Shown here piece after piece: positions 1 to 64,000 of a stretch of 64,000 bases of DNA; within the stretch, counting starts at the first letter, position 1; the number at the start of each line of letters is the position of its first letter. The notes under the pieces were generated by a model that was not told where the DNA came from, ran no database searches, and worked only from the letters and a program-made list of their open reading frames with translations. Source of the DNA: Hymenobacter jeollabukensis (lineage in GTDB: Bacteria; Bacteroidota; Bacteroidia; Cytophagales; Hymenobacteraceae); NCBI RefSeq assembly GCF_005771675.1, contig NZ_VAJM01000002.1:744001-808000 (forward strand), given 5' to 3'. The position numbers and the translations under genes were made by a program.

Positions 1-210
1 CGCGTAGCAAGCAGCTATCATAACGGCTGTTTTGCCCGTTCCCGTTGGCATACTGACCAGCGCAGGATCTTTCCGGACGCTGAAGTGAGCCAGAATAGCC
101 CCAACTGCTCCTACTTGGTTTTCTCGTAATCCTTTCCGTACAACTTCTTCTTCTACTTTAATCTGTTGCTTGAGCCAGAATTGCTGGTACGCATTTGAGA
201 AGGCTGACAT
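1..210 (-). CDS. Superfamily II helicase/ATPase, N-terminal fragment (cut by window edge)
   Basis: Seventy codons from an ATG at 208-210 run off the left edge. Near residues 58-66 the translation contains MPTGTGKTAV, a Walker A/motif I typical of DEAD/DEAH or type III restriction-type helicases. It is preceded by LRENQVGAVGAILAHF, which resembles the Q-motif region where such enzymes begin their first RecA domain. The short N-terminus suggests a stand-alone helicase without a large upstream domain. The stretch has a clearly lower GC content than the core genes to the right, consistent with a transferred region. The substrate and role (restriction, defence or mobile-element maintenance) cannot be decided because the rest of the protein lies outside the window. 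Confidence 0.7.
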   Translation of the reverse strand, partial: MSAFSNAYQQFWLKQQIKVEEEVVRKGLRENQVGAVGAILAHFSVRKDPALVSMPTGTGKTAVMIAACYA

Positions 211-328
211 TTGAAAAGATTGATAATGGTGGGGAAGAAAACTAACTATTGCATCACGCCTGATGGGCAAGGGCCCCGCTCCTTTCTCAGCCAAACCGTT
301 CTGGTGCTGGCGCCGGAAGTCGCCCCCC

Positions 329-1483
329 TCAGTCCATGAGCATGGGCACCTTCCGCATGGCCACCTTGGGCTCTTTGATCGTTTTCACCTCTTCGATGGG
401 CTCGCTCTTCTTCACCGTGTACGCCTCGTCCTTGTAGAGTTTGGTCACCACGCAAGCCACGATGTTCACGTCCACGTTGATGGCGTCGATGGCGTTGTCG
501 TTGACGAGCTTCAGCGTCAGGGTGCCCTGCTTCAGGGCTGTCACCTGGCCCGATGCCGCGACGCTGTTCCCTGCCACGGTGGTGAGGGCGTAGTTCTGGC
601 CGTTGCGGCTGAACAGCACCGAGAACAGGCAGTTGTCGCCGCTCGGCGGATTGCTGAACAGCGACACCCCTTCGATGGCCAGGATGGCCAGCGCGCCAGC
701 GCCACCCGTCGCCAACCCGGCGGCCACGCCTACTTTAACGGCGCCCTTGGCGGCGGCCTTCTTGTTGGCGTCTTTGTACCAGGCCTGCCCGGAGTCCCCT
801 ACCCCGAGGCTGTAGGCCCACGACACGACTTCCGTCGTCCGGTACGGCACCAGCAGGTTGGGTTCCGCCGCGTTCACCGGCAAGCTGAAGTTGATCAGCG
901 AGTAGCTCGGGTGGTCGGGGTTCATCTGGGAGTGCACCCGCTCGACGCGGCTGAGCACGGGCACCACCGCGGTGTCCACCTGGGCCAGCACCCGCCGGGT
1001 TTTCGGTACTTCGTATTCCCGGTAGCCGGTGACGACCTTCTTGGTGTACACGTTGTAGGTCGTATCGGCTTTCTCCACCCACCGCACGGAGGTGTTGAAG
1101 TCGGGCCGGCTGCCGGGCGCCAGTTGCCGCTGGATGTGGATTTTGCACACCTTTCCCTTCAGCAGCGAGGCGTTGACAAAATGGAATTTGTAGACACCCC
1201 GTTTGTAGACGGGGATGGTCTTGGCTTGTACCTGCGTCACCTCGTAGTCCTCGTACTTCACGCTTCCCGACGCCTCCTCCACGATGGCCATGGATTTCAG
1301 CGGTTTGCGATCGACTTCCTGGAAGCCGAAGACGATCTGGTCGCTGGCGTCAAACGAATAGTACAAGTCTTTCTCTTCGCCGGCGCTCAATTTGAGCGTC
1401 AGGTCCGCCACGTCGAGCAGTTGCTGTCCGTAGCCGACGTGGACGGCGAAGCTGCACACGAATAGGAGTAGAAGTTGTTTCAT
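329..1483 (-). CDS. Exported protein of unknown function
   Basis: A 384-residue protein. The start at 1483 was chosen because it gives a normal signal peptide (MKQLLLLFVCSFAVHVGYG followed by QQ); longer in-frame extensions encode unlikely Arg/Pro-rich sequence. The body is rich in beta-strand-like segments with many Thr and Val residues. There is one Gly/Ala-rich hydrophobic stretch around residues 245-275 (VGVAAGLATGGAGALAILAI) that could be a membrane segment or hairpin. The C-terminus is charged and ends in KVPMLMD. I do not recognise a family. It probably sits in the periplasm or at the outer membrane. It is on the same strand as the BRCT gene upstream, separated by about 70 bases, with no clear terminator between them. 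Confidence 0.75.
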   Translation of the reverse strand: MKQLLLLFVCSFAVHVGYGQQLLDVADLTLKLSAGEEKDLYYSFDASDQIVFGFQEVDRKPLKSMAIVEEASGSVKYEDYEVTQVQAKTIPVYKRGVYKFHFVNASLLKGKVCKIHIQRQLAPGSRPDFNTSVRWVEKADTTYNVYTKKVVTGYREYEVPKTRRVLAQVDTAVVPVLSRVERVHSQMNPDHPSYSLINFSLPVNAAEPNLLVPYRTTEVVSWAYSLGVGDSGQAWYKDANKKAAAKGAVKVGVAAGLATGGAGALAILAIEGVSLFSNPPSGDNCLFSVLFSRNGQNYALTTVAGNSVAASGQVTALKQGTLTLKLVNDNAIDAINVDVNIVACVVTKLYKDEAYTVKKSEPIEEVKTIKEPKVAMRKVPMLMD

Positions 1484-1553
1484 GCAGAAATCAGAGTAGA
1501 AAAGGGTATTGCAGCGGGAATGCGCTCCGCGCGGGTGACCGGCCACCGCAACG

Positions 1554-2204
1554 TTACCGGACGAACTGGCGCCAATGCTCCTCGGAGAGAATGCGAATGC
1601 CGGTGCCCTTGTCGCGCAGCTGCACGGCCTTCTCAATCTTGCGGCCGTGGCTGGTGTTGATCCAGTCGCGGCTGGCGAACACGCCGATGACCAGGTAATC
1701 GGTGGTGCGGGTTGGGGCCGCATCGGACGGCCGTCCGCCCAGCGCTTCGATGGCGTCGAATACGGCTGTGCGGGCGCCGTAAGCAAATTTGCCGGTGACC
1801 ACCACCTGCTTGTCTGTGAACACCAACGGGTGCGGTTGCGGCACGCACAGCGGCAAGGTGGTCGACAACGCCTCTGCCTGGGGCGTGGGCGCTTGCGACA
1901 ACCCGCACAGCGTTTCCATGACTTCCTTGAGCTCCGCCCGCTCCTCGGCGTCGCACACGCCGTCTTCGAAGATGCGCTCCACGCGGCTGAGCACGGCTGT
2001 CAGCGGCCAGACAGGGGTATCGGCCGCGTGCTTGCGCACCCACTCGGCAAAGAAGATGGCTTCGCGCTCGCTGACTTCGCCGTCGGCCAGGATGCCGGTG
2101 CAGATGCCCACGAGTTGGTCCACGGCTTTGGCCGTGTTGTTGGCGCGGTGGAAGAGTTGCAGGGGCTGGCCGTCCAGGTCCAGCGAGGTGGGGTAGGTAC
2201 TCAT
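1554..2204 (-). CDS. BRCT-domain protein with TerB-like N-terminal half
   Basis: A 216-residue protein starting at the ATG at 2202-2204 (MSTYPTSLDLDG). Residues about 130-216 form a BRCT domain: VVVTGKF, then ALGGRPSD, TTDYLVIG and a C-terminal HWRQF typical of the last helix, like the BRCT domain of NAD-dependent DNA ligase. The N-terminal half is helical with a GILADGEVSEREA stretch followed by a second acidic loop (FEDGVCDAEERAEL), which resembles the metal-binding loops of TerB-like domains; this is an inference. BRCT modules bind DNA ends or partner proteins. Directly upstream on the same strand lies a shortened DnaQ-type exonuclease; exonuclease and BRCT domains are often fused, so the two genes may share an origin. 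Confidence 0.8.
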   Translation of the reverse strand: MSTYPTSLDLDGQPLQLFHRANNTAKAVDQLVGICTGILADGEVSEREAIFFAEWVRKHAADTPVWPLTAVLSRVERIFEDGVCDAEERAELKEVMETLCGLSQAPTPQAEALSTTLPLCVPQPHPLVFTDKQVVVTGKFAYGARTAVFDAIEALGGRPSDAAPTRTTDYLVIGVFASRDWINTSHGRKIEKAVQLRDKGTGIRILSEEHWRQFVR

Positions 2205-2311
2205 CAGACAAGGGGAAAAAGGATGCGATAGGAACAGACCCGCGTGGAGCATCTGGGCGGAGGCGCCTACTCACCAGCGGGTAATCAAATCGGTGGACGC
2301 GGAGTCGGACG

Positions 2312-2593
2312 CTAGACCAAGGCGCGGTCCAGGACTTTGCGCACGGTTAGCTTCGTGGTTTCCGGAAAGTCCTTGCCCAGCAGCCAGGCGATGTAGCCCG
2401 GATCCGACTCGGTGACGGGCAGGCCCAGGTGCTTGCCGAAATTCCACACGATGACGCCCTCGGCGTTGCGCACCATCTTGGCGGCCGGGTCGATGCGAAT
2501 GGCGCGGCCGCGGCCGTGGTGCACGCCATCGCCGAAGTCGCTCAGGGTGGTTTCTAAATCGAAGACAGTCAATGGCCGGGTTAAGCGGAGCAT
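2312..2593 (-). pseudogene. DnaQ-type 3'-5' exonuclease with its catalytic core deleted
   Basis: The 93-residue reading frame joins two ends of a known Bacteroidota exonuclease type. Residues 1-16 (ending TVFDLETT) match the ExoI motif region, which carries the first catalytic Asp and Glu. From about residue 30 onward (VWNFGKHLGLPVTE, DPGYIAWLLGKDFP) it matches the C-terminal tail of full-length proteins, which are usually about 200-260 residues. The roughly 150 residues in between, containing the ExoII and ExoIII motifs, are absent, while the frame stays open. It therefore cannot be an active exonuclease. It may be a decayed gene or a retained mini-protein. It lies about 100 bases upstream of the BRCT gene on the same strand. 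Confidence 0.65.
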
Positions 2594-3036
2594 GTAACGG
2601 GATGATCGGATCGGGGCACCAATATGATTCCTACAATGCTATTAAATTTTACAATAATTCTATATGGGTATGCTCCATTGCCCAGCAACTTTATTTTCCC
2701 ACCTATGCCCAGGGAACGCAGTTCCCGTAGCGCTTGGAGGACTAAGCGCAACCAGCCGCGCTTGGTAGCTTTAGCCCTTCCGAATGCAGCAGTAGATTTC
2801 TGCTCCTGTGAGCTATCCGATTAACCACATCCATAGAGGGTTTTCGGTTGCTCAAAAGGCACTTACGGAAGCTGTGTTCTTCTTAATTTACTACCGATAA
2901 CGCGGGATTTACTACCGATAACGCGGGCAGATTATCGCTACTCAGTAAGATGACTTGATGCATCATCTTAAGCGTAACCCCACCAAACCTACGATCAAGT
3001 GCGAACTTGACTACCCCGGCAGAGAGAGTTGGCAGC
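2594..3036. other. Intergenic stretch without a convincing gene
   Basis: About 440 bases, noticeably richer in A and T than the surroundings. Short open frames exist but none has a plausible start, composition or recognisable motif. The only clear structure is a perfect 21-bp tandem duplication at 2886-2927, listed separately. The stretch separates the exonuclease remnant from the next minus-strand gene and probably holds the promoter of the remnant. Confidence 0.6.
2886..2927. repeat. Perfect 21-bp tandem duplication
   Basis: Two exact head-to-tail copies of a 21-base unit that begins ATTTACTACC and ends GATAACGCGGG. No third copy is visible on either side. The unit length equals that of the two longer arrays in this window, but the sequence is different. 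Confidence 0.9.
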
Positions 3037-4098
3037 TCAGAACTCTGGATGTCCGAATCCCACCAAAGGTTCATCGAGCGGATGGCCTTGGCGCCAGGCA
3101 CAGCACAACGTATGCAGGTGCTGCCACTCCTTGTGGTTATCGGCGGCATTCGTGCGCGGCAGCACCACGCACAAGCTCACGGGAGCGTAATCGCCGCCTG
3201 TATCCACCGGCTGCTCGGTTTGTAACAGCAGATACCCGCGGAGGCCGTGTTGCGGCCGGCCGCTGATCACGCGGGGCCGCGCGGCCCGGTAGCGTTCCCA
3301 AAACGCGCGCGCCACGTTTTCCTTGACCACCAGCGGCTCGTCGGCCGGCACGCGGTAGTTAAACACCCACGTGGCGTCGGGAAACTCGTCTAAGCCCTTG
3401 AGCACGGGGGCAGGGTTGCCCGCGCCGCGGAACACCGCTGCAAACACGGCACACAGCAACGCATCGTGGGCAGCCAGGTTTCGGCCGCCGCAGGCAAACG
3501 CCAGTGCCGCTTGCGGGCCTGTGGCCGTGCCTAGCCCGACGGTGGCTGTGTCCACGTACGGCCACCGGGACCGGTCCGTGGCCAGGTGTAAGGTGCGGCG
3601 CTGCCACGCCGGGTAGGCCCCCAGGAACTCCGCCACGTACGCGTCCACCACGTGCGGCGGGCAGGGGTCGGGTACGACGTAGGAGCAGACCAGTCCGTCC
3701 GGCGACGGCACGGCGAAGTGCGCAAGTGGCGGCCACGCCACCGGGGCGGGCGCCGGGGCGCGTTCCTGCTCCCACCGCTGTCGCTCGGCCGCCAAGGCCC
3801 GGTGCTCGCGTGCGTTGGCTGCGGCCGATCGTTGGGAGAGGGCAATGGTCAAGTGGGGCGGCGGCCCCGCCAAAGCGGTACCCGTCACGACCAAGGCAGG
3901 TATCGGCCCCTCGGGTGACGCAGCCGCCCACCCCCAGGCTACGCGGGTAGGTAGCGGCGCGTACGTATCGAGGAAGGCGCGCAATGCGCGCACCTTGTAG
4001 GCCAGCGCCACTTCGGCCGGCAGGCTATAGCAATCAAGGGCACCGGGTTGCTGGTAGGGCAACAAGCATGCGGCGCGGGGAGCAGAAGAAGCGGACAT
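3037..4098 (-). CDS. Hypothetical protein, probably cytoplasmic
   Basis: A 353-residue protein from the ATG at 4096-4098 (MSASSAPRAACLLPYQQPG). An upstream in-frame ATG adds 22 unlikely residues. There is no signal peptide and no obvious membrane segment. The composition is rich in Ala, Pro and Trp, with a charged helical stretch around residues 100-120 (HRALAAERQRWEQER) that may be a short coiled coil. Several VxxYVAEFLGAYPAWQ-like and VVKENVARAFWERY segments suggest an alpha/beta fold. I recognise no family. It lies in the accessory region next to the tRNA-Lys locus, and its upstream side faces the hairpin at 4199-4230. Confidence 0.6.
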   Translation of the reverse strand: MSASSAPRAACLLPYQQPGALDCYSLPAEVALAYKVRALRAFLDTYAPLPTRVAWGWAAASPEGPIPALVVTGTALAGPPPHLTIALSQRSAAANAREHRALAAERQRWEQERAPAPAPVAWPPLAHFAVPSPDGLVCSYVVPDPCPPHVVDAYVAEFLGAYPAWQRRTLHLATDRSRWPYVDTATVGLGTATGPQAALAFACGGRNLAAHDALLCAVFAAVFRGAGNPAPVLKGLDEFPDATWVFNYRVPADEPLVVKENVARAFWERYRAARPRVISGRPQHGLRGYLLLQTEQPVDTGGDYAPVSLCVVLPRTNAADNHKEWQHLHTLCCAWRQGHPLDEPLVGFGHPEF

Positions 4099-4198
4099 GA
4101 CACAAGCGTCGCGCCTAGCCAGCGCGGGGCCCCAACGGGGTGGACAGTCCCGGTAGAGCCCCATCTGTCCTGGTCAGGCGTGGGTATAGACGAAAAAC

Positions 4199-4230
4199 AC
4201 GGCGTTCCCTGGTGCCGCAGGGAACGCCGT
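4199..4230 (-). terminator. Hairpin, intrinsic terminator-like on the minus strand
   Basis: A perfect 12-bp stem (ACGGCGTTCCCT paired with AGGGAACGCCGT) around an 8-base loop. On the minus strand the stem is followed by GTTTTTCG, a short T-run. It stands between the plus-strand XRE gene and the minus-strand hypothetical gene, so it could instead insulate the two. Confidence 0.5.
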
Positions 4231-4244
4231 TAAGCACAAATTAA

Positions 4245-4258
4245 CATACTAAAGTATG
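4245..4258. promoter_or_regulatory. Candidate operator of the XRE regulator
   Basis: A perfect inverted repeat CATACT-AA-AGTATG in an A/T-rich stretch about 75 bases before the XRE-family start codon. Small XRE repressors often bind palindromes of this size in their own promoter. No other copy was noticed in the window. Confidence 0.4.
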
Positions 4259-4332
4259 GGTATCAAAATATGTGTCATTTATAGGGTTACATAGAAGAGG
4301 GGAAAGGCCCACTTTTCGCCCAAAAAGCGGCC

Positions 4333-4560
4333 GTGACGGACACCCCCGATCCCCGAATTCTTCAGATTGCCCACAAGCTCAAGCACCTGCGGCTGGCCGC
4401 CGGATACACCTCCTACGAGGCGTTTGCCTTCGACCACGACTTGCCGCGCGTCGGCTACGGCCGCCACGAAAAAGGCAGCAACCTCACGTTGAAAAGCTTG
4501 CTGCGCCTACTGGACATCCACGGGCTCACGTTAGCCGAGTTCTTCGCCGACCTCTCGTAA
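4333..4560 (+). CDS. Small XRE-family helix-turn-helix regulator
   Basis: A 75-residue protein with a GTG start. Nearly all of it is one DNA-binding domain: RILQIAHKLKHLRLAAGYTSYEAFA forms the first helices, then PRVGYGRHEKGSNLTLKSLL corresponds to the recognition helix and the helix leading into LRLLDIHGLTLAEFF, which is the standard end of this fold. No effector domain is present, as in phage- or island-type repressors. It is transcribed away from the minus-strand hypothetical gene, with a palindrome (4245-4258) in the shared upstream region that may be its operator. A likely role is to control genes of the surrounding island; the targets are not known. Confidence 0.8.
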   Translation: MTDTPDPRILQIAHKLKHLRLAAGYTSYEAFAFDHDLPRVGYGRHEKGSNLTLKSLLRLLDIHGLTLAEFFADLS

Positions 4561-4588
4561 ACTGACGCCCGGCAGATGATACCCTTCC

Positions 4589-4840
4589 CTACCACCCGCA
4601 GGTGCTGAGTTGCTGTTGATAGAATTGTCGAATCACGACTTGCTGGTCGGGCGTCAGGCACCGGCTGCGGCCGGTGTAAAAGCCTGGTACGCGGCGCTCC
4701 ATGTACCGCAGCAGGAGCCTAAATCGGTCGCGGCTCAACCTTAGTTCCCGCGCGAGTTCGTTTTTGCGCGCCAGTTGGGCGGGCAATACCTGCCCCAGCA
4801 CGTACTGCTGCGCGGTTGGTTGCGAGCCCCACGCGCTCAT
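4589..4840 (-). CDS. Small protein translationally coupled to the HTH gene
   Basis: An 83-residue protein. The ATG at 4838-4840 was chosen because it overlaps the TGA stop of the upstream HTH gene as ATGA, a common sign of translational coupling; the longer open frame further upstream runs over that gene in another frame. The sequence is basic and helical (ARKNELARELRLSRDRF, then LLLRYMERRVPGFYTG and LTPDQQVVIRQFY), looking like a small winged or tri-helical DNA-binding protein, but no family is recognised. It probably acts with its HTH neighbour. Confidence 0.65.
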   Translation of the reverse strand: MSAWGSQPTAQQYVLGQVLPAQLARKNELARELRLSRDRFRLLLRYMERRVPGFYTGRSRCLTPDQQVVIRQFYQQQLSTCGW

Positions 4841-5130
4841 TTGCCCTTGGTTTTCGGTTTTTCCAGGGACGCCAGCACCTCCGCCTGCTTGAAATAGATC
4901 CGGCTGCCCTTGCGGTAATGGGGCAAGCGGCCGGCTTTCATCCACTCGTAGCAGGTGGGGCGCGAGATGCGCAGCAAGGCGCACACCTCCTTCATTTGCA
5001 ACAATTGCCCGGGTGTCTCAACGGATCGCGCCACCGCATTGCTGCCTGACCGGGCCAGGGCCCGCATAAAACACTGCACCAGGAATTCTTCGGCTTCCTC
5101 TACCGAGAGTTGAAACAAGTAATCGGCCAT
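4837..5130 (-). CDS. Excisionase/MerR-like helix-turn-helix protein
   Basis: A 97-residue protein. Residues about 40-90 carry the HTH_17 type of excisionase-family domain: LLQMKEVCALLRISRPTCYE is the helix-turn-helix, and GRLPHYRKGSRIYF is the beta-wing that usually follows, ending in a short helix (QAEVLASL). The first 40 residues are an acidic helical region (LSVEEAEEFLVQCFMRAL) often seen in Bacteroidota mobile-element proteins of this type. Such proteins act as directionality factors for integrases or as small regulators. It is the first gene of a two-gene unit with the 83-residue protein and lies about 1.3 kb from the tRNA-Lys gene, fitting an integrated element. Confidence 0.8.
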   Translation of the reverse strand: MADYLFQLSVEEAEEFLVQCFMRALARSGSNAVARSVETPGQLLQMKEVCALLRISRPTCYEWMKAGRLPHYRKGSRIYFKQAEVLASLEKPKTKGK

Positions 5131-5304
5131 AACCTACAACGAAAGTGATAGGGCAAAGGAAGAGGGTCGCGTACACGCCCTAGGGGCGGAGGGTCACAAA
5201 CGGGCTAAATGGCCCTAATACACCGCGTTACCTCCTGATAATCAGTTCTAAAAATCACAGAAATCTCTACCATGTGACCTGTGCCCATCCGTGCGCCACG
5301 CGTC

Positions 5305-6114
5305 CTAGCGGACGAGGCGGAGCTGTACCCGCGTAATTTTGCCGCGGCCGGGAAACAGGCGCGCAAACGCTTGCACCACCTCGGGGTTGGCTTTGTCTCG
5401 ACGGCGTGCATACGATTCGGGAATAACTAACCCAAAGTGCTCCATAAACGAGCGCATCAACTGGATCCACTTGGCCGGCACGAGGTAACCTCCCTCCTGC
5501 CAGACGAGCACCAGCGCCATCAGGTCGTTGGCCCGGCCCCGGCTGCCATCCCACCGCCCAGCGTCGGTGAGCACCTCATTCGCTTGGAGCGCAGCCACGA
5601 CCGCCGATACGTCCACCTGCGACACGAATAGCGCGGCCAGACTGGAGGCCACCGGCCGTGTACGGTCTTGCGCGGCCTGCAGCAGGGCGCGGTGGTGCTC
5701 CTCGCGCTGCAGCCGCGCGTAAGTCTCCTCAATGGTGTCCAGCAAGGAGGGTTGCTCCTTATAGCCCAGAGAGCGTAGCTGCAACTGCCGCAGTTCGTGA
5801 AGGACGCGGCGCCCCGCTTCCAGGTAGATGTACTGGTGAAACGCTTGTTCATCGGGCAGGTGCACCGCAATCTCTTGGATGGTCACGGGATCCAGCGCGG
5901 CAAAGGCCGCGTAGCCCGGTCGGCGCTGCTGCTGTTCGTGCAATGCGGCGTATAGGATGCCCAGGACCGTGGCTTTGTTGGGGCCGCCGCGTACACCCGC
6001 CAGCGGCGCGCACCACTGGGCCAACGTCCGGTCGACCAGATCAGGTAACGCAGTATCCCATGCTGCCTGACGGGTTGTAGCCTCATCAGCCGGAAGACCA
6101 GCAGCGGTTGCCAT
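5305..6114 (-). CDS. Hypothetical protein of the tRNA-adjacent island
   Basis: A 269-residue, mostly helical protein with an ATG at 6112-6114. No signal peptide or transmembrane helix is visible. It contains several leucine-rich charged helices (LEAGRRVLHELRQLQLRSLG and a second around LQREEHHRALLQAAQ), then a C-terminal part with VPAKWIQLMRSFMEHFGL and a basic end (RRRDKANPEVVQAF, RGKITRVQLRLVR). It is the gene nearest the 3' end of tRNA-Lys, a position often taken by integrase or element-specific genes, but no tyrosine recombinase motifs (R..HxxR..Y) are seen. The function is unknown. Confidence 0.65.
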   Translation of the reverse strand: MATAAGLPADEATTRQAAWDTALPDLVDRTLAQWCAPLAGVRGGPNKATVLGILYAALHEQQQRRPGYAAFAALDPVTIQEIAVHLPDEQAFHQYIYLEAGRRVLHELRQLQLRSLGYKEQPSLLDTIEETYARLQREEHHRALLQAAQDRTRPVASSLAALFVSQVDVSAVVAALQANEVLTDAGRWDGSRGRANDLMALVLVWQEGGYLVPAKWIQLMRSFMEHFGLVIPESYARRRDKANPEVVQAFARLFPGRGKITRVQLRLVR

Positions 6115-6325
6115 GAAGAAGAACGGGTAGGTGTAAACGACGAGAAAAAGCGGCCAGGTGACAGCGCGGCAAGTTAGCGCTACTTGAGCAACTGGTTAAA
6201 CGATGCCAGCACGGCTTATTTTACCTCATCCGGCTGCATCTTATGATCCAGCAGCCGATATGTTACTTCCACTTTACAAAAACCAACAAGTAGGTGCCTA
6301 CCACCAGCAATTCAGCAGCCGTTTC

Positions 6326-6347
6326 CATACCCACTTACATACCCACT
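6326..6347. repeat. Short direct repeats beside the tRNA gene (possible att arm sites)
   Basis: Two copies of CATACCCACT (6326-6335 and 6338-6347) separated by two bases, located just beyond the tRNA-Lys terminator on the island side. Integrase arm-type sites often appear as short direct repeats in this position. This is an inference from placement only. Confidence 0.4.
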
Positions 6348-6352
6348 AAATA

Positions 6353-6387
6353 AAAAACCCTGTCTGCAGCTTGCAAACAGGGTTTTT
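6353..6387 (-). terminator. Intrinsic terminator of tRNA-Lys
   Basis: An 11-bp inverted repeat AAAAACCCTGT / ACAGGGTTTTT with extra pairing inside. Read on the minus strand, it begins three bases after the tRNA 3' end and finishes with a run of T residues. Confidence 0.8.
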
Positions 6388-6389
6388 AG

Positions 6390-6462
6390 TGATTCCGCTG
6401 GGATTCGAACCCAGGACCCGTACATTAAAAGTGTACTGCTCTACCAGCTGAGCTACAGAATC
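6390..6462 (-). tRNA. tRNA-Lys (anticodon TTT)
   Basis: A 73-nt cloverleaf on the minus strand. The acceptor stem pairs GATTCTG with CGGAATC (one G-T pair), with discriminator A at 6390. The D arm is AGCTCAGCTGGTAGAGCA. The anticodon arm is GTACA-CTTTTAA-TGTAC, giving anticodon TTT at 6427-6429. The T arm is CTGGG-TTCGAAT-CCCAG. No CCA is encoded. The 3' end points toward the accessory region at 1-6390, the usual orientation when an island has integrated into a tRNA gene. Confidence 0.96.
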
Positions 6463-6503
6463 AGGCTCTTTGGGGAAAGCGCGGCTTTCACCGAAAGGGA
6501 CGG

Positions 6504-6534
6504 CAAAAGTAATAGGCGAGACGACATATTCAAA
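6504..6534 (-). promoter_or_regulatory. Bacteroidota-type promoter of tRNA-Lys
   Basis: On the minus strand TTTG (6531-6534) is followed after exactly 19 bases by TACTTTTG (6504-6511). This fits the TTTG / TAnnTTTG promoter of this phylum. The -7 box lies about 42 bases before the tRNA 5' end. It is the only promoter in the window where I see both boxes at the expected spacing. Confidence 0.75.
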
Positions 6535-6710
6535 CCCGGGGTTACTCTTTGAATAGTAAAGAGGGGGCTCCAGGCACCTACCTCATTTATTTACAGCGAA
6601 ATAAAATCACGCAAAAAAATGTCGGCGCAAAACGCGGCCGGGGTGTGGGTCACTGCGGTACTCCCGGATTTAGTTAGGAGCTTTGTGGCCCGGACTAGCC
6701 ACGGCCTGCC

Positions 6711-7766
6711 ATGTACCAAGCTCTACTTCGCCCGCTGCTGTTTCAGCTCAGCGCCGAGCAAGCCCACCATTTCACCTTCGGCGCCCTGGCCGCCGGCAGC
6801 CGGCTGCCGGGCCTGACGGCGCTGCTGCGGCAGCAGTTCAGTTACCAGCACCCCAGTCTGGAGCGTGAGGTGTTCGGGCTGCGCTTCCGCAACCCCATCG
6901 GCCTGGCCGCCGGCTTCGACAAGGACGCGCGGCTGGTGGATGAGCTGGCCGCGCTGGGCTTCGGGCACATCGAAATCGGGACGGTGACGCCGCGGGCGCA
7001 GCCGGGCAACCCCGCGCCGCGCCTGTTTCGCCTGCCCACCGACCGGGCGCTGATCAACCGCATGGGCTTCAACAACGCCGGGGCGGCTGCGGCGGCCGAG
7101 CGGCTGCGGCGGCGCTCAACCGATATCATCATCGGCGGCAACATCGGCAAGAACAAGGACACGCCCAACGAGCAGGCCGCCCAGGACTACGTGGCCGGCG
7201 TGCAGGCCCTGCACGAGGTCGTCGACTACTTCGTGGTGAACGTATCGTCGCCGAACACGCCGGGGCTGCGGCAGCTGCAGGAGCGGGAGCCGCTGCTGGC
7301 GCTGCTGCGCACGGTGCAGCGCGAAAACCACGCCCGGCGCACGCCTCGCCCGCTGCTGCTCAAGATTGCGCCCGACCTCACCAACGAGCAGCTCGACGAC
7401 ATCATCGGCATCGTGCGCGAGGCGGGCCTTAGCGGGGTGGTGGCCACCAATACGACCATTGACCGCGGCGGCCTGCGCACGCCCGCCGCTGCGGTGGAGC
7501 AGCTGGGCGCGGGCGGGCTGAGCGGGGCGCCGCTGCGGGCCCGCGCCACCGAAGTTATTCGTTACCTGCACCAGCAGTCGGGCGGCAGCTTCCCCATCAT
7601 CGGCGTGGGCGGCATCTTCACCCCCGACGACGTGCAGGAAAAGCTGGCGGCCGGGGCTACGCTGGTGCAGCTCTACACCGGCTTCATCTACGAAGGACCC
7701 GGTGTGGTGCAGCGCATGTGCCGCCGACTTGTGGCCGCGGGCAGCGTCCACGAAGGCGGACGCTAA
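6711..7766 (+). CDS. pyrD: Dihydroorotate dehydrogenase (quinone), class 2
   Basis: Oxidises dihydroorotate to orotate in pyrimidine synthesis, passing electrons through FMN to the membrane quinone pool. The 351-residue length and the N-terminal helical extension (MYQALLRPLLFQLSAEQAHH), which forms the quinone tunnel, identify the membrane-associated class 2 enzyme. The FMN/active-site motifs are in order: AAGFDKDA (about 66-73), INRMGFNN (115-122), NVSSPNTPGLR with the catalytic Ser at about 180, LLLKIAPDL, VVATNTT and IIGVGGI. The ATG at 6711 gives the standard N-terminus. It is a single-gene unit ending before a strong hairpin at 7963-8003 and convergent with the next gene. Confidence 0.97.
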   Translation: MYQALLRPLLFQLSAEQAHHFTFGALAAGSRLPGLTALLRQQFSYQHPSLEREVFGLRFRNPIGLAAGFDKDARLVDELAALGFGHIEIGTVTPRAQPGNPAPRLFRLPTDRALINRMGFNNAGAAAAAERLRRRSTDIIIGGNIGKNKDTPNEQAAQDYVAGVQALHEVVDYFVVNVSSPNTPGLRQLQEREPLLALLRTVQRENHARRTPRPLLLKIAPDLTNEQLDDIIGIVREAGLSGVVATNTTIDRGGLRTPAAAVEQLGAGGLSGAPLRARATEVIRYLHQQSGGSFPIIGVGGIFTPDDVQEKLAAGATLVQLYTGFIYEGPGVVQRMCRRLVAAGSVHEGGR

Positions 7767-7962
7767 ATGCAACGTTGTTGTGGCTCTTGGCGTGTGCCTT
7801 CAGTCACTATAACACCCTGCATCACGGGTAAGGGAGACAAGAAAACGCGCCTCGGCAAGCTTACCAAGGGAACCTTCGGCAGCAGCCACCCCACAGCATA
7901 GTCAAGAAAACCGTCGCCCCGCCGGTGGCTCCGCAGCCCTAACCACCGGGCAACTCTTAACA

Positions 7963-8003
7963 ACAGCGTCGCCGCTCCTGAACCGGAGCGGCGACGCTGT
8001 TTT
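7963..8003. terminator. Strong terminator hairpin between convergent genes
   Basis: A perfect 16-bp stem (ACAGCGTCGCCGCTCC with its complement) around a 6-base loop TGAACC. On the plus strand it is followed by TTT. It lies about 200 bases after pyrD and 28 bases from the stop of the minus-strand membrane protein, so it can serve both. Confidence 0.8.
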
Positions 8004-8030
8004 GGGGCAGTTAAGCCAGCGCGGCGCATC

Positions 8031-8723
8031 TCAGGCCAGCTCCGGCTGAATGCGCACCGGGGCCACGTCGGCGGGGCGCTGGCCCTTGGCGAACTGGCGG
8101 CGGTAGCGGCGCACCCAGTAGATCATCAGCGGCACGCCGACCACGGTGGGCCAGAGGAAGCGCACGGCCATAGGCAGAAAGGTGAAGGAGGTGGCTGAAA
8201 AGGCCGACACAGCGGCGACGTAGGAGAGAATGAAACCGCGCATGTGGTCGAAAAACCAACGGTTCGGAGCGACTTCGGCCGGGCGGCGCAGCTTCTGCAG
8301 CTCGGCCACCGCCAGGCGCGTGCCGGCCAGCCCGAACACGCCCGACACGATGTTCTGCGTCAGCACGGCGTAGACGATGGTGCCCAGAAACACCAGCAGC
8401 GCCGCGCCCGCGCCCAGCCAGTCGTAGAAGGCCGGATTCTGGCCCCGGTTCAGGCGCTTTTGGTAGAGGGCGCGGTAGCCGAGCCAGGATAGGTAGAGCG
8501 AGAAGATGCCCGTCAGCAGCAGGAAGGTGAGGCCCTTGAACGTGGCCGCCACGATGGCCGTGACGCCGGCCGTGAGCATGGCCCAGAAAAACACGCGCCC
8601 CCAGAAGCGGTGGGCCGGGCCGCCCTTGCGCGTGGCCAGGGCCACCGGGGCCACGAAGAAGCCAATCATGCCGCAGCCGATGTGCAGCCAGCGGTTCAGG
8701 GTGAGAAACGTTTCGAGGGTCAT
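8031..8723 (-). CDS. DUF2306-like integral membrane protein
   Basis: A 230-residue protein with about seven hydrophobic helices. The N-terminal signature LNRWLHIGCGMIGFFVAPVA followed by TRKGGPAHRFWGRVFFWAM resembles DUF2306-type predicted membrane proteins, in which a conserved His sits in the first helix and a second in the RxHRxxGR loop. The role is unknown; bound heme or redox function has been speculated for related families, but nothing here proves it. The C-terminal tail is basic (RRYRRQFAKGQ) and probably cytoplasmic. It is a single gene on the minus strand, convergent with pyrD. Confidence 0.7.
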   Translation of the reverse strand: MTLETFLTLNRWLHIGCGMIGFFVAPVALATRKGGPAHRFWGRVFFWAMLTAGVTAIVAATFKGLTFLLLTGIFSLYLSWLGYRALYQKRLNRGQNPAFYDWLGAGAALLVFLGTIVYAVLTQNIVSGVFGLAGTRLAVAELQKLRRPAEVAPNRWFFDHMRGFILSYVAAVSAFSATSFTFLPMAVRFLWPTVVGVPLMIYWVRRYRRQFAKGQRPADVAPVRIQPELA

Positions 8724-8848
8724 GGCGGGGCGCGGTGGATGAACGGTCGAAAGGTGCCACGCCGCGGCGGATTGGCCAAAGCGCAGTTACCCAACCGTCG
8801 GATTCAGCCCCCGAATTGCCGCCGGACGTGCCCGAACCGGCGCCGGGG

Positions 8849-9976
8849 CTACAGCTTCACGCCCACTTTCCACTCCAGCACGTCGGCGGCGCCGCGGTGC
8901 ACTTTCAGGTCGATGGCGCCGAAGAGGTGCTCGGTGAAGTGGTATTTCAGGCCCACGCGCTCGTAGTAGAACTTGTTGGACTTGTAGGGATTGTAGAGAT
9001 AGAAGCCCAGGTGCGTGTCGAAGGCGAGGCGGCCGAACAGCAGCTCGTGGCCGATGAACACGCCGGCTTTTTTCACGTCGGGCAGCTTGTCGCCGGCGCG
9101 GGCGGTGTCGCGCTGCTCGGCCAGCAGGCTGCGGTCGTAGAAGCCTTCCAGGCCCACCAGCAGGTTGCTCTTGCGGTTGACGCGCCGGCCCGCGGCCACC
9201 GTCACCGAGTTCACCCAGTAGTTGGTGTGGTCCGACTCGTTGCGCTGCTTCAGGCCGGCGCTGGTGCTCAGGTTCCAGAAGGTGCGGCCGAGGTCGGCGG
9301 GCTGGTCGGCCACCGGGTCGAGGGGGGCGGGCGTGAAGTGGCGCTGCTGATGGTAGTTCAGGCCCAGTAGCACCGTCGGGATGTTGATGCCGAGGTTGGG
9401 CTTGGCGGTGGCGCCGTTGGAGTAGTGGTTCAGGGCCACGCCCAGCAGCAGGCCCAGCTTGGGCGTGAGGGCCACGTCGTATTCCAGCCGGGCCTGAATG
9501 GTGGCGTTCAGGTGCGAGCTGACGAAGGTGTTCTTGTGGTTGGTCTGCTGGTCGAAGGGAAACGGGAAGTAGCCCACGCCGGTGCCGAGGCGGAAGCTCA
9601 GATCCTGCCGCTGGGTGCGCCAGAAGGTCTTGCTCAAATACACCGAGGCCGCGAAGGAGTGCTGCAGCACGGGGTTGTGGTAGTCGTAATAGACCAGCGC
9701 GAGGCCGGCCTTGGGGTAGCGGTACCAGGCATGCCAGGGCGCCCGGCCCGTCAGCTGCCGCTGCAGGTTCAGCTCCAGGCCGGTGGGGTGGGCCGTCACG
9801 AGGTGCTTGACGCGCGGCGAGTGGGCAATGATGAAGCCGCCCTGCGCGTACAGCCCCAGTACCAGCGGCTCGGGGGTGGCGGCAGCAACGGGCGGCGTCA
9901 CGTCCTGCGCACGGAGCCCGGCAGCGGCCCCCAGCCCAAGCGCCAGGGAGAGAAACAAACGGGTACTGAGCGACAT
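8849..9976 (-). CDS. PagL-like outer-membrane lipid A 3-O-deacylase (acyloxyacyl hydrolase family)
   Basis: A 375-residue outer-membrane barrel. The start at 9976 gives a signal peptide (MSLSTRLFLSLALGLGAAAGLRA then QD). The central part carries LNHYSNGATAKPNLGIN, with His184 and Ser186 matching the HxS catalytic pair of PagL-type deacylases, and GVGYFPFPFD nearby, as in Bacteroidota proteins annotated as acyloxyacyl hydrolases. Such enzymes remove an acyl chain from lipid A in the outer membrane. The protein is about twice the length of Pseudomonas PagL, with an additional C-terminal barrel-like part (residues 230-375), so the annotation covers the core only. A -7 box TACTTTTG lies 24 bases before the start. 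Confidence 0.7.
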   Translation of the reverse strand: MSLSTRLFLSLALGLGAAAGLRAQDVTPPVAAATPEPLVLGLYAQGGFIIAHSPRVKHLVTAHPTGLELNLQRQLTGRAPWHAWYRYPKAGLALVYYDYHNPVLQHSFAASVYLSKTFWRTQRQDLSFRLGTGVGYFPFPFDQQTNHKNTFVSSHLNATIQARLEYDVALTPKLGLLLGVALNHYSNGATAKPNLGINIPTVLLGLNYHQQRHFTPAPLDPVADQPADLGRTFWNLSTSAGLKQRNESDHTNYWVNSVTVAAGRRVNRKSNLLVGLEGFYDRSLLAEQRDTARAGDKLPDVKKAGVFIGHELLFGRLAFDTHLGFYLYNPYKSNKFYYERVGLKYHFTEHLFGAIDLKVHRGAADVLEWKVGVKL

Positions 9977-9999
9977 AGACGGGGCAAAGCAGACGGCGG

Positions 10000-10007
10000 C
10001 AAAAGTA
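10000..10007 (-). promoter_or_regulatory. -7 box upstream of the PagL-like gene
   Basis: TACTTTTG on the minus strand, an exact TAnnTTTG match, 24 bases before the ATG. No clear -33 TTG was found at normal spacing. Confidence 0.45.
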
Positions 10008-10211
10008 CGCACCGGCGCCTCAAGGGCCGCGTATTGCCTGTTGGGACCCTGGTTTTTTACAGGGTGTCATGATTTATTAATAGCACCGATGCAACACCGC
10101 CCCCCTGGCTGCCCGTATCAGGCACAACATCGCGCGGCCTACCCCAACCCCGGAACTGTGTAGAGCCCTGGTCGCCGCGCTCCTTCCCACCCCATTATTC
10201 CGAACTTTCCC

Positions 10212-10967
10212 ATGAAAAAGGCAGCCCTTTTTACCCTTGCTTCGTTGGCCACCGCCACCCTTGCCCACGCCCAGGACCCGGGTGGCTTCCGCGTCGGCGT
10301 GAAGGTCGGCGGCACCTACTCCAACATCTCCGGCGACAACGTGCAGAACATCACCGGGGCCAACTACAGCTCGTCTTTGGGCAGCTACAAGCTGGGCTAC
10401 AACGCCGGCTTGGCCTTCCAGCTGCCCATCAGCTCCGACGGGTTCTTCGCCATTGCGCCGGAAGTGCTTTACAACCGCAAGGGCTACGAAATCCAGTCGC
10501 AAACCACTAATACGGCCGCATTGCCGTCGGGCGTCGCCAAGATTGAGCAGGAGCAGCAGCGCGTGCTCCACTACATCGACGTGCCGGTGCTGGCGCGCAT
10601 CAACGCGGGTGGGCTGTTCTTTGAGGCTGGCCCTCAGGTGAGCTACCTGTTTGGCTCGCGCACCAAAACCCAGTACACCGAGAAGCGCGCCGACGGCACC
10701 AAGGTGAAGGACGAGTCGCGCAGCGCCTTCCTCGATTACACCGGCGTGTCGCGCGACGAGGCCTACAAATCGGACCTGGCGCAGTTTGATATCGGCGCGG
10801 TGGCCGGCGTGGGCTACCAGTCGCAAAGCGGCCTGAGCATTGGCCTGCGCTACGCCCGCGGCTTCAACTCGCTGATTGATACCAAGGACACCGACAACGA
10901 GCCGAAGGCCTTCAACAACGCCTTCACCCTGCAACTGGGCTACATGTTGCCGGTGGGCAGCCGCTAA
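10212..10967 (+). CDS. Porin-family outer-membrane beta-barrel protein (copy 1, intact)
   Basis: A 251-residue protein with signal peptide MKKAALFTLASLATATLAHA. The mature part matches the small porin-family/OMP barrel type of Bacteroidota: FRVGVKVGGTYSNISG, PEVLYNRKGYE, YIDVPVLARINAGGLFFEAGPQ, DIGAVAGVGYQ, IGLRYARGF and a C-terminal strand AFTLQLGYMLP. The hallmark order of short amphipathic strands suggests an eight-stranded barrel. The substrate is unknown. It heads a tandem cluster of four related genes or gene remains (10212-12646) and is followed by its own terminator. It is slightly longer than the other copies because of an insertion around residues 145-185. Confidence 0.85.
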   Translation: MKKAALFTLASLATATLAHAQDPGGFRVGVKVGGTYSNISGDNVQNITGANYSSSLGSYKLGYNAGLAFQLPISSDGFFAIAPEVLYNRKGYEIQSQTTNTAALPSGVAKIEQEQQRVLHYIDVPVLARINAGGLFFEAGPQVSYLFGSRTKTQYTEKRADGTKVKDESRSAFLDYTGVSRDEAYKSDLAQFDIGAVAGVGYQSQSGLSIGLRYARGFNSLIDTKDTDNEPKAFNNAFTLQLGYMLPVGSR

Positions 10968-10990
10968 GCCGGCTTCCGCTTTCCGCTTGC

Positions 10991-11028
10991 CAAGGCCGCT
11001 TCCGTTTCGGGAGCGGCCTTGCTTTTTT
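10991..11028 (+). terminator. Intrinsic terminator after porin copy 1
   Basis: A 13-bp stem (CAAGGCCGCTTCC with GGGAGCGGCCTTG, one G-T pair), a 5-base loop and then CTTTTTTC. It follows the stop codon at 10967 closely. Confidence 0.85.
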
Positions 11029-11032
11029 CGCA

Positions 11033-11176
11033 CCGGGCATCGGATTGCGCTACAACGGGGCCTTCAGCGACTTTGTGAAGGCCGAAAGCGGCGACACGTA
11101 CTTCAACGGCGACCTAAAAGACGCCCGGCACTCGGCAGTGCAATTGCCGCTGAGCTACCTGATTCCGAGCCGGTAA
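11033..11176 (+). pseudogene. C-terminal remnant of a second porin-family gene
   Basis: The frame reads PGIGLRYNGAFSDFVK and ends QLPLSYLIPSR before TAA at 11174-11176. It matches the last 45 or so residues of the porin copy at 11334-12013, which ends IGLRYNGAFTDFAK and QLYVGYLLGSK, but no start codon or upstream part is present: the fragment begins four bases after the terminator of copy 1. It therefore looks like the tail of a duplicated gene whose front was deleted. It keeps its own downstream palindrome at 11201-11228. Confidence 0.85.
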
Positions 11177-11200
11177 CCGCCTGGCGGCAGTGCCGACCGC

Positions 11201-11228
11201 GCCCGGCCGCTGCATGCAGCGGCCGGGC
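11201..11228 (+). terminator. Perfect 28-bp palindrome after the porin remnant
   Basis: GCCCGGCCGCTGCA followed directly by its exact complement, then GTTGTATTTTCC. It probably was the terminator of the deleted copy; the T-run is weak. Confidence 0.55.
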
Positions 11229-11333
11229 GTTGTATTTTCCAAAGGTCAACATCTGCTGAGATTCCTCGTTTTAGGAGCGTCGACGGCCATTTCGGGCCGG
11301 CGGATTATTCACTTTTTTGCTTTTTCCACGGCT

Positions 11334-12013
11334 ATGAAACACGCTTTTCTCGCCGCTGCGCTGATGACGGGCACGGCGCTGGCTACTGCTCCGGCCGCTC
11401 ATGCCCAAGGCGTCCGCGTCGGCCTCAAGGCGGGGGCCAACTACTCCAACATTGCCGGCGACGTCACCGACGAGGACCGGTTTGAGAACAAGTTCGGCTT
11501 TCACGGCGGGCTGCTGCTCAACGCCGATCTGACCGGCGACGGGTTCTTCTCTCCATTCAGCCCGAGTTGCTGTACTCGCAGAAGGGCTATAAGAACAGCG
11601 ACTCGGAGTTTGCCATCGGCTCGTACAAGGTGAAGCGCAGCGGCTCGGTCAACTACAACTACCTGGAGCTGCCGATTCTAGCCAAAATCAACGCCGACGG
11701 GCTGTTCTTCGAAGCCGGGCCGCAATTCGGCTACCTGCTCAACATCAAGGACAAGACCAAGCAGGAAAGCAACATCCCGGGCATTCCGAGCTACGACGTC
11801 AGCAGCGCCCAAAACCTGGACAACGTCAACCGTTTCGAGCTTGGCTACGCCGTGGGGCTGGGCTACCAGGCCGACAGCGGCCCGATGATCGGGCTGCGCT
11901 ACAACGGCGCCTTCACCGACTTCGCGAAGGATGCTTACCAGAACGGTAGCTACAAAAATGCCCGCAACTCGGCTTTCCAGTTGTACGTGGGCTACCTGCT
12001 CGGTAGCAAATAA
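11334..12013 (+). pseudogene. Porin-family gene with a frameshift (copy 3)
   Basis: The gene starts at 11334 (MKHAFLAAALMTGTALATAPAAHA signal peptide, then QGVRVGLKAGANYSNIAGD). It reads normally to about 11550, where the frame moves by +2 at TTCTTCTCTCC (11544-11554); the correct continuation SIQPELLYSQKGYK is in another frame and runs to the stop at 12013. Removing one TC from the tract restores an uninterrupted protein of about 225 residues that aligns with the neighbouring copies throughout. As given, translation would yield a truncated 100-residue product with a random tail. It may be a true mutation, a slippage-based switch or a sequencing error. Confidence 0.85.
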
Positions 12014-12070
12014 GCACATTTTCCTCGCCCGCAGCGCCTTGGCGTGGCGGGCATCCCTTTATTCCAACGC

Positions 12071-12646
12071 ATGAAAAAGTTTCTGTTGGCGCTGCCACTG
12101 CTCGGCGCAGTGGCGCACGGCGCCTCGGCCCAGGACGTTAAGTTCGGCCTCAAAATCGGGCCGACCCTCTCCAACTACTACGGTGAGGACAAGGGCAACT
12201 CCAAGTACCTGCTGGGCATCAATGGCGGCGTGACGGCCAATATTGCCTTCAGCGACATGTTCTCAGTGCAGCCCGAGGTGCTCTACTCCACCAAGGGCCA
12301 CACCTACACCGTCAGCAACGGCGGGCACGACCGGATCAGCTACATCGACGTGCCGCTGCTGCTGCGCATCGACGCCGACGGGCCGTTCTTCGAGCTGGGC
12401 CCGCAAGTGGGCTTCCTGACGCGCGCCGTGTCGAAGCCCGACGGGGCCCCGGCCTTCGACCTGGGCTACCAGAAAGTGGACGTGGGCGCGGTGCTGGGCC
12501 TGGGTTACCAGGCCGAAAACGGCCTGAGCCTGGGGTTGCGCTACAACCCCGGCTTCGTCAAGCTGCTGCCCGAATCGAGCCTGGCCAACCGCATCTACAA
12601 CTCGGCCTTTCAGCTGCAGCTGGGCTACCGCTTCAACGACCTGTAA
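12071..12646 (+). CDS. Porin-family outer-membrane beta-barrel protein (copy 4, intact)
   Basis: A 191-residue protein starting at ATG 12071, with signal peptide MKKFLLALPLLGAVAHGASA followed by QDVKFGLKIGPTLSNYYGED. Conserved family segments follow in order: VQPEVLYSTKGH, YIDVPLLLRIDADGPFFELGPQ, DVGAVLGLGYQAENGLSLGLRY and the C-terminal strand AFQLQLGYRFNDL. It is the shortest member of the tandem cluster and lies 58 bases after the frameshifted copy, so the two may share a transcript. Its function is expected to be an outer-membrane barrel of unknown substrate. Confidence 0.85.
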   Translation: MKKFLLALPLLGAVAHGASAQDVKFGLKIGPTLSNYYGEDKGNSKYLLGINGGVTANIAFSDMFSVQPEVLYSTKGHTYTVSNGGHDRISYIDVPLLLRIDADGPFFELGPQVGFLTRAVSKPDGAPAFDLGYQKVDVGAVLGLGYQAENGLSLGLRYNPGFVKLLPESSLANRIYNSAFQLQLGYRFNDL

Positions 12647-12670
12647 GCCCCGGCCTGCCCGCCAACGGAA

Positions 12671-12700
12671 ACGCCCGGCCTCCTCGCGGAAGCCGGGCGT
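12671..12700. terminator. Hairpin between convergent porin and dipeptidase genes
   Basis: ACGCCCGGC pairs with GCCGGGCGT across a 12-base loop. On the minus strand it is followed by TTTCC. It lies between two convergent stop codons (12646 and 12723). Confidence 0.55.
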
Positions 12701-12722
12701 CGTGGCGCGTGGGCCGGGCTGC

Positions 12723-14093
12723 TTAAGCCGGCTGCTGCATCATACGGGTGTAGTGCTGATAGAACAGCGGGATGGTTTCGATGCCCTTCATGAAGTTGAA
12801 CACGCCGTAGTGTTCGTTGGGCGAGTGAATGGCGTCCGAATCGAGGCCGAAGCCGAGCAGCACCGAATCCACGCCCAGCTCCGACTTGAACATGGCCACG
12901 ATGGGGATAGAGCCGCCGCCGCGCGTGGGAATGGGCTTTTTGCCGAAGGTGTCTTCCAAAGCCTGGGCGGCGGCTTTGTAGGCCACCGAGTCGGTGGGCG
13001 TTACCACCGGCTCGCCGCCGTGGTGGGGCTTCACCGTCACCGTCACGCCTTCGGGGGCAATGCTGGTGAAGTGCTTCTGGAACAGCTGGCTGATTTCCTC
13101 CGACGTCTGGTGCGGCACCAGGCGCATCGAGATTTTGGCGTAGGCCTTGGAGGCAATAACCGTCTTGGCGCCCTCGCCGGTGTAGCCGCCCCAGATGCCG
13201 TTCACGTCCAAAGTCGGGCGGATGCTGGTGCGCTCGATGGTGGTGTAGCCCTTCTCGCCGTAGGTGGCGGGCAGACCGATGCTCTGCTTGTACTCTTCCT
13301 CGCTGTAGGGCGCCTTGTTCAGCTCGGTGCGCTCCTCCGGGGTCAGCACGTCCACGTTGTCGTAGAAGCCGGGGATGGTGATGTGGCCGTTCTCGTCGTG
13401 CAGCGAGGCAATCATCTTGCACAGCGCGTTGATGGGGTTGTGCACGGCGCCGCCGTAGAGGCCGGAGTGCAGGTCGCGGTTGGGGCCGGTCACCTCCACC
13501 TCGTGGTAGCTCAGCCCGCGCAGGCCCACCTCGATGCTGGGCGTGTCGTTGGCAATGATGCCGGTGTCGGAGAGCAGCACCACGTCGGCCTTGAGCTTCT
13601 CCTTGTTGGCGTTGACGAAGAGGCCCAGGTTTTCGGAGCCCACTTCCTCTTCGCCCTCAATCATCACCTTCACGTTGCAGGGCACGCCGCCCTGCTGGTT
13701 GAGCACCTCGAAGGCCTTCACGTGCATGTACACCTGGCCCTTGTCGTCGCAGGCGCCGCGGGCGTAGATCTTGCCGTCCTTGATGACCGGGTCGAAAGGG
13801 CCGGAGGTCCACAGTTCGTAGGGGTCGGCGGGCTGCACGTCGTAGTGGCCGTACACAAGTACGGTGGGCAACTTGGGGTCGATGAGCTTCTCGCCGTAGA
13901 CGATGGGGTTGCCGGCCGTCTGGCACAGCTCCACGTTGTCGAGGCCGACCTCCTGGAGGCGCATCTTCAGGTACTCGGCGGCCTTGAGCACGTCGCCGTG
14001 GAACTTGGGGTCGGCGGAAACCGACGGGATGCGCAGCCACTCCAGCAGCTCGCTCAGGAAACGGTCCTGGTTTTCGGTCAGGAAAGAAGTCAT
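12723..14093 (-). CDS. M20-family dipeptidase
   Basis: A 456-residue zinc metallopeptidase of the carnosine dipeptidase-like branch of M20, hydrolysing dipeptides in the cytoplasm. Metal-site motifs are all present: VLVYGHYDVQP (His and Asp), ARGACDDKGQVYMHVKA (bridging Asp), EGEEEVGSENL (catalytic Glu plus ligand Glu), LLSDTG and, near the C-terminus, HSPNEHYGVFNF. The middle region (about 200-330) is the dimerisation lid, with SGLYGGAVHNPINAL. There is no signal peptide. It is a single gene; on its upstream side lie a weak -7-like TACCTTTA and then the 21-bp repeat array. Confidence 0.93.
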   Translation of the reverse strand: MTSFLTENQDRFLSELLEWLRIPSVSADPKFHGDVLKAAEYLKMRLQEVGLDNVELCQTAGNPIVYGEKLIDPKLPTVLVYGHYDVQPADPYELWTSGPFDPVIKDGKIYARGACDDKGQVYMHVKAFEVLNQQGGVPCNVKVMIEGEEEVGSENLGLFVNANKEKLKADVVLLSDTGIIANDTPSIEVGLRGLSYHEVEVTGPNRDLHSGLYGGAVHNPINALCKMIASLHDENGHITIPGFYDNVDVLTPEERTELNKAPYSEEEYKQSIGLPATYGEKGYTTIERTSIRPTLDVNGIWGGYTGEGAKTVIASKAYAKISMRLVPHQTSEEISQLFQKHFTSIAPEGVTVTVKPHHGGEPVVTPTDSVAYKAAAQALEDTFGKKPIPTRGGGSIPIVAMFKSELGVDSVLLGFGLDSDAIHSPNEHYGVFNFMKGIETIPLFYQHYTRMMQQPA

Positions 14094-14182
14094 CGGGTTG
14101 GGAAAAGGTGGTCGGGTTGACTAGGGCCGTAAAGGTAGCAGACGGGCCCGGATGCACCGAACGCCCGGCAATACCGCCCAAA

Positions 14183-14392
14183 GCTTCAGTCGCCCCGACC
14201 AAAACCGCCGCCGTGGCGTCTGAAGCGCCGTCAGCAGCAACCGAAGCTTCTATCGGCCCAACCGAAGCAGCCCCCGCCCCGACCGAAGGTCTTTCCGGCC
14301 CGTCCGAAGGTCCTCCCGCCACGACCGAAGACACTTCCGGCACATCCGAAGCTCTTTCCGGCACGACCGAAGCCGTTTCCGGAGATGCTTCT
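14183..14392. repeat. Tandem array of ten degenerate 21-bp units
   Basis: Units begin at 14183, 14204, 14225, 14246, 14267, 14288, 14309, 14330, 14351 and 14372, all exactly 21 bases with no insertions; the last is strongly diverged. The best conserved part is a TTTCCGGCACG core followed by ACCGAA at the end of each unit. Because 21 is a multiple of three, all six frames stay largely open and each yields a seven-residue repeat (for example ALSGTTE). It fills the gap between the dipeptidase start and the next minus-strand gene. The role is unknown. Confidence 0.85.
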
Positions 14393-14502
14393 GCCTCTTC
14401 GGGTGCGCTGGTGGGCAGTTCGGCCGGGGTGTCAAGGTTATCGGTAATGGATGGCGCCTTTCCCAGGAGCAGTGGCAGGCTATGCGGCAGGAATGGCAGC
14501 GC

Positions 14503-14955
14503 TTACATTTGCCATTTCAGCCAATAGATTACCCCTATCACCAAACTGGCCCCTACCAGAAGTAGTGCTGGACGTAAACGCTTGCGTAGCATCAGAAACA
14601 CGGCAAGCCCTCCCGACGGCAACAGGTAGGCCACGAATAAGCCCCAGCCAACTTCCGTACCTGCGTTCCAAGTAGAGGGCGCCATTACGACAAGCCAAGT
14701 GAGCCAACCACTATTGAATAGTAGGCCCAACCACCCCGCTATCAGCAGCATCTCAGGCCGTATTGGATTGATTTCATCCCCTCGATTGGCCACAAAAACA
14801 ACTGCCCAAAACAAGACCAACAGCAGCGGACTGGCCAGAAGAGCAGCAGTACCAGGGATTATCTGGTCACCAAGCGCGTAGGCAGGACTGCAGATGCTAA
14901 CCAGTAGCATTACGCTTGCAGCAATAGCACAGAACCTGGGACGACCTTGGGGCAT
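14503..14955 (-). CDS. Small integral membrane protein of unknown function
   Basis: A 150-residue protein from ATG 14953-14955 (MPQGRPRFCAIAASVMLLV), chosen because it gives a first hydrophobic helix directly after a short basic start; an upstream ATG adds 22 unlikely residues. Four hydrophobic segments are visible: AASVMLLVSICSPAYA, ALLASPLLLVLFWAVVFVA, LLIAGWLGLLFNSGWLTWLVV plus LFVAYLLPSGGLAVFLML, and a last LLLVGASLVIGVIYWL. Basic residues (RKRLRP) flank the last helix. No family is recognised. Its DNA is less GC-rich than its neighbours, and it sits next to the 21-bp array. Confidence 0.65.
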   Translation of the reverse strand: MPQGRPRFCAIAASVMLLVSICSPAYALGDQIIPGTAALLASPLLLVLFWAVVFVANRGDEINPIRPEMLLIAGWLGLLFNSGWLTWLVVMAPSTWNAGTEVGWGLFVAYLLPSGGLAVFLMLRKRLRPALLLVGASLVIGVIYWLKWQM

Positions 14956-15042
14956 AATCTTGCTGACTCCACCAAAGGGAAGAGGGTTTTTACTTCGAGA
15001 CGCTCTACTGCGACAGAACAAATCAGCGACGAAAGCACGGCC

Positions 15043-16923
15043 TCAGACATGGTCGGCGGCCGTGCCCTCTTCCCAGTAGATGGTAAACGTAGTGCCCTCG
15101 CCCACGGTGCTTTCAACTTCCAGGCGCCCGCCGCGGCTGCTCACGATGCGCTGTACCAGGTACAGCCCCACGCCCGAGCCGCCGATGTGCGGGTGCTGCC
15201 GCGTGAAGGGCTGAAACACGGCGGCCGGCTCGTCAGGCAGCACCATGCCCAGGCCGTTGTCCTGCACCTGCAGCCCCGGGTGGCCGTCCGCGGTGCGGAA
15301 GCTGCGGATCTGCACGTGCGGGGTGCGGTCGGGGTGGGCAAACTTCAGCGCGTTGCTGATCAGGTTGTGGAGCACCGAGCGGAGGTTGGCGCGGCCGTAG
15401 GTGAGCAGCGGCGCCTCGTCGGTGTCCAGTTCGATTTCGGCGCCGCTCTGCTGCACCTGCACCCGCAGGCCCAGCAGCACTTCCTCGGCCACGTGGCGCA
15501 CGTCCAGCTCCTCCACCGGGGCCGAGAGGCCGCGCTGGTCGCGCACGGTGGCGGCCAGTTCCTGCAGCGTCAGGTCCAGCTGGGTCAGGGCCTCGTCCAC
15601 CATCACCAGCATCTGGGTTTTCTCGGGGTCGTGGAAAGTGGCGGTGCGGCGCAGCTCGTCGAAGAGGCCGCGCAGGTTGAGCACGGGCTGCTTCAGGTCG
15701 TGGGAGGCGGTATACACGAAGGTATCCAGGTCGCGGTTGGCCTGGGCCAGCTCGTCGTACTGCGTCTGGAGCACCTGGCGCAGGCGGTGCTGGTCGTCCA
15801 CGTCGGTGCAGGCCCCGAACCAGCGCGGGCCCTGCCCGTCGGTGAGCTGCCGGGCTCGGATGATGTGCCAGCGGTAGCGGCCGTCGTGGCGGCGCATGCG
15901 GAACACGCCCTCGTACTCTTCGCCGGTGGCCACGCTGTGCACCCACTGGCGGGCGGCGCCGGCCTGCTCGTCGGGGTGGAGCAGGTTGATCCAGCCGGTG
16001 GGGCCCAGCTCGGCGGTGGTCAGGCCGGAGTAGTCGCCGGTGTACTGGTTGTAGTACTCCACGAAGCCCTCGGCTGAGGCCGTCCAGATCAGCTCGGGGA
16101 TGCTGTCGGCCAGGAAGCGCAACTCGGCTTCGCCGCGGCGCAGGGCTTCGGCCAGCTCGCGCTGGTCGTGAATTTCGGTGAGGGCGCCGTGCCAGTGCAG
16201 GGGCGGGGTGGCGGCGGTGTGCAGCTCGGGCAGGGCGCGGCTGAGCATCCAGCGGTACTGCCCGTCGTGGCGGCGCAGGCGGTACTCGTAGCTCCAGCCG
16301 GTGCCGGAGTTGCGGGCCGCCTCCGACTGGTAGAGCACCCGCAGCCGGTCGTCGGGGTGAATGAGCAGGGGCCAGATGGCGTTCAGATCGGAGGTGCGCG
16401 GCTGCCCGGTGAAGAAGTACCACTGCGGGCTCACGTACTCGCAGCGGCCTGCGGCGTCGATGGTGAAGGTGATTTGCGGGGCGGTTTCGGACAGCACCCG
16501 CAGGCGCGCGTCGAGGCGGCGCGTTTCGATGGCCAGCTCGTGGGTGCGCTGCCGGGCCTGCTCCTGCACCGTCACGTCGACCACGAAGAGCAGCAGCCCG
16601 CTCACCGTGCCATCGGCGGCGCAGATGGGTTCCAGGGTGACGTCGTAGTAAACGCCTTCGTCGCGGGCGGTAGGGTCGTCGCAGAGCGGGCAGGCCTTGG
16701 CCACGTGGCCCAGCCCGGTGCGGTACACCTGCTGCATCACGCCCAGCAGGTCGGCCGGCCAGGGGCCCGGCACCTCGGCCACGGTGCGGCCCAGCAGCTC
16801 ACCGGCATTGAGCAGCCGAGCAAAGGCTTCGTTCACGAAGCTGTAGCGCAACTCGGGGCCCTCCAAGGTGGCGACGCCGGCCGGCAAACGCCGCAGAATG
16901 TCCTGAAGGTGCTGTTCTTGCAT
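15043..16923 (-). CDS. PAS-domain sensor histidine kinase (soluble)
   Basis: A 626-residue kinase without transmembrane helices. Three PAS domains are visible, at about 10-120, 145-255 and 265-385; the latter two contain the HPDD/HPDE and YEYRLRRHDGQYRW-type core. HisKA follows with the phosphoacceptor in FVYTASHDLKQPVLNL (His about 408), and the HATPase has LHNLISNALKFA, VQDNGLGM and GSGVGLYLVQRI. The ATG at 16923 was preferred over an earlier TTG. The first PAS carries an unusual AKACPLCDDP insertion with a CxxC pair. No response regulator is adjacent. A BLUF light sensor lies upstream on the same strand, so a light-related input is possible but unproven. Confidence 0.92.
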   Translation of the reverse strand: MQEQHLQDILRRLPAGVATLEGPELRYSFVNEAFARLLNAGELLGRTVAEVPGPWPADLLGVMQQVYRTGLGHVAKACPLCDDPTARDEGVYYDVTLEPICAADGTVSGLLLFVVDVTVQEQARQRTHELAIETRRLDARLRVLSETAPQITFTIDAAGRCEYVSPQWYFFTGQPRTSDLNAIWPLLIHPDDRLRVLYQSEAARNSGTGWSYEYRLRRHDGQYRWMLSRALPELHTAATPPLHWHGALTEIHDQRELAEALRRGEAELRFLADSIPELIWTASAEGFVEYYNQYTGDYSGLTTAELGPTGWINLLHPDEQAGAARQWVHSVATGEEYEGVFRMRRHDGRYRWHIIRARQLTDGQGPRWFGACTDVDDQHRLRQVLQTQYDELAQANRDLDTFVYTASHDLKQPVLNLRGLFDELRRTATFHDPEKTQMLVMVDEALTQLDLTLQELAATVRDQRGLSAPVEELDVRHVAEEVLLGLRVQVQQSGAEIELDTDEAPLLTYGRANLRSVLHNLISNALKFAHPDRTPHVQIRSFRTADGHPGLQVQDNGLGMVLPDEPAAVFQPFTRQHPHIGGSGVGLYLVQRIVSSRGGRLEVESTVGEGTTFTIYWEEGTAADHV

Positions 16924-17159
16924 ACGCAATAGAAGAAGCCACGCCCCGATGGCGTCGGATAATCGGCGTCCAAGTTAATTAGCTTTCAGCACAACCCGAT
17001 GGTATGGTAAAATCAGAAATATATCTAAAACAGAATGTTATCCGCTTACTAGCGGGCGCAAACCGCGGCGCCGAACCCGTGTCCGCAGTGGTTGGCCAGC
17101 GGTAGGGCCGGCAGATCAGGTCGGCTGAGACGGGGTACCCGACCGAATTTACGGCAGCC

Positions 17160-17609
17160 CTACGCTGGCGTCGCAGTGTCGGGCGCCGCGGCAGCGGGAC
17201 CAAAGACGGCCAGGCGCACCAACTCCACCAGCGTGGCGTCGGCAATGCTGAGCGTTTCGGGGGGCGCGGGCACGTGCTGGGGCAGCAGAAACCCCTGCAA
17301 GGCTTCGAAGCCAGCCGGTTCGATGGGATGAAAGGCCATGTGCCAGTCGGCGAAGCTGCGGTGGCTGATGGGCCGGTCGATGAGCTTCTGCACGTGGGAG
17401 TGGCGGCCGTCCTGGGCAATTTTATCGAACAGCGTTTCGGCTACGACATCTTCGCCTTCAAACAGCTGGGCGATGTTGCCGTGGCTGTAGAAGAGGATGC
17501 CGGTGATGCCGTTGCGGGCGTTGTCGCGGCGGCACTGGGCCAGCAGTTCCTGCAGGTCCTGGTCGGAAAGCGGCCGCACGGCCCGGCTCAGGTACACGAT
17601 GTGCTTCAT
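17160..17609 (-). CDS. BLUF-domain blue-light photoreceptor
   Basis: A 149-residue single-domain protein that should bind FAD and sense blue light. The start at 17609 gives the standard BLUF opening KHIVYLSRA. The residues that define the photocycle are at family spacing: Tyr6, Asn30 and Gln48 (in HGNIAQLFEG), with Trp89 and Met91 in SFADWHMAF matching AppA Trp104 and Met106. After residue 95 there is only a short tail (ending AAAPDTATPA), so no output domain is attached and the protein must signal through a partner. Candidates nearby are the PAS kinase just downstream. The start is 124 bases from plsY, transcribed in the same direction. Confidence 0.92.
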   Translation of the reverse strand: MKHIVYLSRAVRPLSDQDLQELLAQCRRDNARNGITGILFYSHGNIAQLFEGEDVVAETLFDKIAQDGRHSHVQKLIDRPISHRSFADWHMAFHPIEPAGFEALQGFLLPQHVPAPPETLSIADATLVELVRLAVFGPAAAAPDTATPA

Positions 17610-17733
17610 AGGTGTGTCGGGGGAGGTAGCTCGACTGTTAGGTACGGCAAAGAACGGGGCAGGTGTTGCGCCGTTGCGGGCGGGTAGGACGCCGGGCGCC
17701 ACTCCGGCAGCGGTTCCCGGTCAGCTAGCCGGT

Positions 17734-18375
17734 CTACTTCGCCCAGGGCAGCGGCACGCGGCTTTCGGTGCCGCTGCGCAGCCGCCCGATGTTGGCGCGG
17801 TGGGTGTAAATCAGCAGGGCCGCCAGGATGAAGCCCACGTAAATCAGGAAGGGCTGCGGCGGGGCAAACCAGGGCGTGAGCTGCAATAGGGCGAAGGCCA
17901 CACCGGCCGTCATGGAGCTGAGCGACACGTAGCGGGTGGTGAGCAATACCGCCAGGAATACCAGCAGGCACACGCCCACCGTGGCCGGGGCCACGCCCAG
18001 CATCATGCCCAGGATGGTGGCCACGCCCTTGCCCCCGCGAAACTGCGCGAAGACCGGGTAGATGTGGCCCACCACGGCCAGCACCCCGCAAGCCAGGCGG
18101 TAAAACACCTCGTGCTCGGCCGGAATGGCGCCCACATTCACCAGCCACATGGGCAGGAAGTAGGCGGCCACGAAGCCCTTGAGCGCGTCGACCAGCAGCA
18201 CGAAGGAGCCGGGCTTCTTGCCGAGCACGCGGAAGGTATTGGTGGCGCCCGCGTTGCCGGAGCCGTGCTCCCGCACGTCGATGCCGTAGAAGCGGCGGCC
18301 CACCCAGAGGGCGGTGGGAATGGAGCCGAGCAGGTAAGCCAGTCCGAGGGCCAGGGCGAGGTAAGCGTAGGTCAT
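17734..18375 (-). CDS. plsY: Glycerol-3-phosphate acyltransferase (acyl-phosphate dependent)
   Basis: Transfers the acyl group of acyl-phosphate to glycerol-3-phosphate, the first step of phospholipid synthesis, in the inner membrane. The 213-residue protein has the conserved loops of PlsY: LLGSIPTALWVGRRFYGIDVREHGSGNAGATN, VDALKG and HIYPVFAQFRGGKGVAT (each only partly quoted in the usual alignments but all visible here). Five or more hydrophobic helices are present. The ATG at 18373-18375 was chosen because it directly precedes the first helix. A TATCTTTG -7 box lies 24 bases upstream. Confidence 0.96.
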   Translation of the reverse strand: MTYAYLALALGLAYLLGSIPTALWVGRRFYGIDVREHGSGNAGATNTFRVLGKKPGSFVLLVDALKGFVAAYFLPMWLVNVGAIPAEHEVFYRLACGVLAVVGHIYPVFAQFRGGKGVATILGMMLGVAPATVGVCLLVFLAVLLTTRYVSLSSMTAGVAFALLQLTPWFAPPQPFLIYVGFILAALLIYTHRANIGRLRSGTESRVPLPWAK

Positions 18376-18398
18376 AAGCAGGGAAACGTCGGGGCGGC

Positions 18399-18406
18399 CA
18401 AAGATA
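18399..18406 (-). promoter_or_regulatory. -7 box upstream of plsY
   Basis: TATCTTTG on the minus strand fits TAnnTTTG, 24 bases before the ATG. No TTG at the normal -33 spacing was found. Confidence 0.45.
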
Positions 18407-18459
18407 ACGTGCCTCGGTAACGCTACGACGCAACGGCCAGGCTCGACTACGCCCGGCAC

Positions 18460-18494
18460 AAAAAAAGCAGCCCCGGCCGGGGCCGGGGCTGCTT
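18460..18494 (-). terminator. Intrinsic terminator of the giant secreted-protein gene
   Basis: On the minus strand AAGCAGCCCCGGCC and its complement form a long stem, followed by a run of seven T residues (the A-run at 18460-18466). It starts 17 bases after the stop at 18511. Confidence 0.9.
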
Positions 18495-18510
18495 AGCGGA
18501 GGACGGAAGA

Positions 18511-21500
18511 TTACTCGTCGCCGAAGGGGTCGTTTTCGTCCTTCTTCTTGGCTTTCTTCTCTTTTTCCTTCTTCGGCTCCTTGGCCGGCTCGGCGGGTTT
18601 CTCCTCGGCCGGGGCGGCTTCGTCTTTCTTCTTCTTGTCCTTTTTGCCCGAGTCGGCGGCCGGTTCGGCCGGCGTGTCGGTGGGGGTGTCGGCCGTGGCC
18701 TCGTCCTTTTTCTTCTTGTCCTTCTTCGACTCCTTAACCGGTTCGGCGGCCGGCTCGGCTGGGGCGTCGGCGGCTACTTCCTCCTTCTTCTTCTTGTCCT
18801 TCTTGCTGGGCTCGGGCTCGGCCGTCGGGGTCTGGTCGGTGGCGAAGGGGTCGTTCGGGTCGGCGGCAGTTTCCTTCTTCTTTTTCTTCTCCTTTTTCGC
18901 CGGCTCAGCATCGGGCGTGGCCCCAGCGGCCGGGTCCGTGGCCCCAAACTGGTCGTCGGCCGCGTCGGCTTTCTTCTTCTTGTTTTTCTTGCCGGCGTCC
19001 GAGTCCATGTTGTCGAAGTTGCCGGTCGGGCGGCTGCTCAGCACCTGCTTCTGCGGCTTGGCCTCGCCGAGGTAGTCCTTGCGGAAGTGGTTTACGAAGA
19101 GCACCTTCTCCTGCTCGTCGCCGAGGAAGAAGCCGTAGTCGGTGGCCGTGTTGTAGTCGCCCTTGGCGGCGCGGCCCAGGATTTCGTCGAACTCGCCGTG
19201 CTGGGCCTTGGCCAGCAGCTTGTTCTCCGCGAACTTGAAGTAGTACCACGTCTCGGGGTCGGCCTCAAGAAACAGCTCCACGGCGTCGCCGGTGCTTTCC
19301 TTCTTGATTTCGACGTAGCCGTCAATCATGGCGTTGATGTCCTTCTTGCCCACGCTCACCAGCCCGATCTTGCCCACCGAGTACCAGGCGTTGTACTTGT
19401 TCGACCACTTCATGTTCACTTGGCTGAGCATGATATCGTGCAGGAATTTCGACGACACTTTCTGCAGCGAAGGCGCCCCGCCGCCCTTGCGGTTGGCGTA
19501 GTCGCTCACCGCCTTGGAGCCCGCAAACTCGCCCATCTTGTAGAGCTCGTTCTGCGAGGTCGTCAGCGCTTCGGGCAGGCCTTTGGCGTACTTGGCCAAG
19601 TCCTCGCCCATGGCTTCGAAGGCCTTGTCGGGGAAGTTCAAATCGAAGGCCATCATGGCGTCGATCTGGTAGCGGGTCGAGTCGGCGTTGGCCCGGCCCA
19701 CGCCCGACGACACCAGGGTGTAGTCCTTGTTGGTGCCGATGAAGTTGACCTTGCCGCGGAAGTTGAGCACGCCGGTCGAGTCGTTCACCTGCAGCACCGA
19801 GCCGTCGTAGATTTCCGCGTCGAGCGGGTCGTGGCGGCTGATGGCGTAGATGCGCTTCTTCGGGTCGTAGGTCAAAGTGCCGTCCACCTCAAACAAGTTG
19901 CCGTCGGTGACGCTGCCCTTCGAGGCCACGAACAGCGGGTAGGGCCGGCCGGTGCCTTCGTTCTGGTAGATGCCCGTCACCATCGGCGTGCCGTCCTCGG
20001 CCTTGATTTCCTTCATCCGGATCTTCACGAACTGCGGGTCGATGCTGTCCTGCACCGGGAACCAGTCGGCCGAGGTCGGGGTCTTGGTGAATTCCAGGCG
20101 AGCCTGCCCGTCGAAGGCGAAGCCCTTGCTCTGCGAGTTCATCGTCACGCCGCCGCGGTACTGAATGCGGGGCGCGATGCGGAATTTGTCGGTGGCCTTG
20201 ATGTCGGCCACGGCCAGGGTGGGCGGCGAGGGCGGCGTGTCGTCGTCGCCATCCTTTTTCTTCTTGATCATGGGCGCCTTCTTCTTGCCTTCGCCCTTGA
20301 TCAGCCCCACCGAGGCGGAGTCGACGGTGAAGTTGGCAAACTTGATGGCGAAGGAGTCGGTGGGCGTCTTGTAGTTGTAGAGCGCGTTGCCGGTGAAGGC
20401 GGCGCGGCTCAGCACCTTGATTTCACCCTTGTAGAGGTGGTGGAACTTGCCCAAGGTGTCCATGGTGATGCCCGCGTTCTGGAAGGCGCGCATTTCGGCG
20501 TTGGGCAGCACGTACACGCGGTTGGAGTCGGGCTCGATCCAGGCGTCGGCCGAGGCAATGTAGGGCACGCCGTCGGCCACGAGGCGGAACTTGTTCAGGT
20601 CGTACTTACCGGCGGCGGCGCGGAACTTCAGGCCCTTCTGCTCGGGCCGCATCGAGTAGAAGTAGGCGCGGGTGGAGTCCTGCCCGGCGGCTACGCGCAG
20701 CTGCACGGTCTTCTTCTTGAAGTCCCAGCGCCCCCCGCTCAGCGAGGTGCGGTACTGCGAGTAGGGCAGCTCGATGCTCGACTTGGTCACGCCCTCGGCG
20801 CGGGCAAAGTCGGCGTAGCCGCGCTTGATGTCGTAGGTGAAGGCCACGTCGGGTGCGGTCAGGGCCGCTTTGCCCGCCTCCGACGACTTCACGCTAACCG
20901 TGCCGTTCTCGCCCTTGTACTGGGTGGGCAGGAAGGTGAACGACTTGGAGCGGATAATCGATTGGTCGTTTTCCATGCGGCCCATGCCACCCAGGCCCTT
21001 GGGCGTGAGCACCGCCGTGCCCTTGTACTTGTAGTTGCCGTCGTAAAACTTCATGGCCTCGCCGCCGGCCGCGGTGCTCAGGTACATCGAGTCGGCTTTC
21101 ACGGCCCACTTCATCTGGTAGCCGGGCAAGAGCGAGACTTTCGGGTATTCGGCCCCGTTCAGCGGGCCTTCCTTGATGGTGGCCGTTTTGCCCACCGTCA
21201 CCACCGAGTCCTTGTAGAAGATGAACTGGTCGCTGTTTAGGGTGGCCGAGAGGTAGGTCATCTGCCCGTCGCCCTGAATGCCGCGGTTGCTCATCTTCAC
21301 CTGGTTGAAGAGGCGCCCCTTGCCGCCGTACACCGGGAAGCCCTCCTTGGGCGCCGCGTACACGAAGCCCAGGGAGCCGTCGTCCTGCATGGTGAGCTTG
21401 GTCTTGAAGTTCGGCAGGATGCCGCCCGACACGAACGTGCCCTTGAAGCCCACCGCCGAGCGGTTGGCGTTGTTGAGCGAGTCGAGCTTGAAGGGCGGAA

Positions 21501-24099
21501 TGTCGAAGTAGATGGTCGTGTCGTAGGCGCCGCCGAGCACCTCGGGCTTGTTGAAGAACACGTAGGCGCCGGTCGTCGCGTCGAACTGCGGGTAGGCGCC
21601 CAGCTTCTTGCGGCCCGATTTGTTTTTCGGGTCGTTGATGTAGAGGCGGCCGGTAGCCTTGTTGCCCTTGTTGGTCAGGGCGAAGTCATTCTCCTTGCGC
21701 GCTTTCAGGGCCGAGCCCTTGGAGCCCTTGCCCTTCACGATGATGGAGTCAATCTTGAACATGTCGATGTAGAACCCATCGTAGTCAAACTTAAACTCCT
21801 TGCCCTTGAAGATAAAGGCCGAGGCCACCACCGTGCCGTTGAACTCGATGTTGCGGTTTTTCTGGATGCGCACCAAGCTGGAGTCCGGCTTCACGAACAC
21901 CGTGATGGAGTCGTCGGAGAAGTTGAAGCGGTCCACGCCGCGCACCAGCAGGGTGTTGCTGTTCAGGTTCAGCGAGGCGTTTTTGCCGTTGGCAGCCAGG
22001 GACTTGATGGCAATGTGGTCGTAGTCCTTCTTGCCGCGGGCCGAGCTGACGTAGTGCAGGGCCTTGGGCAGCAAGGTCACCTCGCCCGTCACCGGGTTGA
22101 TGCTCACGTACCCGTCGCGGGCCAGGCCCGAAATGGCCGAGCGGGCGTTGGCCTCCTTGATCTGCAAGGCGTCGACCAGGTCCTGCACCATGAATTTCTT
22201 CACGTTGTTGTGCGTCTGGCTGTAGCCCACCACCATCTGCAAGGGGTGCAGGCGGTTGATGGAGTGAATCTGCTGGAAGCGGGTATTGGTGAAAAACTCT
22301 TTGGACTCGAAGCCGGCCGTCACCTGGTTTTTCGCCGTCAGGGTCTGGAAGTCGATGTTGGGCGTCTTCAGGTTCCACGTCAGCTGCTCGGCCGACAGCT
22401 CCATCTGGTGGTAGGAGTCGGAGTAGGGCGTGGTTTTGTAGAGGCCTTCCTCGCGGGCCAGCAGCAGCACCTGCCGCGGCTTGGAGTACTTCAGGCGGGC
22501 CCCGGGGTGCGTCACCGAGTCGGACTTGCCCTCGAAGATGGTAATGGCGGCGCGGTTGGCCTGGATGAGCGTGTCGCCGAGCTGGTAGCTGCGCGAGGCC
22601 GCCCGGAAGCGCGGCTTGCCCTCGTAGCTCACCGTGATGCGCGAGAGCGTGCCGTCGAGCGTGGCCGAGTACATCTTCGTGCCGTTCAGCGAGAAGCCAC
22701 CCTGGTAGGTGATGTTGTCGCCGATGTTTTTCACCTGCGCGTCGTTGGTCAAGGACACGAAGCGCGGGTAGCCGGTGTCGCCGCCGCCCTTGCGCTGCAC
22801 GGCCTTGTAGGCCAGGGCGCCCTTCACGGGGGCCGTCAGCACGGCCGGGTAGGTCAGGGTCACGGGCTCGGCCTTGAACTCCGGCTTGTTTACGTCGAAG
22901 TCGTAGGTGCCCAGCTCGGCCGTGAGCGGGTTGTTGTTGATCTGCCAGCCGAAAGTGCCGCCCTTGCCCACGAACTTGCCGGTGAGCGTGGAGAGCGTGC
23001 CGCTGGTTTTCTGAATCACCACCGAGTCGTAGCTGGTGGCAATGACCAAATCCGCGTCCTTCAGCTCGATAACCGGGCCGCGGGTGCTCGGCGCCATGTA
23101 GGTGTCCATGTAGACGGGCGTGGCGTCGGCCACCGGAGTGGGCTCGTCCTTCCACACCTCGGCGGGTTTGGCGGGCTCAGCGGCTTTTTCCGCGGGCTTG
23201 GCGGCCGGCTTGGCGGCGGTTTTCTTGGCGGGAGCGGCTTTTTTCTTGGCCGGAGCGCCCCAGCCGTCGTCGGAGCTGCTACCCCAGCCGCTGCTGCCCC
23301 AGTCACCCGAGTCCCAGTCGTCCCAGCCGCTGCTCTTTTTCTTGGCGGGCGCGGGCTTGGGCTTCGGCGCAGCGGGCTTAGCTGCCGGTTTGGCGGCAGC
23401 TGGCTTGGGCGCGGCGGGCTTCGCCGGTTCGGGTTTGGGCGCGGCCGGCTTGGGCGCGTCCCAGCCGCCGCCCCCGGCCGCGGCGCCGGCGGGCATGGGC
23501 GAGTCCAGCTCGTTGTAGGCGAAGGTGATGGCCGAGCTGTTGGTCAGGCGCAGGCGGTTGTAGCGCGAGCTGTAGAGCTGGCGCGTCTTCAGAAACTGCG
23601 TGGTGCTGCTGATAAACTGCTGCAGCTCCTTCAGGTCCTGTGGGGCCAGGGCTTTTTCCGTCACGGCCAGCAGCTGGTCGGTTTGCGCGTCGGTGAGCGG
23701 CTGCGCGCCCTGCTTGCTGGCAATGAGCAGGCCCCAGAAGGCCTCCAGGTGCGGGCGCGGCTTCAGCTTCCGCTCCTGCATCTTGCGGGCCAGCTCGATG
23801 ACCTTGGCCTGCTGCGAGGCGGTGAGCTTGTTGGAAGCCCACAGCTGGCGCAGCTGCTCGACCTGGGCAATGGCGCCCGGGTTCTTGGTGGCCGTCATCA
23901 CGGCCACGACCTCGCCGATGAACGTGGTCGGGTCGGTGCTAAACGGGCCGCTGCCCGGACGAGGGGTGGCGGGGGCGGCGGCCGATACGGGTGGAGTGGC
24001 GGCGGGAGCCGTCGGCGGTTTGGTCGTTTGGGCGCGGCCATTCACGGCAGCCCCCAAAGCCATCAACGCACTAAGCCCCCACGCTGCGAATTGCTTCAT
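18511..24099 (-). CDS. Giant secreted protein (1862 residues), unknown function
   Basis: Starts with a signal peptide (MKQFAAWGLSALMALGAAVNGRA then QTT). Residues about 25-50 are Ala/Pro/Thr-rich. About 60-190 is a helical segment. About 200-330 is a low-complexity linker of KPAAPKP units and Trp/Gly/Ser/Asp blocks (SGWDDWDSGDWGSSG). From about 330 to 1680 there is a long series of beta-strand-like segments with many aromatic and Lys residues, resembling a repeated beta-solenoid or barrel-associated scaffold. The C-terminal 180 residues are Lys-rich repeats (KKDKKKK with E/D) punctuated by DPFATD and ending NDPFGDE. No catalytic motif and no T9SS sorting domain are seen. It may be a cell-surface or periplasmic scaffold; this is an inference. 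Confidence 0.85.
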   Translation of the reverse strand: MKQFAAWGLSALMALGAAVNGRAQTTKPPTAPAATPPVSAAAPATPRPGSGPFSTDPTTFIGEVVAVMTATKNPGAIAQVEQLRQLWASNKLTASQQAKVIELARKMQERKLKPRPHLEAFWGLLIASKQGAQPLTDAQTDQLLAVTEKALAPQDLKELQQFISSTTQFLKTRQLYSSRYNRLRLTNSSAITFAYNELDSPMPAGAAAGGGGWDAPKPAAPKPEPAKPAAPKPAAAKPAAKPAAPKPKPAPAKKKSSGWDDWDSGDWGSSGWGSSSDDGWGAPAKKKAAPAKKTAAKPAAKPAEKAAEPAKPAEVWKDEPTPVADATPVYMDTYMAPSTRGPVIELKDADLVIATSYDSVVIQKTSGTLSTLTGKFVGKGGTFGWQINNNPLTAELGTYDFDVNKPEFKAEPVTLTYPAVLTAPVKGALAYKAVQRKGGGDTGYPRFVSLTNDAQVKNIGDNITYQGGFSLNGTKMYSATLDGTLSRITVSYEGKPRFRAASRSYQLGDTLIQANRAAITIFEGKSDSVTHPGARLKYSKPRQVLLLAREEGLYKTTPYSDSYHQMELSAEQLTWNLKTPNIDFQTLTAKNQVTAGFESKEFFTNTRFQQIHSINRLHPLQMVVGYSQTHNNVKKFMVQDLVDALQIKEANARSAISGLARDGYVSINPVTGEVTLLPKALHYVSSARGKKDYDHIAIKSLAANGKNASLNLNSNTLLVRGVDRFNFSDDSITVFVKPDSSLVRIQKNRNIEFNGTVVASAFIFKGKEFKFDYDGFYIDMFKIDSIIVKGKGSKGSALKARKENDFALTNKGNKATGRLYINDPKNKSGRKKLGAYPQFDATTGAYVFFNKPEVLGGAYDTTIYFDIPPFKLDSLNNANRSAVGFKGTFVSGGILPNFKTKLTMQDDGSLGFVYAAPKEGFPVYGGKGRLFNQVKMSNRGIQGDGQMTYLSATLNSDQFIFYKDSVVTVGKTATIKEGPLNGAEYPKVSLLPGYQMKWAVKADSMYLSTAAGGEAMKFYDGNYKYKGTAVLTPKGLGGMGRMENDQSIIRSKSFTFLPTQYKGENGTVSVKSSEAGKAALTAPDVAFTYDIKRGYADFARAEGVTKSSIELPYSQYRTSLSGGRWDFKKKTVQLRVAAGQDSTRAYFYSMRPEQKGLKFRAAAGKYDLNKFRLVADGVPYIASADAWIEPDSNRVYVLPNAEMRAFQNAGITMDTLGKFHHLYKGEIKVLSRAAFTGNALYNYKTPTDSFAIKFANFTVDSASVGLIKGEGKKKAPMIKKKKDGDDDTPPSPPTLAVADIKATDKFRIAPRIQYRGGVTMNSQSKGFAFDGQARLEFTKTPTSADWFPVQDSIDPQFVKIRMKEIKAEDGTPMVTGIYQNEGTGRPYPLFVASKGSVTDGNLFEVDGTLTYDPKKRIYAISRHDPLDAEIYDGSVLQVNDSTGVLNFRGKVNFIGTNKDYTLVSSGVGRANADSTRYQIDAMMAFDLNFPDKAFEAMGEDLAKYAKGLPEALTTSQNELYKMGEFAGSKAVSDYANRKGGGAPSLQKVSSKFLHDIMLSQVNMKWSNKYNAWYSVGKIGLVSVGKKDINAMIDGYVEIKKESTGDAVELFLEADPETWYYFKFAENKLLAKAQHGEFDEILGRAAKGDYNTATDYGFFLGDEQEKVLFVNHFRKDYLGEAKPQKQVLSSRPTGNFDNMDSDAGKKNKKKKADAADDQFGATDPAAGATPDAEPAKKEKKKKKETAADPNDPFATDQTPTAEPEPSKKDKKKKEEVAADAPAEPAAEPVKESKKDKKKKDEATADTPTDTPAEPAADSGKKDKKKKDEAAPAEEKPAEPAKEPKKEKEKKAKKKDENDPFGDE

Positions 24100-24435
24100 A
24101 CAAATGCCTTCAGACGGAATTATCCGCCTACAATTTCCGAAAAAGTTGGCGGACTTCCCGCCCGAGTGATTGTCAAGACTTTACCGGCTTGGTTGCATTC
24201 CATCCGCCCCCGGTATAATGCCGCCGCTACAGCCGAAATCTACCATCCTGAACGGCCGGCAAAAGGCGGGGATTGGTCGATGATTCGGCCCCAGTAGCAG
24301 AAATCAGCCCCCCGGGCGCAACCGCCCGGGCTACTTTTGACTCGATACAGCAGCAGGGCAGAGCTCGGGGGCGCCACCCGACTGCCCGCTTTGGCGGCCG
24401 CTGCTGACATCTCCGCTTTACCCCCTTCTGCTTTC
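24100..24435. other. Divergent intergenic region with hairpin and promoter box
   Basis: About 335 bases between the giant gene and the Kelch lipoprotein. No gene is seen. It contains a perfect 8-bp hairpin CCCGGGCG-CAAC-CGCCCGGG at 24311-24330, immediately followed by a TACTTTTG -7 box, about 100 bases before the lipoprotein start. Confidence 0.6.
24332..24339 (+). promoter_or_regulatory. -7 box upstream of the Kelch lipoprotein
   Basis: TACTTTTG, an exact TAnnTTTG match, about 97 bases before the ATG. The hairpin at 24311-24330 occupies the spacer where polymerase would sit. Confidence 0.4.
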
Positions 24436-25431
24436 ATGAAAAGATACCTCCCGCACTGGCTGCTGGTGCTGGCCGTGCTATGCCTGGCCGGGTGCAACGA
24501 CGACGATACGAGCACCGACGAAGACATTCTGGGCGTGTGGTCGGGCCGCTCCCAATTCGAGGGCCTGGCCCGCAACGCGGCCGTGAGCTTCACCATCGGC
24601 GACAAGGCCTACGTGGGCCTGGGCACCAACGGCACAAGTAAGTTTGTGGACTTCTGGGAGTACAATCCCGCCACCAATACCTGGACTCAGAAAGCCGATT
24701 TCCCGGGCGTGGGCCGCTATTTGGCCGTGGGCTTCAGCGCCAACGGCAAGGGCTACGTGGGCACCGGTTACGACGGGGCCAACAAGCTGCGCGACTTCTA
24801 CGAGTACGACCCGGCCGCCAACCAGTGGACGCGCAAGGCCGACTTCGGCGGCACGGCCCGCTACGGCGCCGTGGCCCTGAGCATTGCCGGCAAGGGCTAC
24901 ATTGGCACCGGCTTCGACGGCAACGCCAAGAAGGACTTCTGGCAGTACGACCCGGCCACCGACCAGTGGACGCAGAAACCCTCGTTCGGCGGCAACAAGC
25001 GGCAGGGCGCGGTGGCCTTCACCCTGAACAACCAGGGCTACCTGCTGCTCGGCGCCGACAACGGCTCGTACATGGTCGACGTGTGGTCGTACGACCCCGG
25101 CAACGAGCTGTGGAGTCAGCACCGGGAGCTGATCAACAGCACCGATTACGACTACGATTACAGCGCCCTGCCGCGGTCCAACGCCACGGCTTTCGTGGTG
25201 GGCACGCACGGCTTCGTGGCCCTGGGCACCAACGGCAGTACGCTCACCTCGTGCTACGAGTACGACCCCGACGCCGATACCTGGACGCAGAAAACCTCGT
25301 TCGGCGGCGTGGCCCGCACTTACCCCGTCAGCTTCGGGCTGGGCAACCGGGGCTACGTGGGCCTCGGCCTGGCCAGCGCCCTGCGCCTCGATGACCTCTG
25401 GCAGATTGCGCCCAATGAGTCGCCCGACTAA
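24436..25431 (+). CDS. Kelch-repeat lipoprotein
   Basis: A 331-residue lipoprotein: MKRYLPHWLLVLAVLCLAGC is a signal peptide with lipobox LAGC, followed by an acidic NDDDTSTDED stretch that suits surface export in Bacteroidota. The rest is six Kelch-type blades, each with a YEYDP or YDPATDQWTQK segment and a G-Y-V/I-G-T/L-G strand, forming a beta-propeller. Such proteins usually bind sugars or other proteins; no catalytic residues are evident. The start at 24436 was chosen for the signal peptide. The next gene (DUF4270) begins 17 bases before this one ends, so the two are almost certainly co-translated. Confidence 0.88.
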   Translation: MKRYLPHWLLVLAVLCLAGCNDDDTSTDEDILGVWSGRSQFEGLARNAAVSFTIGDKAYVGLGTNGTSKFVDFWEYNPATNTWTQKADFPGVGRYLAVGFSANGKGYVGTGYDGANKLRDFYEYDPAANQWTRKADFGGTARYGAVALSIAGKGYIGTGFDGNAKKDFWQYDPATDQWTQKPSFGGNKRQGAVAFTLNNQGYLLLGADNGSYMVDVWSYDPGNELWSQHRELINSTDYDYDYSALPRSNATAFVVGTHGFVALGTNGSTLTSCYEYDPDADTWTQKTSFGGVARTYPVSFGLGNRGYVGLGLASALRLDDLWQIAPNESPD

Positions 25432-26755
25432 GCTACCGCCGCGTGCCGCCCGGGCCCTGCCCGGCATGGCCCTGCTGCTGGGCTTGCTGAGCCTGCTGGG
25501 GACGCTGGCGGGCTGCGAAGCCACCGGCACGGACTTCGAAAACACGCTGCCCGCCAGCGCCGGCACCCTCGGCACCATCTTCACCGACACGCTGACGGTG
25601 CGCACCTCCACGGTGCTGACCGATTCGGTGGCCTCGTCCTCGTCGAGCTACCTGCTGCTGGGGCGCTACCAGGACGGCCGCCTGGGCACCATCACGGCCC
25701 GCAGCTACCTGCAGGTGGCCCCCAGCTCCGCCGAAGCCCCCGAAACCGAGGCCGTCTTCGACTCGGTGGTGCTGGTGCTGGCCACCGACAGCTACCGCTA
25801 CGGCGACACCACCCGTACCCAGCACTTGCGGGTGCACCGTCTGCAGACGGACCTGCGCGGCACCGCCACCTACTACACCGCCGACGCGCGCCCTTACGAC
25901 GCGGCTACGCTGGGCGAAGCCACGTTCCGGGCCCGCAAGCCGCTGACCACCCTGCGGGTGCGCCTCGACCATAGCCTGGGCCAAAGCCTGTTCGATGCCA
26001 CCCAGCAGGGCGCGCTGAGCACCACCGACGAGTTGCTGGCCCGGCTGCCCGGCCTGGTGCTCGCGCCCGGCTCCACCGACGACGCGGCGCTGCTGCGCTT
26101 CACGGTGGCCTCGTCGGCGCTGCGGCTTTACTACCACCTGCCCTGGTCGCTCGATACCTACGGGGCAGTCAGTTTCGCCGTATCCGATGGGCCGAAGCAT
26201 TTCTACCAGCTGGAAGCCGACCGGCGCGGCAGCCTGCTCAGCCCGCTCACGGGCATGCACCAGGCGCTGCCCAGTGCCCGCACGGCCGAGGAAACCTACA
26301 TCGAGGCCGGGCTGGGGCTGCAGACTAAGGTGGAGCTGCCGTACCTGCGGGAGCTGAAGCAACTGGGCGGCACCCTCGTCGTCAACGCCGCCGTGCTGGA
26401 CGCGGAAGTGACTACCGACAGCGAAAACCGCTTTCTGCCGCCGCCCACGGTCCTCACGCCCCGCCTCACCGATGCCGGCAACCACCTCGGGGCCTACTTC
26501 GTCGACGGCAGCAGCAGTATCATCACGGCCAGCTACCAACGGGGCGTCTCACCCCGCACCGGCCTGGAGCGCGGCACTTACGCCGTGCCGCTCACCAACT
26601 ACTGCGCGCAGGTGCTGGCCGGCAGCCTCGCCAACCACGGCATCCTGCTCGGCCCCGGCAGCAGCGACGTGGCCGAGCGCGTGGTGCTCGGCAGCGGCCA
26701 GAGTACGGCCGCCCCCATGAAGCTGCGGCTGTATTTCACCCGCGTCAGCCTCTGA
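25415..26755 (+). CDS. DUF4270-family lipoprotein
   Basis: A 446-residue lipoprotein: the hydrophobic segment ends in the lipobox LAGC (MALLLGLLSLLGTLAGCEATG). The early motif DTLTVRTSTVLTDSV, then SSSSYLLLGRYQDGRLGTITARSYLQ, is characteristic of DUF4270, an outer-membrane lipoprotein family confined to Bacteroidota whose function is not established. The ATG at 25415 lies inside the end of the Kelch gene. The C-terminus carries LVVNAAVLDAEV and a final beta-strand LRLYFTRVSL. Together with the Kelch lipoprotein it probably forms a surface-exposed pair. Confidence 0.88.
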   Translation: MSRPTKLPPRAARALPGMALLLGLLSLLGTLAGCEATGTDFENTLPASAGTLGTIFTDTLTVRTSTVLTDSVASSSSSYLLLGRYQDGRLGTITARSYLQVAPSSAEAPETEAVFDSVVLVLATDSYRYGDTTRTQHLRVHRLQTDLRGTATYYTADARPYDAATLGEATFRARKPLTTLRVRLDHSLGQSLFDATQQGALSTTDELLARLPGLVLAPGSTDDAALLRFTVASSALRLYYHLPWSLDTYGAVSFAVSDGPKHFYQLEADRRGSLLSPLTGMHQALPSARTAEETYIEAGLGLQTKVELPYLRELKQLGGTLVVNAAVLDAEVTTDSENRFLPPPTVLTPRLTDAGNHLGAYFVDGSSSIITASYQRGVSPRTGLERGTYAVPLTNYCAQVLAGSLANHGILLGPGSSDVAERVVLGSGQSTAAPMKLRLYFTRVSL

Positions 26756-26777
26756 AGCAGGTTTCCCGTTTTGCCGA

Positions 26778-26833
26778 AACCCATCGGGCCGGGCGCCGCA
26801 AGCACGCTTGCAGGGCCCGGCCCGATTTGGGTT
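26778..26833. terminator. Long bidirectional terminator hairpin
   Basis: AACCCATCGGGCCGGG (26778-26793) pairs with CCCGGCCCGATTTGGGTT (26816-26833), with a second inner stem GCAAGC/GCTTGC. It stands between convergent genes (DUF4270 lipoprotein and T9SS protein). Confidence 0.7.
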
Positions 26834-26872
26834 AGCCGGCTGTGTAGTCGTAAGGAAGGGCCGCGCCGGGAC

Positions 26873-28471
26873 TCAGTTCAGCTCCACCAGCAGGGTTTGC
26901 ACCTGCCCGCTGCCCACGGCCCGCACGGTGTAGAGGCCCCGCGGCAGGTCGGCCACGTTCCAGACCAGCTCCGACACGCCGGGGCCGTCGGAGCCGAGGT
27001 GCTGACGTACCACCCGGCCCTGCAGGCTCACCAGTTGCACACTGGTACCGGGCGCCGTGGGCAGCCGCACCGTCAGCAGGTTCTGGGCGGGGTTGGGGTA
27101 CACGCTCAGCGGCACTACATTGCCCGGGCCGATGGGCTGCACGAAGCGCATGGACGCGAGGAAGTTGCCACTGCCGGCCGCCGATACGGGGTAGCTGCCA
27201 AAGGTAGCGGCCCCGGTGAAGGTCCCGCCCGTCACCACGCGGCGCTGCAGGGGCGTCAGGCCCGGTGCCGTGGCCAGGCATTTGCTCCCATCGATGCCAC
27301 TGGCGGCCAGCTCCCAGCTGATGGCTCCGCCGGGCTTCAGGCCAATGACGGCGCCACCGCTGGCCGAACGCTTCAGCCAGACCACCGGCGCGCCGTCGGA
27401 CAAGGCCGCGCCGCCGTTGGCTTCGGCCGCGCCTACTGACTTCAGCCACGCCACCGTGCCGGCCGGGTCGAGGTGGGCCACGAAACCCTCGCGGCCGGCC
27501 GAGGCCATGAGGCTGGCCGCGCCCAGGGCGTACGTGCCGCTGAAGCCGCCCGCCAGGTAGCTGTGGCCCGCCGCATCCACGGCCAGGGCCGTGGCGCCGC
27601 TTTGGTCGCCGCGGGCCCAGGCCACGTTGCCGGTAGTGCCATCGAGCCGGGCCAGCACCGTGCCCGAGGGCGGCCCGGGCAGCGTGCTGCCGCCGATGGT
27701 CAGCGGCCCGAAGTAGGTGCCGAGCATGTACACCCCGTGCAGTGCATCGGTGCCGATGTCAATACCCATGGAGCTAAGCGGGGCCGAGGCCAGGGTGTTC
27801 CAGCGGAACGCGCCTGCGCCGTTCAACGACAGCACGAACAGCTGCCGGGGCCCGGCGGCCACGCTGCCGCCGCTGCTGAGCCGGTAGCCGTAGCTGATGC
27901 CGGTCAGGTAGCTGTTGCCGGCCGCGTCGGTGGCAATGGCGTTGCAGGTGGTGGGCAGGTTGCTGCTGCCGCCCTGCACGGCCCACTGAATGCTGCCCGC
28001 CGCCGACAGCTTCAGCACCACGAACTTGTCGGTAATGTACTGGTCGGGAGGGAGGTTGCTGCCGGGCACCGAACTGGCAAACAGGCCATTCATGCGCCCC
28101 ACCACCACCGATTCGCCCGTAACTGGGTTCACGCTGATATCGGTGCCGCTGGCGAAGATGCCGGTGGAGCTGCCGGTGGCAAACGGCTGCGCGGCCAGCG
28201 GCGTCACCCACTCGGCGCGGCCGGTGGGGCCGAACTTGGCCACCAGCAAGTCGCCGATGGCGCTGCTGCTGGTGAGCGAAAACCGCCCGACGGTGATGCT
28301 GCCGCTGAATTGCCCGGTGACGTAGGCATTGCCCTGGGCATCGGTGGCGACGCTATTTACTACAAACGATTGCGCATTAGCCCATTGCCACTGGGGCGCC
28401 TGGGCCCGGGCCGGTAGCAGCCACAGCAGATAGCACAGAGCAGTAAGGAGTAGTGGGAGTACTCGTTTCAT
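26873..28471 (-). CDS. Secreted SBBP-like beta-propeller protein with T9SS type A sorting domain
   Basis: A 532-residue exported protein with signal peptide MKRVLPLLLTALCYLLWLLPARA. The middle carries at least five repeats of the form ATDAQGNAYVTGQF or ATDAAGNSYLTG, alternating with AQPF/WxxLD segments, as in SBBP (beta-propeller) repeat proteins. The C-terminal 80 residues are a type IX secretion sorting domain: SVYPNPAQNLLTVRLP, VQLVSLQGRVV and LPRGLYTVRAVGSGQVQTLLVELN. It should therefore cross the outer membrane by T9SS and remain attached to or be released from the surface. The ATG at 28471 was preferred over an upstream start that adds 14 charged residues. Confidence 0.88.
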   Translation of the reverse strand: MKRVLPLLLTALCYLLWLLPARAQAPQWQWANAQSFVVNSVATDAQGNAYVTGQFSGSITVGRFSLTSSSAIGDLLVAKFGPTGRAEWVTPLAAQPFATGSSTGIFASGTDISVNPVTGESVVVGRMNGLFASSVPGSNLPPDQYITDKFVVLKLSAAGSIQWAVQGGSSNLPTTCNAIATDAAGNSYLTGISYGYRLSSGGSVAAGPRQLFVLSLNGAGAFRWNTLASAPLSSMGIDIGTDALHGVYMLGTYFGPLTIGGSTLPGPPSGTVLARLDGTTGNVAWARGDQSGATALAVDAAGHSYLAGGFSGTYALGAASLMASAGREGFVAHLDPAGTVAWLKSVGAAEANGGAALSDGAPVVWLKRSASGGAVIGLKPGGAISWELAASGIDGSKCLATAPGLTPLQRRVVTGGTFTGAATFGSYPVSAAGSGNFLASMRFVQPIGPGNVVPLSVYPNPAQNLLTVRLPTAPGTSVQLVSLQGRVVRQHLGSDGPGVSELVWNVADLPRGLYTVRAVGSGQVQTLLVELN

Positions 28472-28684
28472 TCGAATAAGCCGTGAAAATGACACTGTCT
28501 TCTTTTCCGTCAACCACTAGGCGCCCATCGGTGGGGCCGCCGCGCAAAAGCCTCCATCTCTCTGGCCTTGCCCCGAATCACACACCCAAATTAGAGATAT
28601 AGCAATAGGAAATACGGTTTTAATTCAAAAAATGATTGATAGTTCAATCCGTCTTCCTTCCGTGCTACCATTCCCAAAATCAAA

Positions 28685-28719
28685 CCGCCCGGAATCATCC
28701 ACATGGTGACTCCGGGCGG
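28685..28719 (-). terminator. Intrinsic terminator downstream of prmA
   Basis: CCGCCCGGAATCA pairs with TGACTCCGGGCGG across a 9-base loop; on the minus strand TTTGATTTTGG follows. It begins about 30 bases after the prmA stop. Confidence 0.7.
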
Positions 28720-28750
28720 CGCAGGCCTACGGCTGAGCTAAAAGCCGAGC

Positions 28751-29593
28751 TTATTCGGGCTTGGTGAAGATGGCCGATACCCAGTGGTTCTGCACGCGGT
28801 GCGACTGGTAGCGGAACCCTTCGCGCTCGGCCGCTTCGCGGATGAGGTGCAGGTCTTCTTCGTAGAAGCCCGAGAAGATGATGGGGCCGCCGGGCTGCAG
28901 GTAGCGGTAGTAGGCCGCCATGTCGTCGAGCAGCACGTTGCGGTTGATATTGGCCAGGATCAGGTCGAAGGGCGCTTCGCCTTCCAGGGCGGTGATGTCG
29001 CCGAGGCGGGCTTCCACCTTGTCCTGCACGTTGTTTTCCTGGGCGTTGTCGGCGGCGTTTTCGGCCGTCCAGGGCTCCACGTCCACGGCCAGCACGTGGC
29101 TGGCGCCCAGGTGCACGGCCATGATGGCCAGAATGCCGGTGCCGCAGCCCATGTCGAGCACGCGCTTGCCCTGATGGTCCACGGTGAGCTGGTTTTCAAT
29201 CATCAGCGCCGTGGTGTTGTGGTGGCCGGTGCCGAAGGACATGCGCGGCATAATCACGATGTCGTAGGGCAGATCGGGCCGGGCTTCGTGGAACGGGGCG
29301 CGCACCGATACTTTCTCTCCGATGACCAGCGGCTCGAAGTTTTTCTCCCACTCCGTATTCCAGTTCTGGCGGGTAATCACCCGGCTTTCGGCCGTGGGCA
29401 TGCCCTCGGGCCAGTGCTGGTACTTGTCGATAATGGCCTGGGTAGCTTCCTTATCGAAGGCGTCCTCGGTGGTGTAGGCGCAGAAGCCCTGCTCGTTTTC
29501 CTCGAAGGTGTCGAAGCTGAGCTGGCCGAGCTCGGCAATGAGGATATCGGCCAGATCGGCCGGGGCGGTGACGCGCAGTTCGATGAAATCCAT
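28751..29593 (-). CDS. prmA: Ribosomal protein L11 methyltransferase
   Basis: Methylates lysines and the N-terminus of ribosomal protein L11 using S-adenosylmethionine. The 280-residue length is normal. The N-terminal substrate domain runs to about residue 110 (MDFIELRVTAP, NWNTEWEKNFEPLVIGEKVSVRAP). The methyltransferase domain follows with MPRMSFGTGHHNTTALMI, VLDMGCGTGILAIMA (SAM motif I), VLAVDVEPW, and DLILANINRNVL, the family's NxxxN motif. It is a single gene between two terminators. An ATCTTTG sequence lies upstream but lacks the leading TA. Confidence 0.96.
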   Translation of the reverse strand: MDFIELRVTAPADLADILIAELGQLSFDTFEENEQGFCAYTTEDAFDKEATQAIIDKYQHWPEGMPTAESRVITRQNWNTEWEKNFEPLVIGEKVSVRAPFHEARPDLPYDIVIMPRMSFGTGHHNTTALMIENQLTVDHQGKRVLDMGCGTGILAIMAVHLGASHVLAVDVEPWTAENAADNAQENNVQDKVEARLGDITALEGEAPFDLILANINRNVLLDDMAAYYRYLQPGGPIIFSGFYEEDLHLIREAAEREGFRYQSHRVQNHWVSAIFTKPE

Positions 29594-29694
29594 GTCTTGA
29601 TGTGCGAATGAGGGAAATGGGCTGATGGGCTAAGGCTCGTCACCAGGCACCCGTTCGGGGCCGCAAAGATGCGGCGGTTTTCGGGGCGGCGCAC

Positions 29695-29732
29695 AAAAAA
29701 AGCCGCTCCGGCCGGGTGGCGCGGAGCGGCTT
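29695..29732 (-). terminator. Intrinsic terminator of the small exported protein gene
   Basis: On the minus strand AAGCCGCTCCG and its complement form an 11-bp stem followed by seven T residues (A-run at 29695-29701), 20 bases after the stop at 29752. Confidence 0.9.
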
Positions 29733-29751
29733 CGATACGCTATCGGCGGCC

Positions 29752-30132
29752 TCAGTCCTTGCGGCAGCCGGCGAAGGAGCGGACTTTGGTGTAGTAGATG
29801 CCGAAATCGGCGAAGGAGCGGTTGTCGGTAACGAGCACGGTGAAGTCGGCGAAGTCGCGGGCGTCGGTGATATACCACAGCCCAGCCTTGTCGGCGAAGA
29901 GCTTGTTGGCTTCCTGAAACACCACGAGATTGGCAAAGGCTTCCTGCTGCTCCACGTACACGGTGGCCGAGCAAAAGCCGCGGCGGCGCGGGTCGCGCTC
30001 CAGGTAAATGGCGCCGTAGAGCTTGCAGGGGTCGGCGTAACCGCCGGTTTGAGTCACCGAAGGCGCCAGCGGCACCGCAGCAGCCGCGGGCTGCCACCAG
30101 AGCAAAGCCGATACGAAGGTAGTCAGGAGCAT
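29752..30132 (-). CDS. Small exported protein, DUF6150-like
   Basis: A 126-residue protein with a signal peptide (MLLTTFVSALLWWQPAAAA) from the ATG at 30130-30132. The mature part consists of repeats of the type ADFTVLVTDNRSFADFGIYY and KLFADKAGLWYITDARDFAD, a pattern typical of DUF6150-type proteins in Bacteroidota, which are chains of short beta-strand pairs ending in FAGC or WxN. Two cysteines (CKLY and GFCSAT) and a third in SFAGCRKD could form disulphides. The function is not known; the family name is recalled from sequence style and has moderate certainty. Confidence 0.6.
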   Translation of the reverse strand: MLLTTFVSALLWWQPAAAAVPLAPSVTQTGGYADPCKLYGAIYLERDPRRRGFCSATVYVEQQEAFANLVVFQEANKLFADKAGLWYITDARDFADFTVLVTDNRSFADFGIYYTKVRSFAGCRKD

Positions 30133-30220
30133 AAGCGGGAAGTCAGCGTCGATTACCGCCGAGACAAGTACCGGGCCGGAATGGTTCGGGCAGTGCGTTC
30201 CTGCCGACAAGACGAGCTAT

Positions 30221-30240
30221 TTGGTAAGATAGATTACCAA
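30221..30240. promoter_or_regulatory. Inverted repeat, possible operator
   Basis: TTGGTAA-GATAGA-TTACCAA, perfect 7-bp arms with a 6-base spacer, in an A/T-rich stretch 88 bases upstream of the small exported protein gene. Confidence 0.35.
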
Positions 30241-30335
30241 AAAGAAAGATCTGTGCAAATATCCGAGGGAGGTAGTAAACCGGTTTTCTATTCCCCTCAA
30301 TGGCTGTCTTCGCTCCGCTTTCCGCTGCAAGCTAA

Positions 30336-30363
30336 GGGCCTTGACCGTTGTCAGTCAAGGCCC
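30336..30363 (-). terminator. Hairpin after tpiA
   Basis: GGGCCTTGAC pairs with GTCAAGGCCC across an 8-base loop, 8 bases after the tpiA stop. The T-run on the minus strand is poor. Confidence 0.6.
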
Positions 30364-30370
30364 CGCGCCG

Positions 30371-31135
30371 TTAAAACGACTTGATAATCTCCGTGAAGTC
30401 GCGCGACTTCAGCGAGGCGCCGCCAATCAGGCCGCCGTCCACGTCGGGCTGGCTGAACAGCTCGCGGGCGTTCTGGGCATTGGCCGAGCCGCCGTAGAGG
30501 ATGGTGGTGTTCTGGGCCGCTTCGGCGTCGTAGGCGCGGGCAATCTGCTCGCGGATGAAGGCGTGCACCTCCTGCGCCTGCTGGCTGGTGGCCGTCTTGC
30601 CCGTGCCGATGGCCCAGACGGGCTCGTAAGCTACCACGACCTGCGCAAATTCCTCGTTGGAGAGGTGAAACAGCCCGTCCTTGAGCTGCTTTTCGATGAA
30701 GGCGAAGGTTTCGTTGGCTTCCCGGGTTTCCAGCGACTCGCCCACGCAGAAGATGGGCTTCAGGCCGGCGCTGAGAGCGGCTTTCAGCTTCTGGCTCAGC
30801 AGCTCGTCGTCCTCGCCGAAGTACTGCCGGCGCTCGGAGTGGCCCAGAATCACGTACTCGGTGCCGATGGACGCGAGCAGCTTGGCCGATACCTCGCCGG
30901 TGAAGGCGCCGCTTTCCTTCTGGTGGCAGTTCTGGGCCCCCAGGTGCAGGCGGCCGCCCTGGGGCAGCAGCCGGCCCACCACGGGCAGCAGCGGGAAGGG
31001 CGGGCAAATCACGACTTCCACGGCCGAGCCGGTGGTTTCGTCCTGCACCATGGGCACGATTTCCGATACCAGGGCCTGCGCGTCCTGGAGGGTGGTGTTC
31101 ATCTTCCAGTTGCCGGCGACGATGTTCTTGCGCAT
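30371..31135 (-). CDS. tpiA: Triosephosphate isomerase
   Basis: Interconverts dihydroxyacetone phosphate and glyceraldehyde-3-phosphate in glycolysis and gluconeogenesis. The 254-residue TIM barrel has all active-site residues: Asn9 and Lys11 in GNWKMN, His99 in VILGHSERR, Glu171 in VVAYEPVWAIGTGK (with the flexible phosphate-binding loop), and LYGGSAN and DGGLIGGASL at the C-terminal phosphate site. It is a cytoplasmic dimer in other bacteria. It stands alone, transcribed from an upstream region shared with nothing else, with a hairpin right after the stop. Confidence 0.98.
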   Translation of the reverse strand: MRKNIVAGNWKMNTTLQDAQALVSEIVPMVQDETTGSAVEVVICPPFPLLPVVGRLLPQGGRLHLGAQNCHQKESGAFTGEVSAKLLASIGTEYVILGHSERRQYFGEDDELLSQKLKAALSAGLKPIFCVGESLETREANETFAFIEKQLKDGLFHLSNEEFAQVVVAYEPVWAIGTGKTATSQQAQEVHAFIREQIARAYDAEAAQNTTILYGGSANAQNARELFSQPDVDGGLIGGASLKSRDFTEIIKSF

Positions 31136-31255
31136 AAGGGAGAATTAGGGAAAAGTAGGGGCTGCAAAGAAACGGATTTGCCCGGCACCGCACCGGCCCG
31201 CCCACCAGCGGCCTTCCTCCTGCTCCCGTACGCGGCGCCTCAGTCGGCGCGCTGG

Positions 31256-32041
31256 CTAGGCGGAGTGACGCCCGCGCAGGCTGCGGCCGAGCACCAGCAG
31301 CGCCGCCAGCGCCAGCAGGCCGGCGCCGGCCAGGGCCAGCCAGCCCAGCTCCGGCACCGCCAGGCGCTGCACCGCCCAGATGCCCAGCAGCCCCCAGGTC
31401 AGCACCAGCGGGTACACCGCGTCGCGGAAGGCGAAGGCCAGCAGCAGCCCCAACAGCACCACCACGGCCAGCAGCACCACCGCGAGCAGGATGCTCACGT
31501 TGGTGGGAGTCGTCCAGCCCAGGCGCTGCAGGCCCAGCGTTACGTTGATGACGGTGGCCACCGAAATCCAACCCAGAAACAACGACAGCGGCCAGCTCGA
31601 CGGCCGCGGCGACAAGCCCCCGAACACCAGGCGCCGGGCCCGGCCGTAGCCCAGCACCAGGGCGCCCAAGGTCAGCAGCATCAGCACCGTGCAGGTGCCC
31701 AGGGCCTCGTAGCTGAAGCCAACTACCCACAGCGCCGCCGCGGTGCTGGCTACCGCCAAGGGCGCGGCCACGGCATCGGGCAAGGGGTTGCGGCGCTGGG
31801 CGGGCAGCAGTTGCCACACCGCGTAAAAAGCCAGCGCGAGGAATATCAGCCCCCAGATGCTGAAAGCCCAGCCCGCGGGCGTGAGCAGCGTCGGGTAGCG
31901 GGCCGATACGGCGCCCATGTTCTGTCCGTTGGCCGGGTGAGTATTCCACCAGTAGTTCAGCAGAATGCAGCCGAAGATGGCCGCAGCAGCCAGCCAGCGC
32001 CATGTACGGGAAGGAGCAGGAGCGAAGGAGTGGGTTTCCAT
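31256..32041 (-). CDS. TspO/MBR-like tryptophan-rich membrane protein
   Basis: A 261-residue membrane protein starting at ATG 32039-32041 (METHSFAPAPSRTWRW). About seven to eight hydrophobic helices are visible. The segment YPTLLTPAGWAFSIWGLIFL fits the conserved PAGWAFSIWG motif of larger TspO-related (tryptophan-rich sensory) proteins, and LLNYWWNTHPANGQNMGAV precedes it as in that group. Such proteins bind porphyrin-like or sterol-like ligands, but this longer bacterial branch is not well characterised. It is adjacent to tpiA on the same strand, about 120 bases away, but an independent role is expected. Confidence 0.65.
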   Translation of the reverse strand: METHSFAPAPSRTWRWLAAAAIFGCILLNYWWNTHPANGQNMGAVSARYPTLLTPAGWAFSIWGLIFLALAFYAVWQLLPAQRRNPLPDAVAAPLAVASTAAALWVVGFSYEALGTCTVLMLLTLGALVLGYGRARRLVFGGLSPRPSSWPLSLFLGWISVATVINVTLGLQRLGWTTPTNVSILLAVVLLAVVVLLGLLLAFAFRDAVYPLVLTWGLLGIWAVQRLAVPELGWLALAGAGLLALAALLVLGRSLRGRHSA

Positions 32042-32450
32042 GCTATAAATGTGCGGACAGTAAGCGAAAAAGAACAGCACGCAGAAGCGCTGACGCCCGC
32101 TTGTCGAGGCATGAGCGTGCAAAGAACCAGGCTGACCTGAACGTCAGGGGCTACCGACCCTCGCGCTACAAAGTAGACACGGGTTGGTTTCGACGCCGCA
32201 TCTTGCTGCCAACGCCTTGTTTCAGAGCGGTCTTGGATATATCGGCCGGGCGTTCCAGCCCAAAGGCTCCGCTCGTATTTGGCCGGAAGCTCCAACGCAA
32301 GCCGAACGAGTAGCCCGATGGTACCGCGAAGCAGAGTACACCAGCCGGACGAAGCGCAGCGCGCTGCGAAGAATAGGCCCGGCTTCGCAAGTCAGGAAGC
32401 CGGGCGTCATCACAAGCAGTGTACTGGCCTGCAACACGGTGACTGACCCG
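32042..32450. other. Intergenic region without a recognised gene
   Basis: About 410 bases between the TspO-like gene and the TPR kinase. Open frames exist on both strands but none has a credible start or motif. A 10-bp hairpin (GCCCGGCTTC with GAAGCCGGGC) at 32377-32405 lies about 45 bases after the kinase stop on the minus strand and may act as its terminator, although the T-run is weak. Confidence 0.55.
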
Positions 32451-34355
32451 TTACGTCCGGGGCGTCAGCGGTATTTCGAGGGTGATGGTGGTGCCGTGGC
32501 CGGGGGCGGAATCGAAGTGGGCGCGGCCGCCGAGGTAGACCAGGCGGGTCTGCACGTTGCGCAGCCCGATGCCCGCGTCCTGGTCCAGCGCCTGCGCGTC
32601 GAAGCCCCGGCCGTTGTCGGCCACCACGATGGTGAGCTGCTGCTCGTCGCGCACCAGTTGCAGGGTCATGTGGGTGGCGCGGGCGTGCTTCACCACGTTC
32701 TGCACCAACTCCTGCACCATGCGAAACAGCATGCTCTCCACGGTAGGGTCGAGGCGCTCTTCCAGGCCGTGGGTTTCCACCTCCACCTGCAGGCCGTCGG
32801 CGGGCAGGCGGTTCAGGAACCCGCGCACGGCCTGGGGCAGCCCGCGCTTGATGAGGGCGTTGGGCAGCAGGTTGTGCGAGATGCTGCGCACCTCCCGGAA
32901 CGACTCATCGACCACTTCCACCGCGTTGTCGATAAACGCCTGGTGGCCGTTGAGCTGGCCGTCCAGCTCGCGGTGCAGCTGCTGGTTGAGGGCGTGCAGG
33001 TTCAGCTTGGCGGCCGTCAGCAGCTGGCCCAGGCCGTCGTGCAGGTCGGAGCCGATGCGGCGCCGCTCGTTTTCCTCGGCTTTGAGCACGGCCGCGTGGC
33101 GCTGGCGCTCCAGCCGCTCCCGCTCCCGCGCAAACTCCACTTCGCGCTGCAGGCGGCGGCGGTTCAGCAGCAGGTACAGCAAGCCGCCAGCCAGTGCCGT
33201 GAGGCCCAGGGCGCCCAGCAGCAGGTTCTGGCGCCGGCTGGCGTCGGACTTGAGGCGTTGCTCGGTGCGTTCCTGCTGGCGCAGCTGCTCGCTGAAGGAC
33301 AGGGCCTGCACCTGCGCCAGCTTGCGTTGGCTGAACAGACTGTCGCGGGTCACCACGGCGTTGGCCAGGTAGCGGTAGGCCGAGGCGGCGTCGCCGCGGG
33401 CGGCGTACACCTGGGCCAGGTAGTTGCTGGCCTCGAAGATGCCCTTGGGGTAGTAGCCGCGCTGCCCGGCCCGCAGCGCCTGCCGGGCGTAGGCCAGGGC
33501 GCGGTCGGGCTGGTGGGCGGCTTCGGCCAGGCGGGCCAGGCCCAGGTAGGCCCGGCACAGCGCGTACGACACGGGCATGCCCTCGGCGCGCTGAATACAG
33601 AGCTGGTAGTAACGGCGGGCGGCGGCTGAGTCGCCGCGCTGGGCTTCCATGCTGCCGAGCAGGGCCAGGTCGCCGATTTCGCTGTGCCAGTCGTGGAAGC
33701 GGCGGTCGAAGTCGTAGCCCCGGCGGGTGTAGCGCAGCGCCGAGTCGAGCTGGCCCAGGAACTGGTAGGCCTGCCCGATGTTGCCGAGCACCGGCGTCAG
33801 CAGCACGAAGTCCTGCTTTTGCTCGGCCAGCTTCTTGGCCCGCAGGTAGTAGCGCAGGGCCGCGTGGTAGTTGCCCTGCTCGGCGTAGGCGTAGCCGGTG
33901 GCGTTGTCGGCGTGGATGAGGCCGCCCACGAAGCCCGCGCGCTCAGCCACCTGCCGCGCCTGCAGCTGGGTGTGCACGGCGGTGGGGTAGTCGCCGGCGC
34001 GCAGGAAGGCCCAGCCCAGCATCAGCAGGCTGCGGCACTCGCCGCGCGGGAAGTTGAGCCGCCGGGCCAGGCGCAGGCTGCGCCGGCCGTAGCGGATGGC
34101 CTCCACGGGGTTGTCGTCGGTCCGGTCCCAGGCCAACTGAATCAGCAGCTCCACGCGGTTGGTGTCGGGGCGGCTCTGGGCCAGCAGGTGCAGCAGGCTG
34201 TCGGCGCGGGCGCTGGTGCTCTGGGCGTGCGCGGGGCTGCCGAAGCTCAACAGCAGGGGCAACACCGCCCCGCAGGCCAGTTTGCCAACCACGCTGCGGC
34301 GGCGAAAACCAACCTGTTGGAAGAGGGCACAGTGGGGAACCTGGCTCGACAACAT
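32451..34355 (-). CDS. TPR-containing histidine kinase of the NarX/DegS type (HisKA_3)
   Basis: A 634-residue kinase. It has an N-terminal signal sequence (residues 21-45), a periplasmic region of about six tetratricopeptide repeats (about 50-345), one transmembrane helix (about 378-397), a coiled coil and a C-terminal HisKA_3 dimerisation domain with phosphoacceptor His439 in RRIGSDLHDGLGQLL. The HATPase follows, with ELVQNVVKHARATH, VVADNGRGF and GIGLRNVQTRL. Such kinases normally signal to a LuxR-type response regulator; none is encoded next to it, so it is an orphan in this window. The start at 34355 gives the signal sequence. Confidence 0.92.
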   Translation of the reverse strand: MLSSQVPHCALFQQVGFRRRSVVGKLACGAVLPLLLSFGSPAHAQSTSARADSLLHLLAQSRPDTNRVELLIQLAWDRTDDNPVEAIRYGRRSLRLARRLNFPRGECRSLLMLGWAFLRAGDYPTAVHTQLQARQVAERAGFVGGLIHADNATGYAYAEQGNYHAALRYYLRAKKLAEQKQDFVLLTPVLGNIGQAYQFLGQLDSALRYTRRGYDFDRRFHDWHSEIGDLALLGSMEAQRGDSAAARRYYQLCIQRAEGMPVSYALCRAYLGLARLAEAAHQPDRALAYARQALRAGQRGYYPKGIFEASNYLAQVYAARGDAASAYRYLANAVVTRDSLFSQRKLAQVQALSFSEQLRQQERTEQRLKSDASRRQNLLLGALGLTALAGGLLYLLLNRRRLQREVEFARERERLERQRHAAVLKAEENERRRIGSDLHDGLGQLLTAAKLNLHALNQQLHRELDGQLNGHQAFIDNAVEVVDESFREVRSISHNLLPNALIKRGLPQAVRGFLNRLPADGLQVEVETHGLEERLDPTVESMLFRMVQELVQNVVKHARATHMTLQLVRDEQQLTIVVADNGRGFDAQALDQDAGIGLRNVQTRLVYLGGRAHFDSAPGHGTTITLEIPLTPRT

Positions 34356-34676
34356 TTGCGCAATTTACTGAAAATCGACGGGTTGGCTGGGAAAAATTCT
34401 AGCATTCAGCTGGAATAATACTAGAAGCAGCCCGGCCGCCGTCGAAACGGGTGCAAGCAAGTCAACAGGGCCGCAGCGGGCAAGCGGGTGGGGCTTATTC
34501 TTTCGCCGGGCCGCGCCGCGCCCAGGCCAGCGGCGCAATAGACGGAATGCGGGCGTTGGTCGAGAAAAGCCCTGGGGTGAGCGAAACGAATTTCGGCCGC
34601 CCGGCACCCGGCGCACCTTTGCTTTCGTCAAAGCGGCCAGGCTGGTCGCGGACCTGTATCGAAACCCTTTCTGAGC
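34356..34676. other. Divergent intergenic region
   Basis: About 320 bases between the TPR kinase and the Spy/CpxP-like gene, transcribed in opposite directions. No gene is seen. CACCTTTG at 34614-34621 is close to a -7 box (its first base differs) and lies about 55 bases before the Spy-like start. Confidence 0.5.
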
Positions 34677-35177
34677 ATGCAAACCAGCTGGTTACGCGGC
34701 GCCCTTGGCGCGGCCCTCGTCGGAGTTCTTCACCTCACGGCCATCGGCACGGCGCTGCCTGCCCGGGCCCAGGAGCCCGCCACCCGCCCGCAGGGCCGGC
34801 CGGCCGGCCGGGGGCCAGGAAAAGGCCAGGGCCACAACCCCGAGCAGCAGGCCGATGACCTGGCCAAAAAGCTCAAGCTCAACGCCAAGCAGAAGGGCGA
34901 AGTGGCGGCCATCTTCAAAAGCCAGCACGAGCAGATGCCGGCCCAGCGCGGCGAGGGCCCCGCCGCCGACCGGGAGAAAGGCATGGAGCAGATGCGCCGC
35001 CTCGATGCCGACACCGACGCCAAGCTGCAAGCCGTGCTCACGCCCGCGCAGTACCAGCAGTACCAGGCCCAGAAACCCCGGCACGGCGGCCCCCGGAACG
35101 GGAAGGGCGATAAGGACGGCAAAGCCGGCAAAGGCGGCCGGCCGCCCAAAGACGCTACCGGCGCCGCTACCAACTAA
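34677..35177 (+). CDS. Spy/CpxP-like periplasmic protein
   Basis: A 166-residue exported protein with signal peptide ending ALPARA (then QEPATRP). After a Gly/Arg/Pro-rich linker comes a helical segment LAKKLKLNAKQKGEVAAIFKSQ and then DADTDAKLQAVLTPAQYQQYQA. The LTPAQ motif and the long amphipathic helices fit the Spy/CpxP (LTXXQ) family of periplasmic stress chaperones. The C-terminus is a basic Gly/Lys-rich tail (NGKGDKDGKAGKGG), unusual for the family and perhaps a nucleic acid- or surface-binding extension. A terminator-like hairpin follows at 35318. Confidence 0.65.
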   Translation: MQTSWLRGALGAALVGVLHLTAIGTALPARAQEPATRPQGRPAGRGPGKGQGHNPEQQADDLAKKLKLNAKQKGEVAAIFKSQHEQMPAQRGEGPAADREKGMEQMRRLDADTDAKLQAVLTPAQYQQYQAQKPRHGGPRNGKGDKDGKAGKGGRPPKDATGAATN

Positions 35178-35317
35178 CCCCGATACCCGTTCGGTTGGGG
35201 GCAGGTGAGGGAGAGTGAATGCTCCTGGCCGGACGGGATGATCGAGCGCGGCTTCGGTTTCTCAACAGCTTTTTTTGTCCACCGCGGACGCGAAGCCGCG
35301 TATTGCCTGTTACCCAG

Positions 35318-35348
35318 AACCGGCGGCGCTACGGGGCCGCCGGTTTTT
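35318..35348 (+). terminator. Terminator hairpin directly before the LytS start codon
   Basis: AACCGGCGGC pairs with GCCGCCGGTT across an 8-base loop and ends in five T residues, all finishing 8 bases before the ATG at 35356. It can end transcription of the upstream Spy-like gene and could attenuate the kinase gene. Confidence 0.75.
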
Positions 35349-35355
35349 GCTTGCT

Positions 35356-36414
35356 ATGGCCCGATTCTTCACCCGGCAGCGCCTGCTGCACATTCTCGTT
35401 CACCTGGTGTTCTGGGTGTCGCTGCCGTTTTTGCCCTGGGCAATCCTACAGCAGCAGCCCCCGCACTTCAGCTTCTGGCGCACGGCTACGCCCATTGCGC
35501 GCATGGCCGTGCTCTTCTACCTGAACTACTGGCTGCTGATTCCGCAGCTGCTGGCCCGGCGCCGGGTGGGGCTTTACCTGCTCACCGTGCTGGTGCTGAT
35601 GCTGGTGCTGCACATTCCGATGAGCCTGCACTGGCTGGGCATCGGCACCATGTCCCCGCCGCGGCCCGGCACCACCGTGGCCGACCGCCAGCAGTTTCAG
35701 GCCATCATCGTGCTGGTAACGGTGCTGGTGTGGATGGTGAGCAGCGGCCTGCGCATCACCAGCGAGTGGTTTGCCAACGAGCAGGTGCGCCGGCAGATGC
35801 ACAGCGACAAGCTCACCGCCGAGCTGGCCTTTCTGAAGTCGCAGGTCAGCCCGCACTTTCTGTTCAACACCCTGAACAACATCTACTCCCTGGCCCAGCT
35901 CGGCTCCGCCGATACGCCCGAGGCCATCCTCAAGCTCTCGCAGCTGATGCGCTACATGCTCTACGAGGCCAACGACCCGCGCGTGCCGCTGGAGCAGGAA
36001 GTGGAGTATTTGCGCAACTACATGGATTTGCAGCGCCTGCGCCTGGCCGACGACGTGGAAATCGAGTTCAGCCAGGAGGGCCAGCTAGGCGGCAAGCTCA
36101 TCGAGCCCATGCTGCTGATTCCCTTCGTCGAAAACGCCTTCAAGCACGGCGTGAGCTACCAGCACCCCTCGGCCATCAGCATCGCGCTGCGCGTGGTGGG
36201 CGACGAGCTGCTGTTCCGGGTGCAGAACCGCCGCTTCCCGGTGGCCACCCCGCTCACCGCCGCCCGCGACTCGGGCATCGGCGTGCAGAACGTGACCCAG
36301 CGCCTGCGGCTGCTTTACCCGCACCGCCACCACCTGGACATCGACCAGGGCGGCGACCAATACATCGTAACCCTAACCCTTGCCCTGCAGCATGCTTCGT
36401 TGCCTGTTAGTTGA
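35356..36414 (+). CDS. LytS-type sensor histidine kinase
   Basis: A 352-residue kinase of the LytS/YehU (His_kinase) family. Residues 1-130 hold four hydrophobic helices, consistent with an integral-membrane sensor of unknown stimulus. The kinase part begins with LKSQVSPHFLFNTLNNIYSLA (His167 as phosphoacceptor), followed by YMLYEANDPRVPLEQEVEYLRNYMDLQRLR, PFVENAFKHG (N box), and GIGVQNVTQRL. The ATG at 35356 begins directly before the first helix. Its stop overlaps the start of the LytTR regulator by 23 bases, so the two form a translationally coupled two-component pair. Confidence 0.93.
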   Translation: MARFFTRQRLLHILVHLVFWVSLPFLPWAILQQQPPHFSFWRTATPIARMAVLFYLNYWLLIPQLLARRRVGLYLLTVLVLMLVLHIPMSLHWLGIGTMSPPRPGTTVADRQQFQAIIVLVTVLVWMVSSGLRITSEWFANEQVRRQMHSDKLTAELAFLKSQVSPHFLFNTLNNIYSLAQLGSADTPEAILKLSQLMRYMLYEANDPRVPLEQEVEYLRNYMDLQRLRLADDVEIEFSQEGQLGGKLIEPMLLIPFVENAFKHGVSYQHPSAISIALRVVGDELLFRVQNRRFPVATPLTAARDSGIGVQNVTQRLRLLYPHRHHLDIDQGGDQYIVTLTLALQHASLPVS

Positions 36415-37132
36415 TGACGAGCCGCTGGCCCTGCGCCTACTGGCCGGCTACGTCGAGCGTATTCCGTTTCTGGAACTGGTGGGCACCTGCCGCAGCGCCA
36501 TCGAGGCCATGCAGGTGCTCCAGCGCGAGCCGGTCGACGTGCTCTTCCTCGACGTGCAGATGCCCGACCTGACCGGCGTGGAGTTCGTGCGCACCCTGCG
36601 GCCCAACGCGGCCGTGGTCTTCACCACCGCCTACAAGCAGTACGCCGTCGAAGGCTTCGACCTCGACGCGGTGGACTACCTCATCAAGCCCATCCCGTTC
36701 GACCGGTTTCTGAAAGCCGCCACCAAGGTGCAGGAGCGCCTGCAGCCGGCCGCCGCGGCCGCTCCGCCGGCTCCGGCGCCGCCCGCCCCAGCCCCCGCCG
36801 CGCCGGCCGAGGAGTACATCTTCGTGAAGGCCGACTACCACACCCAGCGCGTGACGCTGCGCGACATCCGCTACCTGGAAGGACTGAAGGACTACGTCAA
36901 AATTCACACCGGCGCGGGCAAGCCGCTGCTGACGCTCAACTCCCTGCGGGCCTTCGAGGAGCGGCTGCCGGCCACCGAGTTCGTGCGCGTGCACCGCTCC
37001 TACATCGTGGCGCTGAGCTGGATTGACTCCATCCGCAAAAACCGCATTTACATGGGCGAGGTGGTCATTCCCATCGGCGACGCTTACGCCGACGCCTTCC
37101 ACCAGCTCATCGAGCAGCGCAACATGCACTGA
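36392..37132 (+). CDS. LytTR-family response regulator
   Basis: A 246-residue response regulator. The receiver domain (1-120) has the acidic pocket DDE at 8-10, phosphoacceptor Asp54 in LFLDVQMPDLTG, a Thr in VVFTTAYKQYAVEGF and Lys in DYLIKPI. A 25-residue Ala/Pro linker follows (AAAAAPPAPAPPAPAP). The LytTR DNA-binding domain starts about residue 138 (IFVKADYHTQRVTLRDIRYLEGLKDYVKI) and ends FVRVHRSYIVALSWID. It pairs with the overlapping LytS kinase. The targets are not evident in the window. Confidence 0.93.
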   Translation: MLRCLLVDDEPLALRLLAGYVERIPFLELVGTCRSAIEAMQVLQREPVDVLFLDVQMPDLTGVEFVRTLRPNAAVVFTTAYKQYAVEGFDLDAVDYLIKPIPFDRFLKAATKVQERLQPAAAAAPPAPAPPAPAPAAPAEEYIFVKADYHTQRVTLRDIRYLEGLKDYVKIHTGAGKPLLTLNSLRAFEERLPATEFVRVHRSYIVALSWIDSIRKNRIYMGEVVIPIGDAYADAFHQLIEQRNMH

Positions 37133-37154
37133 GTTAACCGTGCCACTACTTTCT

Positions 37155-37193
37155 GCCCGCCCTCCGTTCCGCCCGGAGCGGCGGGCGGCTTTG
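37155..37193. terminator. Terminator hairpin between lytTR gene and convergent small gene
   Basis: GCCCGCC-CTCCG pairs with CGGAG-GGCGGGC (one bulged C) across a 7-base loop, followed on the plus strand by GGCTTTGTT. It sits between convergent stop codons at 37132 and 37206. Confidence 0.65.
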
Positions 37194-37205
37194 TTGGTGG
37201 GCAGC

Positions 37206-37520
37206 TTAGTCTTCGCCTTCAACGCTGATCTGGACCGTTTCCAGCCCGAGGTTGAGCCCCAGCATGAGGTTCAGGTAATCGGGGTCGTCGCCGCGCGTTT
37301 CGAGCAGCGTGTAGGGCTTGTTTTCCGTGGGAAATTCTACTTCCTCCACAGCCGTGATGCGCACCGTCAGAGCAAGGCCCGGGTTCAGCTGGATGTGGGC
37401 AAACATGCCGGGCTCGGCCGTGCCGTACAGCCGGCCGATCAGGAAAAACTGCTGCGTGCGACGAATGGCGAAGCTGTCGATGACTTCCAGGTAGGGTTGG
37501 GCAGGCGGAGTAGCGGGCAT
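37206..37520 (-). CDS. Small conserved-looking protein, possible EF-Tu domain-2-like beta-barrel
   Basis: A 104-residue cytoplasmic protein. The order IDSFAIRRTQQFFLIGRLYGTAEPGMFAHI, then VRITAVEEVEFPTENKPYTLLETRGDD, recalls domain 2 of translation factors (a small beta-barrel with a G-x-x-x-x-G turn). That likeness is a guess from strand pattern and no family is recognised. It has an acidic C-terminus (SVEGED). The gene is isolated between a terminator and a divergent acyl carrier protein gene. Confidence 0.6.
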   Translation of the reverse strand: MPATPPAQPYLEVIDSFAIRRTQQFFLIGRLYGTAEPGMFAHIQLNPGLALTVRITAVEEVEFPTENKPYTLLETRGDDPDYLNLMLGLNLGLETVQISVEGED

Positions 37521-37690
37521 GGCTCCAAGCAGAATGAAGAGGGGAAACTAAGGCTTCGCCCGGTTTTCCGGGGCGTTGGTAGAAAGTATTTCGGGCCGCT
37601 GACCGTCTACTCTACTTTCGATGGTGCCTGCCGATGAGCGGGCCGCTTTACCTGCCACCGCTCCGGCCGCCGGGGCCCCAACGCCGCTCC

Positions 37691-37975
37691 ATGAACGACA
37701 CCCTGCACCTGACCGTGTACCAGCAGCTGCAAGCCATGCTGCCCCAGCTTTCCGCCGACGCCTCGCCCGCCCTGCACCTGCAGGACGACCTCGGCCTCGA
37801 CTCGCTCGACGTGGTGGAGCTGGTCATTCGCCTGGAGCAGCGCTTCGAAGTGGAGCTGCCCGACGCCGAAATCGGCGGCTGGCGCACCCTCGGCGACGTG
37901 TACCACACCCTGGAGCGCCACGTAGTAAGCACCGCCGCCGCGTGGTGGAACCTCAGCCTGGGCTTCTTCGGCTAA
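37691..37975 (+). CDS. Acyl carrier protein-like protein
   Basis: A 94-residue protein from the ATG at 37691 (MNDTLHLTVYQQLQ). The phosphopantetheine site is intact: LQDDLGLDSLDVVELVIRLEQRFEVEL, with the serine of DSLD as the attachment point. The rest fits the four-helix ACP fold and ends in an extra aromatic tail (AAAWWNLSLGFFG). No fatty acid or polyketide gene lies next to it, so it is an orphan carrier protein that may serve a dedicated pathway or be redundant to the main ACP. It is divergent from the small barrel-like gene and upstream of the MscS channel. Confidence 0.88.
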   Translation: MNDTLHLTVYQQLQAMLPQLSADASPALHLQDDLGLDSLDVVELVIRLEQRFEVELPDAEIGGWRTLGDVYHTLERHVVSTAAAWWNLSLGFFG

Positions 37976-38157
37976 GCACTCCGGAGCGGCCAACGACGGC
38001 CGGCAAGCTACGGCCGGGCCGTTCAGCGCAAGGCTCCGGCTTGCCGGCGCGGGGCCGCCGCCCGATATTGCCGGGCTGTTGCCGCCTTTTCTTCCGATGA
38101 ACTTACGCGCCGCGCGCTGCCTCGTCTCCGACTGCGGGGGCGCCGGCCGGCCCGCCG

Positions 38158-40536
38158 ATGCCCCAGACCCGCGCTGCAAACACCTCCTTCCACCGTCCGC
38201 CGTGGCAGTTTGGCTTTCCTGACTTACTGCGGCTCCTGGCCTGGCTGCTCCCGCTGCTACTCGCCGCCCCCGCTGAGGCGCAGGATTCCACCAAAACCAC
38301 CCCGGCCGCCGCTGCTACCACCGCCACCGAGCAGGACGAAGCCCAGCGCGTGGAGCAGGCCTACATCGTGCTCGGCCGCATCAGCGGCGGGGCCCGCCGC
38401 GGCGCCGATACCGAGGACCTGACCGAGGATTTGCCCGACGTGGAGGCCAACCTCAAGACCATCCGGCAGAACCTGACCCAGTACAGCAGCGTCATCAACC
38501 TCAAGCAGGTGCGTATGTTTCAGGTGCTGCTCACCGAAATGCAGGCCGAGCTGGGCGCCTGGCGCACCGAGCTGAGCACCCAGGGCCAGCGGCTCAAGCG
38601 CATGCAAACCCAGCTCGATTCGCTGAACCGGCACGGCATCCCGGTGCAGGCCGATACCACCACGGCCCTGGGCCGCAGCACCGCCCGCCTGCACCGCAAG
38701 CAGCAGCGCGCCGCCCAGCTGCTGGCCCGCAACCAGCAGCGCGTCACGCAGCTCCAAACGCGCGTGTCCGACAGCTACATCCAGGCCCTGGAGCTGCAGG
38801 ACGAGGTGCGCGAACAGTCGCGGCGCTTCAACCGCCGCACCCTGGCCCCCGAAAACCCCGCCCTCTGGCGCGCCACCACCGCCGACGAGGCCCAGCAGGC
38901 CCAGGCCGGCCAGCTCGTGCGCGAGTCGTACGCCAGCCAGCGGCGCCTGCTGCGCTACTACTTCGGCCAGAACTGGCCCTTCGCCGTCTGGATGGTGCTC
39001 ATCGGAGCTACGTTCTTCACCTGGGTGTTTCGCAACTTCCGGGCTGTCGGCGCCGCCGCCGCGCCCGACGAGCGGCCTTTCCGCTACCTGCGCCCGGTGC
39101 CCGTGGCCGCTACGCTGGTGGTGGTGTTCAGCGTGGCCCCGTTCTTCGACCTGAACCCGCCCGCCGCCTACACCGACCTGCTGGAGCTGCTGCTGGTGGT
39201 GTCGCTCAGCGTACTGTTCGGCCGCTCGTGGCCCCGGCGGCAGTTTGGCTACTGGCTGGCCATTGTGGCGCTGTTTTTCGGGCTGACCTTCGTGTACGCG
39301 AGCAGCGCGCCGGGCCCCGGCCTGCGCTGGGTGATGCTGGGGCTGAACCTGGCGGCCGTGCTGGTGGGGCTGGGGTTGCTGCGCGAGTTGAAGCGCGGGC
39401 CGCGCCTGGCCGCCTTCGTGCCGCCGGTCCTCTGGCTGTTCGTGGCCCTGAACGTGCTGGCCGCGCTCTGCAACCTCACCGGGCGCCTGAGCCTGGCCAA
39501 GGTGTGCAGCAGCGCCGGCATCCTGGGCGTGACGCAGATTATTTCCCTCTCGGCCTTTGTGCGCCTGCTCACCGAGGCCTTCCGCCTGCAGATGCAGCGC
39601 AGCCGCCTAGCCGGCGGATTGGCCGTGCGCTTCCACTTTCAGAAGATCGAGCAGGGGCTGCGCACGGTGCTGTCGGTGCTGGTGTGCGGGCTGTGGCTGA
39701 CGAACTTCCTCACCAACCTGAACGTGTTTCGGCCTATTTACCGCTTCCTCGACGAGCTGCTGACCCAGCCGCACCGCCTGGGCAGCATCACCTTCAGCTG
39801 GGCCAACTTCGGGCTGTTTTTCCTCATCATCTACCTCTCGGTGCTGCTGCAGCGCTACGTGGGCTACTTTTTCGGGGAGACGGACGAGGACTTCAACAAC
39901 GACCCCCAGGACCGGCGCGGCTCCTGGCTGGTGGCCATCCGGCTGGTGCTGCTGGCCGTGGGCTTCCTGCTGGCCGTCATGGCCTCAGGCCTGCCGCTCG
40001 ATAAGATTACCATCGTCGTCGGGGCCTTGGGCGTGGGCGTGGGCCTGGGCCTGCAGAACATCATCAACAACCTCGTCTCGGGCATCATCCTCATCTTCGA
40101 GCGGCCCTTCCAGGTGGGCGACTACATCGAGGTGACCGGCAAAACCGGCCGCGTGAAGGACATCGGCATCCGCGCCAGCAAGCTCATTTCGCAGTCGGGC
40201 TCCGAAATCATCGTGCCCAACGGCGACTTGCTCAGCGGCCACGTCATCAACTGGACGCTGAGCAACAACCACATCCGCACCGAGCTGAACCTGAAGCTGG
40301 CCCCCGGCACCGACTTGGAGCGGGCCAAGCAGCTCATCACCGACGAAATCCTGAGCAACGCCAGCACCCTGCACAAAGTGGCCCCCGAAATCCTGCTCAG
40401 CGGCGTCACCGGGCAGGTCTACGAGCTGAAGGTGCTGTTCTGGATCAACAACATCCGCCAAGAGCAGGCGCTGAAAAGCGAAATCCTGGCCGGTATCAAC
40501 CGCCGCTTCAACCAGGAGGGCATCAAGCTGAATTAG
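38158..40536 (+). CDS. Large MscS-family mechanosensitive ion channel
   Basis: A 792-residue inner-membrane channel. A signal-like helix (FPDLLRLLAWLLPLLLAAPAEA) is followed by an extracytoplasmic region to about residue 265 rich in Gln/Arg heptads (two likely coiled coils), as in MscK/YbdG-type proteins. About eight transmembrane helices follow. The pore-lining helix and beta domain are clearly MscS: ITIVVGALGVGVGLGLQN, IINNLVSGIILIFERPF, VGDYIEVTGKTGRV and SEIIVPNGDLLSGHVINWT. The C-terminal alpha/beta domain ends at IKLN. It probably protects against osmotic downshift. A long palindromic element follows the stop. Confidence 0.93.
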   Translation: MPQTRAANTSFHRPPWQFGFPDLLRLLAWLLPLLLAAPAEAQDSTKTTPAAAATTATEQDEAQRVEQAYIVLGRISGGARRGADTEDLTEDLPDVEANLKTIRQNLTQYSSVINLKQVRMFQVLLTEMQAELGAWRTELSTQGQRLKRMQTQLDSLNRHGIPVQADTTTALGRSTARLHRKQQRAAQLLARNQQRVTQLQTRVSDSYIQALELQDEVREQSRRFNRRTLAPENPALWRATTADEAQQAQAGQLVRESYASQRRLLRYYFGQNWPFAVWMVLIGATFFTWVFRNFRAVGAAAAPDERPFRYLRPVPVAATLVVVFSVAPFFDLNPPAAYTDLLELLLVVSLSVLFGRSWPRRQFGYWLAIVALFFGLTFVYASSAPGPGLRWVMLGLNLAAVLVGLGLLRELKRGPRLAAFVPPVLWLFVALNVLAALCNLTGRLSLAKVCSSAGILGVTQIISLSAFVRLLTEAFRLQMQRSRLAGGLAVRFHFQKIEQGLRTVLSVLVCGLWLTNFLTNLNVFRPIYRFLDELLTQPHRLGSITFSWANFGLFFLIIYLSVLLQRYVGYFFGETDEDFNNDPQDRRGSWLVAIRLVLLAVGFLLAVMASGLPLDKITIVVGALGVGVGLGLQNIINNLVSGIILIFERPFQVGDYIEVTGKTGRVKDIGIRASKLISQSGSEIIVPNGDLLSGHVINWTLSNNHIRTELNLKLAPGTDLERAKQLITDEILSNASTLHKVAPEILLSGVTGQVYELKVLFWINNIRQEQALKSEILAGINRRFNQEGIKLN

Positions 40537-40558
40537 CGCTTAGCTGCAATGAAAAAGA

Positions 40559-40682
40559 ACGTCATGTCGAGCGAAGTCGAGACATCTCGCTTGCTGACGT
40601 TAAAGAGTAATTTCCTCGTTCAACGAGAAGGTTACTATCGGACTAAACACGCGAGATGTCTCGGCTTCGCTCGACATGACGT
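40559..40682. repeat. Long palindromic intergenic element (CGTCAT family, member 1)
   Basis: Outer arms of 32 bases (40559-40590 and 40651-40682) match at 31 positions and begin ACGTCATGTCGAGCGAAG. Inner arms (40606-40620 and 40622-40636) pair again with two mismatches. The whole 124-bp unit can fold into one long hairpin. It lies between the MscS stop and the convergent comM stop. No gene is inside. Confidence 0.85.
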
Positions 40683-40708
40683 GCTGGTGCGTCGGTCAGT
40701 CGCTGCTA

Positions 40709-42247
40709 TTACCCCGCCCAGCCTTCCCGGTCCAGGGAGCGGTACTGAATGGCTTCGGCCAGGTGCTCGATCCGGATTTCCGCGGTGCCGGCCAGGTCGG
40801 CAATGGTGCGGGCCACTTTCAGAATCCGGTCGTAGGCGCGGGCCGAGAGGCCGAGGCGCTCCATGGCCGTCTTGAGCAGGGTGCGCCCCGCCGGGTTGAT
40901 CTGGCAGATGTCCTTGACCATCTGCGAGGGCATCATGGCGTTGGAGTGGATGTCGGGGAATTCATTGAACCGCTCGGCCTGCACCTGCCGGGCCCGCTCC
41001 ACCCGCTCCTGAATGGTAGCGCTGTTCTCCGAGCGGCGCGTTTCAGTCATCTGGTCGAAAGTCACCGGCGTCACTTCCACGTGCAGGTCGATGCGGTCGA
41101 GCAGCGGGCCCGAGACTTTGTTGAGGTACTTCTGCACCACGCCCGGGCCGCACACGCACTCCTTGTCGGGATGGTTGTAGTAGCCGCAGGGGCAGGGGTT
41201 CATGCTGGCAATGAGCATGAAGTTGGCCGGGAAATCGATGCTGACCTTGGCCCGCGAAATGGTCACGCGGCGCTCCTCCAGCGGCTGGCGCATCACCTCC
41301 AATACCGTGCGCTTAAACTCGGGCAGCTCGTCGAGAAACAGCACCCCGTTGTGGGCCAGCGAGATTTCACCGGGCTGCGGGTTGCCGCCCCCGCCCACCA
41401 GCGCCACGTCCGAAATCGTGTGGTGCGGCGCCCGAAACGGTCGGGTATTCAGCAAGGAGGCATTGGCGCCCAGCTTGCCCGCCACCGAGTGAATCTTGGT
41501 GGCTTCCAGCGCCTCCAGCATGGTCAGGGCCGGCAGAATGCTCGGCAGGCGCTTGGCCAGCATGGTCTTGCCCGCGCCGGGCGGCCCGATCATGATGACG
41601 TTGTGGCCGCCGGCCGCGGCTATTTCCAGCGCCCGCTTGATGTTTTCCTGGCCCTGCACGTCGGCGAAGTCGGCGGCGTACTGGTTGGCCGTGTGCATAA
41701 ACACGTCGCGGGTATCCACCGTCAGCGGTTCGATGGCGGTGCGGCCCTCCACGAAGTCGATGGCCTCCTGCATGGTGCCCACGGGAATTACGTCGAGGTT
41801 GTTGACGATGGCCGCTTCCTGGGCGTTCTGCCGGGGCAGAATAAAGCCCTTGAATCCTTCCTTGCGGGCCTGAATGGCAATGGGCAGCACGCCTTTGATG
41901 GGCCGCAGCTCCCCGTCCAGCGCCAGCTCGCCCATGATGATGTACTCGCCCAGCCGCTCGCTCACGATTTGCTGGGAGGCGTGCAGAATGCCCAGCGCGA
42001 TGGGCAAATCGTAGGCCGAGCCCTGCTTGGGAATGTCGGCCGGGGCCATGTTCACCACCACCTTGGTGCGCGGCATGTTGTAGCCCCGCACCCGCATGGC
42101 GGCCTCAATGCGCTGCTGGCTTTCCTTGATGGCGCTGTCGGGCAGGCCAACCACGTAAAACAGCGTGCCCTGGGATACAACGACTTCGATGGTAATGGTA
42201 CAGGCATTGACGCCCTGCACGGCCGAGCCGTAGGTTTTGGTAACCAT
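40709..42247 (-). CDS. comM: YifB/ComM-type AAA+ ATPase (Mg-chelatase-like)
   Basis: A 512-residue hexameric helicase-like ATPase. In other bacteria ComM promotes branch migration during natural transformation. The N-terminal Lon-like domain (residues 1-185) carries VVGLPDSAIKESQQRIEAA, GYNMPRTKVVVNMAPADIPKQG and YDLPIALGIL. The ATPase part has MIGPPGAGKTMLAKRLP (Walker A), HNGVLFLDELPEF (Walker B) and SMNPCPCGYY (a Cys cluster typical of the family). The ATG at 42247 begins MVTKTYGSAV, the standard start. It follows gmhA on the same strand, but a hairpin lies between them. Confidence 0.93.
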   Translation of the reverse strand: MVTKTYGSAVQGVNACTITIEVVVSQGTLFYVVGLPDSAIKESQQRIEAAMRVRGYNMPRTKVVVNMAPADIPKQGSAYDLPIALGILHASQQIVSERLGEYIIMGELALDGELRPIKGVLPIAIQARKEGFKGFILPRQNAQEAAIVNNLDVIPVGTMQEAIDFVEGRTAIEPLTVDTRDVFMHTANQYAADFADVQGQENIKRALEIAAAGGHNVIMIGPPGAGKTMLAKRLPSILPALTMLEALEATKIHSVAGKLGANASLLNTRPFRAPHHTISDVALVGGGGNPQPGEISLAHNGVLFLDELPEFKRTVLEVMRQPLEERRVTISRAKVSIDFPANFMLIASMNPCPCGYYNHPDKECVCGPGVVQKYLNKVSGPLLDRIDLHVEVTPVTFDQMTETRRSENSATIQERVERARQVQAERFNEFPDIHSNAMMPSQMVKDICQINPAGRTLLKTAMERLGLSARAYDRILKVARTIADLAGTAEIRIEHLAEAIQYRSLDREGWAG

Positions 42248-42296
42248 AGAGATAATGTGCAAGAGAGGAAAGACGGCGAAGATAGGATAATGCAAC

Positions 42297-42331
42297 GGCC
42301 CCACGACTTCCATTTCGAAAGTCGTGGGGCC
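42297..42331 (-). terminator. Hairpin between gmhA and comM
   Basis: GGCCCCACGACTT pairs with AAGTCGTGGGGCC across a 9-base loop, about 40 bases after the gmhA stop. On the minus strand it lacks a good T-run (GTTGCATT). Confidence 0.55.
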
Positions 42332-42373
42332 GAAGGCGTTGTCACGCGCCGCTCTTGGCGCGGACCAAGTAAA

Positions 42374-42964
42374 TCAAGCCGCCATCAGCTGCTCGATGAG
42401 CATAATCATGATGTGAATGGCCTTGATGTGGATTTCCTGAATCCGGTCGGCGTAGCCGTGGTGCGGGGCGCGGATTTCCACGTCGGCCAGGGCGGCCAGC
42501 TGCCCGCCGTCCTTGCCGGTGAGGGCAATGACCTGCATGCCGCCCTGCTTGGCGGCTTCGGCGGCGCGCAGGATGTTGGGCGAGTTGCCGCTGGTGCTGA
42601 TGGCCAGCAGCACGTCATTGGGGCGGCCCAGGGCCTGCACGAAGCGGCTGAACACAAACTCGAAGCCGTAGTCATTGGCCACGCAGCTCATGTGCGAGGC
42701 TTCCGTCAGGGCAATGGCGGCCAGGGCGGGGCGGTCCTGGCGGTAGCGGCCGCTTAGCTCCTCGGCGAAGTGCTGCGCGTCGCACAGCGAGCCGCCGTTG
42801 CCGCAGGTCAGCACTTTGCCGCCTTGCTGCAGGCTGTCGGCCACGAGGCGCGCGGCCTGTTCGATGGACTGGATGTGCCGGGGTTCGGTCAGGAACCGGT
42901 CGAGCACGCTGCGGGCCTCGGTCAGCTCAGCCCGAATAAGATCGGAAAGGGTATGGTCTGCCAC
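42374..42964 (-). CDS. gmhA: Phosphoheptose isomerase (sedoheptulose-7-phosphate isomerase)
   Basis: Converts sedoheptulose-7-phosphate to D-glycero-D-manno-heptose-7-phosphate, the first step of heptose synthesis for LPS core or capsule. The 196-residue SIS-domain protein has [52 protein letters not shown] and [14 protein letters not shown], which match GmhA closely. The start codon is GTG (minus strand, 42962-42964); it lies only nine bases after the preceding gene's stop and five bases after a TAACTTTG box, so the mRNA could be leaderless or polycistronic. Other heptose genes are not in the window. Confidence 0.93.
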
Positions 42965-42968
42965 GCGG

Positions 42969-42976
42969 CAAAGTTA
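42969..42976 (-). promoter_or_regulatory. -7-like box before gmhA (overlaps upstream stop codon)
   Basis: TAACTTTG on the minus strand matches TAnnTTTG and is followed after five bases by the GTG start. Its TAA is also the stop codon of the upstream gene, so the match could be coincidental. Confidence 0.3.
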
Positions 42977-43423
42977 CATCAGCGGGCGTTCCGGGGCCGA
43001 CGCGTTGTGGTCGGTGGGGTGGTCGTCGCCGGAGTAGGGCGTCGCGGGCGGCGTCATGCTGCCGCGCGCAATGGCGCCGGGGGCCGGCTCGGGGCGGGGC
43101 ACGGTGGTGGCCGCTACGGGGCGCACGTCCCGGTCGCGCTGCTCCAGCTGGTGGTCGTAGAGCTTGGCCTTCAGCTCGTTTACCTTTAGTTCGTGGCGGC
43201 TGATGTCACGGCGCATGGCTACGTTGTAGGCGTTTTCGGTGAGCAGCAGCAAGAGCAGCAGCGCCGCGCCGATGAGCGTCATCACGTACCAGAACGAGGC
43301 CGGGTCCTGGTTGCCAGTCAGGGCCATCATGGCGTCGCGGGCGCCGGCGGTGATGATAAACAGCAGCGCGAGCAGCAGGTACACCATCACGGCGACGGTG
43401 GCAATACGGCGGATAACTAGCAT
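42974..43423 (-). CDS. Small membrane protein upstream of gmhA
   Basis: A 149-residue protein starting at ATG 43421-43423 (MLVIRRIATVAVMVYLLLALLF). Two transmembrane helices are visible (about 7-25 and 48-70), followed by a cytoplasmic helical stretch (RHELKVNELKAKLYDHQLEQRD) and a Pro/Thr-rich unstructured tail ending PERPLM. No family is recognised. It ends nine bases before gmhA on the same strand, so it is probably co-transcribed with it, and the ABC exporter gene lies upstream in the same direction. Confidence 0.65.
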   Translation of the reverse strand: MLVIRRIATVAVMVYLLLALLFIITAGARDAMMALTGNQDPASFWYVMTLIGAALLLLLLLTENAYNVAMRRDISRHELKVNELKAKLYDHQLEQRDRDVRPVAATTVPRPEPAPGAIARGSMTPPATPYSGDDHPTDHNASAPERPLM

Positions 43424-43523
43424 GGGGAGGGGGAGGAGTGAGGGTGTGGAAGCCGCCGCCAACGCGCGTCGGCGGCGAAATATACCCTTTTACGCATGCT
43501 GGGGTTCGGAGTGGGCAAGGCGC

Positions 43524-45374
43524 TTACGCCAGCGCCGGGTTATTCTGCATCCGGCTCAGGCGGGCATACAGCCCATCGGGGCGCAGCAGCAGCTCGTCGT
43601 GGGTGCCGCGCTCCACGATGCGGCCGTGCTGCAGCACCACGATTTCGTCGGCGTGCTGCACGGTGCTCAGGCGGTGGGCAATGACCAGGGAGGTGCGGTT
43701 GGCCATCAGGCGCGTCAGGGCTTCCTGCACCAGCTTTTCGCTTTCGGTGTCGAGGGCCGAGGTGGCTTCGTCGAGGATGAGGATGGGCGGGTTGCGCAGA
43801 ATGGCGCGGGCAATGCTCAGGCGCTGCCGCTGCCCGCCCGAGAGCCGGGCGCCCCGGTCGCCAATCATGGTCTGATATCCGTCCGGGGAAGCCACGATGA
43901 ATTCGTGGGCATTGGCAATTTTGGCCGCTTCGATGACCTCGGCCTCGGTGGCGTCCTGCTTGTTGAAGCGGATGTTGTTGAAGATGGTGTCGTTGAACAG
44001 AATGCTCTCCTGCGTGACGATGCCCATCTGCTCGCGCACCGAATGCACCGTACAGTCGCGCAGCTCGCGCCCGTCGATGCGGATGCTGCCCGTGGTGGGG
44101 TCGTAGAAGCGCGGGAGCAGGTCGGCCAGGGTGCTTTTGCCGCCGCCCGAGGGGCCCACCAGCGCCACCGTCTTGCCCTTGGCCACGGTCAGGTTGATGT
44201 CGCTGAGCACCTGCCGCCCGTCCTCGTCGCCGTAGCCGAAGCCCACGCCGCTGAACTCGATTTCGTGGCGGAAGGCCGGCAGCGTAGCCGCGCCGGGCTT
44301 GTCCTGAATGCTGGGCTCGGTGTCGATGATGCTCAGCACCCGCTCGCCGGCAACGAGGCCGCGCTGAATGTTGCTGAACGAGGACGACAGCGCCTTGGCC
44401 GGCACCAGGATCTGCGAAAAGAAGATGATGTAGGAAATGAATTCCGCCGCCGTCAGGCCCGAGTTGCCGCTCAGCACCAGCGTACCGCCGAAGTAGAGCA
44501 AACCGGCCACCACCATCACGCCCATAAACTCCGAGAAAGGCGAAGCCAGGTCCCGGGTGTTGTCGATGCGGCGCTGGGTTTTGGTGTACTGCTCGTTCTG
44601 CTCGTGAAACTTCTCCGTCACGTAGGCCTCGGCGTTGAAGGCCTTGATGACGCGCATCCCGCCCAGCGTTTCCTCGATAACCGAGAGCATGGTGCCCAGC
44701 GTCGACTGGCTGGTTTTGGCGTGCTGGCGCAGGCGCTTCGACACGCCCGCAATCAGCCCGCCCGAAATGGGCAGCAGAATCAGCGTAAACAAGGTCAGCT
44801 TCACCGACATGCTGAAGAGCACGATGAAGTAGCCCAGAATGGTCAGCGGCTCGCGCACCACCGACTGCAGGGTGTTGATAACCGAGGTTTCCACTTCCTG
44901 CACGTCGCTGGTGAAGCGCGACATGATGTCGCCCTTGCGCGTGCTGGAGAAGTAGCCCAGCGGCAGGCGGGTCACGTTCTGGTAGAGCGTCGCCCGCATG
45001 GTGCGAATCACCCGGGCCCGCACCCGCGCCACCAGGCGCAAGCTCAGGTAGCGGAACAGGTTGCTGAAAAACACCGACACCACGATGATGCCGCATACGA
45101 AGCCCAGCACCCCCAGGCGCCCCTCGGTGACGAGCACCCGCTGGAAGTAGAAGTTGAAGGTGCCCGTAACGAAGTCCAGGGTGGGAGCAAAGGCCGGCGC
45201 TGCCGCCGGCGCCGCTACCTGGTGCGTGGTATCGAACAGCACGTTCAGCAGCGGGATGATCAGGCCGAAGTTGGCCAGGCCGAAGAAAATGCCCAGCACC
45301 GTGTACAGGAAGTACAGCGGCACGAAGTCGGCGTAGGGCCGGGCAAAGCTGAGGATGCGCAGGTATGTCTTCAT
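43524..45374 (-). CDS. MsbA-like ABC exporter (fused permease and ATPase)
   Basis: A 616-residue half-transporter that works as a dimer in the inner membrane. The permease half (1-350) has about six transmembrane helices, starting YADFVPLYFLYTVLGIFFGL. The ATPase half carries VALVGPSGGGKSTLADLLPRF (Walker A), TQESILFNDTIFNNI (Q loop), LSGGQRQRLSIARAIL (signature), ILILDEATSALD (Walker B) and IAHRLSTV (switch His). The relation to lipid A/phospholipid flippases (MsbA) is suggested by overall order, but the substrate is not proven. A TACCTTTG box lies nine bases before the ATG, so the leader is very short. Confidence 0.93.
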   Translation of the reverse strand: MKTYLRILSFARPYADFVPLYFLYTVLGIFFGLANFGLIIPLLNVLFDTTHQVAAPAAAPAFAPTLDFVTGTFNFYFQRVLVTEGRLGVLGFVCGIIVVSVFFSNLFRYLSLRLVARVRARVIRTMRATLYQNVTRLPLGYFSSTRKGDIMSRFTSDVQEVETSVINTLQSVVREPLTILGYFIVLFSMSVKLTLFTLILLPISGGLIAGVSKRLRQHAKTSQSTLGTMLSVIEETLGGMRVIKAFNAEAYVTEKFHEQNEQYTKTQRRIDNTRDLASPFSEFMGVMVVAGLLYFGGTLVLSGNSGLTAAEFISYIIFFSQILVPAKALSSSFSNIQRGLVAGERVLSIIDTEPSIQDKPGAATLPAFRHEIEFSGVGFGYGDEDGRQVLSDINLTVAKGKTVALVGPSGGGKSTLADLLPRFYDPTTGSIRIDGRELRDCTVHSVREQMGIVTQESILFNDTIFNNIRFNKQDATEAEVIEAAKIANAHEFIVASPDGYQTMIGDRGARLSGGQRQRLSIARAILRNPPILILDEATSALDTESEKLVQEALTRLMANRTSLVIAHRLSTVQHADEIVVLQHGRIVERGTHDELLLRPDGLYARLSRMQNNPALA

Positions 45375-45382
45375 CGAAAGGG

Positions 45383-45390
45383 CAAAGGTA
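45383..45390 (-). promoter_or_regulatory. -7 box of the ABC exporter gene
   Basis: TACCTTTG on the minus strand is an exact TAnnTTTG match, only eight bases before the ATG at 45374. No matching -33 box was found. Confidence 0.45.
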
Positions 45391-45461
45391 ACCCCTGGTC
45401 GGGCTACGCTACTCGACGCCGCACCCCGGCGAATACCTTAACCGGACAGCGGCCGCACCGA

Positions 45462-45668
45462 CCGTCATTGCGAGCGGAGCGAAGCAATCTTTCCTCTCGC
45501 GGCACAAACGGCCCAACTGGCACAACTCGCAAACAGCCCCGCCCGAAACCACAAACGCTGGTTTTGGGCGGGGCCACTTTCGGGCAGTAAGAATTGTATC
45601 GGCGGTGCTGCTAGAGGAAGGATTGGCTACGCCTTCCTGCGGTTGCTTCGCTCCGCTCGCAATGACGG
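45462..45668. repeat. Long palindromic intergenic element (CGTCAT family, member 2)
   Basis: Outer arms of 26 bases (45462-45487 and 45643-45668) are perfectly complementary and begin CCGTCATTGCGAGCGGAG. Pairing continues further in after a 19-base insertion in the right arm (CTTTCCTCTCG-like segments). A 9-bp GC-rich hairpin at 45536-45574 lies in the centre. The element fills the gap between the ABC exporter and the Wzi/RemB-like gene, both on the minus strand. Confidence 0.8.
45536..45574 (-). terminator. GC-rich hairpin inside the palindromic element
   Basis: GCCCCGCCC pairs with GGGCGGGGC, with extra AAACCA/TGGTTT pairing. On the minus strand TGTTTGC follows. It may terminate the Wzi/RemB-like gene. 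Confidence 0.5.
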
Positions 45669-45684
45669 CTAGCTAAGCCGTGGG

Positions 45685-47619
45685 CTAGAACTCGTGCACC
45701 CGCTGGGCCGCGTTCCAGCGCAGGGCCAGTGAGGGGTACACGCCCGTGGTGCGGGTGCCGTCGGCCAGGGCGCTGCGGGCCACCAGCTTGGCGTCGAGCC
45801 AGAGGTTGGGGCGCGCCATCCAGGTGGCGGTGAAGTCGGCGAAGAGCTGCTCCACGCGCCGGCCCTGGGCCACCGTGTTGCCGTAGTCGTTGGGGTGGGG
45901 CACGTAGGGCCGCAGCACGTTGCCGCCGTAGTTGAGCAAAGTGGAAATGCCGTTGGTATCCGTTACCAGCACATCCTGCCCGTACACCGAGTAGAAGCCC
46001 TTGCCCACCAGCGTCAGGCGTGGCAGCGGCTGGTAGCTGAGCTGCCCAAACAGCTCCCACAGATTGGCCCCAATGGGGTGGGCCAGCGGCTGCCCGTAGT
46101 GCTCGTAGGCGCGGTACAGGTCCAGGTGCTGGTAGGTGTAGGGGCGGATGAAGTTGTATTCCACCTGCAAGTCCAGGTTCGACAGCCCGAACACGTCGAG
46201 GTACTTGCCGCCCACCTGGAAGGCCTGCTTGTTGGCCCACCAGCCCCGGCCCGAGCGCACCTGGCTCACCACCAGCTCATCCAGCACCACCTGCCCGTAG
46301 AGCTGGGCCCGGCGCTTGATGTTCCACTTGAAGTCGGCCCCCAGGATGGCGTTGTCGTTCGAGCCCACGGCCTGCTCCACGCTGCGGTAGAAGATGATGG
46401 GGTTCAGGTACTGCAGCTCAAAGCGCCCCTTGCCGCGCCCAAACATGGTCGACTCGAACAGCCCCACGTTCAGCCCCGGCGTGATGTCGTAGCTCAAATG
46501 GTGCAGGGCCATGTACTTCTTCTGAAACACCGTGTCGATGTTGCCGCCCGTGCCCCGGTCGCGGGTGCGCTCGGTGGTCAGCTCCGCGAAAAGGTTCTGG
46601 TAGTTCAGCTTCCACACCCGCGTGTTCAGCTTCAGGAAGAAGTACGGCGCCGCGTAGTCCGAGAGAATCAGCGAGCGGTAGCCGTTGCCGATGACGTTCC
46701 GGTCGTGGCCCAGCTGCACGTTGATGTGGCGCGTGGCCGCGTAGGTGACGTAGCCCCGCGCCGTCAGAAAGTCAAACTGGTTCTGCTGGTTCTTGAACAG
46801 CTTCCAGTAGCCCTCGTGCGGCACCGCGTTGTCGCGCCGCACGCGCCCGGCCACGTACTCCGGCACCCGCATCTGCGTGTCGGTGAAGTAGGTATAGAAG
46901 CCCAGCCGCTTATCAATCGTGCCCTCAATCTGCGCCCCGCGGGTGTTGGTGTAGAGGAAGCCATCCGAGCCCGAGCCCACCTGCAGGTTCAGTACCGGGT
47001 TCACGCGCAACTGAAAGTCGGGCGTATTGACGCTGTAGAGGTCGGTGCTGGTGCGGTAGAAATGCTTCAGGATAGGCCGCCGGCTCTGGTTGATCGGCTG
47101 CAGGTTGGCCGGCAGCGTCTGCCAGTTGTCGCTCAGCAAGTATTCGGCGTTGAACGCGTCCACCCCCGAGAGGGTCGTGACGTTCACCCGATTCGGGCCC
47201 AGCACGATGTTGTCATCGGTCACCGGCGCTACCATTCCCGCGCGCAGCAGGCGCCGCCCCAGCCGCCCCACCGCCGCCCGGTTGTACGGCCGCGTCGAGG
47301 TGTGAATGTCGCCCACCGAGTCCGGCCCGTACTTGATGGCGTAGCGGTCAATCAGCCGGTACACGTCCTGGTCCAGCGGCACGTACACCGGCGCCTGCAG
47401 CGGCGCTTTCGCATCCGTCACGTCGATGCGGGCCGGAGCCGGCGCGGGCGGCACCGTGACGACGGGCGCCGGCACCGGGGCCGGAGTGGGCGCCGCCACC
47501 GGCAGCGTAGCGGGCTGAATGGTAGTCGTGCGGGTGGTATCCGTCACCTGCGCCAGCAGGGGCGAGGCGGCGCCGGTCAGCAGCAGGCCGAAGCCCAGCT
47601 GGGGAAAAAGTCGTTTCAT
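45685..47619 (-). CDS. Wzi/RemB-like outer-membrane beta-barrel protein
   Basis: A 644-residue outer-membrane protein with signal peptide MKRLFPQLGFGLLLTGAASPLLA (start at ATG 47617-47619), followed by a Pro/Ala-rich linker of about 50 residues. The rest is a long series of amphipathic strands such as LQLRVNPVLNLQVGSG, RGYVTYAATRHINVQLGHDRN, LQYLNPIIFYRSVEQAVGS and GADFKWNIKRRAQLYGQVVLDEL. This resembles the capsule-assembly Wzi group and the related RemB of gliding flavobacteria. The assignment comes from strand pattern and recollection of the group and has moderate certainty. Upstream of the start lies the second 21-bp array. Confidence 0.6.
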   Translation of the reverse strand: MKRLFPQLGFGLLLTGAASPLLAQVTDTTRTTTIQPATLPVAAPTPAPVPAPVVTVPPAPAPARIDVTDAKAPLQAPVYVPLDQDVYRLIDRYAIKYGPDSVGDIHTSTRPYNRAAVGRLGRRLLRAGMVAPVTDDNIVLGPNRVNVTTLSGVDAFNAEYLLSDNWQTLPANLQPINQSRRPILKHFYRTSTDLYSVNTPDFQLRVNPVLNLQVGSGSDGFLYTNTRGAQIEGTIDKRLGFYTYFTDTQMRVPEYVAGRVRRDNAVPHEGYWKLFKNQQNQFDFLTARGYVTYAATRHINVQLGHDRNVIGNGYRSLILSDYAAPYFFLKLNTRVWKLNYQNLFAELTTERTRDRGTGGNIDTVFQKKYMALHHLSYDITPGLNVGLFESTMFGRGKGRFELQYLNPIIFYRSVEQAVGSNDNAILGADFKWNIKRRAQLYGQVVLDELVVSQVRSGRGWWANKQAFQVGGKYLDVFGLSNLDLQVEYNFIRPYTYQHLDLYRAYEHYGQPLAHPIGANLWELFGQLSYQPLPRLTLVGKGFYSVYGQDVLVTDTNGISTLLNYGGNVLRPYVPHPNDYGNTVAQGRRVEQLFADFTATWMARPNLWLDAKLVARSALADGTRTTGVYPSLALRWNAAQRVHEF

Positions 47620-47780
47620 AAAGCAGCACATGGGCCGCCTGCATACGCAAGCCGCCCCGGCGAAGCTACACTTCCCGCCCGAAACACCTCCGGCCCGCCC
47701 CGAAATGCCCCCGCCCCGGCCCGATCTGCTTGCAGTACATCTGATAGGTTGCGCATCGTGCCCGCCCAAATTCCCGCAGC

Positions 47781-48032
47781 TTCGAGAGGCGCTCAACTAT
47801 TTTCGACACGCTTCCGACTGCCTTCGACACGCTTCCTGCCGCCTTCGACACGCTTCCTGCCGCCTTCGACAAGCTCCCAACTCCTTTCGATACGCTTCCG
47901 ACCGCTTTCGACAAGCCCCCAACCGCTTTCGATACGCTTTCTACCGCTTTCGACAGCGCTGCTGCCGCTTCCGACCCATTTTCTACCGCTTCCGACAACG
48001 TTTTGACTGCTTTCGACCAACGTCTGGCCTGA
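47781..48032. repeat. Tandem array of twelve 21-bp units
   Basis: Units start at 47781 and every 21 bases to 48012 without any gap or insertion. Most begin TTCGACACG or TTCGATACG and end GACCGCT or TACCGCT; two neighbouring units (47823 and 47844) are identical. The array sits in the divergent intergenic region between the Wzi/RemB-like gene and the hydrolase gene, ending about 60 bases before the hydrolase promoter box. All reading frames remain largely open and give seven-residue repeats, but none has a believable start. Confidence 0.9.
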
Positions 48033-48095
48033 GCGGGAAGCGTGGCTGCTGCTGCCGCCGCCCCGTCCGAAGCAGCCCAACCCGCCTGCGCCGCG

Positions 48096-48103
48096 TAGAT
48101 TTG
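48096..48103 (+). promoter_or_regulatory. -7 box upstream of the hydrolase gene
   Basis: TAGATTTG, an exact TAnnTTTG match, 36 bases before the ATG and about 60 bases after the 21-bp array. Confidence 0.45.
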
Positions 48104-48139
48104 CCTACCCCGCACGTCTTGCCCTTTTCGCCCGCTGCC

Positions 48140-48904
48140 ATGAGCACCGCCCAACCGACCATCGTACTGCTGCACGGTTTCGCCGAAAGCCGCGAAGTCT
48201 GGACCACCTTCACCCGCGACTTCCCCGACGACTACCGCCTCGTCACGCCCAACCTGCTCGGCTTCGGCACCAACGTGCACGACGTGCGCGACTTCTCCAT
48301 GGAAGCCCAGGCCCGCTACCTGGCCGAGTACCTGCGCCAGCGCGGCGTCGAGCGGGCCGTGTTCGTGTGCCACAGCATGGGCGGCTACGTGGCCCTGGCC
48401 TTCGCCGAGCGCTACCCCAGCATGGTGGCCGGCCTCAGCCTCTTCCACAGCACCGCCCTGCCCGACACCGAGGAGCGCAAAGCCAACCGCGACAAAAACA
48501 TCGACTTCATCCAGCGCCACGGCGTCGAGAAGTTCATGGACTCGTTCGTGCGCCCCCTCTTCGCCCCCGCCAACCGCGAAAAGCTGGTCGATGAGCGCTG
48601 CTTCCTCGAAGAAATCGGCAAAGCCACCCCCCCGGACAGCATCATCGGCGCCCTCAAGGCCATGAAGCAGCGCCCCGACCGCACCGAGGTGCTGCGCAAA
48701 GCCCGCTTTCCCGTGCAGTTCATCATCGGCAAAGACGACGTGGCCGTCACCGTCGAGAGCCTGCTGCCCCAGCTCACCCTGCCCGCCGAAAGCCACGTGC
48801 TCATCCTCGACGGCGTGGGCCACGTCGGCTACTTCGAGCAGCCCGAAGTAACGCGCCGCGCCGTCCTCGATTTCGCCGGCCGCGTGTTTGGCCGCGAGGA
48901 GTAA
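48140..48904 (+). CDS. Alpha/beta-fold hydrolase
   Basis: A 254-residue cytoplasmic hydrolase. The oxyanion region VLLHGFAESREVW, the nucleophile elbow FVCHSMGGYVALAFAERYP (Ser79), the acid in FIIGKDDVAV (Asp199 or Asp200) and the His in GVGHVGYFEQP (His228) make a full catalytic triad. The lid region (about 110-165) is helical. Substrate prediction is not possible from sequence; esters or lactones are likely for this broad family. The start at 48140 was chosen because the longer frame upstream only runs through the 21-bp repeats. Confidence 0.9.
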   Translation: MSTAQPTIVLLHGFAESREVWTTFTRDFPDDYRLVTPNLLGFGTNVHDVRDFSMEAQARYLAEYLRQRGVERAVFVCHSMGGYVALAFAERYPSMVAGLSLFHSTALPDTEERKANRDKNIDFIQRHGVEKFMDSFVRPLFAPANREKLVDERCFLEEIGKATPPDSIIGALKAMKQRPDRTEVLRKARFPVQFIIGKDDVAVTVESLLPQLTLPAESHVLILDGVGHVGYFEQPEVTRRAVLDFAGRVFGREE

Positions 48905-49115
48905 GCACTAGCCCTGCTTCAGCACCGACAATCCTAAGCGGCGAACAGCCCTGCCAGGCGGGCTTCGGCAACGCGGACTACCGATTAAGGACCTGGGAAA
49001 GTCGTTTCACAACGCCCTAAACGGAAACTGCCACGCAAACGGGGCGAGCGGAGCAACCGGCAAATTAGATAGAAATCTGATAATATAAATATTTATAATC
49101 TTTGAAATGCATTGC

Positions 49116-49123
49116 TATGTTTG
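49116..49123 (+). promoter_or_regulatory. -7 box upstream of the Cys-rich lipoprotein
   Basis: TATGTTTG, an exact TAnnTTTG match in an A/T-rich stretch, about 40 bases before the probable start of the lipoprotein gene. A TTTA lies about 20 bases further upstream where a TTTG would be expected. Confidence 0.45.
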
Positions 49124-49161
49124 CAGCGGAAGCGCATTGCTTTCAATAACATTTCAATTTT

Positions 49162-49779
49162 ATTTTCAAAAACATTAAACCTTTACTGCTGGGCGCTTGC
49201 TTGCTTAGCGGCACTTTTTTCGTTGCCTGTCAGAAGGACAAAGCAGTCGTCCCGGCGCAGGTGCAATCGGCTACCAGCCGCGGCGCAAACCTAGAAGCTA
49301 ACCCCAGCAGCATAGACGAGGCGCTGCTCAACGCTATGGCAGCGAATGCGGGCGTGCAGGAGTTTATCCTGGACACGTACGCTGTAGCCGTTGAATACGA
49401 TCAGGCCCTAGCCGCCATGAGCCCAGACGCCCGTAACGCGTACTTTGCTACTTATGGTACGCATGGCAACCCCTATCTGGTGCGGACGCAGGCCCAAATG
49501 ACAGCGCTCTTCGAAAGCCAGAATGAGCACCGGGCAAAGATGTTTGACGATTTTCCTGGCTACCTGCAAATGGAGGCGGACAAACAATCTGCGTTCGATG
49601 CCCAACTATTCGGAATGGTTACTGCCGGTTACAATGAAGAACATGGCCTAAAAGCTGCTGGAGGAACCTGCACCGAGGCTTACTGGAGATGCTTGAGCAA
49701 GTACTGCGACAGCAACATCGGCCCATGCGGCGATGCTTGCTGGGATAATTACATCTACTGCCTGAACTCGCGTTATTAG
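49162..49779 (+). CDS. Cys-rich lipoprotein without a standard start codon
   Basis: The frame encodes a clear lipoprotein signal, KNIKPLLLGACLLSGTFFVAC, with the lipid-attachment Cys followed by QKDKAVV. An in-frame TAA at 49147 limits the start, and no ATG or GTG lies between it and the signal; only ATT (49162, 49174), CTG (49183, 49186) or TTG (49201) could initiate. I annotate from ATT 49162, since a TTG start would remove the basic n-region. The mature protein is helical, with a C-terminal Cys cluster (CTEAYWRCLSKYCDSN, then CGDACWDNYIYCL) whose six cysteines may form disulphides or bind metal. The function is unknown. Confidence 0.6.
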   Translation: MFKNIKPLLLGACLLSGTFFVACQKDKAVVPAQVQSATSRGANLEANPSSIDEALLNAMAANAGVQEFILDTYAVAVEYDQALAAMSPDARNAYFATYGTHGNPYLVRTQAQMTALFESQNEHRAKMFDDFPGYLQMEADKQSAFDAQLFGMVTAGYNEEHGLKAAGGTCTEAYWRCLSKYCDSNIGPCGDACWDNYIYCLNSRY

Positions 49780-49821
49780 CGGAAATAGACGCTAGAACAA
49801 CAGCGTTAAGCAAGCACAAAG

Positions 49822-49856
49822 AAACCGCTGTTCCACACCAGAGCAGCGGTTTTTAT
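49822..49856 (+). terminator. Intrinsic terminator of the Cys-rich lipoprotein gene
   Basis: AAACCGCTG pairs with CAGCGGTTT across a 13-base loop, followed by TTTTATTT. It lies about 43 bases after the stop at 49779. Confidence 0.85.
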
Positions 49857-50000
49857 TTAGCAATATGTGCGGTAGCTTCAAGCCAACAATTGCCAAATGA
49901 TGGGATGGTTTGGTGCCATTGCGCGCCTTTTACCGCTCGGCTGTTTATACGGCGCACCTGTCTTTAAGAAGGCCCCGAAAATCAACCCGCTTAATTTGAA

Positions 50001-51515
50001 GTGATACGCAACTACTCGCTACCCCAAGTTGCCAACAGATATAAGCCAGGCGCAAGGCTACTATCGGCCCGGTTTTTTTGCTGGTTCAGCCTGCTGCTTT
50101 TTCATGCCTGCTTCGCCGTGGCAGCTGCCCCGCCCCTTACCATCGTCAGCGGCCACATCGAGCATCCCAAGGACCGGGTAGTAATCCTGACCATCGGTGC
50201 GCACCCGGTCACGCAGCAGAGCCTGCGCAAGCTGCCCGCCTTGCTGAACGCGGCTCACGACTTCCGGATCGAAATTCCTGACCTGCCTTTCGGCCAGATG
50301 GCGGTGTTCAGCCACGGCGAAGAAACAACGCACCTGTTCCTGACGCCCGGCGACCAGTTGCAGCTGACCCTGGATACCGAACATTTCGATGAGTCGCTGC
50401 GCTTCGCCGGTACCGGCGCCAACGCCAATAACTACCTGGCGCAGTATTTTCTGCGCTTCGAGGACTTTGGCGACGCGCTGCCGCTTACGTCCCCGGCCGC
50501 CCGCACGCCCCGCGCCACCGAACCCGCCAAGCCCTGGCGCACCCCCGAGAACCAGCTGCACCGCGACGACTCGGTACGGCAGCTGCACGTAGCATTCCTG
50601 CGCACGTACGCCGCCGCGCATCCACTGCCGGTCGAGTTCCGGAGCTATGCCCGCGCCTACATCGAGCACGATATTGTGGGGTGGACGCTGATGTACCCCT
50701 ACATGCGTCGGGTGATGGAACGCCAGCCCGATTTGCCCGCGCCCGCCGGCTTCTTCGATTCTCTGCGGCGGCTGCCCGCGCTGGATTCGGCCATGCGGCA
50801 GAACAGCCCGGCCTGGAACTACCTGGTACTGGTCTACGTGACTTCGGTATTGCACCGGAATATTCTGCCCTTCACGGCGCAGAGCCTGCCGGCCCAGCTC
50901 ACAGCTCATTTCGGCAATAGTGCGACGCGGGATGTAGTGCTGGCCCGCTACTGCATGAAACTGCTGGAAGAGCAGGGCGCGGTGGAAGCGCGGCCGTTCG
51001 TGGAGTGCCTGCAGGGCCTGACGCGCGACACGCTGCTGCTCGGGCCGGTGCAGCGCCAGTACCAGCGGCAGCAGCGCTTCTACGGTACTCCCGCCCCCGA
51101 CTTCACCATGCGCGACGCCACGGGCCAGGAAGTGCGCCTGAGCGACTTCCGGGGCAAAGTAGTGTACCTGGATTTCTGGGCCAGCTGGTGCGGCCCCTGC
51201 CTGATGGAAATGCCCGCCAGCGCCACCCTGCGCAAAAAGTACGAAGGCCGGGACGTGGTGTTCCTCTACGTATCGGTGGATGCCAAGGAGCAGGCCTGGC
51301 AAAGTGCCCTGACCAAGCCCGTACTGCACGGGGCCAACGCTCGCCACGGCTGGGTACCGGGCTTCGAAGCGGCGGCAGCGAAGGCCTACGCCGTCAATGC
51401 CATTCCGGCCTACTTTATTATCGGCCGCGACGGACGGCTGCTGCCGGGCAAAGCGCCTAAACCCAGCGCCGGTCAGGCCACCATCGATGAGCTGGACGCG
51501 GCCCTGAGCCAGTAA
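50001..51515 (+). CDS. TlpA-like thioredoxin with N-terminal extension
   Basis: A 504-residue exported protein, GTG start. A hydrophobic segment (FFCWFSLLLFHACFAVAAA) acts as signal peptide or anchor. Residues about 45-140 form a DUF4369-like beta domain (VSGHIEHPKDRVVILTI, DFRIEIPDLPFGQM). A long helical region follows (140-355). The C-terminal thioredoxin fold begins at APDFTMRDATGQEVRLSDFRGKVVYLDF and contains the redox site WCGPC (Cys397, Cys400) and a cis-Pro region NAIPAYFIIG. Such proteins reduce or isomerise disulphides in the periplasm. Convergent with asd; the shared 48-bp palindrome lies between the stops. Confidence 0.9.
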   Translation: MIRNYSLPQVANRYKPGARLLSARFFCWFSLLLFHACFAVAAAPPLTIVSGHIEHPKDRVVILTIGAHPVTQQSLRKLPALLNAAHDFRIEIPDLPFGQMAVFSHGEETTHLFLTPGDQLQLTLDTEHFDESLRFAGTGANANNYLAQYFLRFEDFGDALPLTSPAARTPRATEPAKPWRTPENQLHRDDSVRQLHVAFLRTYAAAHPLPVEFRSYARAYIEHDIVGWTLMYPYMRRVMERQPDLPAPAGFFDSLRRLPALDSAMRQNSPAWNYLVLVYVTSVLHRNILPFTAQSLPAQLTAHFGNSATRDVVLARYCMKLLEEQGAVEARPFVECLQGLTRDTLLLGPVQRQYQRQQRFYGTPAPDFTMRDATGQEVRLSDFRGKVVYLDFWASWCGPCLMEMPASATLRKKYEGRDVVFLYVSVDAKEQAWQSALTKPVLHGANARHGWVPGFEAAAAKAYAVNAIPAYFIIGRDGRLLPGKAPKPSAGQATIDELDAALSQ

Positions 51516-51527
51516 ACGGCGCCGGGG

Positions 51528-51575
51528 CAAAGTCCAGGGGGCCAGGTGACGCGTCACCTGGCCCCCTGGACTTTG
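51528..51575. terminator. Perfect 48-bp palindrome, bidirectional terminator
   Basis: Twenty-four bases (starting CAAAGTCCAGG) are followed directly by their exact complement. It is centred between convergent genes (stops at 51515 and 51590) and would form a long stem in both transcripts. Confidence 0.8.
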
Positions 51576-51589
51576 ATACAATCAACTGA

Positions 51590-52585
51590 TTACTTCAGCA
51601 GCCCCTGCGCCAGCAGGTACTCGGCAATCTGCACCGCGTTGGTGGCGGCTCCCTTGCGCAGGTTGTCGGCCACCACCCACATGTTGAGCGTGTTCGGCTG
51701 CGACTCGTCGCGGCGCAGGCGGCCCACCAGCACGGCGTCCTTGCCGTGGGCGTCCTTGGGCATGGGGTAGCGGTTATTGGCCGGGTCATCAACGACTTCC
51801 ACGCCGGGCGTTTCAGCCAGCAGGCGGCGCACTTCGGCCAGATCGAAGTCGCGGGCAAACTCCACGTTCAGGGCTTCGGAGTGGCCGCCCAGCACCGGGA
51901 TGCGCACCGTAGTGGCCGTCACGCGGATGCTCTCGTCGCCCATGATTTTCTTGGTCTCCTTCACCATCTTCATTTCCTCCTTGGTGTAGCCGTTGTCCTC
52001 GAACACGTCGATGTGGGGCAGCACGTTCAGGTCGATGCGGTGGGGGTAGGCAGGGTTGGTCGGCTCCTCGCCGGCGCGCTCCTGCATCAGCTGGTCGACG
52101 GCCTTTTTGCCGGTGCCCGTCACGCTCTGGTAGGTGCTGACGACCACGCGCTCCACCTTGTAGGCCTCGTGCAGGCGGCTCAGGGCCACCACCATCTGAA
52201 TGGTGGAGCAGTTGGGGTTGGCAATGATTTTATCCTCCGCGGTGAGCACCCGGGCGTTGACCTCGGGCACCACCAGCTTCTTGGTGGGGTCCATGCGCCA
52301 GGCCGAGGAGTTGTCGATGACCACGGTGCCCACGGCGGCGAAGCGCGGGGCCTGCTCCTTGCTCACCGAGCCGCCGGCTGAGAAAATGGCCACGGCCGGA
52401 CGGGCCGCAATGGCGTCGTCCATGCTCACGACGGGGTATTGCTTGCCCTTGAACTCGATGAGCTGGCCCACCGATTTCTCGGAGGCGACGGGCAGCAGCT
52501 CCGTAACGGGGAAGTTGCGCTCTTCGAGCACTTTCAGCATCTGGCCCCCCACGAGGCCGGTGGCACCAACGACGGCTACTTTCAT
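51590..52585 (-). CDS. asd: Aspartate-semialdehyde dehydrogenase
   Basis: Reduces aspartyl phosphate to aspartate semialdehyde with NADPH, feeding lysine, threonine, methionine and diaminopimelate synthesis. The 331-residue protein has VVGATGLVGGQML (NADP-binding), NSSAWRMDP, IANPNCSTIQMVVAL with catalytic Cys126, YQSVTGTG and RIPVLGGHSEALNVE with the catalytic His235. The start at ATG 52583-52585 gives the standard MKVAVVGAT. It is a single gene; its promoter region is shared with the divergent lamin-tail protein. Confidence 0.97.
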   Translation of the reverse strand: MKVAVVGATGLVGGQMLKVLEERNFPVTELLPVASEKSVGQLIEFKGKQYPVVSMDDAIAARPAVAIFSAGGSVSKEQAPRFAAVGTVVIDNSSAWRMDPTKKLVVPEVNARVLTAEDKIIANPNCSTIQMVVALSRLHEAYKVERVVVSTYQSVTGTGKKAVDQLMQERAGEEPTNPAYPHRIDLNVLPHIDVFEDNGYTKEEMKMVKETKKIMGDESIRVTATTVRIPVLGGHSEALNVEFARDFDLAEVRRLLAETPGVEVVDDPANNRYPMPKDAHGKDAVLVGRLRRDESQPNTLNMWVVADNLRKGAATNAVQIAEYLLAQGLLK

Positions 52586-52746
52586 CTTCAGGATCAGCGA
52601 AAAACCACCTCAGCCGAGGCGGCCCGCAAAAATCGGGAAAAACGCGCGGAATTACAGCCAATGGCTTAGCTTGCGTACCGGTGCGACGTGGCCCGGCCCC
52701 AGCCGCCGGCCTCAGCACCAGCCTTTTCTGCTCCTGCCCGCTGCCT

Positions 52747-55356
52747 ATGCTGCTACGATTACTCCGCGCCCTGAGCCTGCTGCTGCTAACCGCCGCGCCC
52801 GCCGCCGCTCAGCTCAACGAAACGTTTACCGACGGCGACTTCACCGCCAACCCCGCCTGGACCGGCGACGCTACGTCCTTTCAGGTGACTGCCCAGCAGC
52901 TGCAAAGCAACGGTCCCGCCGTGACGCCCTCGCAGATTCAGCTGGTGACGCCGGGGCAGGCCGTGACGGGTACCACCTGGGAGTTCTGGGCCAACCTGCG
53001 CCTGGCTACCTCCGGCGGCAACCTCGCCGACGTGTGGCTCATCTCGGAGCAGGCCGACCTGAAGGCCACCGGCAACCGCGGCTACTTCGTGCGCCTCGGC
53101 GGCACGCCCGACGAGGTGGCCCTGTTTCGTAAGGACGCCACCGGCTCGGGCACCTACGTCATCAACGGCGCCGACGCCACGCTGGCCTCGACTACCAACA
53201 ACGTGGTGCGGGTGCGCGTGACGCGCAGCGCGGCCGGCCTGTGGAACCTGGAGCGCGACCTGACCGGCGGCAACACCTTCACCAGCGAAGGCACCGCCAC
53301 CGACAACACCTACCTGCGCAGCCAGTACCTGGGCGTGCTGCTGACGTATTCGTCGACCAACAACCGCGCTTTTTTCTTCGACGACTTCCGCGTGTCGGAC
53401 CAGACGGAACCCGGCCTGATCAGCGCTACGCCCCAGGCCGGCACCCTGCTCGACGTGCTCTTCAACGAGCCCGTGGCGGCCAATACGCCCGCTTCGGCCT
53501 TCCGCCTGGGCAGCGGGGCCGTGCCCACCGGCGCCGTGCGCGACGCCACCGACCCCGGCCTGGTGCACCTGACCTTCGCCAATACCTTCCCGCTGGGCAC
53601 CAGCACCGTGGAAGTGCGCAACGTGGTGGACCTCTACGGCAACGTGGCCAGTGGTCCGCTTACGGCCTCGTTCGTCTACAACGGCACGCCCATTCCGCCC
53701 GGGCCGAACCAGCTGCTCATCACCGAAATCCTGGCCGACGAAACCCCGCAGATCGGGCTGCCGGCCTCGGAGTTCATCGAAATCCACAACCCCTCGACCA
53801 CCAACCCGCTGGATTTGGGCGGTGTGCGCCTGACCAAGGCCGGCAATACGGCCCTGGCCGTATTCACCACCGGGGCCATCCTGCTGCCGGGCGAATACGC
53901 GGTAGTGTGCGCCAGCACCCGCGTCACGCAGTTTGCCAGCTACGGCAAGGTGTTCGGGCTGAGTAACTTCCCTGCGCTGAGCAACGCCGGTGACCAGCTG
54001 CTGCTGCGCGCCCGCGACGGGCGGCAGATTTTCGAGGTGAACTACGCCGATACTTGGTACCGCGACAACAGCAAAAAGGATGGCGGCTGGACGCTGGAAA
54101 TGATTGACACCAGCAACCCCTGCGGCGGCGCCGACAACTGGCTGGCCAGCACCGACCCGAGCGGGGGCACGCCCGGCCGCGCCAACGCCGTGCGCGCCGC
54201 CAACCCCGACCGTATCGCGCCGGCTTTGGTACGAGCCGTGGCGGCCTCGCCCACGCTGCTGCGCCTCACCTTCGCCGAAAAGCTCGACAGCGCCCTCACC
54301 GCCAATCCGGCCCTCTACAGCCTAGCCGGCGGCCCGGCCGTGCAGCGCGTGACGCCCGTGGCCTACGACTTCCGGGCCGTGGAGCTGACCCTGGCCGCGC
54401 CGCTCACCGCCAATCAGCCCTACACGCTCACCGTCGCGCGCGCCACCGACTGCGTGGGCAACGCCTCGGGCGCCCTCAGCTCGGCTACGCTGGTGCTGCC
54501 TTCGCCAGCAGCAGTCAACGACATCGTTATCAACGAGGTGCTGTTCAACCCGCGCACCGACGGGGCCGACTTCGTGGAGCTGCTCAACCGTTCCAATAAG
54601 TACATCGACCTGCAGGGCTGGCAGCTCGGCCGCGTCCGCCCCGACAGCATTGCCGAAAACCGCACCATCATCAGCGAGCCGTACGTATTGGCGCCCGGGC
54701 AGCTGGCGGTGCTCACCTCGCGCCCCGACGTGGTGCAGGCCCAGTACGCCAGCAGTAGCGAGCCGGCCGCCTTCCTGCCCGCCCTCACCCTGCCCTCGTA
54801 CCCCGACGACGCGGGCATCGTGACCCTGCTGAACGCCCAGAACACGCGCATCGACCGGTTCGACTACTCCCAGTATATGCACCTGGCCCTGCTCGACACC
54901 CGCGACGGGGTGTCACTGGAGCGCCTGCGGCCCGATGGCCCGAGCCGGGGCTCGAACTTCCACTCGGCCGCGGGCAGCGTAGGTTACGCCACGCCTGGCC
55001 GCCGCAACTCGCAGTTCCTGGCCGAGTCGGCCAGCAGCCAGCAGTTCACCATGGAGCCCGAGGTATTCACCCCCGACGACGACGGGCAGCAGGACTTCAC
55101 CACCCTCAGCTACCGACTCGACGCGGCCGGCTACGCCGCCAGCGTGACGGTGTACGACGCGCTGGGCCGCCTCACCCGCCGCCTCGTGCGCAACGAAACG
55201 CTGCCGACCACCGGCTTCATCCAGTGGGACGGCCTCACCGACAGCCGCCATAAGGCCGCCGTCGGTTATTACGTGCTGCACATCGAGCTGTACAAGCCCG
55301 GCGGTGGCGCGAAAAAGGAGTACAAGAAGACGGTGGTGGTCGGAGCGAGGCTGTAG
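52747..55356 (+). CDS. Secreted protein with two lamin-tail domains and FlgD-like C-terminus
   Basis: An 869-residue exported protein; the start at 52747 gives the signal peptide MLLRLLRALSLLLLTAAPAAA. Residues about 25-225 form a concanavalin-like laminarinase/lectin-type domain (NETFTDGDFTANPAWTGD, FFFDDFRVSD). Two lamin-tail domains follow: one near 325-480 (LLITEILADE, SEFIEIHNPS, ALSNAGDQLLL) and one near 590-740 (IVINEVLFNP, DFVELLNRSNKYIDLQGW). An Ig-like domain (about 500-590) lies between them. The C-terminal 95 residues (EPEVFTPDDDGQQD, VYDALGRLTRRL, GYYVLHIELYK) match FlgD-like/gliding-motility-type C-terminal domains used for type IX secretion. It probably acts on the cell surface. 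Confidence 0.88.
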   Translation: MLLRLLRALSLLLLTAAPAAAQLNETFTDGDFTANPAWTGDATSFQVTAQQLQSNGPAVTPSQIQLVTPGQAVTGTTWEFWANLRLATSGGNLADVWLISEQADLKATGNRGYFVRLGGTPDEVALFRKDATGSGTYVINGADATLASTTNNVVRVRVTRSAAGLWNLERDLTGGNTFTSEGTATDNTYLRSQYLGVLLTYSSTNNRAFFFDDFRVSDQTEPGLISATPQAGTLLDVLFNEPVAANTPASAFRLGSGAVPTGAVRDATDPGLVHLTFANTFPLGTSTVEVRNVVDLYGNVASGPLTASFVYNGTPIPPGPNQLLITEILADETPQIGLPASEFIEIHNPSTTNPLDLGGVRLTKAGNTALAVFTTGAILLPGEYAVVCASTRVTQFASYGKVFGLSNFPALSNAGDQLLLRARDGRQIFEVNYADTWYRDNSKKDGGWTLEMIDTSNPCGGADNWLASTDPSGGTPGRANAVRAANPDRIAPALVRAVAASPTLLRLTFAEKLDSALTANPALYSLAGGPAVQRVTPVAYDFRAVELTLAAPLTANQPYTLTVARATDCVGNASGALSSATLVLPSPAAVNDIVINEVLFNPRTDGADFVELLNRSNKYIDLQGWQLGRVRPDSIAENRTIISEPYVLAPGQLAVLTSRPDVVQAQYASSSEPAAFLPALTLPSYPDDAGIVTLLNAQNTRIDRFDYSQYMHLALLDTRDGVSLERLRPDGPSRGSNFHSAAGSVGYATPGRRNSQFLAESASSQQFTMEPEVFTPDDDGQQDFTTLSYRLDAAGYAASVTVYDALGRLTRRLVRNETLPTTGFIQWDGLTDSRHKAAVGYYVLHIELYKPGGGAKKEYKKTVVVGARL

Positions 55357-55368
55357 AAACGGGGAAAT

Positions 55369-55570
55369 AGAACGTCATCCTGAGGCGCAGCCGAAGGACC
55401 TTCCTCGAACCTTGCGCCGCCGCTAACAACAACGAGCAAACGTTTTTTAATGACTGCACCAACTGAAAGCGCAGCCACCGAGCCCTTACGATTGGGCGTT
55501 GGTGGCTGCGCTTCTCAGTTGGTGCAGGGTTTGAGGAAGGTCCTTCGGCTGCGCCTCAGGATGACGTTCT
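55369..55570. repeat. Long palindromic intergenic element (CGTCAT family, member 3)
   Basis: Outer arms of 43 bases (55369-55411 and 55528-55570) match at 42 positions and begin AGAACGTCATCCTGAGG. Inner arms at 55455-55479 and 55501-55526 (TGCACCAACTG ... GCAGCCACC) form a second stem. It lies between the lamin-tail gene and the convergent LLM oxidoreductase gene. Roughly 200 bp in total, no gene inside. Confidence 0.85.
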
Positions 55571-55594
55571 GATAACTGCGCTACCGCCTGATAG

Positions 55595-56611
55595 TTACAC
55601 TGCCGCTTGCTGCCGTAGCGTGCTCATCAGCAGCTCGTAGGAGCGGAGCCGGGCGGCGTGCTCGTAGACGTGCGAAACGACTAGCAGCTCGTTGACCTGG
55701 GTGGCCTGCACGAATTGCTCCACCTGCTTGCCCACCTTGGCCGCGCTGCCGATAAAGGAGTAAGTCATCATCATGCGCACCGATTCCTCTTCCATTTCGC
55801 TCCACAGGCCCTGCATGCTCGCCACGGGCGGCTGCATCGGCCGCGAGGTGCCCCGCACGATGTTGGTGGCCAGCTGGTAGAACGAGGTGGCCAGCCGCTC
55901 GGCATCCTCGTTCGAGTCGGCGGCAATGACGTTGACGCAGGCGGCGGCGTAGGGCTCCGAGAGGTATTGCGAGGGGCGGAAATTCTCGCGGTAGAGGTGC
56001 AGGGCGGCCTGAAGCTGACTGGGCGCGAAGTGGCTGGCAAAGGCGAAGGGCAGCCCCAGGTAAGCCGCCAGTTGGGCGCTGTAGGTGCTGGAACCCAGCA
56101 GCCAGACGGGCACGTCGAGCCCCTCGCCGGGAATGGCGCGCACCTTGGAGCCGCGGTTTTCGGCCGAGAGGTAGGTCAGCAGCTCCTGCACGTTCTGCGG
56201 AAAGTCGTTGACGGAGCCCTGCAGGTCGCGGCGCAGGGCCTGGGCGGTGAGCGGGTCGGTGCCGGGGGCGCGGCCCAGGCCCAGGTCGATGCGGCCGGGG
56301 TAGAGGGTGGCCAGCGTGCCGAACTGCTCGGCCACGATGAGCGGGGCGTGGTTGGGCAGCATGATGCCGCCCGAACCCACCCGGATGGTGGAGGTGCCGC
56401 CGGCAATGTGGCCGATGAGCACCGCCGTGGCCGAGCTGGCAATGCTGGCCATGTTGTGGTGCTCGGCCAGCCAGTAGCGTTTGTAGCCCCACTGCTCGGC
56501 GTGCCGGGCCAGGTCGAGGCTGTTGTGGAAGGTATCGGCGGGCGTGTGGCCCTCCAGAATGGGCGCCAGGTCCAGCAGGGACAGGGGCAGCTCGGGTATG
56601 TTCGTGGGCAT
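55595..56611 (-). CDS. LLM-class flavin-dependent oxidoreductase
   Basis: A 338-residue luciferase-like monooxygenase, group of proteins close to E. coli YhbW. Start ATG at 56609-56611 ([18 protein letters not shown]). Family segments include [63 protein letters not shown] and [27 protein letters not shown]. It should use reduced flavin and oxygen on an unknown substrate. It is divergent from the DUF1800 gene, 118 bases apart; no biosynthetic cluster is obvious around it. Confidence 0.93.
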
Positions 56612-56729
56612 CGAAGTCGGAGAGTAGCTGCGAGAACAGCCGGCGGGAGCGGGTTGTTTCCCAACGGGCCACGTTCCGCACTGCCAAGTCGCGGTTAAAC
56701 CCTGCGGGCCCGATTGCGTCCAACCCAGC

Positions 56730-58202
56730 ATGACGACGCAACAACAGGTGCAGCACCTGCTCTGGCGCGCGGGCTTCGGGCCCCGCCCCCACGACGTGGC
56801 CGCCGGCCTGGCGCCGCGCAAGGTGCTGCGGCAGCTGCTCCACGACGCGGCCAGCTACCAGCCCCTCGACAGCCCGCAGATGCGCTACCGCGAGGGGCTG
56901 GCCATGACGCCCGCGCCCACGATGGATATGAAACAGGATCCGCAGGCGCCCGCGCTGAAGAAGGGCGAGCTGACGGCCGAGCAGCGCAAGGAGCAGAACC
57001 GCCAGATCCGCGACGCGTTCTACGCCATGAACACCGGCTGGCTGCAGCGCATGGCTACCTCGCCGGCCCAGCTGCGCGAAAAGCTCACCTTCTTCTGGCA
57101 CGGCCACTTCGCCTGCCGCGTGCGCCGCCCCGACCTGGCCTTGCAGCTCAACAACACCATCCGGCGCCTGGCCCTGGGCAAGTTTCCCGACCTGCTGCTG
57201 GCCGTATCGAAGGAGCCGGCCATGCTGCAATTCCTCAACAACCAGCAGAACAAGAAGCAGCGGCCCAACGAAAACTTCGCCCGCGAGGTGATGGAGCTGT
57301 TTACCATCGGCCGCGGCCACTATTCGGAGCAGGACGTGAAGGAGGCCGCCCGCGCCTTCACCGGCTGGGGCTTCGACGGGCAGGGCCAGTTCCAGTTTCG
57401 GGCGAAGCAGCACGACGACGGCCCCAAAACCTTCCTGGGCCAGACCGGCAGCTTCGGCGGCGAAGACGTGCTGCGCCTGCTCACCGAGCGCCGCGAAACG
57501 GCCCTGTTTCTGACCACCAAACTCTACCGCTTCTTCGTCAACGACCAGCCCAATGCCCAGCACATCGGGCCGCTGGCCGAGGCGTTTTACCAGTCGGGCT
57601 ACGACATTCAGGACCTGGTGGAGCGCATGTTTTCGGCCGATTGGTTTTACGACGCGGCCAACGTGGGCACCCGCATAAAGTCGCCGGTGGAGCTGCTGGT
57701 GGGCCTGCAGCGGCAGGCCGGCCTCGCGCCCGCCGACGGGCAGAAGCTGGTGTTCTGGCAAAAAGCCCTGGGGCAGACGTTGTTTCAGCCCCCGAACGTG
57801 GCCGGCTGGCCCGGCGGCCGCAACTGGATTGATTCCTCTTCGCTCTTGCTGCGCCTGCAGCTGCCCCAGGTGCTGCTGAAGCAGGCCGAAGTCAACATCG
57901 CGCTGAAGGACGACGAAAACGACTTGGCCCCGCAGCTGCCGCGTAGTGAACGGATCCTGCGCAGCCGCGGCAAGGAAGCCGGCGACGCCCCCGTGAACCT
58001 GGCTACCGTGGCCGCCCTGGTGGCGAAAACGCCCGCCGATAAGCAGGCCGCTGCCCTGGCGGGCTTTCTGCTGCAGGCCCCGCTGCGCCCCGAAAACCTG
58101 GCCCTGATCCAGCAAGCCGCGCCCGAAGGCGGCGGGCCGCAGCAGCGCTTGCGCCTGCAGGTCGGTTCGCTGCTGTCCTTTCCCGAGTACCAGCTGATGT
58201 AA
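56730..58202 (+). CDS. DUF1800-family protein
   Basis: A 490-residue protein without a clear signal peptide. The motif order fits DUF1800: [15 protein letters not shown] at the start, [97 protein letters not shown] and [10 protein letters not shown] near the C-terminus. The biochemical function of DUF1800 is not established. It is nearly always encoded next to DUF1501 proteins, as here: the DUF1501 gene follows on the same strand, separated by a 183-bp palindromic element. Confidence 0.92.
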
Positions 58203-58204
58203 CC

Positions 58205-58387
58205 CTGGCGCCGGTTTAGCAAGCGAAGCGAGCGTAACCGGTGCCCCTAATAAGACAGGCTTTCAGCCTGCGGATAGCGCCCAACCAGCCTGGCTCGTCA
58301 GGCCAAGCAACGTTCGACGCAGGTTGAAAACCTGCTTTATTGCCGGCACCGGTTACGCTCCACTTCGTTGCGCTAAACCGGCGTCAG
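58205..58387. repeat. Palindromic intergenic element (second family) within the DUF1800-DUF1501 pair
   Basis: Outer arms start CTGGCGCCGGTTTAGC and end with GCTAAACCGGCGTCAG (imperfect complement over about 40 bases, including CGTAACCGGTGCC). Inner arms of 24 bases (58249-58272 and 58318-58341) pair as AATAAGACAGG ... CCTGCG. A third small stem lies in the middle. The whole unit can fold into one long hairpin. It occupies almost the entire 210-base gap between the two genes. Confidence 0.85.
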
Positions 58388-58412
58388 TTCCATAATCCCC
58401 CCAGCCTCTGCC

Positions 58413-59621
58413 ATGACCTCCCGCCGCGACTTCCTGAAAACCTCCGCGCTGGCCAGCACCCTGCTGTTTGTGCCCCGCTTTCTGCACAAGCTCGACGCCC
58501 AGGCCCTGCCCGCCCTGCAGGATGCCGGCGGCCGGCGCCTAGTGGTGGTGCAGCTTGGGGGCGGCAACGACGGGCTGAACACGGTGGTGCCTTACCGCAA
58601 CGACCTGTACTACCAGGCCCGGCCCACGCTGGCTCTGCGCGAGCAAAGCGGCCTGCTGACGCTGGAAAAGGACCTCGCGCTGAACCCCAATATGACCGCG
58701 CTGAAAGGTCTCTACGACCAGGGCCGCCTCACCGTGCTCAACAGCGTGGGCTACCCCAACCCCGACCGTTCGCACTTCCGCTCCATGGACATCTGGCACA
58801 CCGGCTCGGCCGCCGACGAGTACCTGAGCACCGGCTGGCTCGGCCGCTACCTCGACGCGGCCTGCGCCAGCTGCAGCACCGGCCACACCGGCATCGAAGT
58901 CGACGACACGCTGAGCCTGGCCATGAAGGGCGCCCGGCGCAAGGGCCTGGCGCTGAAGAACCCGCAGAAGCTGCGCGACGTCACTCGCAACCGCCTGCTC
59001 AGCGCCGCCAGCCGCGAAACGGCCGCCACCGGCCTCGGCGAACTGGACTACCTTTATAAGACCCTGGCCGAAACGGCCTCCTCGGCCGATTACCTCTTCG
59101 AGAAGAGCAAGGTGTACCAGTCGAAGGCAACGTACCCGCAAACGGACTTCGCCAAGAGCCTAAAAACCACCGCCGAGCTGATCAACTCTGGCCTCGATAC
59201 CCGCGTGTACTACACCGCCCTGTCGGGCTTCGATACCCACGTGCGGCAGCAGGAGCAGCAGGGCAAGCTGCTCAAGGACCTCTCCGACGGCCTCGGCGCC
59301 TTCGTCGACGACCTGCAGCAGGGTGGCAACCTCGACTCGACGCTCATCCTGGTTTTCTCGGAGTTCGGGCGCCGCGTGGGCCAGAACGCCAGCAACGGCA
59401 CCGACCACGGCACGGCCAACAACGTGCTGCTGCTCGGCGGCAAGCTGCGCCAGCCCGGCGTAGCCAACGCCGCCCCCGACCTGGCCAACCTCGACGCGGG
59501 CGACCTGCGCTACCAGGTCGACTTCCGCAGCATCTACGCCAGCATCCTGCACGACTGGCTGGGCGCCGACAACCAGCTCATTATCAGCCGCGACGTACTG
59601 CCGCTGACGGGCCTGGTGTAA
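58413..59621 (+). CDS. DUF1501-family protein with Tat signal
   Basis: A 402-residue exported protein. The N-terminus MTSRRDFLKTSALASTLLF is a twin-arginine signal (SRRDFLK). Typical DUF1501 segments follow: RLVVVQLGGGNDGLNTVVPY, LPPLLTLEKDLALN-like LLTLEKDLALNPNM, NSVGYPNPDRSHFRSMDIWHT, GFDTHVRQQEQQGKLL, LVFSEFGRRVGQNASNGTDHGTANNVLLLG and DFRSIYASILHDWLG. These are alkaline-phosphatase/sulfatase-fold proteins of unknown substrate. It is the partner of the DUF1800 gene just upstream. Tat export implies folding or cofactor loading in the cytoplasm. Confidence 0.93.
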   Translation: MTSRRDFLKTSALASTLLFVPRFLHKLDAQALPALQDAGGRRLVVVQLGGGNDGLNTVVPYRNDLYYQARPTLALREQSGLLTLEKDLALNPNMTALKGLYDQGRLTVLNSVGYPNPDRSHFRSMDIWHTGSAADEYLSTGWLGRYLDAACASCSTGHTGIEVDDTLSLAMKGARRKGLALKNPQKLRDVTRNRLLSAASRETAATGLGELDYLYKTLAETASSADYLFEKSKVYQSKATYPQTDFAKSLKTTAELINSGLDTRVYYTALSGFDTHVRQQEQQGKLLKDLSDGLGAFVDDLQQGGNLDSTLILVFSEFGRRVGQNASNGTDHGTANNVLLLGGKLRQPGVANAAPDLANLDAGDLRYQVDFRSIYASILHDWLGADNQLIISRDVLPLTGLV

Positions 59622-59628
59622 GGAGCAG

Positions 59629-59678
59629 AAACGCGAACAACCGGCCGGGCTGCGCAGCCCGGCCGGTTGTTCGCGTTT
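59629..59678. terminator. Perfect 50-bp palindrome, bidirectional terminator
   Basis: AAACGCGAACAACC and the following bases are mirrored exactly over 25 bp per arm, ending CGCGTTT and one more T. It lies between the convergent DUF1501 and transporter-like genes. Confidence 0.85.
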
Positions 59679-59687
59679 TCCTGCGGC

Positions 59688-60548
59688 CTAGCGCCGGTAG
59701 GTGAAGCCCACGAAGAATTCCCGGTCGGTTTCGCGGTTCAGGGCCAGGTGGGCGCCGAAGTCGACTTGCAGGTTGTCGTTCAGGTTAAACATCGGGGCCA
59801 CGTTCACCGAGTTGCGCCAGCCGCTGTGCTGGGCATCCCAGCGCGCCACACCTTCGACCATAAAGGAAAACAGGTCGTTGAAATCGTGCTCCAGCGCCAC
59901 CGAAGGCACCACGCCGAGGTAATGGCTGGCGGTTTCCCGGTCGTAGCTAAGCTTGGTTTCTACCTGGCCTTCCGCGTCCCAGTGGTGGCCCAGGTTCACG
60001 TCGACGGGCACGATCAGGCCGTATTCTGCGCCACCGTCGCCGGCCAGGCCTCCGGTGGGCAGGCGCACGTAAGCTACGCTGCCCAGAGCGACGGGGCAGT
60101 CCTCGTCGTCGCCGAGGAAATTATGTTTGAGGCGCACGGCCACGTCGCCGAAGCCGCGGTGCCGCTCCCAGTTCGGGTCGGTGGCTTGGCGCTGCTTCTG
60201 GGTGGCGAATACGGGCACTTCCAGCTGTAAGTCGGTGCGCCGGCTCAGGCCGAGCTTGGGCATGAGGTAAGCGGCGTGCCACTCCCGTTCGCGCTGGTCC
60301 GCCTCTCGGCGGTTGATGAGGCGGAAGCCGTCGACTTCCAGCTGAAAATGCCCCGCGTCGACGGTAAACGGGCTTTCCGTCACGCCCGGCCGGTCGGGCC
60401 GCAGCTCCCGCAGCTGGTTGCGCGGCACGGGATGAAACAGGTCGAAATGCGCCGAATCGTACGGGCAGGTCTTGGGCCGATCGGGCGACTGGGCCCGGGT
60501 GGCCGCCGCGCTGAGTAGCGCCAGCAGCAACAGGAGTACGCGTGACAT
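59688..60548 (-). CDS. Putative outer-membrane transporter-like barrel (MetA-pathway/phenol-degradation type)
   Basis: A 286-residue exported protein with signal peptide MSRVLLLLLALLSAAATRA (start ATG 60546-60548). The motif LRPDRPGVTESPFTVDAGHFQLEVD after a short linker is typical of the family annotated as transporter in Bacteroidota (related to the MetA-pathway outer-membrane proteins). The body shows alternating amphipathic strands (TDLQLEVPVFATQ, HRGFGDVAVRLKHNF, LPTGGLAG, QVDFGAHLALN). It ends in the aromatic FVGFTYRR. It follows the TonB receptor gene on the same strand, with an 88-base gap, and could take part in the same metal-related process. Confidence 0.75.
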   Translation of the reverse strand: MSRVLLLLLALLSAAATRAQSPDRPKTCPYDSAHFDLFHPVPRNQLRELRPDRPGVTESPFTVDAGHFQLEVDGFRLINRREADQREREWHAAYLMPKLGLSRRTDLQLEVPVFATQKQRQATDPNWERHRGFGDVAVRLKHNFLGDDEDCPVALGSVAYVRLPTGGLAGDGGAEYGLIVPVDVNLGHHWDAEGQVETKLSYDRETASHYLGVVPSVALEHDFNDLFSFMVEGVARWDAQHSGWRNSVNVAPMFNLNDNLQVDFGAHLALNRETDREFFVGFTYRR

Positions 60549-60636
60549 GAAGAGAGGGGAGAGGGAGTTGCCCCCGCATACGCAACTACCCGCCAACGGA
60601 TCAGCTTTCCGACAGCGTCAACGCCTAAATCTGAAG

Positions 60637-62889
60637 TTACAACGCGTAGCGCATCCCCAGAAAGCTCCGCCGGCCTTGCAGCGGGGCGTAGTTGTACTCC
60701 GTGTCGAAGGTGTAGCCGTTGGGATTGTCTTGATTCACGTGCTTATCGAAGGGGTCGAAGGGGCGCAGCAGCACGTGGCGCGGCAGAAAGCCCAGCAGGT
60801 TTTTCACGCCCCCGTACACCTGCAGGCGCTTGCCGAGCTGCTTGGTCAGCTGCACGTTCTGCAGGGAGTACCAGGGCGAGCGGCTGGGGCGGTAGTCCAG
60901 CGGCTGCACCGGCAGGTTCATCGGGCCCGTCACCTGCCCGGTGTAGTCCACCGTGAGGCCCCAGCGGGTGGCCGCGTACGAAGCCGCGAAAGTGCCCGAG
61001 AAGCCCGGCGTCTGCACCTGCCGCAGGTGCGCCGCGTTGCCCGGCTCACGCCGGTACACGTCGAGCAGAGTCACGCCAGCCAGCAGCTTCAGGTCGGGCG
61101 TCAGCGTCCAGTCGGCGTTCAGCGTGAGCCCCCGCGATACGGCATAGCCGCGCAGGTTGCGGTAGATGATCTGGTTGGGGTCGGCGTCGTAGTCGGGCAG
61201 GATTTTATTGGTGAAGTAGGTCCAGAACAGGCTGCCGTCCAGAATCAGCGGCCGGGCGTCGGAGCCGAGCTGCTGGGTGTAGTTTACGGTGGCGTTCCAG
61301 CTGCGCTCCGGGCTCAGCCGCTCGGCCACTACCACCTGCCGCGCCCCGGTCAGGGCCGCGTGGTCTTCGGTGAAGAGGTTCACCACCCGAAAGCCGTTAC
61401 CGGCGCCCACGCGCAGCACCTGGCGGTTGTCGGCGGTGCCCCATTTGTAGTTGAAGCGGCCCGAGGGCACTAGGCCGTGGCGCGGGTCGTGGTCGAGGCG
61501 CAGGCCGGTGAGCAGGGTAGAGCGGAGGTTCAAATGCCACTCGTCCTGGGCAAACAGGCCCGGCAGGCGCACCACGTCGGGGCGGTTCTGCGGCCGGTCG
61601 GAGGCCGGCGCGGCCGTGGCGGGCGTGTTGTCGTCGTACCAGGTGTAGCGGTAGGCGGCACCCAGCAGCAGCTGGTGCTGCACGCTCAGCGGCTTCAGCC
61701 ACGTCAGCTGCCCGAAGCCCACGTGCTGGGTGGCCAGGTAGCTGGTGGTGCCGTAGGCCGAATTCTGGTGGTGGCGGTTGTAGGAGCCGCTGAGCAGCAG
61801 CTTTTCGCGCGCTATGGGCAGCTGGTACTGCCCCAGCAGCTCGTAGCGGCTGGTGTAGATACTCTCGCCGTAGATGCTGTCCCCGGCCCGGTGCTCCGGC
61901 CGCCAGCCCAGCTGCCCGCCAAACCGGTCCTCGTAGTAGTAGCGCGCCGCCAGGTTAGCCACGCGGTCCTCGGGCCGGGTCAGGCTCCATTTGTTGAAGA
62001 CCGACACGCGTTTCTGCGTCGGCACGTCGGTGAAGCCGTCGTGGTTCACGTCGCGCCGCCGGTCGTAGCCGAACACGTTGGCCGTCAACAGTGAGGTGGC
62101 CTTGCCCATCCGGCCGGCCGTGCCCGCGTCCACGTTCAGCTCGCCGAAGCTGGTGCCGAACACGTCCAGGGCCAGCGGCGGGGCCTTTTGCGGGGCTTTG
62201 GTGATGACGTTGATGAGCCCGCCCACCGCCTCCGAGCCGTAGAGCGTCGAGGCCGGCCCCTTCACCACTTCCACCCGCTCCACCATGCTGTTCGGAATGC
62301 CGCTCAGCCCATACACCGTGCTCAGCGACGACACGATGGGCATCCCGTCGATGAGCACCATGGTGTAGGGCCCTTCCAGTCCGTTGATGTGAATGTCGCC
62401 GGTGTTGCACACGCTGCAGTTCAGCTGGGGCCGTACGCCGTTGACCATCGTCAGGTTCTCGAACAGGCACGGCGCCGGGTTCTTCTGGAAGAATTTCGGC
62501 GTGTACAGCTCCACCGGCACCGGCGACTCGCTCTTGATAACTTCACCCAGCGTGCCGCTGATGACGACTTCCGCCGTTTCGGTGCTGGCCGGCACCAGCA
62601 GCACGGTGTAAGGCAGCGTAGCCTGCGCCCGTACCTCCACCGCACGTTCCGCCGGCTGATAGCCCAGCGCCGTCACGGCCAGCTGGTAGCTGCCGAGGGG
62701 TACTTTGTGCAGCGCGAAGCCACCGTGCTCATCGGCCGTGGTGCCGTGCGTGGTGCCCTTCAGCCCCACGCTGGCAAACGGCACCGCCTGCCCCGCCGCC
62801 CGCACCACGCCGCGCACCGAGCCGGTTTGGCCCGCTCCGGGCTGGGCCAGCGCCAGCAGCATCAGCCAGAAGAGTAGCAGATGTTTCAT
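60637..62889 (-). CDS. TonB-dependent receptor, probably metal or metal-chelate uptake
   Basis: A 750-residue outer-membrane receptor with signal peptide (MKHLLLFWLMLLALAQPGAG). Residues 22-105 are a carboxypeptidase-regulatory-like domain (VRGVVRAAGQAVPFASVGLKG). The plug domain (about 108-235) contains a Cys-rich region, CLFENLTMVNGVRP and NCSVCNTGDIHINGLEGPYT, with Cys141, Cys158 and Cys161; such CxxC plugs occur in Bacteroidota receptors linked to metals. The barrel carries long strands and ends SFLGMRYAL. Just upstream are a DtxR/MntR-like palindrome at 62916-62931 and an NRAMP transporter gene, strongly suggesting divalent-metal uptake. Confidence 0.9.
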   Translation of the reverse strand: MKHLLLFWLMLLALAQPGAGQTGSVRGVVRAAGQAVPFASVGLKGTTHGTTADEHGGFALHKVPLGSYQLAVTALGYQPAERAVEVRAQATLPYTVLLVPASTETAEVVISGTLGEVIKSESPVPVELYTPKFFQKNPAPCLFENLTMVNGVRPQLNCSVCNTGDIHINGLEGPYTMVLIDGMPIVSSLSTVYGLSGIPNSMVERVEVVKGPASTLYGSEAVGGLINVITKAPQKAPPLALDVFGTSFGELNVDAGTAGRMGKATSLLTANVFGYDRRRDVNHDGFTDVPTQKRVSVFNKWSLTRPEDRVANLAARYYYEDRFGGQLGWRPEHRAGDSIYGESIYTSRYELLGQYQLPIAREKLLLSGSYNRHHQNSAYGTTSYLATQHVGFGQLTWLKPLSVQHQLLLGAAYRYTWYDDNTPATAAPASDRPQNRPDVVRLPGLFAQDEWHLNLRSTLLTGLRLDHDPRHGLVPSGRFNYKWGTADNRQVLRVGAGNGFRVVNLFTEDHAALTGARQVVVAERLSPERSWNATVNYTQQLGSDARPLILDGSLFWTYFTNKILPDYDADPNQIIYRNLRGYAVSRGLTLNADWTLTPDLKLLAGVTLLDVYRREPGNAAHLRQVQTPGFSGTFAASYAATRWGLTVDYTGQVTGPMNLPVQPLDYRPSRSPWYSLQNVQLTKQLGKRLQVYGGVKNLLGFLPRHVLLRPFDPFDKHVNQDNPNGYTFDTEYNYAPLQGRRSFLGMRYAL

Positions 62890-62915
62890 GTTTTTAGTGG
62901 GGACTTTTGAATTTA

Positions 62916-62931
62916 TTTAGACGAGTCTAAA
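62916..62931. promoter_or_regulatory. Candidate DtxR/MntR-type operator before the TonB receptor
   Basis: TTTAGAC-GA-GTCTAAA, a perfect 16-bp inverted repeat 27 bases upstream of the receptor start. Its form resembles boxes bound by DtxR/MntR-type metal repressors. It lies after the NRAMP terminator, so it would control the receptor promoter itself. Confidence 0.6.
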
Positions 62932-62946
62932 TTGAAAATCAGGCGT

Positions 62947-62979
62947 AAAAAAGCGGAATCAGGCCGCGCCCGATTCCGC
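62947..62979 (-). terminator. Intrinsic terminator of the NRAMP gene
   Basis: On the minus strand GCGGAATC and GATTCCGC form a stem, followed by six T residues (A-run at 62947-62952), seven bases after the stop at 62986. Confidence 0.85.
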
Positions 62980-62985
62980 GTGGTA

Positions 62986-64000
62986 TTAGCCCTTGAACGT
63001 CTGGATTAGCAGGTGCGCGTTCAGTAGGATGATGACCACCGATACCGCCCACGCCGTGTATTTCACCCACGGCCGGTTCACGAACGGGCCCATCTTCTGG
63101 CGGTCCGAAGTAAAGAGCACCAGCGGCACCACTGCAAAGCTGAGCTGCAGCGACAAAATCACTTGGCTCAGCACCAGCAGCTCGCCGGTGCCCTTTTCAC
63201 CCGCAATCAGCGTGACGATAAACGCCGGCACCACCGCAATCAGGCGGGTAATCAGGCGCCGCACCCAGGGCTTGAGCTTCAGGTTCAGAAAGCCCTCCAT
63301 CACGATTTGCCCCGCCAGGGTGCCCGTAAGCGTGGAGTTCTGGCCCGACGCCAGCAGCGCCACGGCAAACATCACGCTGGCTGCCCCGGCGCCCAGCACC
63401 GGCGTCAGCAATTCGTAGGCAGCATTGATGTCGGCCACGCCGTGGTGGCCGTTGCGGTGAAACGCCGCCGCCGCCAGCACCAGAATGGCCGCATTCACGA
63501 AAAACGCCAAGAACAAAGCCAGCGTCGAGTCGATGGTCGCAAACTTGACGGCCATGCGCTTGCCCGCCTCGTTGCGCTCGAACGCGCGCGTCTGCACGAT
63601 GCTGGAGTGCAGGTACAGGTTGTGGGGCATCACCGTCGCGCCCAGAATCCCGATGGCCACGTAGAGCATCTGCGGGTTCGTCACCACTTCGCGCTGCGGC
63701 ACCAGCCCGCCCGCCAGGGCCACCCAGTCGGGCCGCGACACGATGATTTCGTAGACGAAGCAGCCGAAAATGATGAAAATCAGACCCGCTACCAATGCTT
63801 CGATAAGGCGGAAACCCCGGTTTTGGAAGTACAGCACCACCAGCACGTCCAGAATCGTCAGCAGCACGCCTACGCTTAGCGGAATGCCAAACAGCAGGTT
63901 CAGGGCAATGGCCGAGCCGATAACCTCGGCCAAGTCGCAGGCGGCAATGGCCACCTCGCACAGCACCCACAGCACCATGGCCACCGGCTTGGAGTAATGG
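62986..64000 (-). CDS. mntH: NRAMP-family divalent metal transporter, partial (N-terminus beyond edge)
   Basis: About 338 residues of an inner-membrane, proton-coupled Mn(II)/Fe(II) transporter are visible; the frame stays open to the right edge, reading HYSKPVAMVLWVLCEVAIAACDLAEV, so roughly the first 80-100 residues (with the DPGN metal-site motif) are missing. The diagnostic segment ILGATVMPHNLYLHSSIVQTR contains the conserved Met-Pro-His of helix 6. Other matching parts are FATIDSTLALFLAFFVNAAILVLAAAAFH and LLASGQNSTLTGTLAGQIVMEGFL. About nine helices remain. It is encoded just upstream of the TonB receptor, with its own terminator. Confidence 0.93.
   Translation of the reverse strand, partial: HYSKPVAMVLWVLCEVAIAACDLAEVIGSAIALNLLFGIPLSVGVLLTILDVLVVLYFQNRGFRLIEALVAGLIFIIFGCFVYEIIVSRPDWVALAGGLVPQREVVTNPQMLYVAIGILGATVMPHNLYLHSSIVQTRAFERNEAGKRMAVKFATIDSTLALFLAFFVNAAILVLAAAAFHRNGHHGVADINAAYELLTPVLGAGAASVMFAVALLASGQNSTLTGTLAGQIVMEGFLNLKLKPWVRRLITRLIAVVPAFIVTLIAGEKGTGELLVLSQVILSLQLSFAVVPLVLFTSDRQKMGPFVNRPWVKYTAWAVSVVIILLNAHLLIQTFKG

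Follow-up and report, generated by a model that had tools for sequence, protein, structure and literature searches.

Intergenic arrays with a 21- or 42-bp period in Hymenobacter jeollabukensis are a class defined by spacing and not by sequence

A twelve-unit array of 21-bp repeats between two divergent genes of Hymenobacter jeollabukensis is one of 32 intergenic arrays, each with a period of 21 or 42 bp or a multiple thereof, that were found in 2.46 Mb of this genome. An earlier note, made from the letters of the window alone (the window being the whole 64,000-nucleotide stretch that was analyzed), had suspected a genome-wide feature, and the survey substantiates that suspicion. The class is defined by spacing and not by sequence. 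We tentatively read the focal array as one member of a helically phased intergenic class carrying protein sites, one per two turns, an interpretation that we regard as plausible without holding it to be probable.

Results

The focal array and its surroundings

The features of the focal locus, and the second array of the window, are as follows.

45685..47619, minus strand: flanking gene for a 644-aa protein with a signal-like N terminus (start at 47619)
47674..47724, no strand: short second run of ~2.5 units of 21 bp, found by TRF, adjoining the upstream region of the 644-aa gene
47782..48033, no strand: focal array, twelve 21-bp units between divergent genes
47824..47865, no strand: identical adjacent pair of 21-bp units in the focal array (47824 and 47845, both TCGACACGCTTCCTGCCGCCT)
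48096..48103, plus strand: TAGATTTG box between the array and the hydrolase gene, a match to TANNTTTG, which we take to be the Bacteroidota -7 promoter consensus
48140..48904, plus strand: flanking gene for an alpha/beta hydrolase (PF00561, PF12697)
14148..14399, no strand: second array, with 21-bp units of about the form CGACCGAAGC, 5′ of a gene for an M20 peptidase

When positions 47782–48033 are set out in 21-bp lines, the twelve units are without a single spacing error, in keeping with the unbroken spacing given in the earlier note. The outermost two units are degenerate. Eleven cores can be scored clearly, and each of the ten steps separating them measures exactly 21 bp. Identity at a lag of 21 bp is 0.70, compared with a mean of 0.28 and a maximum of 0.38 for dinucleotide shuffles (n = 2000), and TRF independently recovers the array (47801–47997, period 21, score 182), and also recovers it as an 84-bp higher-order repeat. 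On the plus strand, each unit consists of a conserved block, about ACCGCTTTCGACA, followed by a variable spacer of ~8 bp; read on the minus strand, the unit is about GTGTCGAAAGCGGTNGNAAGC. The two identical neighboring units that the earlier note had singled out are indeed present at 47824 and 47845 and reflect recent duplication or homogenization. A DNA search for the focal unit through the genus and family returned two places only, both in this genome; thus, the unit sequence is not the conserved property. A CRISPR array was rejected as an identity for the locus, as the units are head-to-tail at 21 bp, imperfect throughout, and without longer spacers. The focal array also contains a 10.5-bp sub-repeat (identity 0.41 and 0.37 at lags 10 and 11), which was discarded as a trait common to the class, being absent from most arrays; AT content likewise has no 10.5-bp excess.

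The 644-aa protein is conserved across Hymenobacter and in 41 Hymenobacteraceae loci, matched no Pfam family, and is probably an outer-membrane protein. Sigma-70-type promoters and terminator-like sites were sought at the focal locus and none was found; the TAGATTTG box is a consensus match only, with three occurrences found against 0.67 expected by chance in 3.25 kb. A stretch between the focal array and the 644-aa protein gene is conserved in several Hymenobacter, and the H. edaphi array at the focal locus (L023, 9702–9956) is made of similar GTTTCGGGC units that extend to the place matching 47674–47724. These H. edaphi units resemble the conserved stretch immediately 5′ of the 644-aa protein gene, as though the array had expanded out of it.

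The second array of the window, which had been reported at 14183 with a different unit sequence, does differ in its units and sits between same-strand genes, unlike the divergent focal array. Elsewhere in the window, two perfect 21-bp copies of ATTTACTACCGATAACGCGGG lie outside called genes at 2886–2927, perhaps an array in its first step.

Arrays across the genome

The survey covered 2.464 Mb of the 6.18-Mb genome (40%), window included, and tested all lags between 9 and 99 bp, using 84-bp windows and a 60% identity threshold, with genes taken from a simple hexamer caller. Periods of 21, 42, 63, or 84 bp account for 33 of the 47 non-coding repeat matches (7, 19, 2, and 5, respectively); the remainder comprise seven 7-bp microsatellites (detected at lag 14) and otherwise single cases. 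In the same scan, coding repeats have periods scattered over multiples of 3, without an excess at 21. Merging yielded 32 arrays outside genes, apart from stop codons overlapped by a few bases, with a narrow length distribution (mean 254 bp, s.d. 56). The count over the genome that the earlier note had called for therefore comes, by extrapolation from 40%, to about 80 arrays. TRF, which tolerates indels, agrees: its non-coding consensus sizes are 21 (7), 42 (7), 63 (5), and 84 (1), with near misses at 19, 20, 40, 41, and 62 and few other sizes. Periods of 21 and 42 bp are integer multiples of the 10.5-bp turn, and periods of 31 and 32 bp are absent.

Placement in a divergent promoter region holds for the focal array and fails as a rule for the class, in which 9 arrays lie between divergent, 20 between tandem, and 3 between convergent genes. 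Start codons have an array within 30 bp in 1 of 38 cases, compared with 9 of 26 for stop codons (p = 0.0008).

Some runs depart from the prevailing periods. Repeats with a period of 20 or 41 bp are present in relatives as well as in this genome: four 20-bp units (CGGTTGGGCGTG...) directly adjoin a 21-bp array in L095 at ~12805–12910 (G000 C1 292805), and 41-bp-period arrays (21 + 20) occur in L023 and L035. Two adjacent arrays of 40–41 bp, recovered by TRF only, are built around the palindrome CCGCCTAGGCGG at ~443037–443308 of G000 C22. The seven microsatellites are near-perfect, of GTCAGTT, AGGAGTT, and TCATTGC types, and lie between or at the ends of genes, for example at 8412–8563 and 15676–15846 of L083, ~101035 of G000 C12, and ~60775 of C21.

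The earlier note had allowed that such arrays might turn up by chance at similar frequency in shuffled or unrelated high-GC DNA; this is not what the controls gave. Order-4 Markov sequence (1.26 Mb) contained zero arrays, and in alphaproteobacterial replicons (400 kb, 62% GC) non-coding arrays were absent at every period. No non-coding 21-bp array was present in 100 kb from each of three other genera of the family and one congener. Distant Bacteroidetes MAGs (294 kb) contained, beside 7-bp arrays, four non-coding ones whose period is a multiple of 21 bp, located in L071 (42-bp, palindromic), L073, L075, and, weakly, L074; from this small sample, the pattern may reach beyond Hymenobacter.

Unit architecture and families

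Column conservation around the 21-bp ring is contiguous (lag-1 z 4.7, lag-2 z 3.5, lags 5–7 negative), indicating one core and one variable spacer per unit, and 201 of the 211 steps of 15–27 bp inside arrays are exactly 21 bp. Direct 21-bp similarity is clear in 23 arrays, the focal array among them. In another nine, which have a period of 42 or 84 bp, it is at or close to background, and of these nine, seven or eight are dyad-symmetric, as are several of the other arrays. The most symmetric arrays have folds well below those of shuffled sequence whichever strand is taken (z about −4 to −13), which is not so for most direct 21-bp arrays. Period-42 arrays that consist of strong palindromes include the following.

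C22_1 213362, C1_1 655167, C12_1 569718, C12_1 413437, C21_1 211790: palindromic units of period 42, e.g. AGTGTTCCACAAACTGGAACACT, which has perfect 9-bp arms

These may form hairpins or cruciforms on either strand.

Unit sequences vary from locus to locus. The comparison of unit families proposed in the earlier note shows, in addition, that certain families are found again at unlinked loci whose flanks are not shared.

GTGTCGAAAGC: focal array, L002, L035
CAAAACACCTCC: L087, L120
CCAAACCTTCG: L106, L128
Recurring unit pair: L119 and L137

A mobile element with shared flanks was rejected, as the likeness is limited to the units, the exception being a likeness in the last units of L002, L035, and the focal array. 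In this GTGTCG family, the last units at 1688–1715 of L002, 9884–9910 of L035, and 47775–47804 of the window (minus strand) are alike, and GTGTCGnAAATTATTrGCG occurs in two of the three; two of these arrays belong to different species and sit at unlinked loci. A fixed strand orientation relative to genes, which a Rho site or leader would need, was likewise set aside, one unit family having been found both ways by inspection.

Evolution between species

The host is close to H. edaphi. The focal locus has arrays of other units in H. edaphi and H. gummosus and a degenerate array in sp. 15J16-1T3B, and has none in CRA2 and Solirubrum; at other loci in the same species, arrays are kept, changed, or absent. 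Arrays recur at orthologous places with changed units. The alignment of the acsA arrays spans 349 bp in this genome and 328 bp in H. edaphi and contains 25 mismatches and a single gap, of exactly 21 bp, a one-unit difference that fits the recent duplication proposed for the focal pair. Unit number also differs between relatives in the rlmI arrays.

Compared with H. edaphi, the arrays have accumulated 112 substitutions and 2 indel events, one of 21 bp and one of 19 bp, the latter probably a 21 that was split, against 622 substitutions and 80 indel events, mostly of 1–2 bp, in ordinary intergenic DNA. For 112 substitutions, ~14 small indels are expected in the arrays and almost none is seen; with the rlmI array left out, as its units are perhaps aligned out of order, 53 substitutions remain, for which ~7 would be expected. 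These counts come from five arrays, mainly two, and are biased in that the arrays were found partly via their regular spacing. Because interspecies array indels are few and 201 of 211 steps are exact, it is likely, on statistical grounds and from few arrays, that phase-breaking indels have been lost from arrays. We infer that selection is the cause of their rarity.

Discussion

A proposed binding platform and its alternatives

The exclusive periods of 21 and 42 bp and the rarity of small indels point to helical phase as the cause of the spacing, and the site-like units and avoidance of the start-codon region suggest a binding platform; the arrays have the appearance of a protein-bearing DNA scaffold of a kind not yet described. 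Each would hold roughly 6 to 15 copies of a ~10-bp element with a variable spacer, so that successive elements, two turns apart, lie on one side of the helix, at 21 bp in the direct form and 42 bp in the dyad-symmetric form. Slippage or unequal exchange would add, remove, and homogenize whole units, so that the units of one locus change in concert and those of separate loci or species diverge, and small indels that break the phase would be removed by selection. Many copies of a DNA-binding protein could then align on one face of the array, and the aligned protein would bend, wrap, bridge, or insulate DNA beside core promoters. Against such a platform, the units are too different between loci for any single sequence-specific protein to read them all, some species have no array at the same locus without obvious loss, orientation to genes is mixed, with three arrays between convergent genes, and some runs have a period of 20 or 41 bp. 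A bolder form of the platform reading, which we consider possible and rather doubtful, holds that the arrays are an undescribed, locus-specific class of Bacteroidota chromosome element, conserved in spacing (21/42 bp) and not in sequence, on which one-faced filaments or wrapped particles organize or insulate intergenic DNA.

Neutral minisatellites are a serious contender that we nevertheless tend to doubt: a mutational process would make and expand 21- and 42-bp duplications in intergenic DNA, and homogenization alone would hold the period of functionless arrays. Fast turnover, whole-unit changes in copy number, presence or absence between species, and homogenized centers with decayed edges all agree with this; heptamer microsatellites in the same genome demonstrate that slippage arrays do form, and shared unit ancestry could account for the recurring families. 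However, neutral 21-bp arrays would also be expected in coding DNA, which tolerates multiples of 3 and yet has no 21-bp peak; a neutral origin is conceivable given some process that makes 21-bp duplications only outside genes. Homogenization should moreover spread indel variants as readily as substitutions, so a drifting period is expected where small indels are in fact rare, and the contiguous core/spacer pattern is not expected at all. Two further readings fare worse. An RNA-level element, in which transcribed arrays fold into rows of hairpins for termination, processing, or protein binding, is suggested by the strong folding of the dyad-symmetric subclass, mostly of period 42, on both strands, but it is improbable given that the focal array (z −1.3 and +1.1), like most direct 21-bp arrays, does not fold, that Rfam covariance models gave no match at 47000–48500 with E up to 1, and that the locus lacks a terminator-like site. 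It is more improbable still that the arrays encode small coiled-coil proteins of 7-residue repeats. Open frames do exist (one, on the minus strand, reads VSKAVGS and spaces its hydrophobic residues 3 and 4 apart), the 21-bp unit length is divisible by 3, and indels are as rare in arrays as in genes; yet there is no codon-phase signal over the 32 arrays (Fisher combined p 0.87), the acsA-array mismatches divide 9/8/8 across the three phases, some arrays are interrupted by stops in every one of the six frames, and an early unit of the sister array L002 contains an in-frame stop.

If spacing and not sequence is selected at ~80 sites per genome, the arrays would amount to an extensive layer of DNA, regulatory or chromosome-structuring, that annotation has missed and that is invisible to motif searches. 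They also provide a natural series on how phased binding sites arise, homogenize, and decay.

Comparison with known systems

A search of the open-access literature found no earlier description of such arrays. The nearest known geometry is that of LytTR-type operators (AgrA, RcoM, CoxC), in which cores of 8–9 bp with 10–13 bp spacers recur at intervals of 18–21 bp upstream of promoters (PMC11347149). The arrays resemble them in having short cores of ~9 bp at two-turn spacing, with one core and spacer per 21 bp. They differ in extent, the operators having two or three repeats with a defined consensus and the arrays typically ~12 units over an average of 254 bp, and in possessing a dyad-symmetric 42-bp subclass that the operators lack. 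We know of no operators of about twelve LytTR sites. The genome encodes 19 LytTR domains; one of the 19 genes (C21:211416) adjoins an array, that at 211790, which by estimate is about chance, and one LytTR regulator could not read all array units.

RemA sites of Bacillus are also poorly conserved, periodic, and upstream of promoters, with DNA proposed to wrap round a ring (PMC8481266); unlike the 21/42-bp arrays, they consist of AT-rich 7-bp protections with 3-bp gaps. RemA itself was rejected as the array binder, PF04025 being absent from the whole genome. The nearest described feature is the TAACTGA heptamer, whose direct repeats are likewise intergenic, tandem, and present in many copies per genome, including some Bacteroidetes, and often lie at the start codon (PMC4679880). 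That repeat has one fixed 7-bp sequence, whereas the arrays have a locus-variable sequence, a 21/42-bp period, and a tendency to avoid start codons; heptamer arrays in this genome form a set separate from the 21-bp arrays. The GTCAGTT microsatellites resemble the TAACTGA heptamers (PMC4679880), and similar CAGTTAT arrays occur in the Bacteroidetes MAGs L065 and L079.

With ordinary bacterial minisatellites and VNTRs, the arrays share homogenization within a locus and copy-number change by whole units, as seen between relatives at acsA and rlmI. Ordinary minisatellites, however, have mixed periods within one genome, whereas nearly all non-coding ones here are at 21 bp or a multiple of it, and small indels in them are rare.
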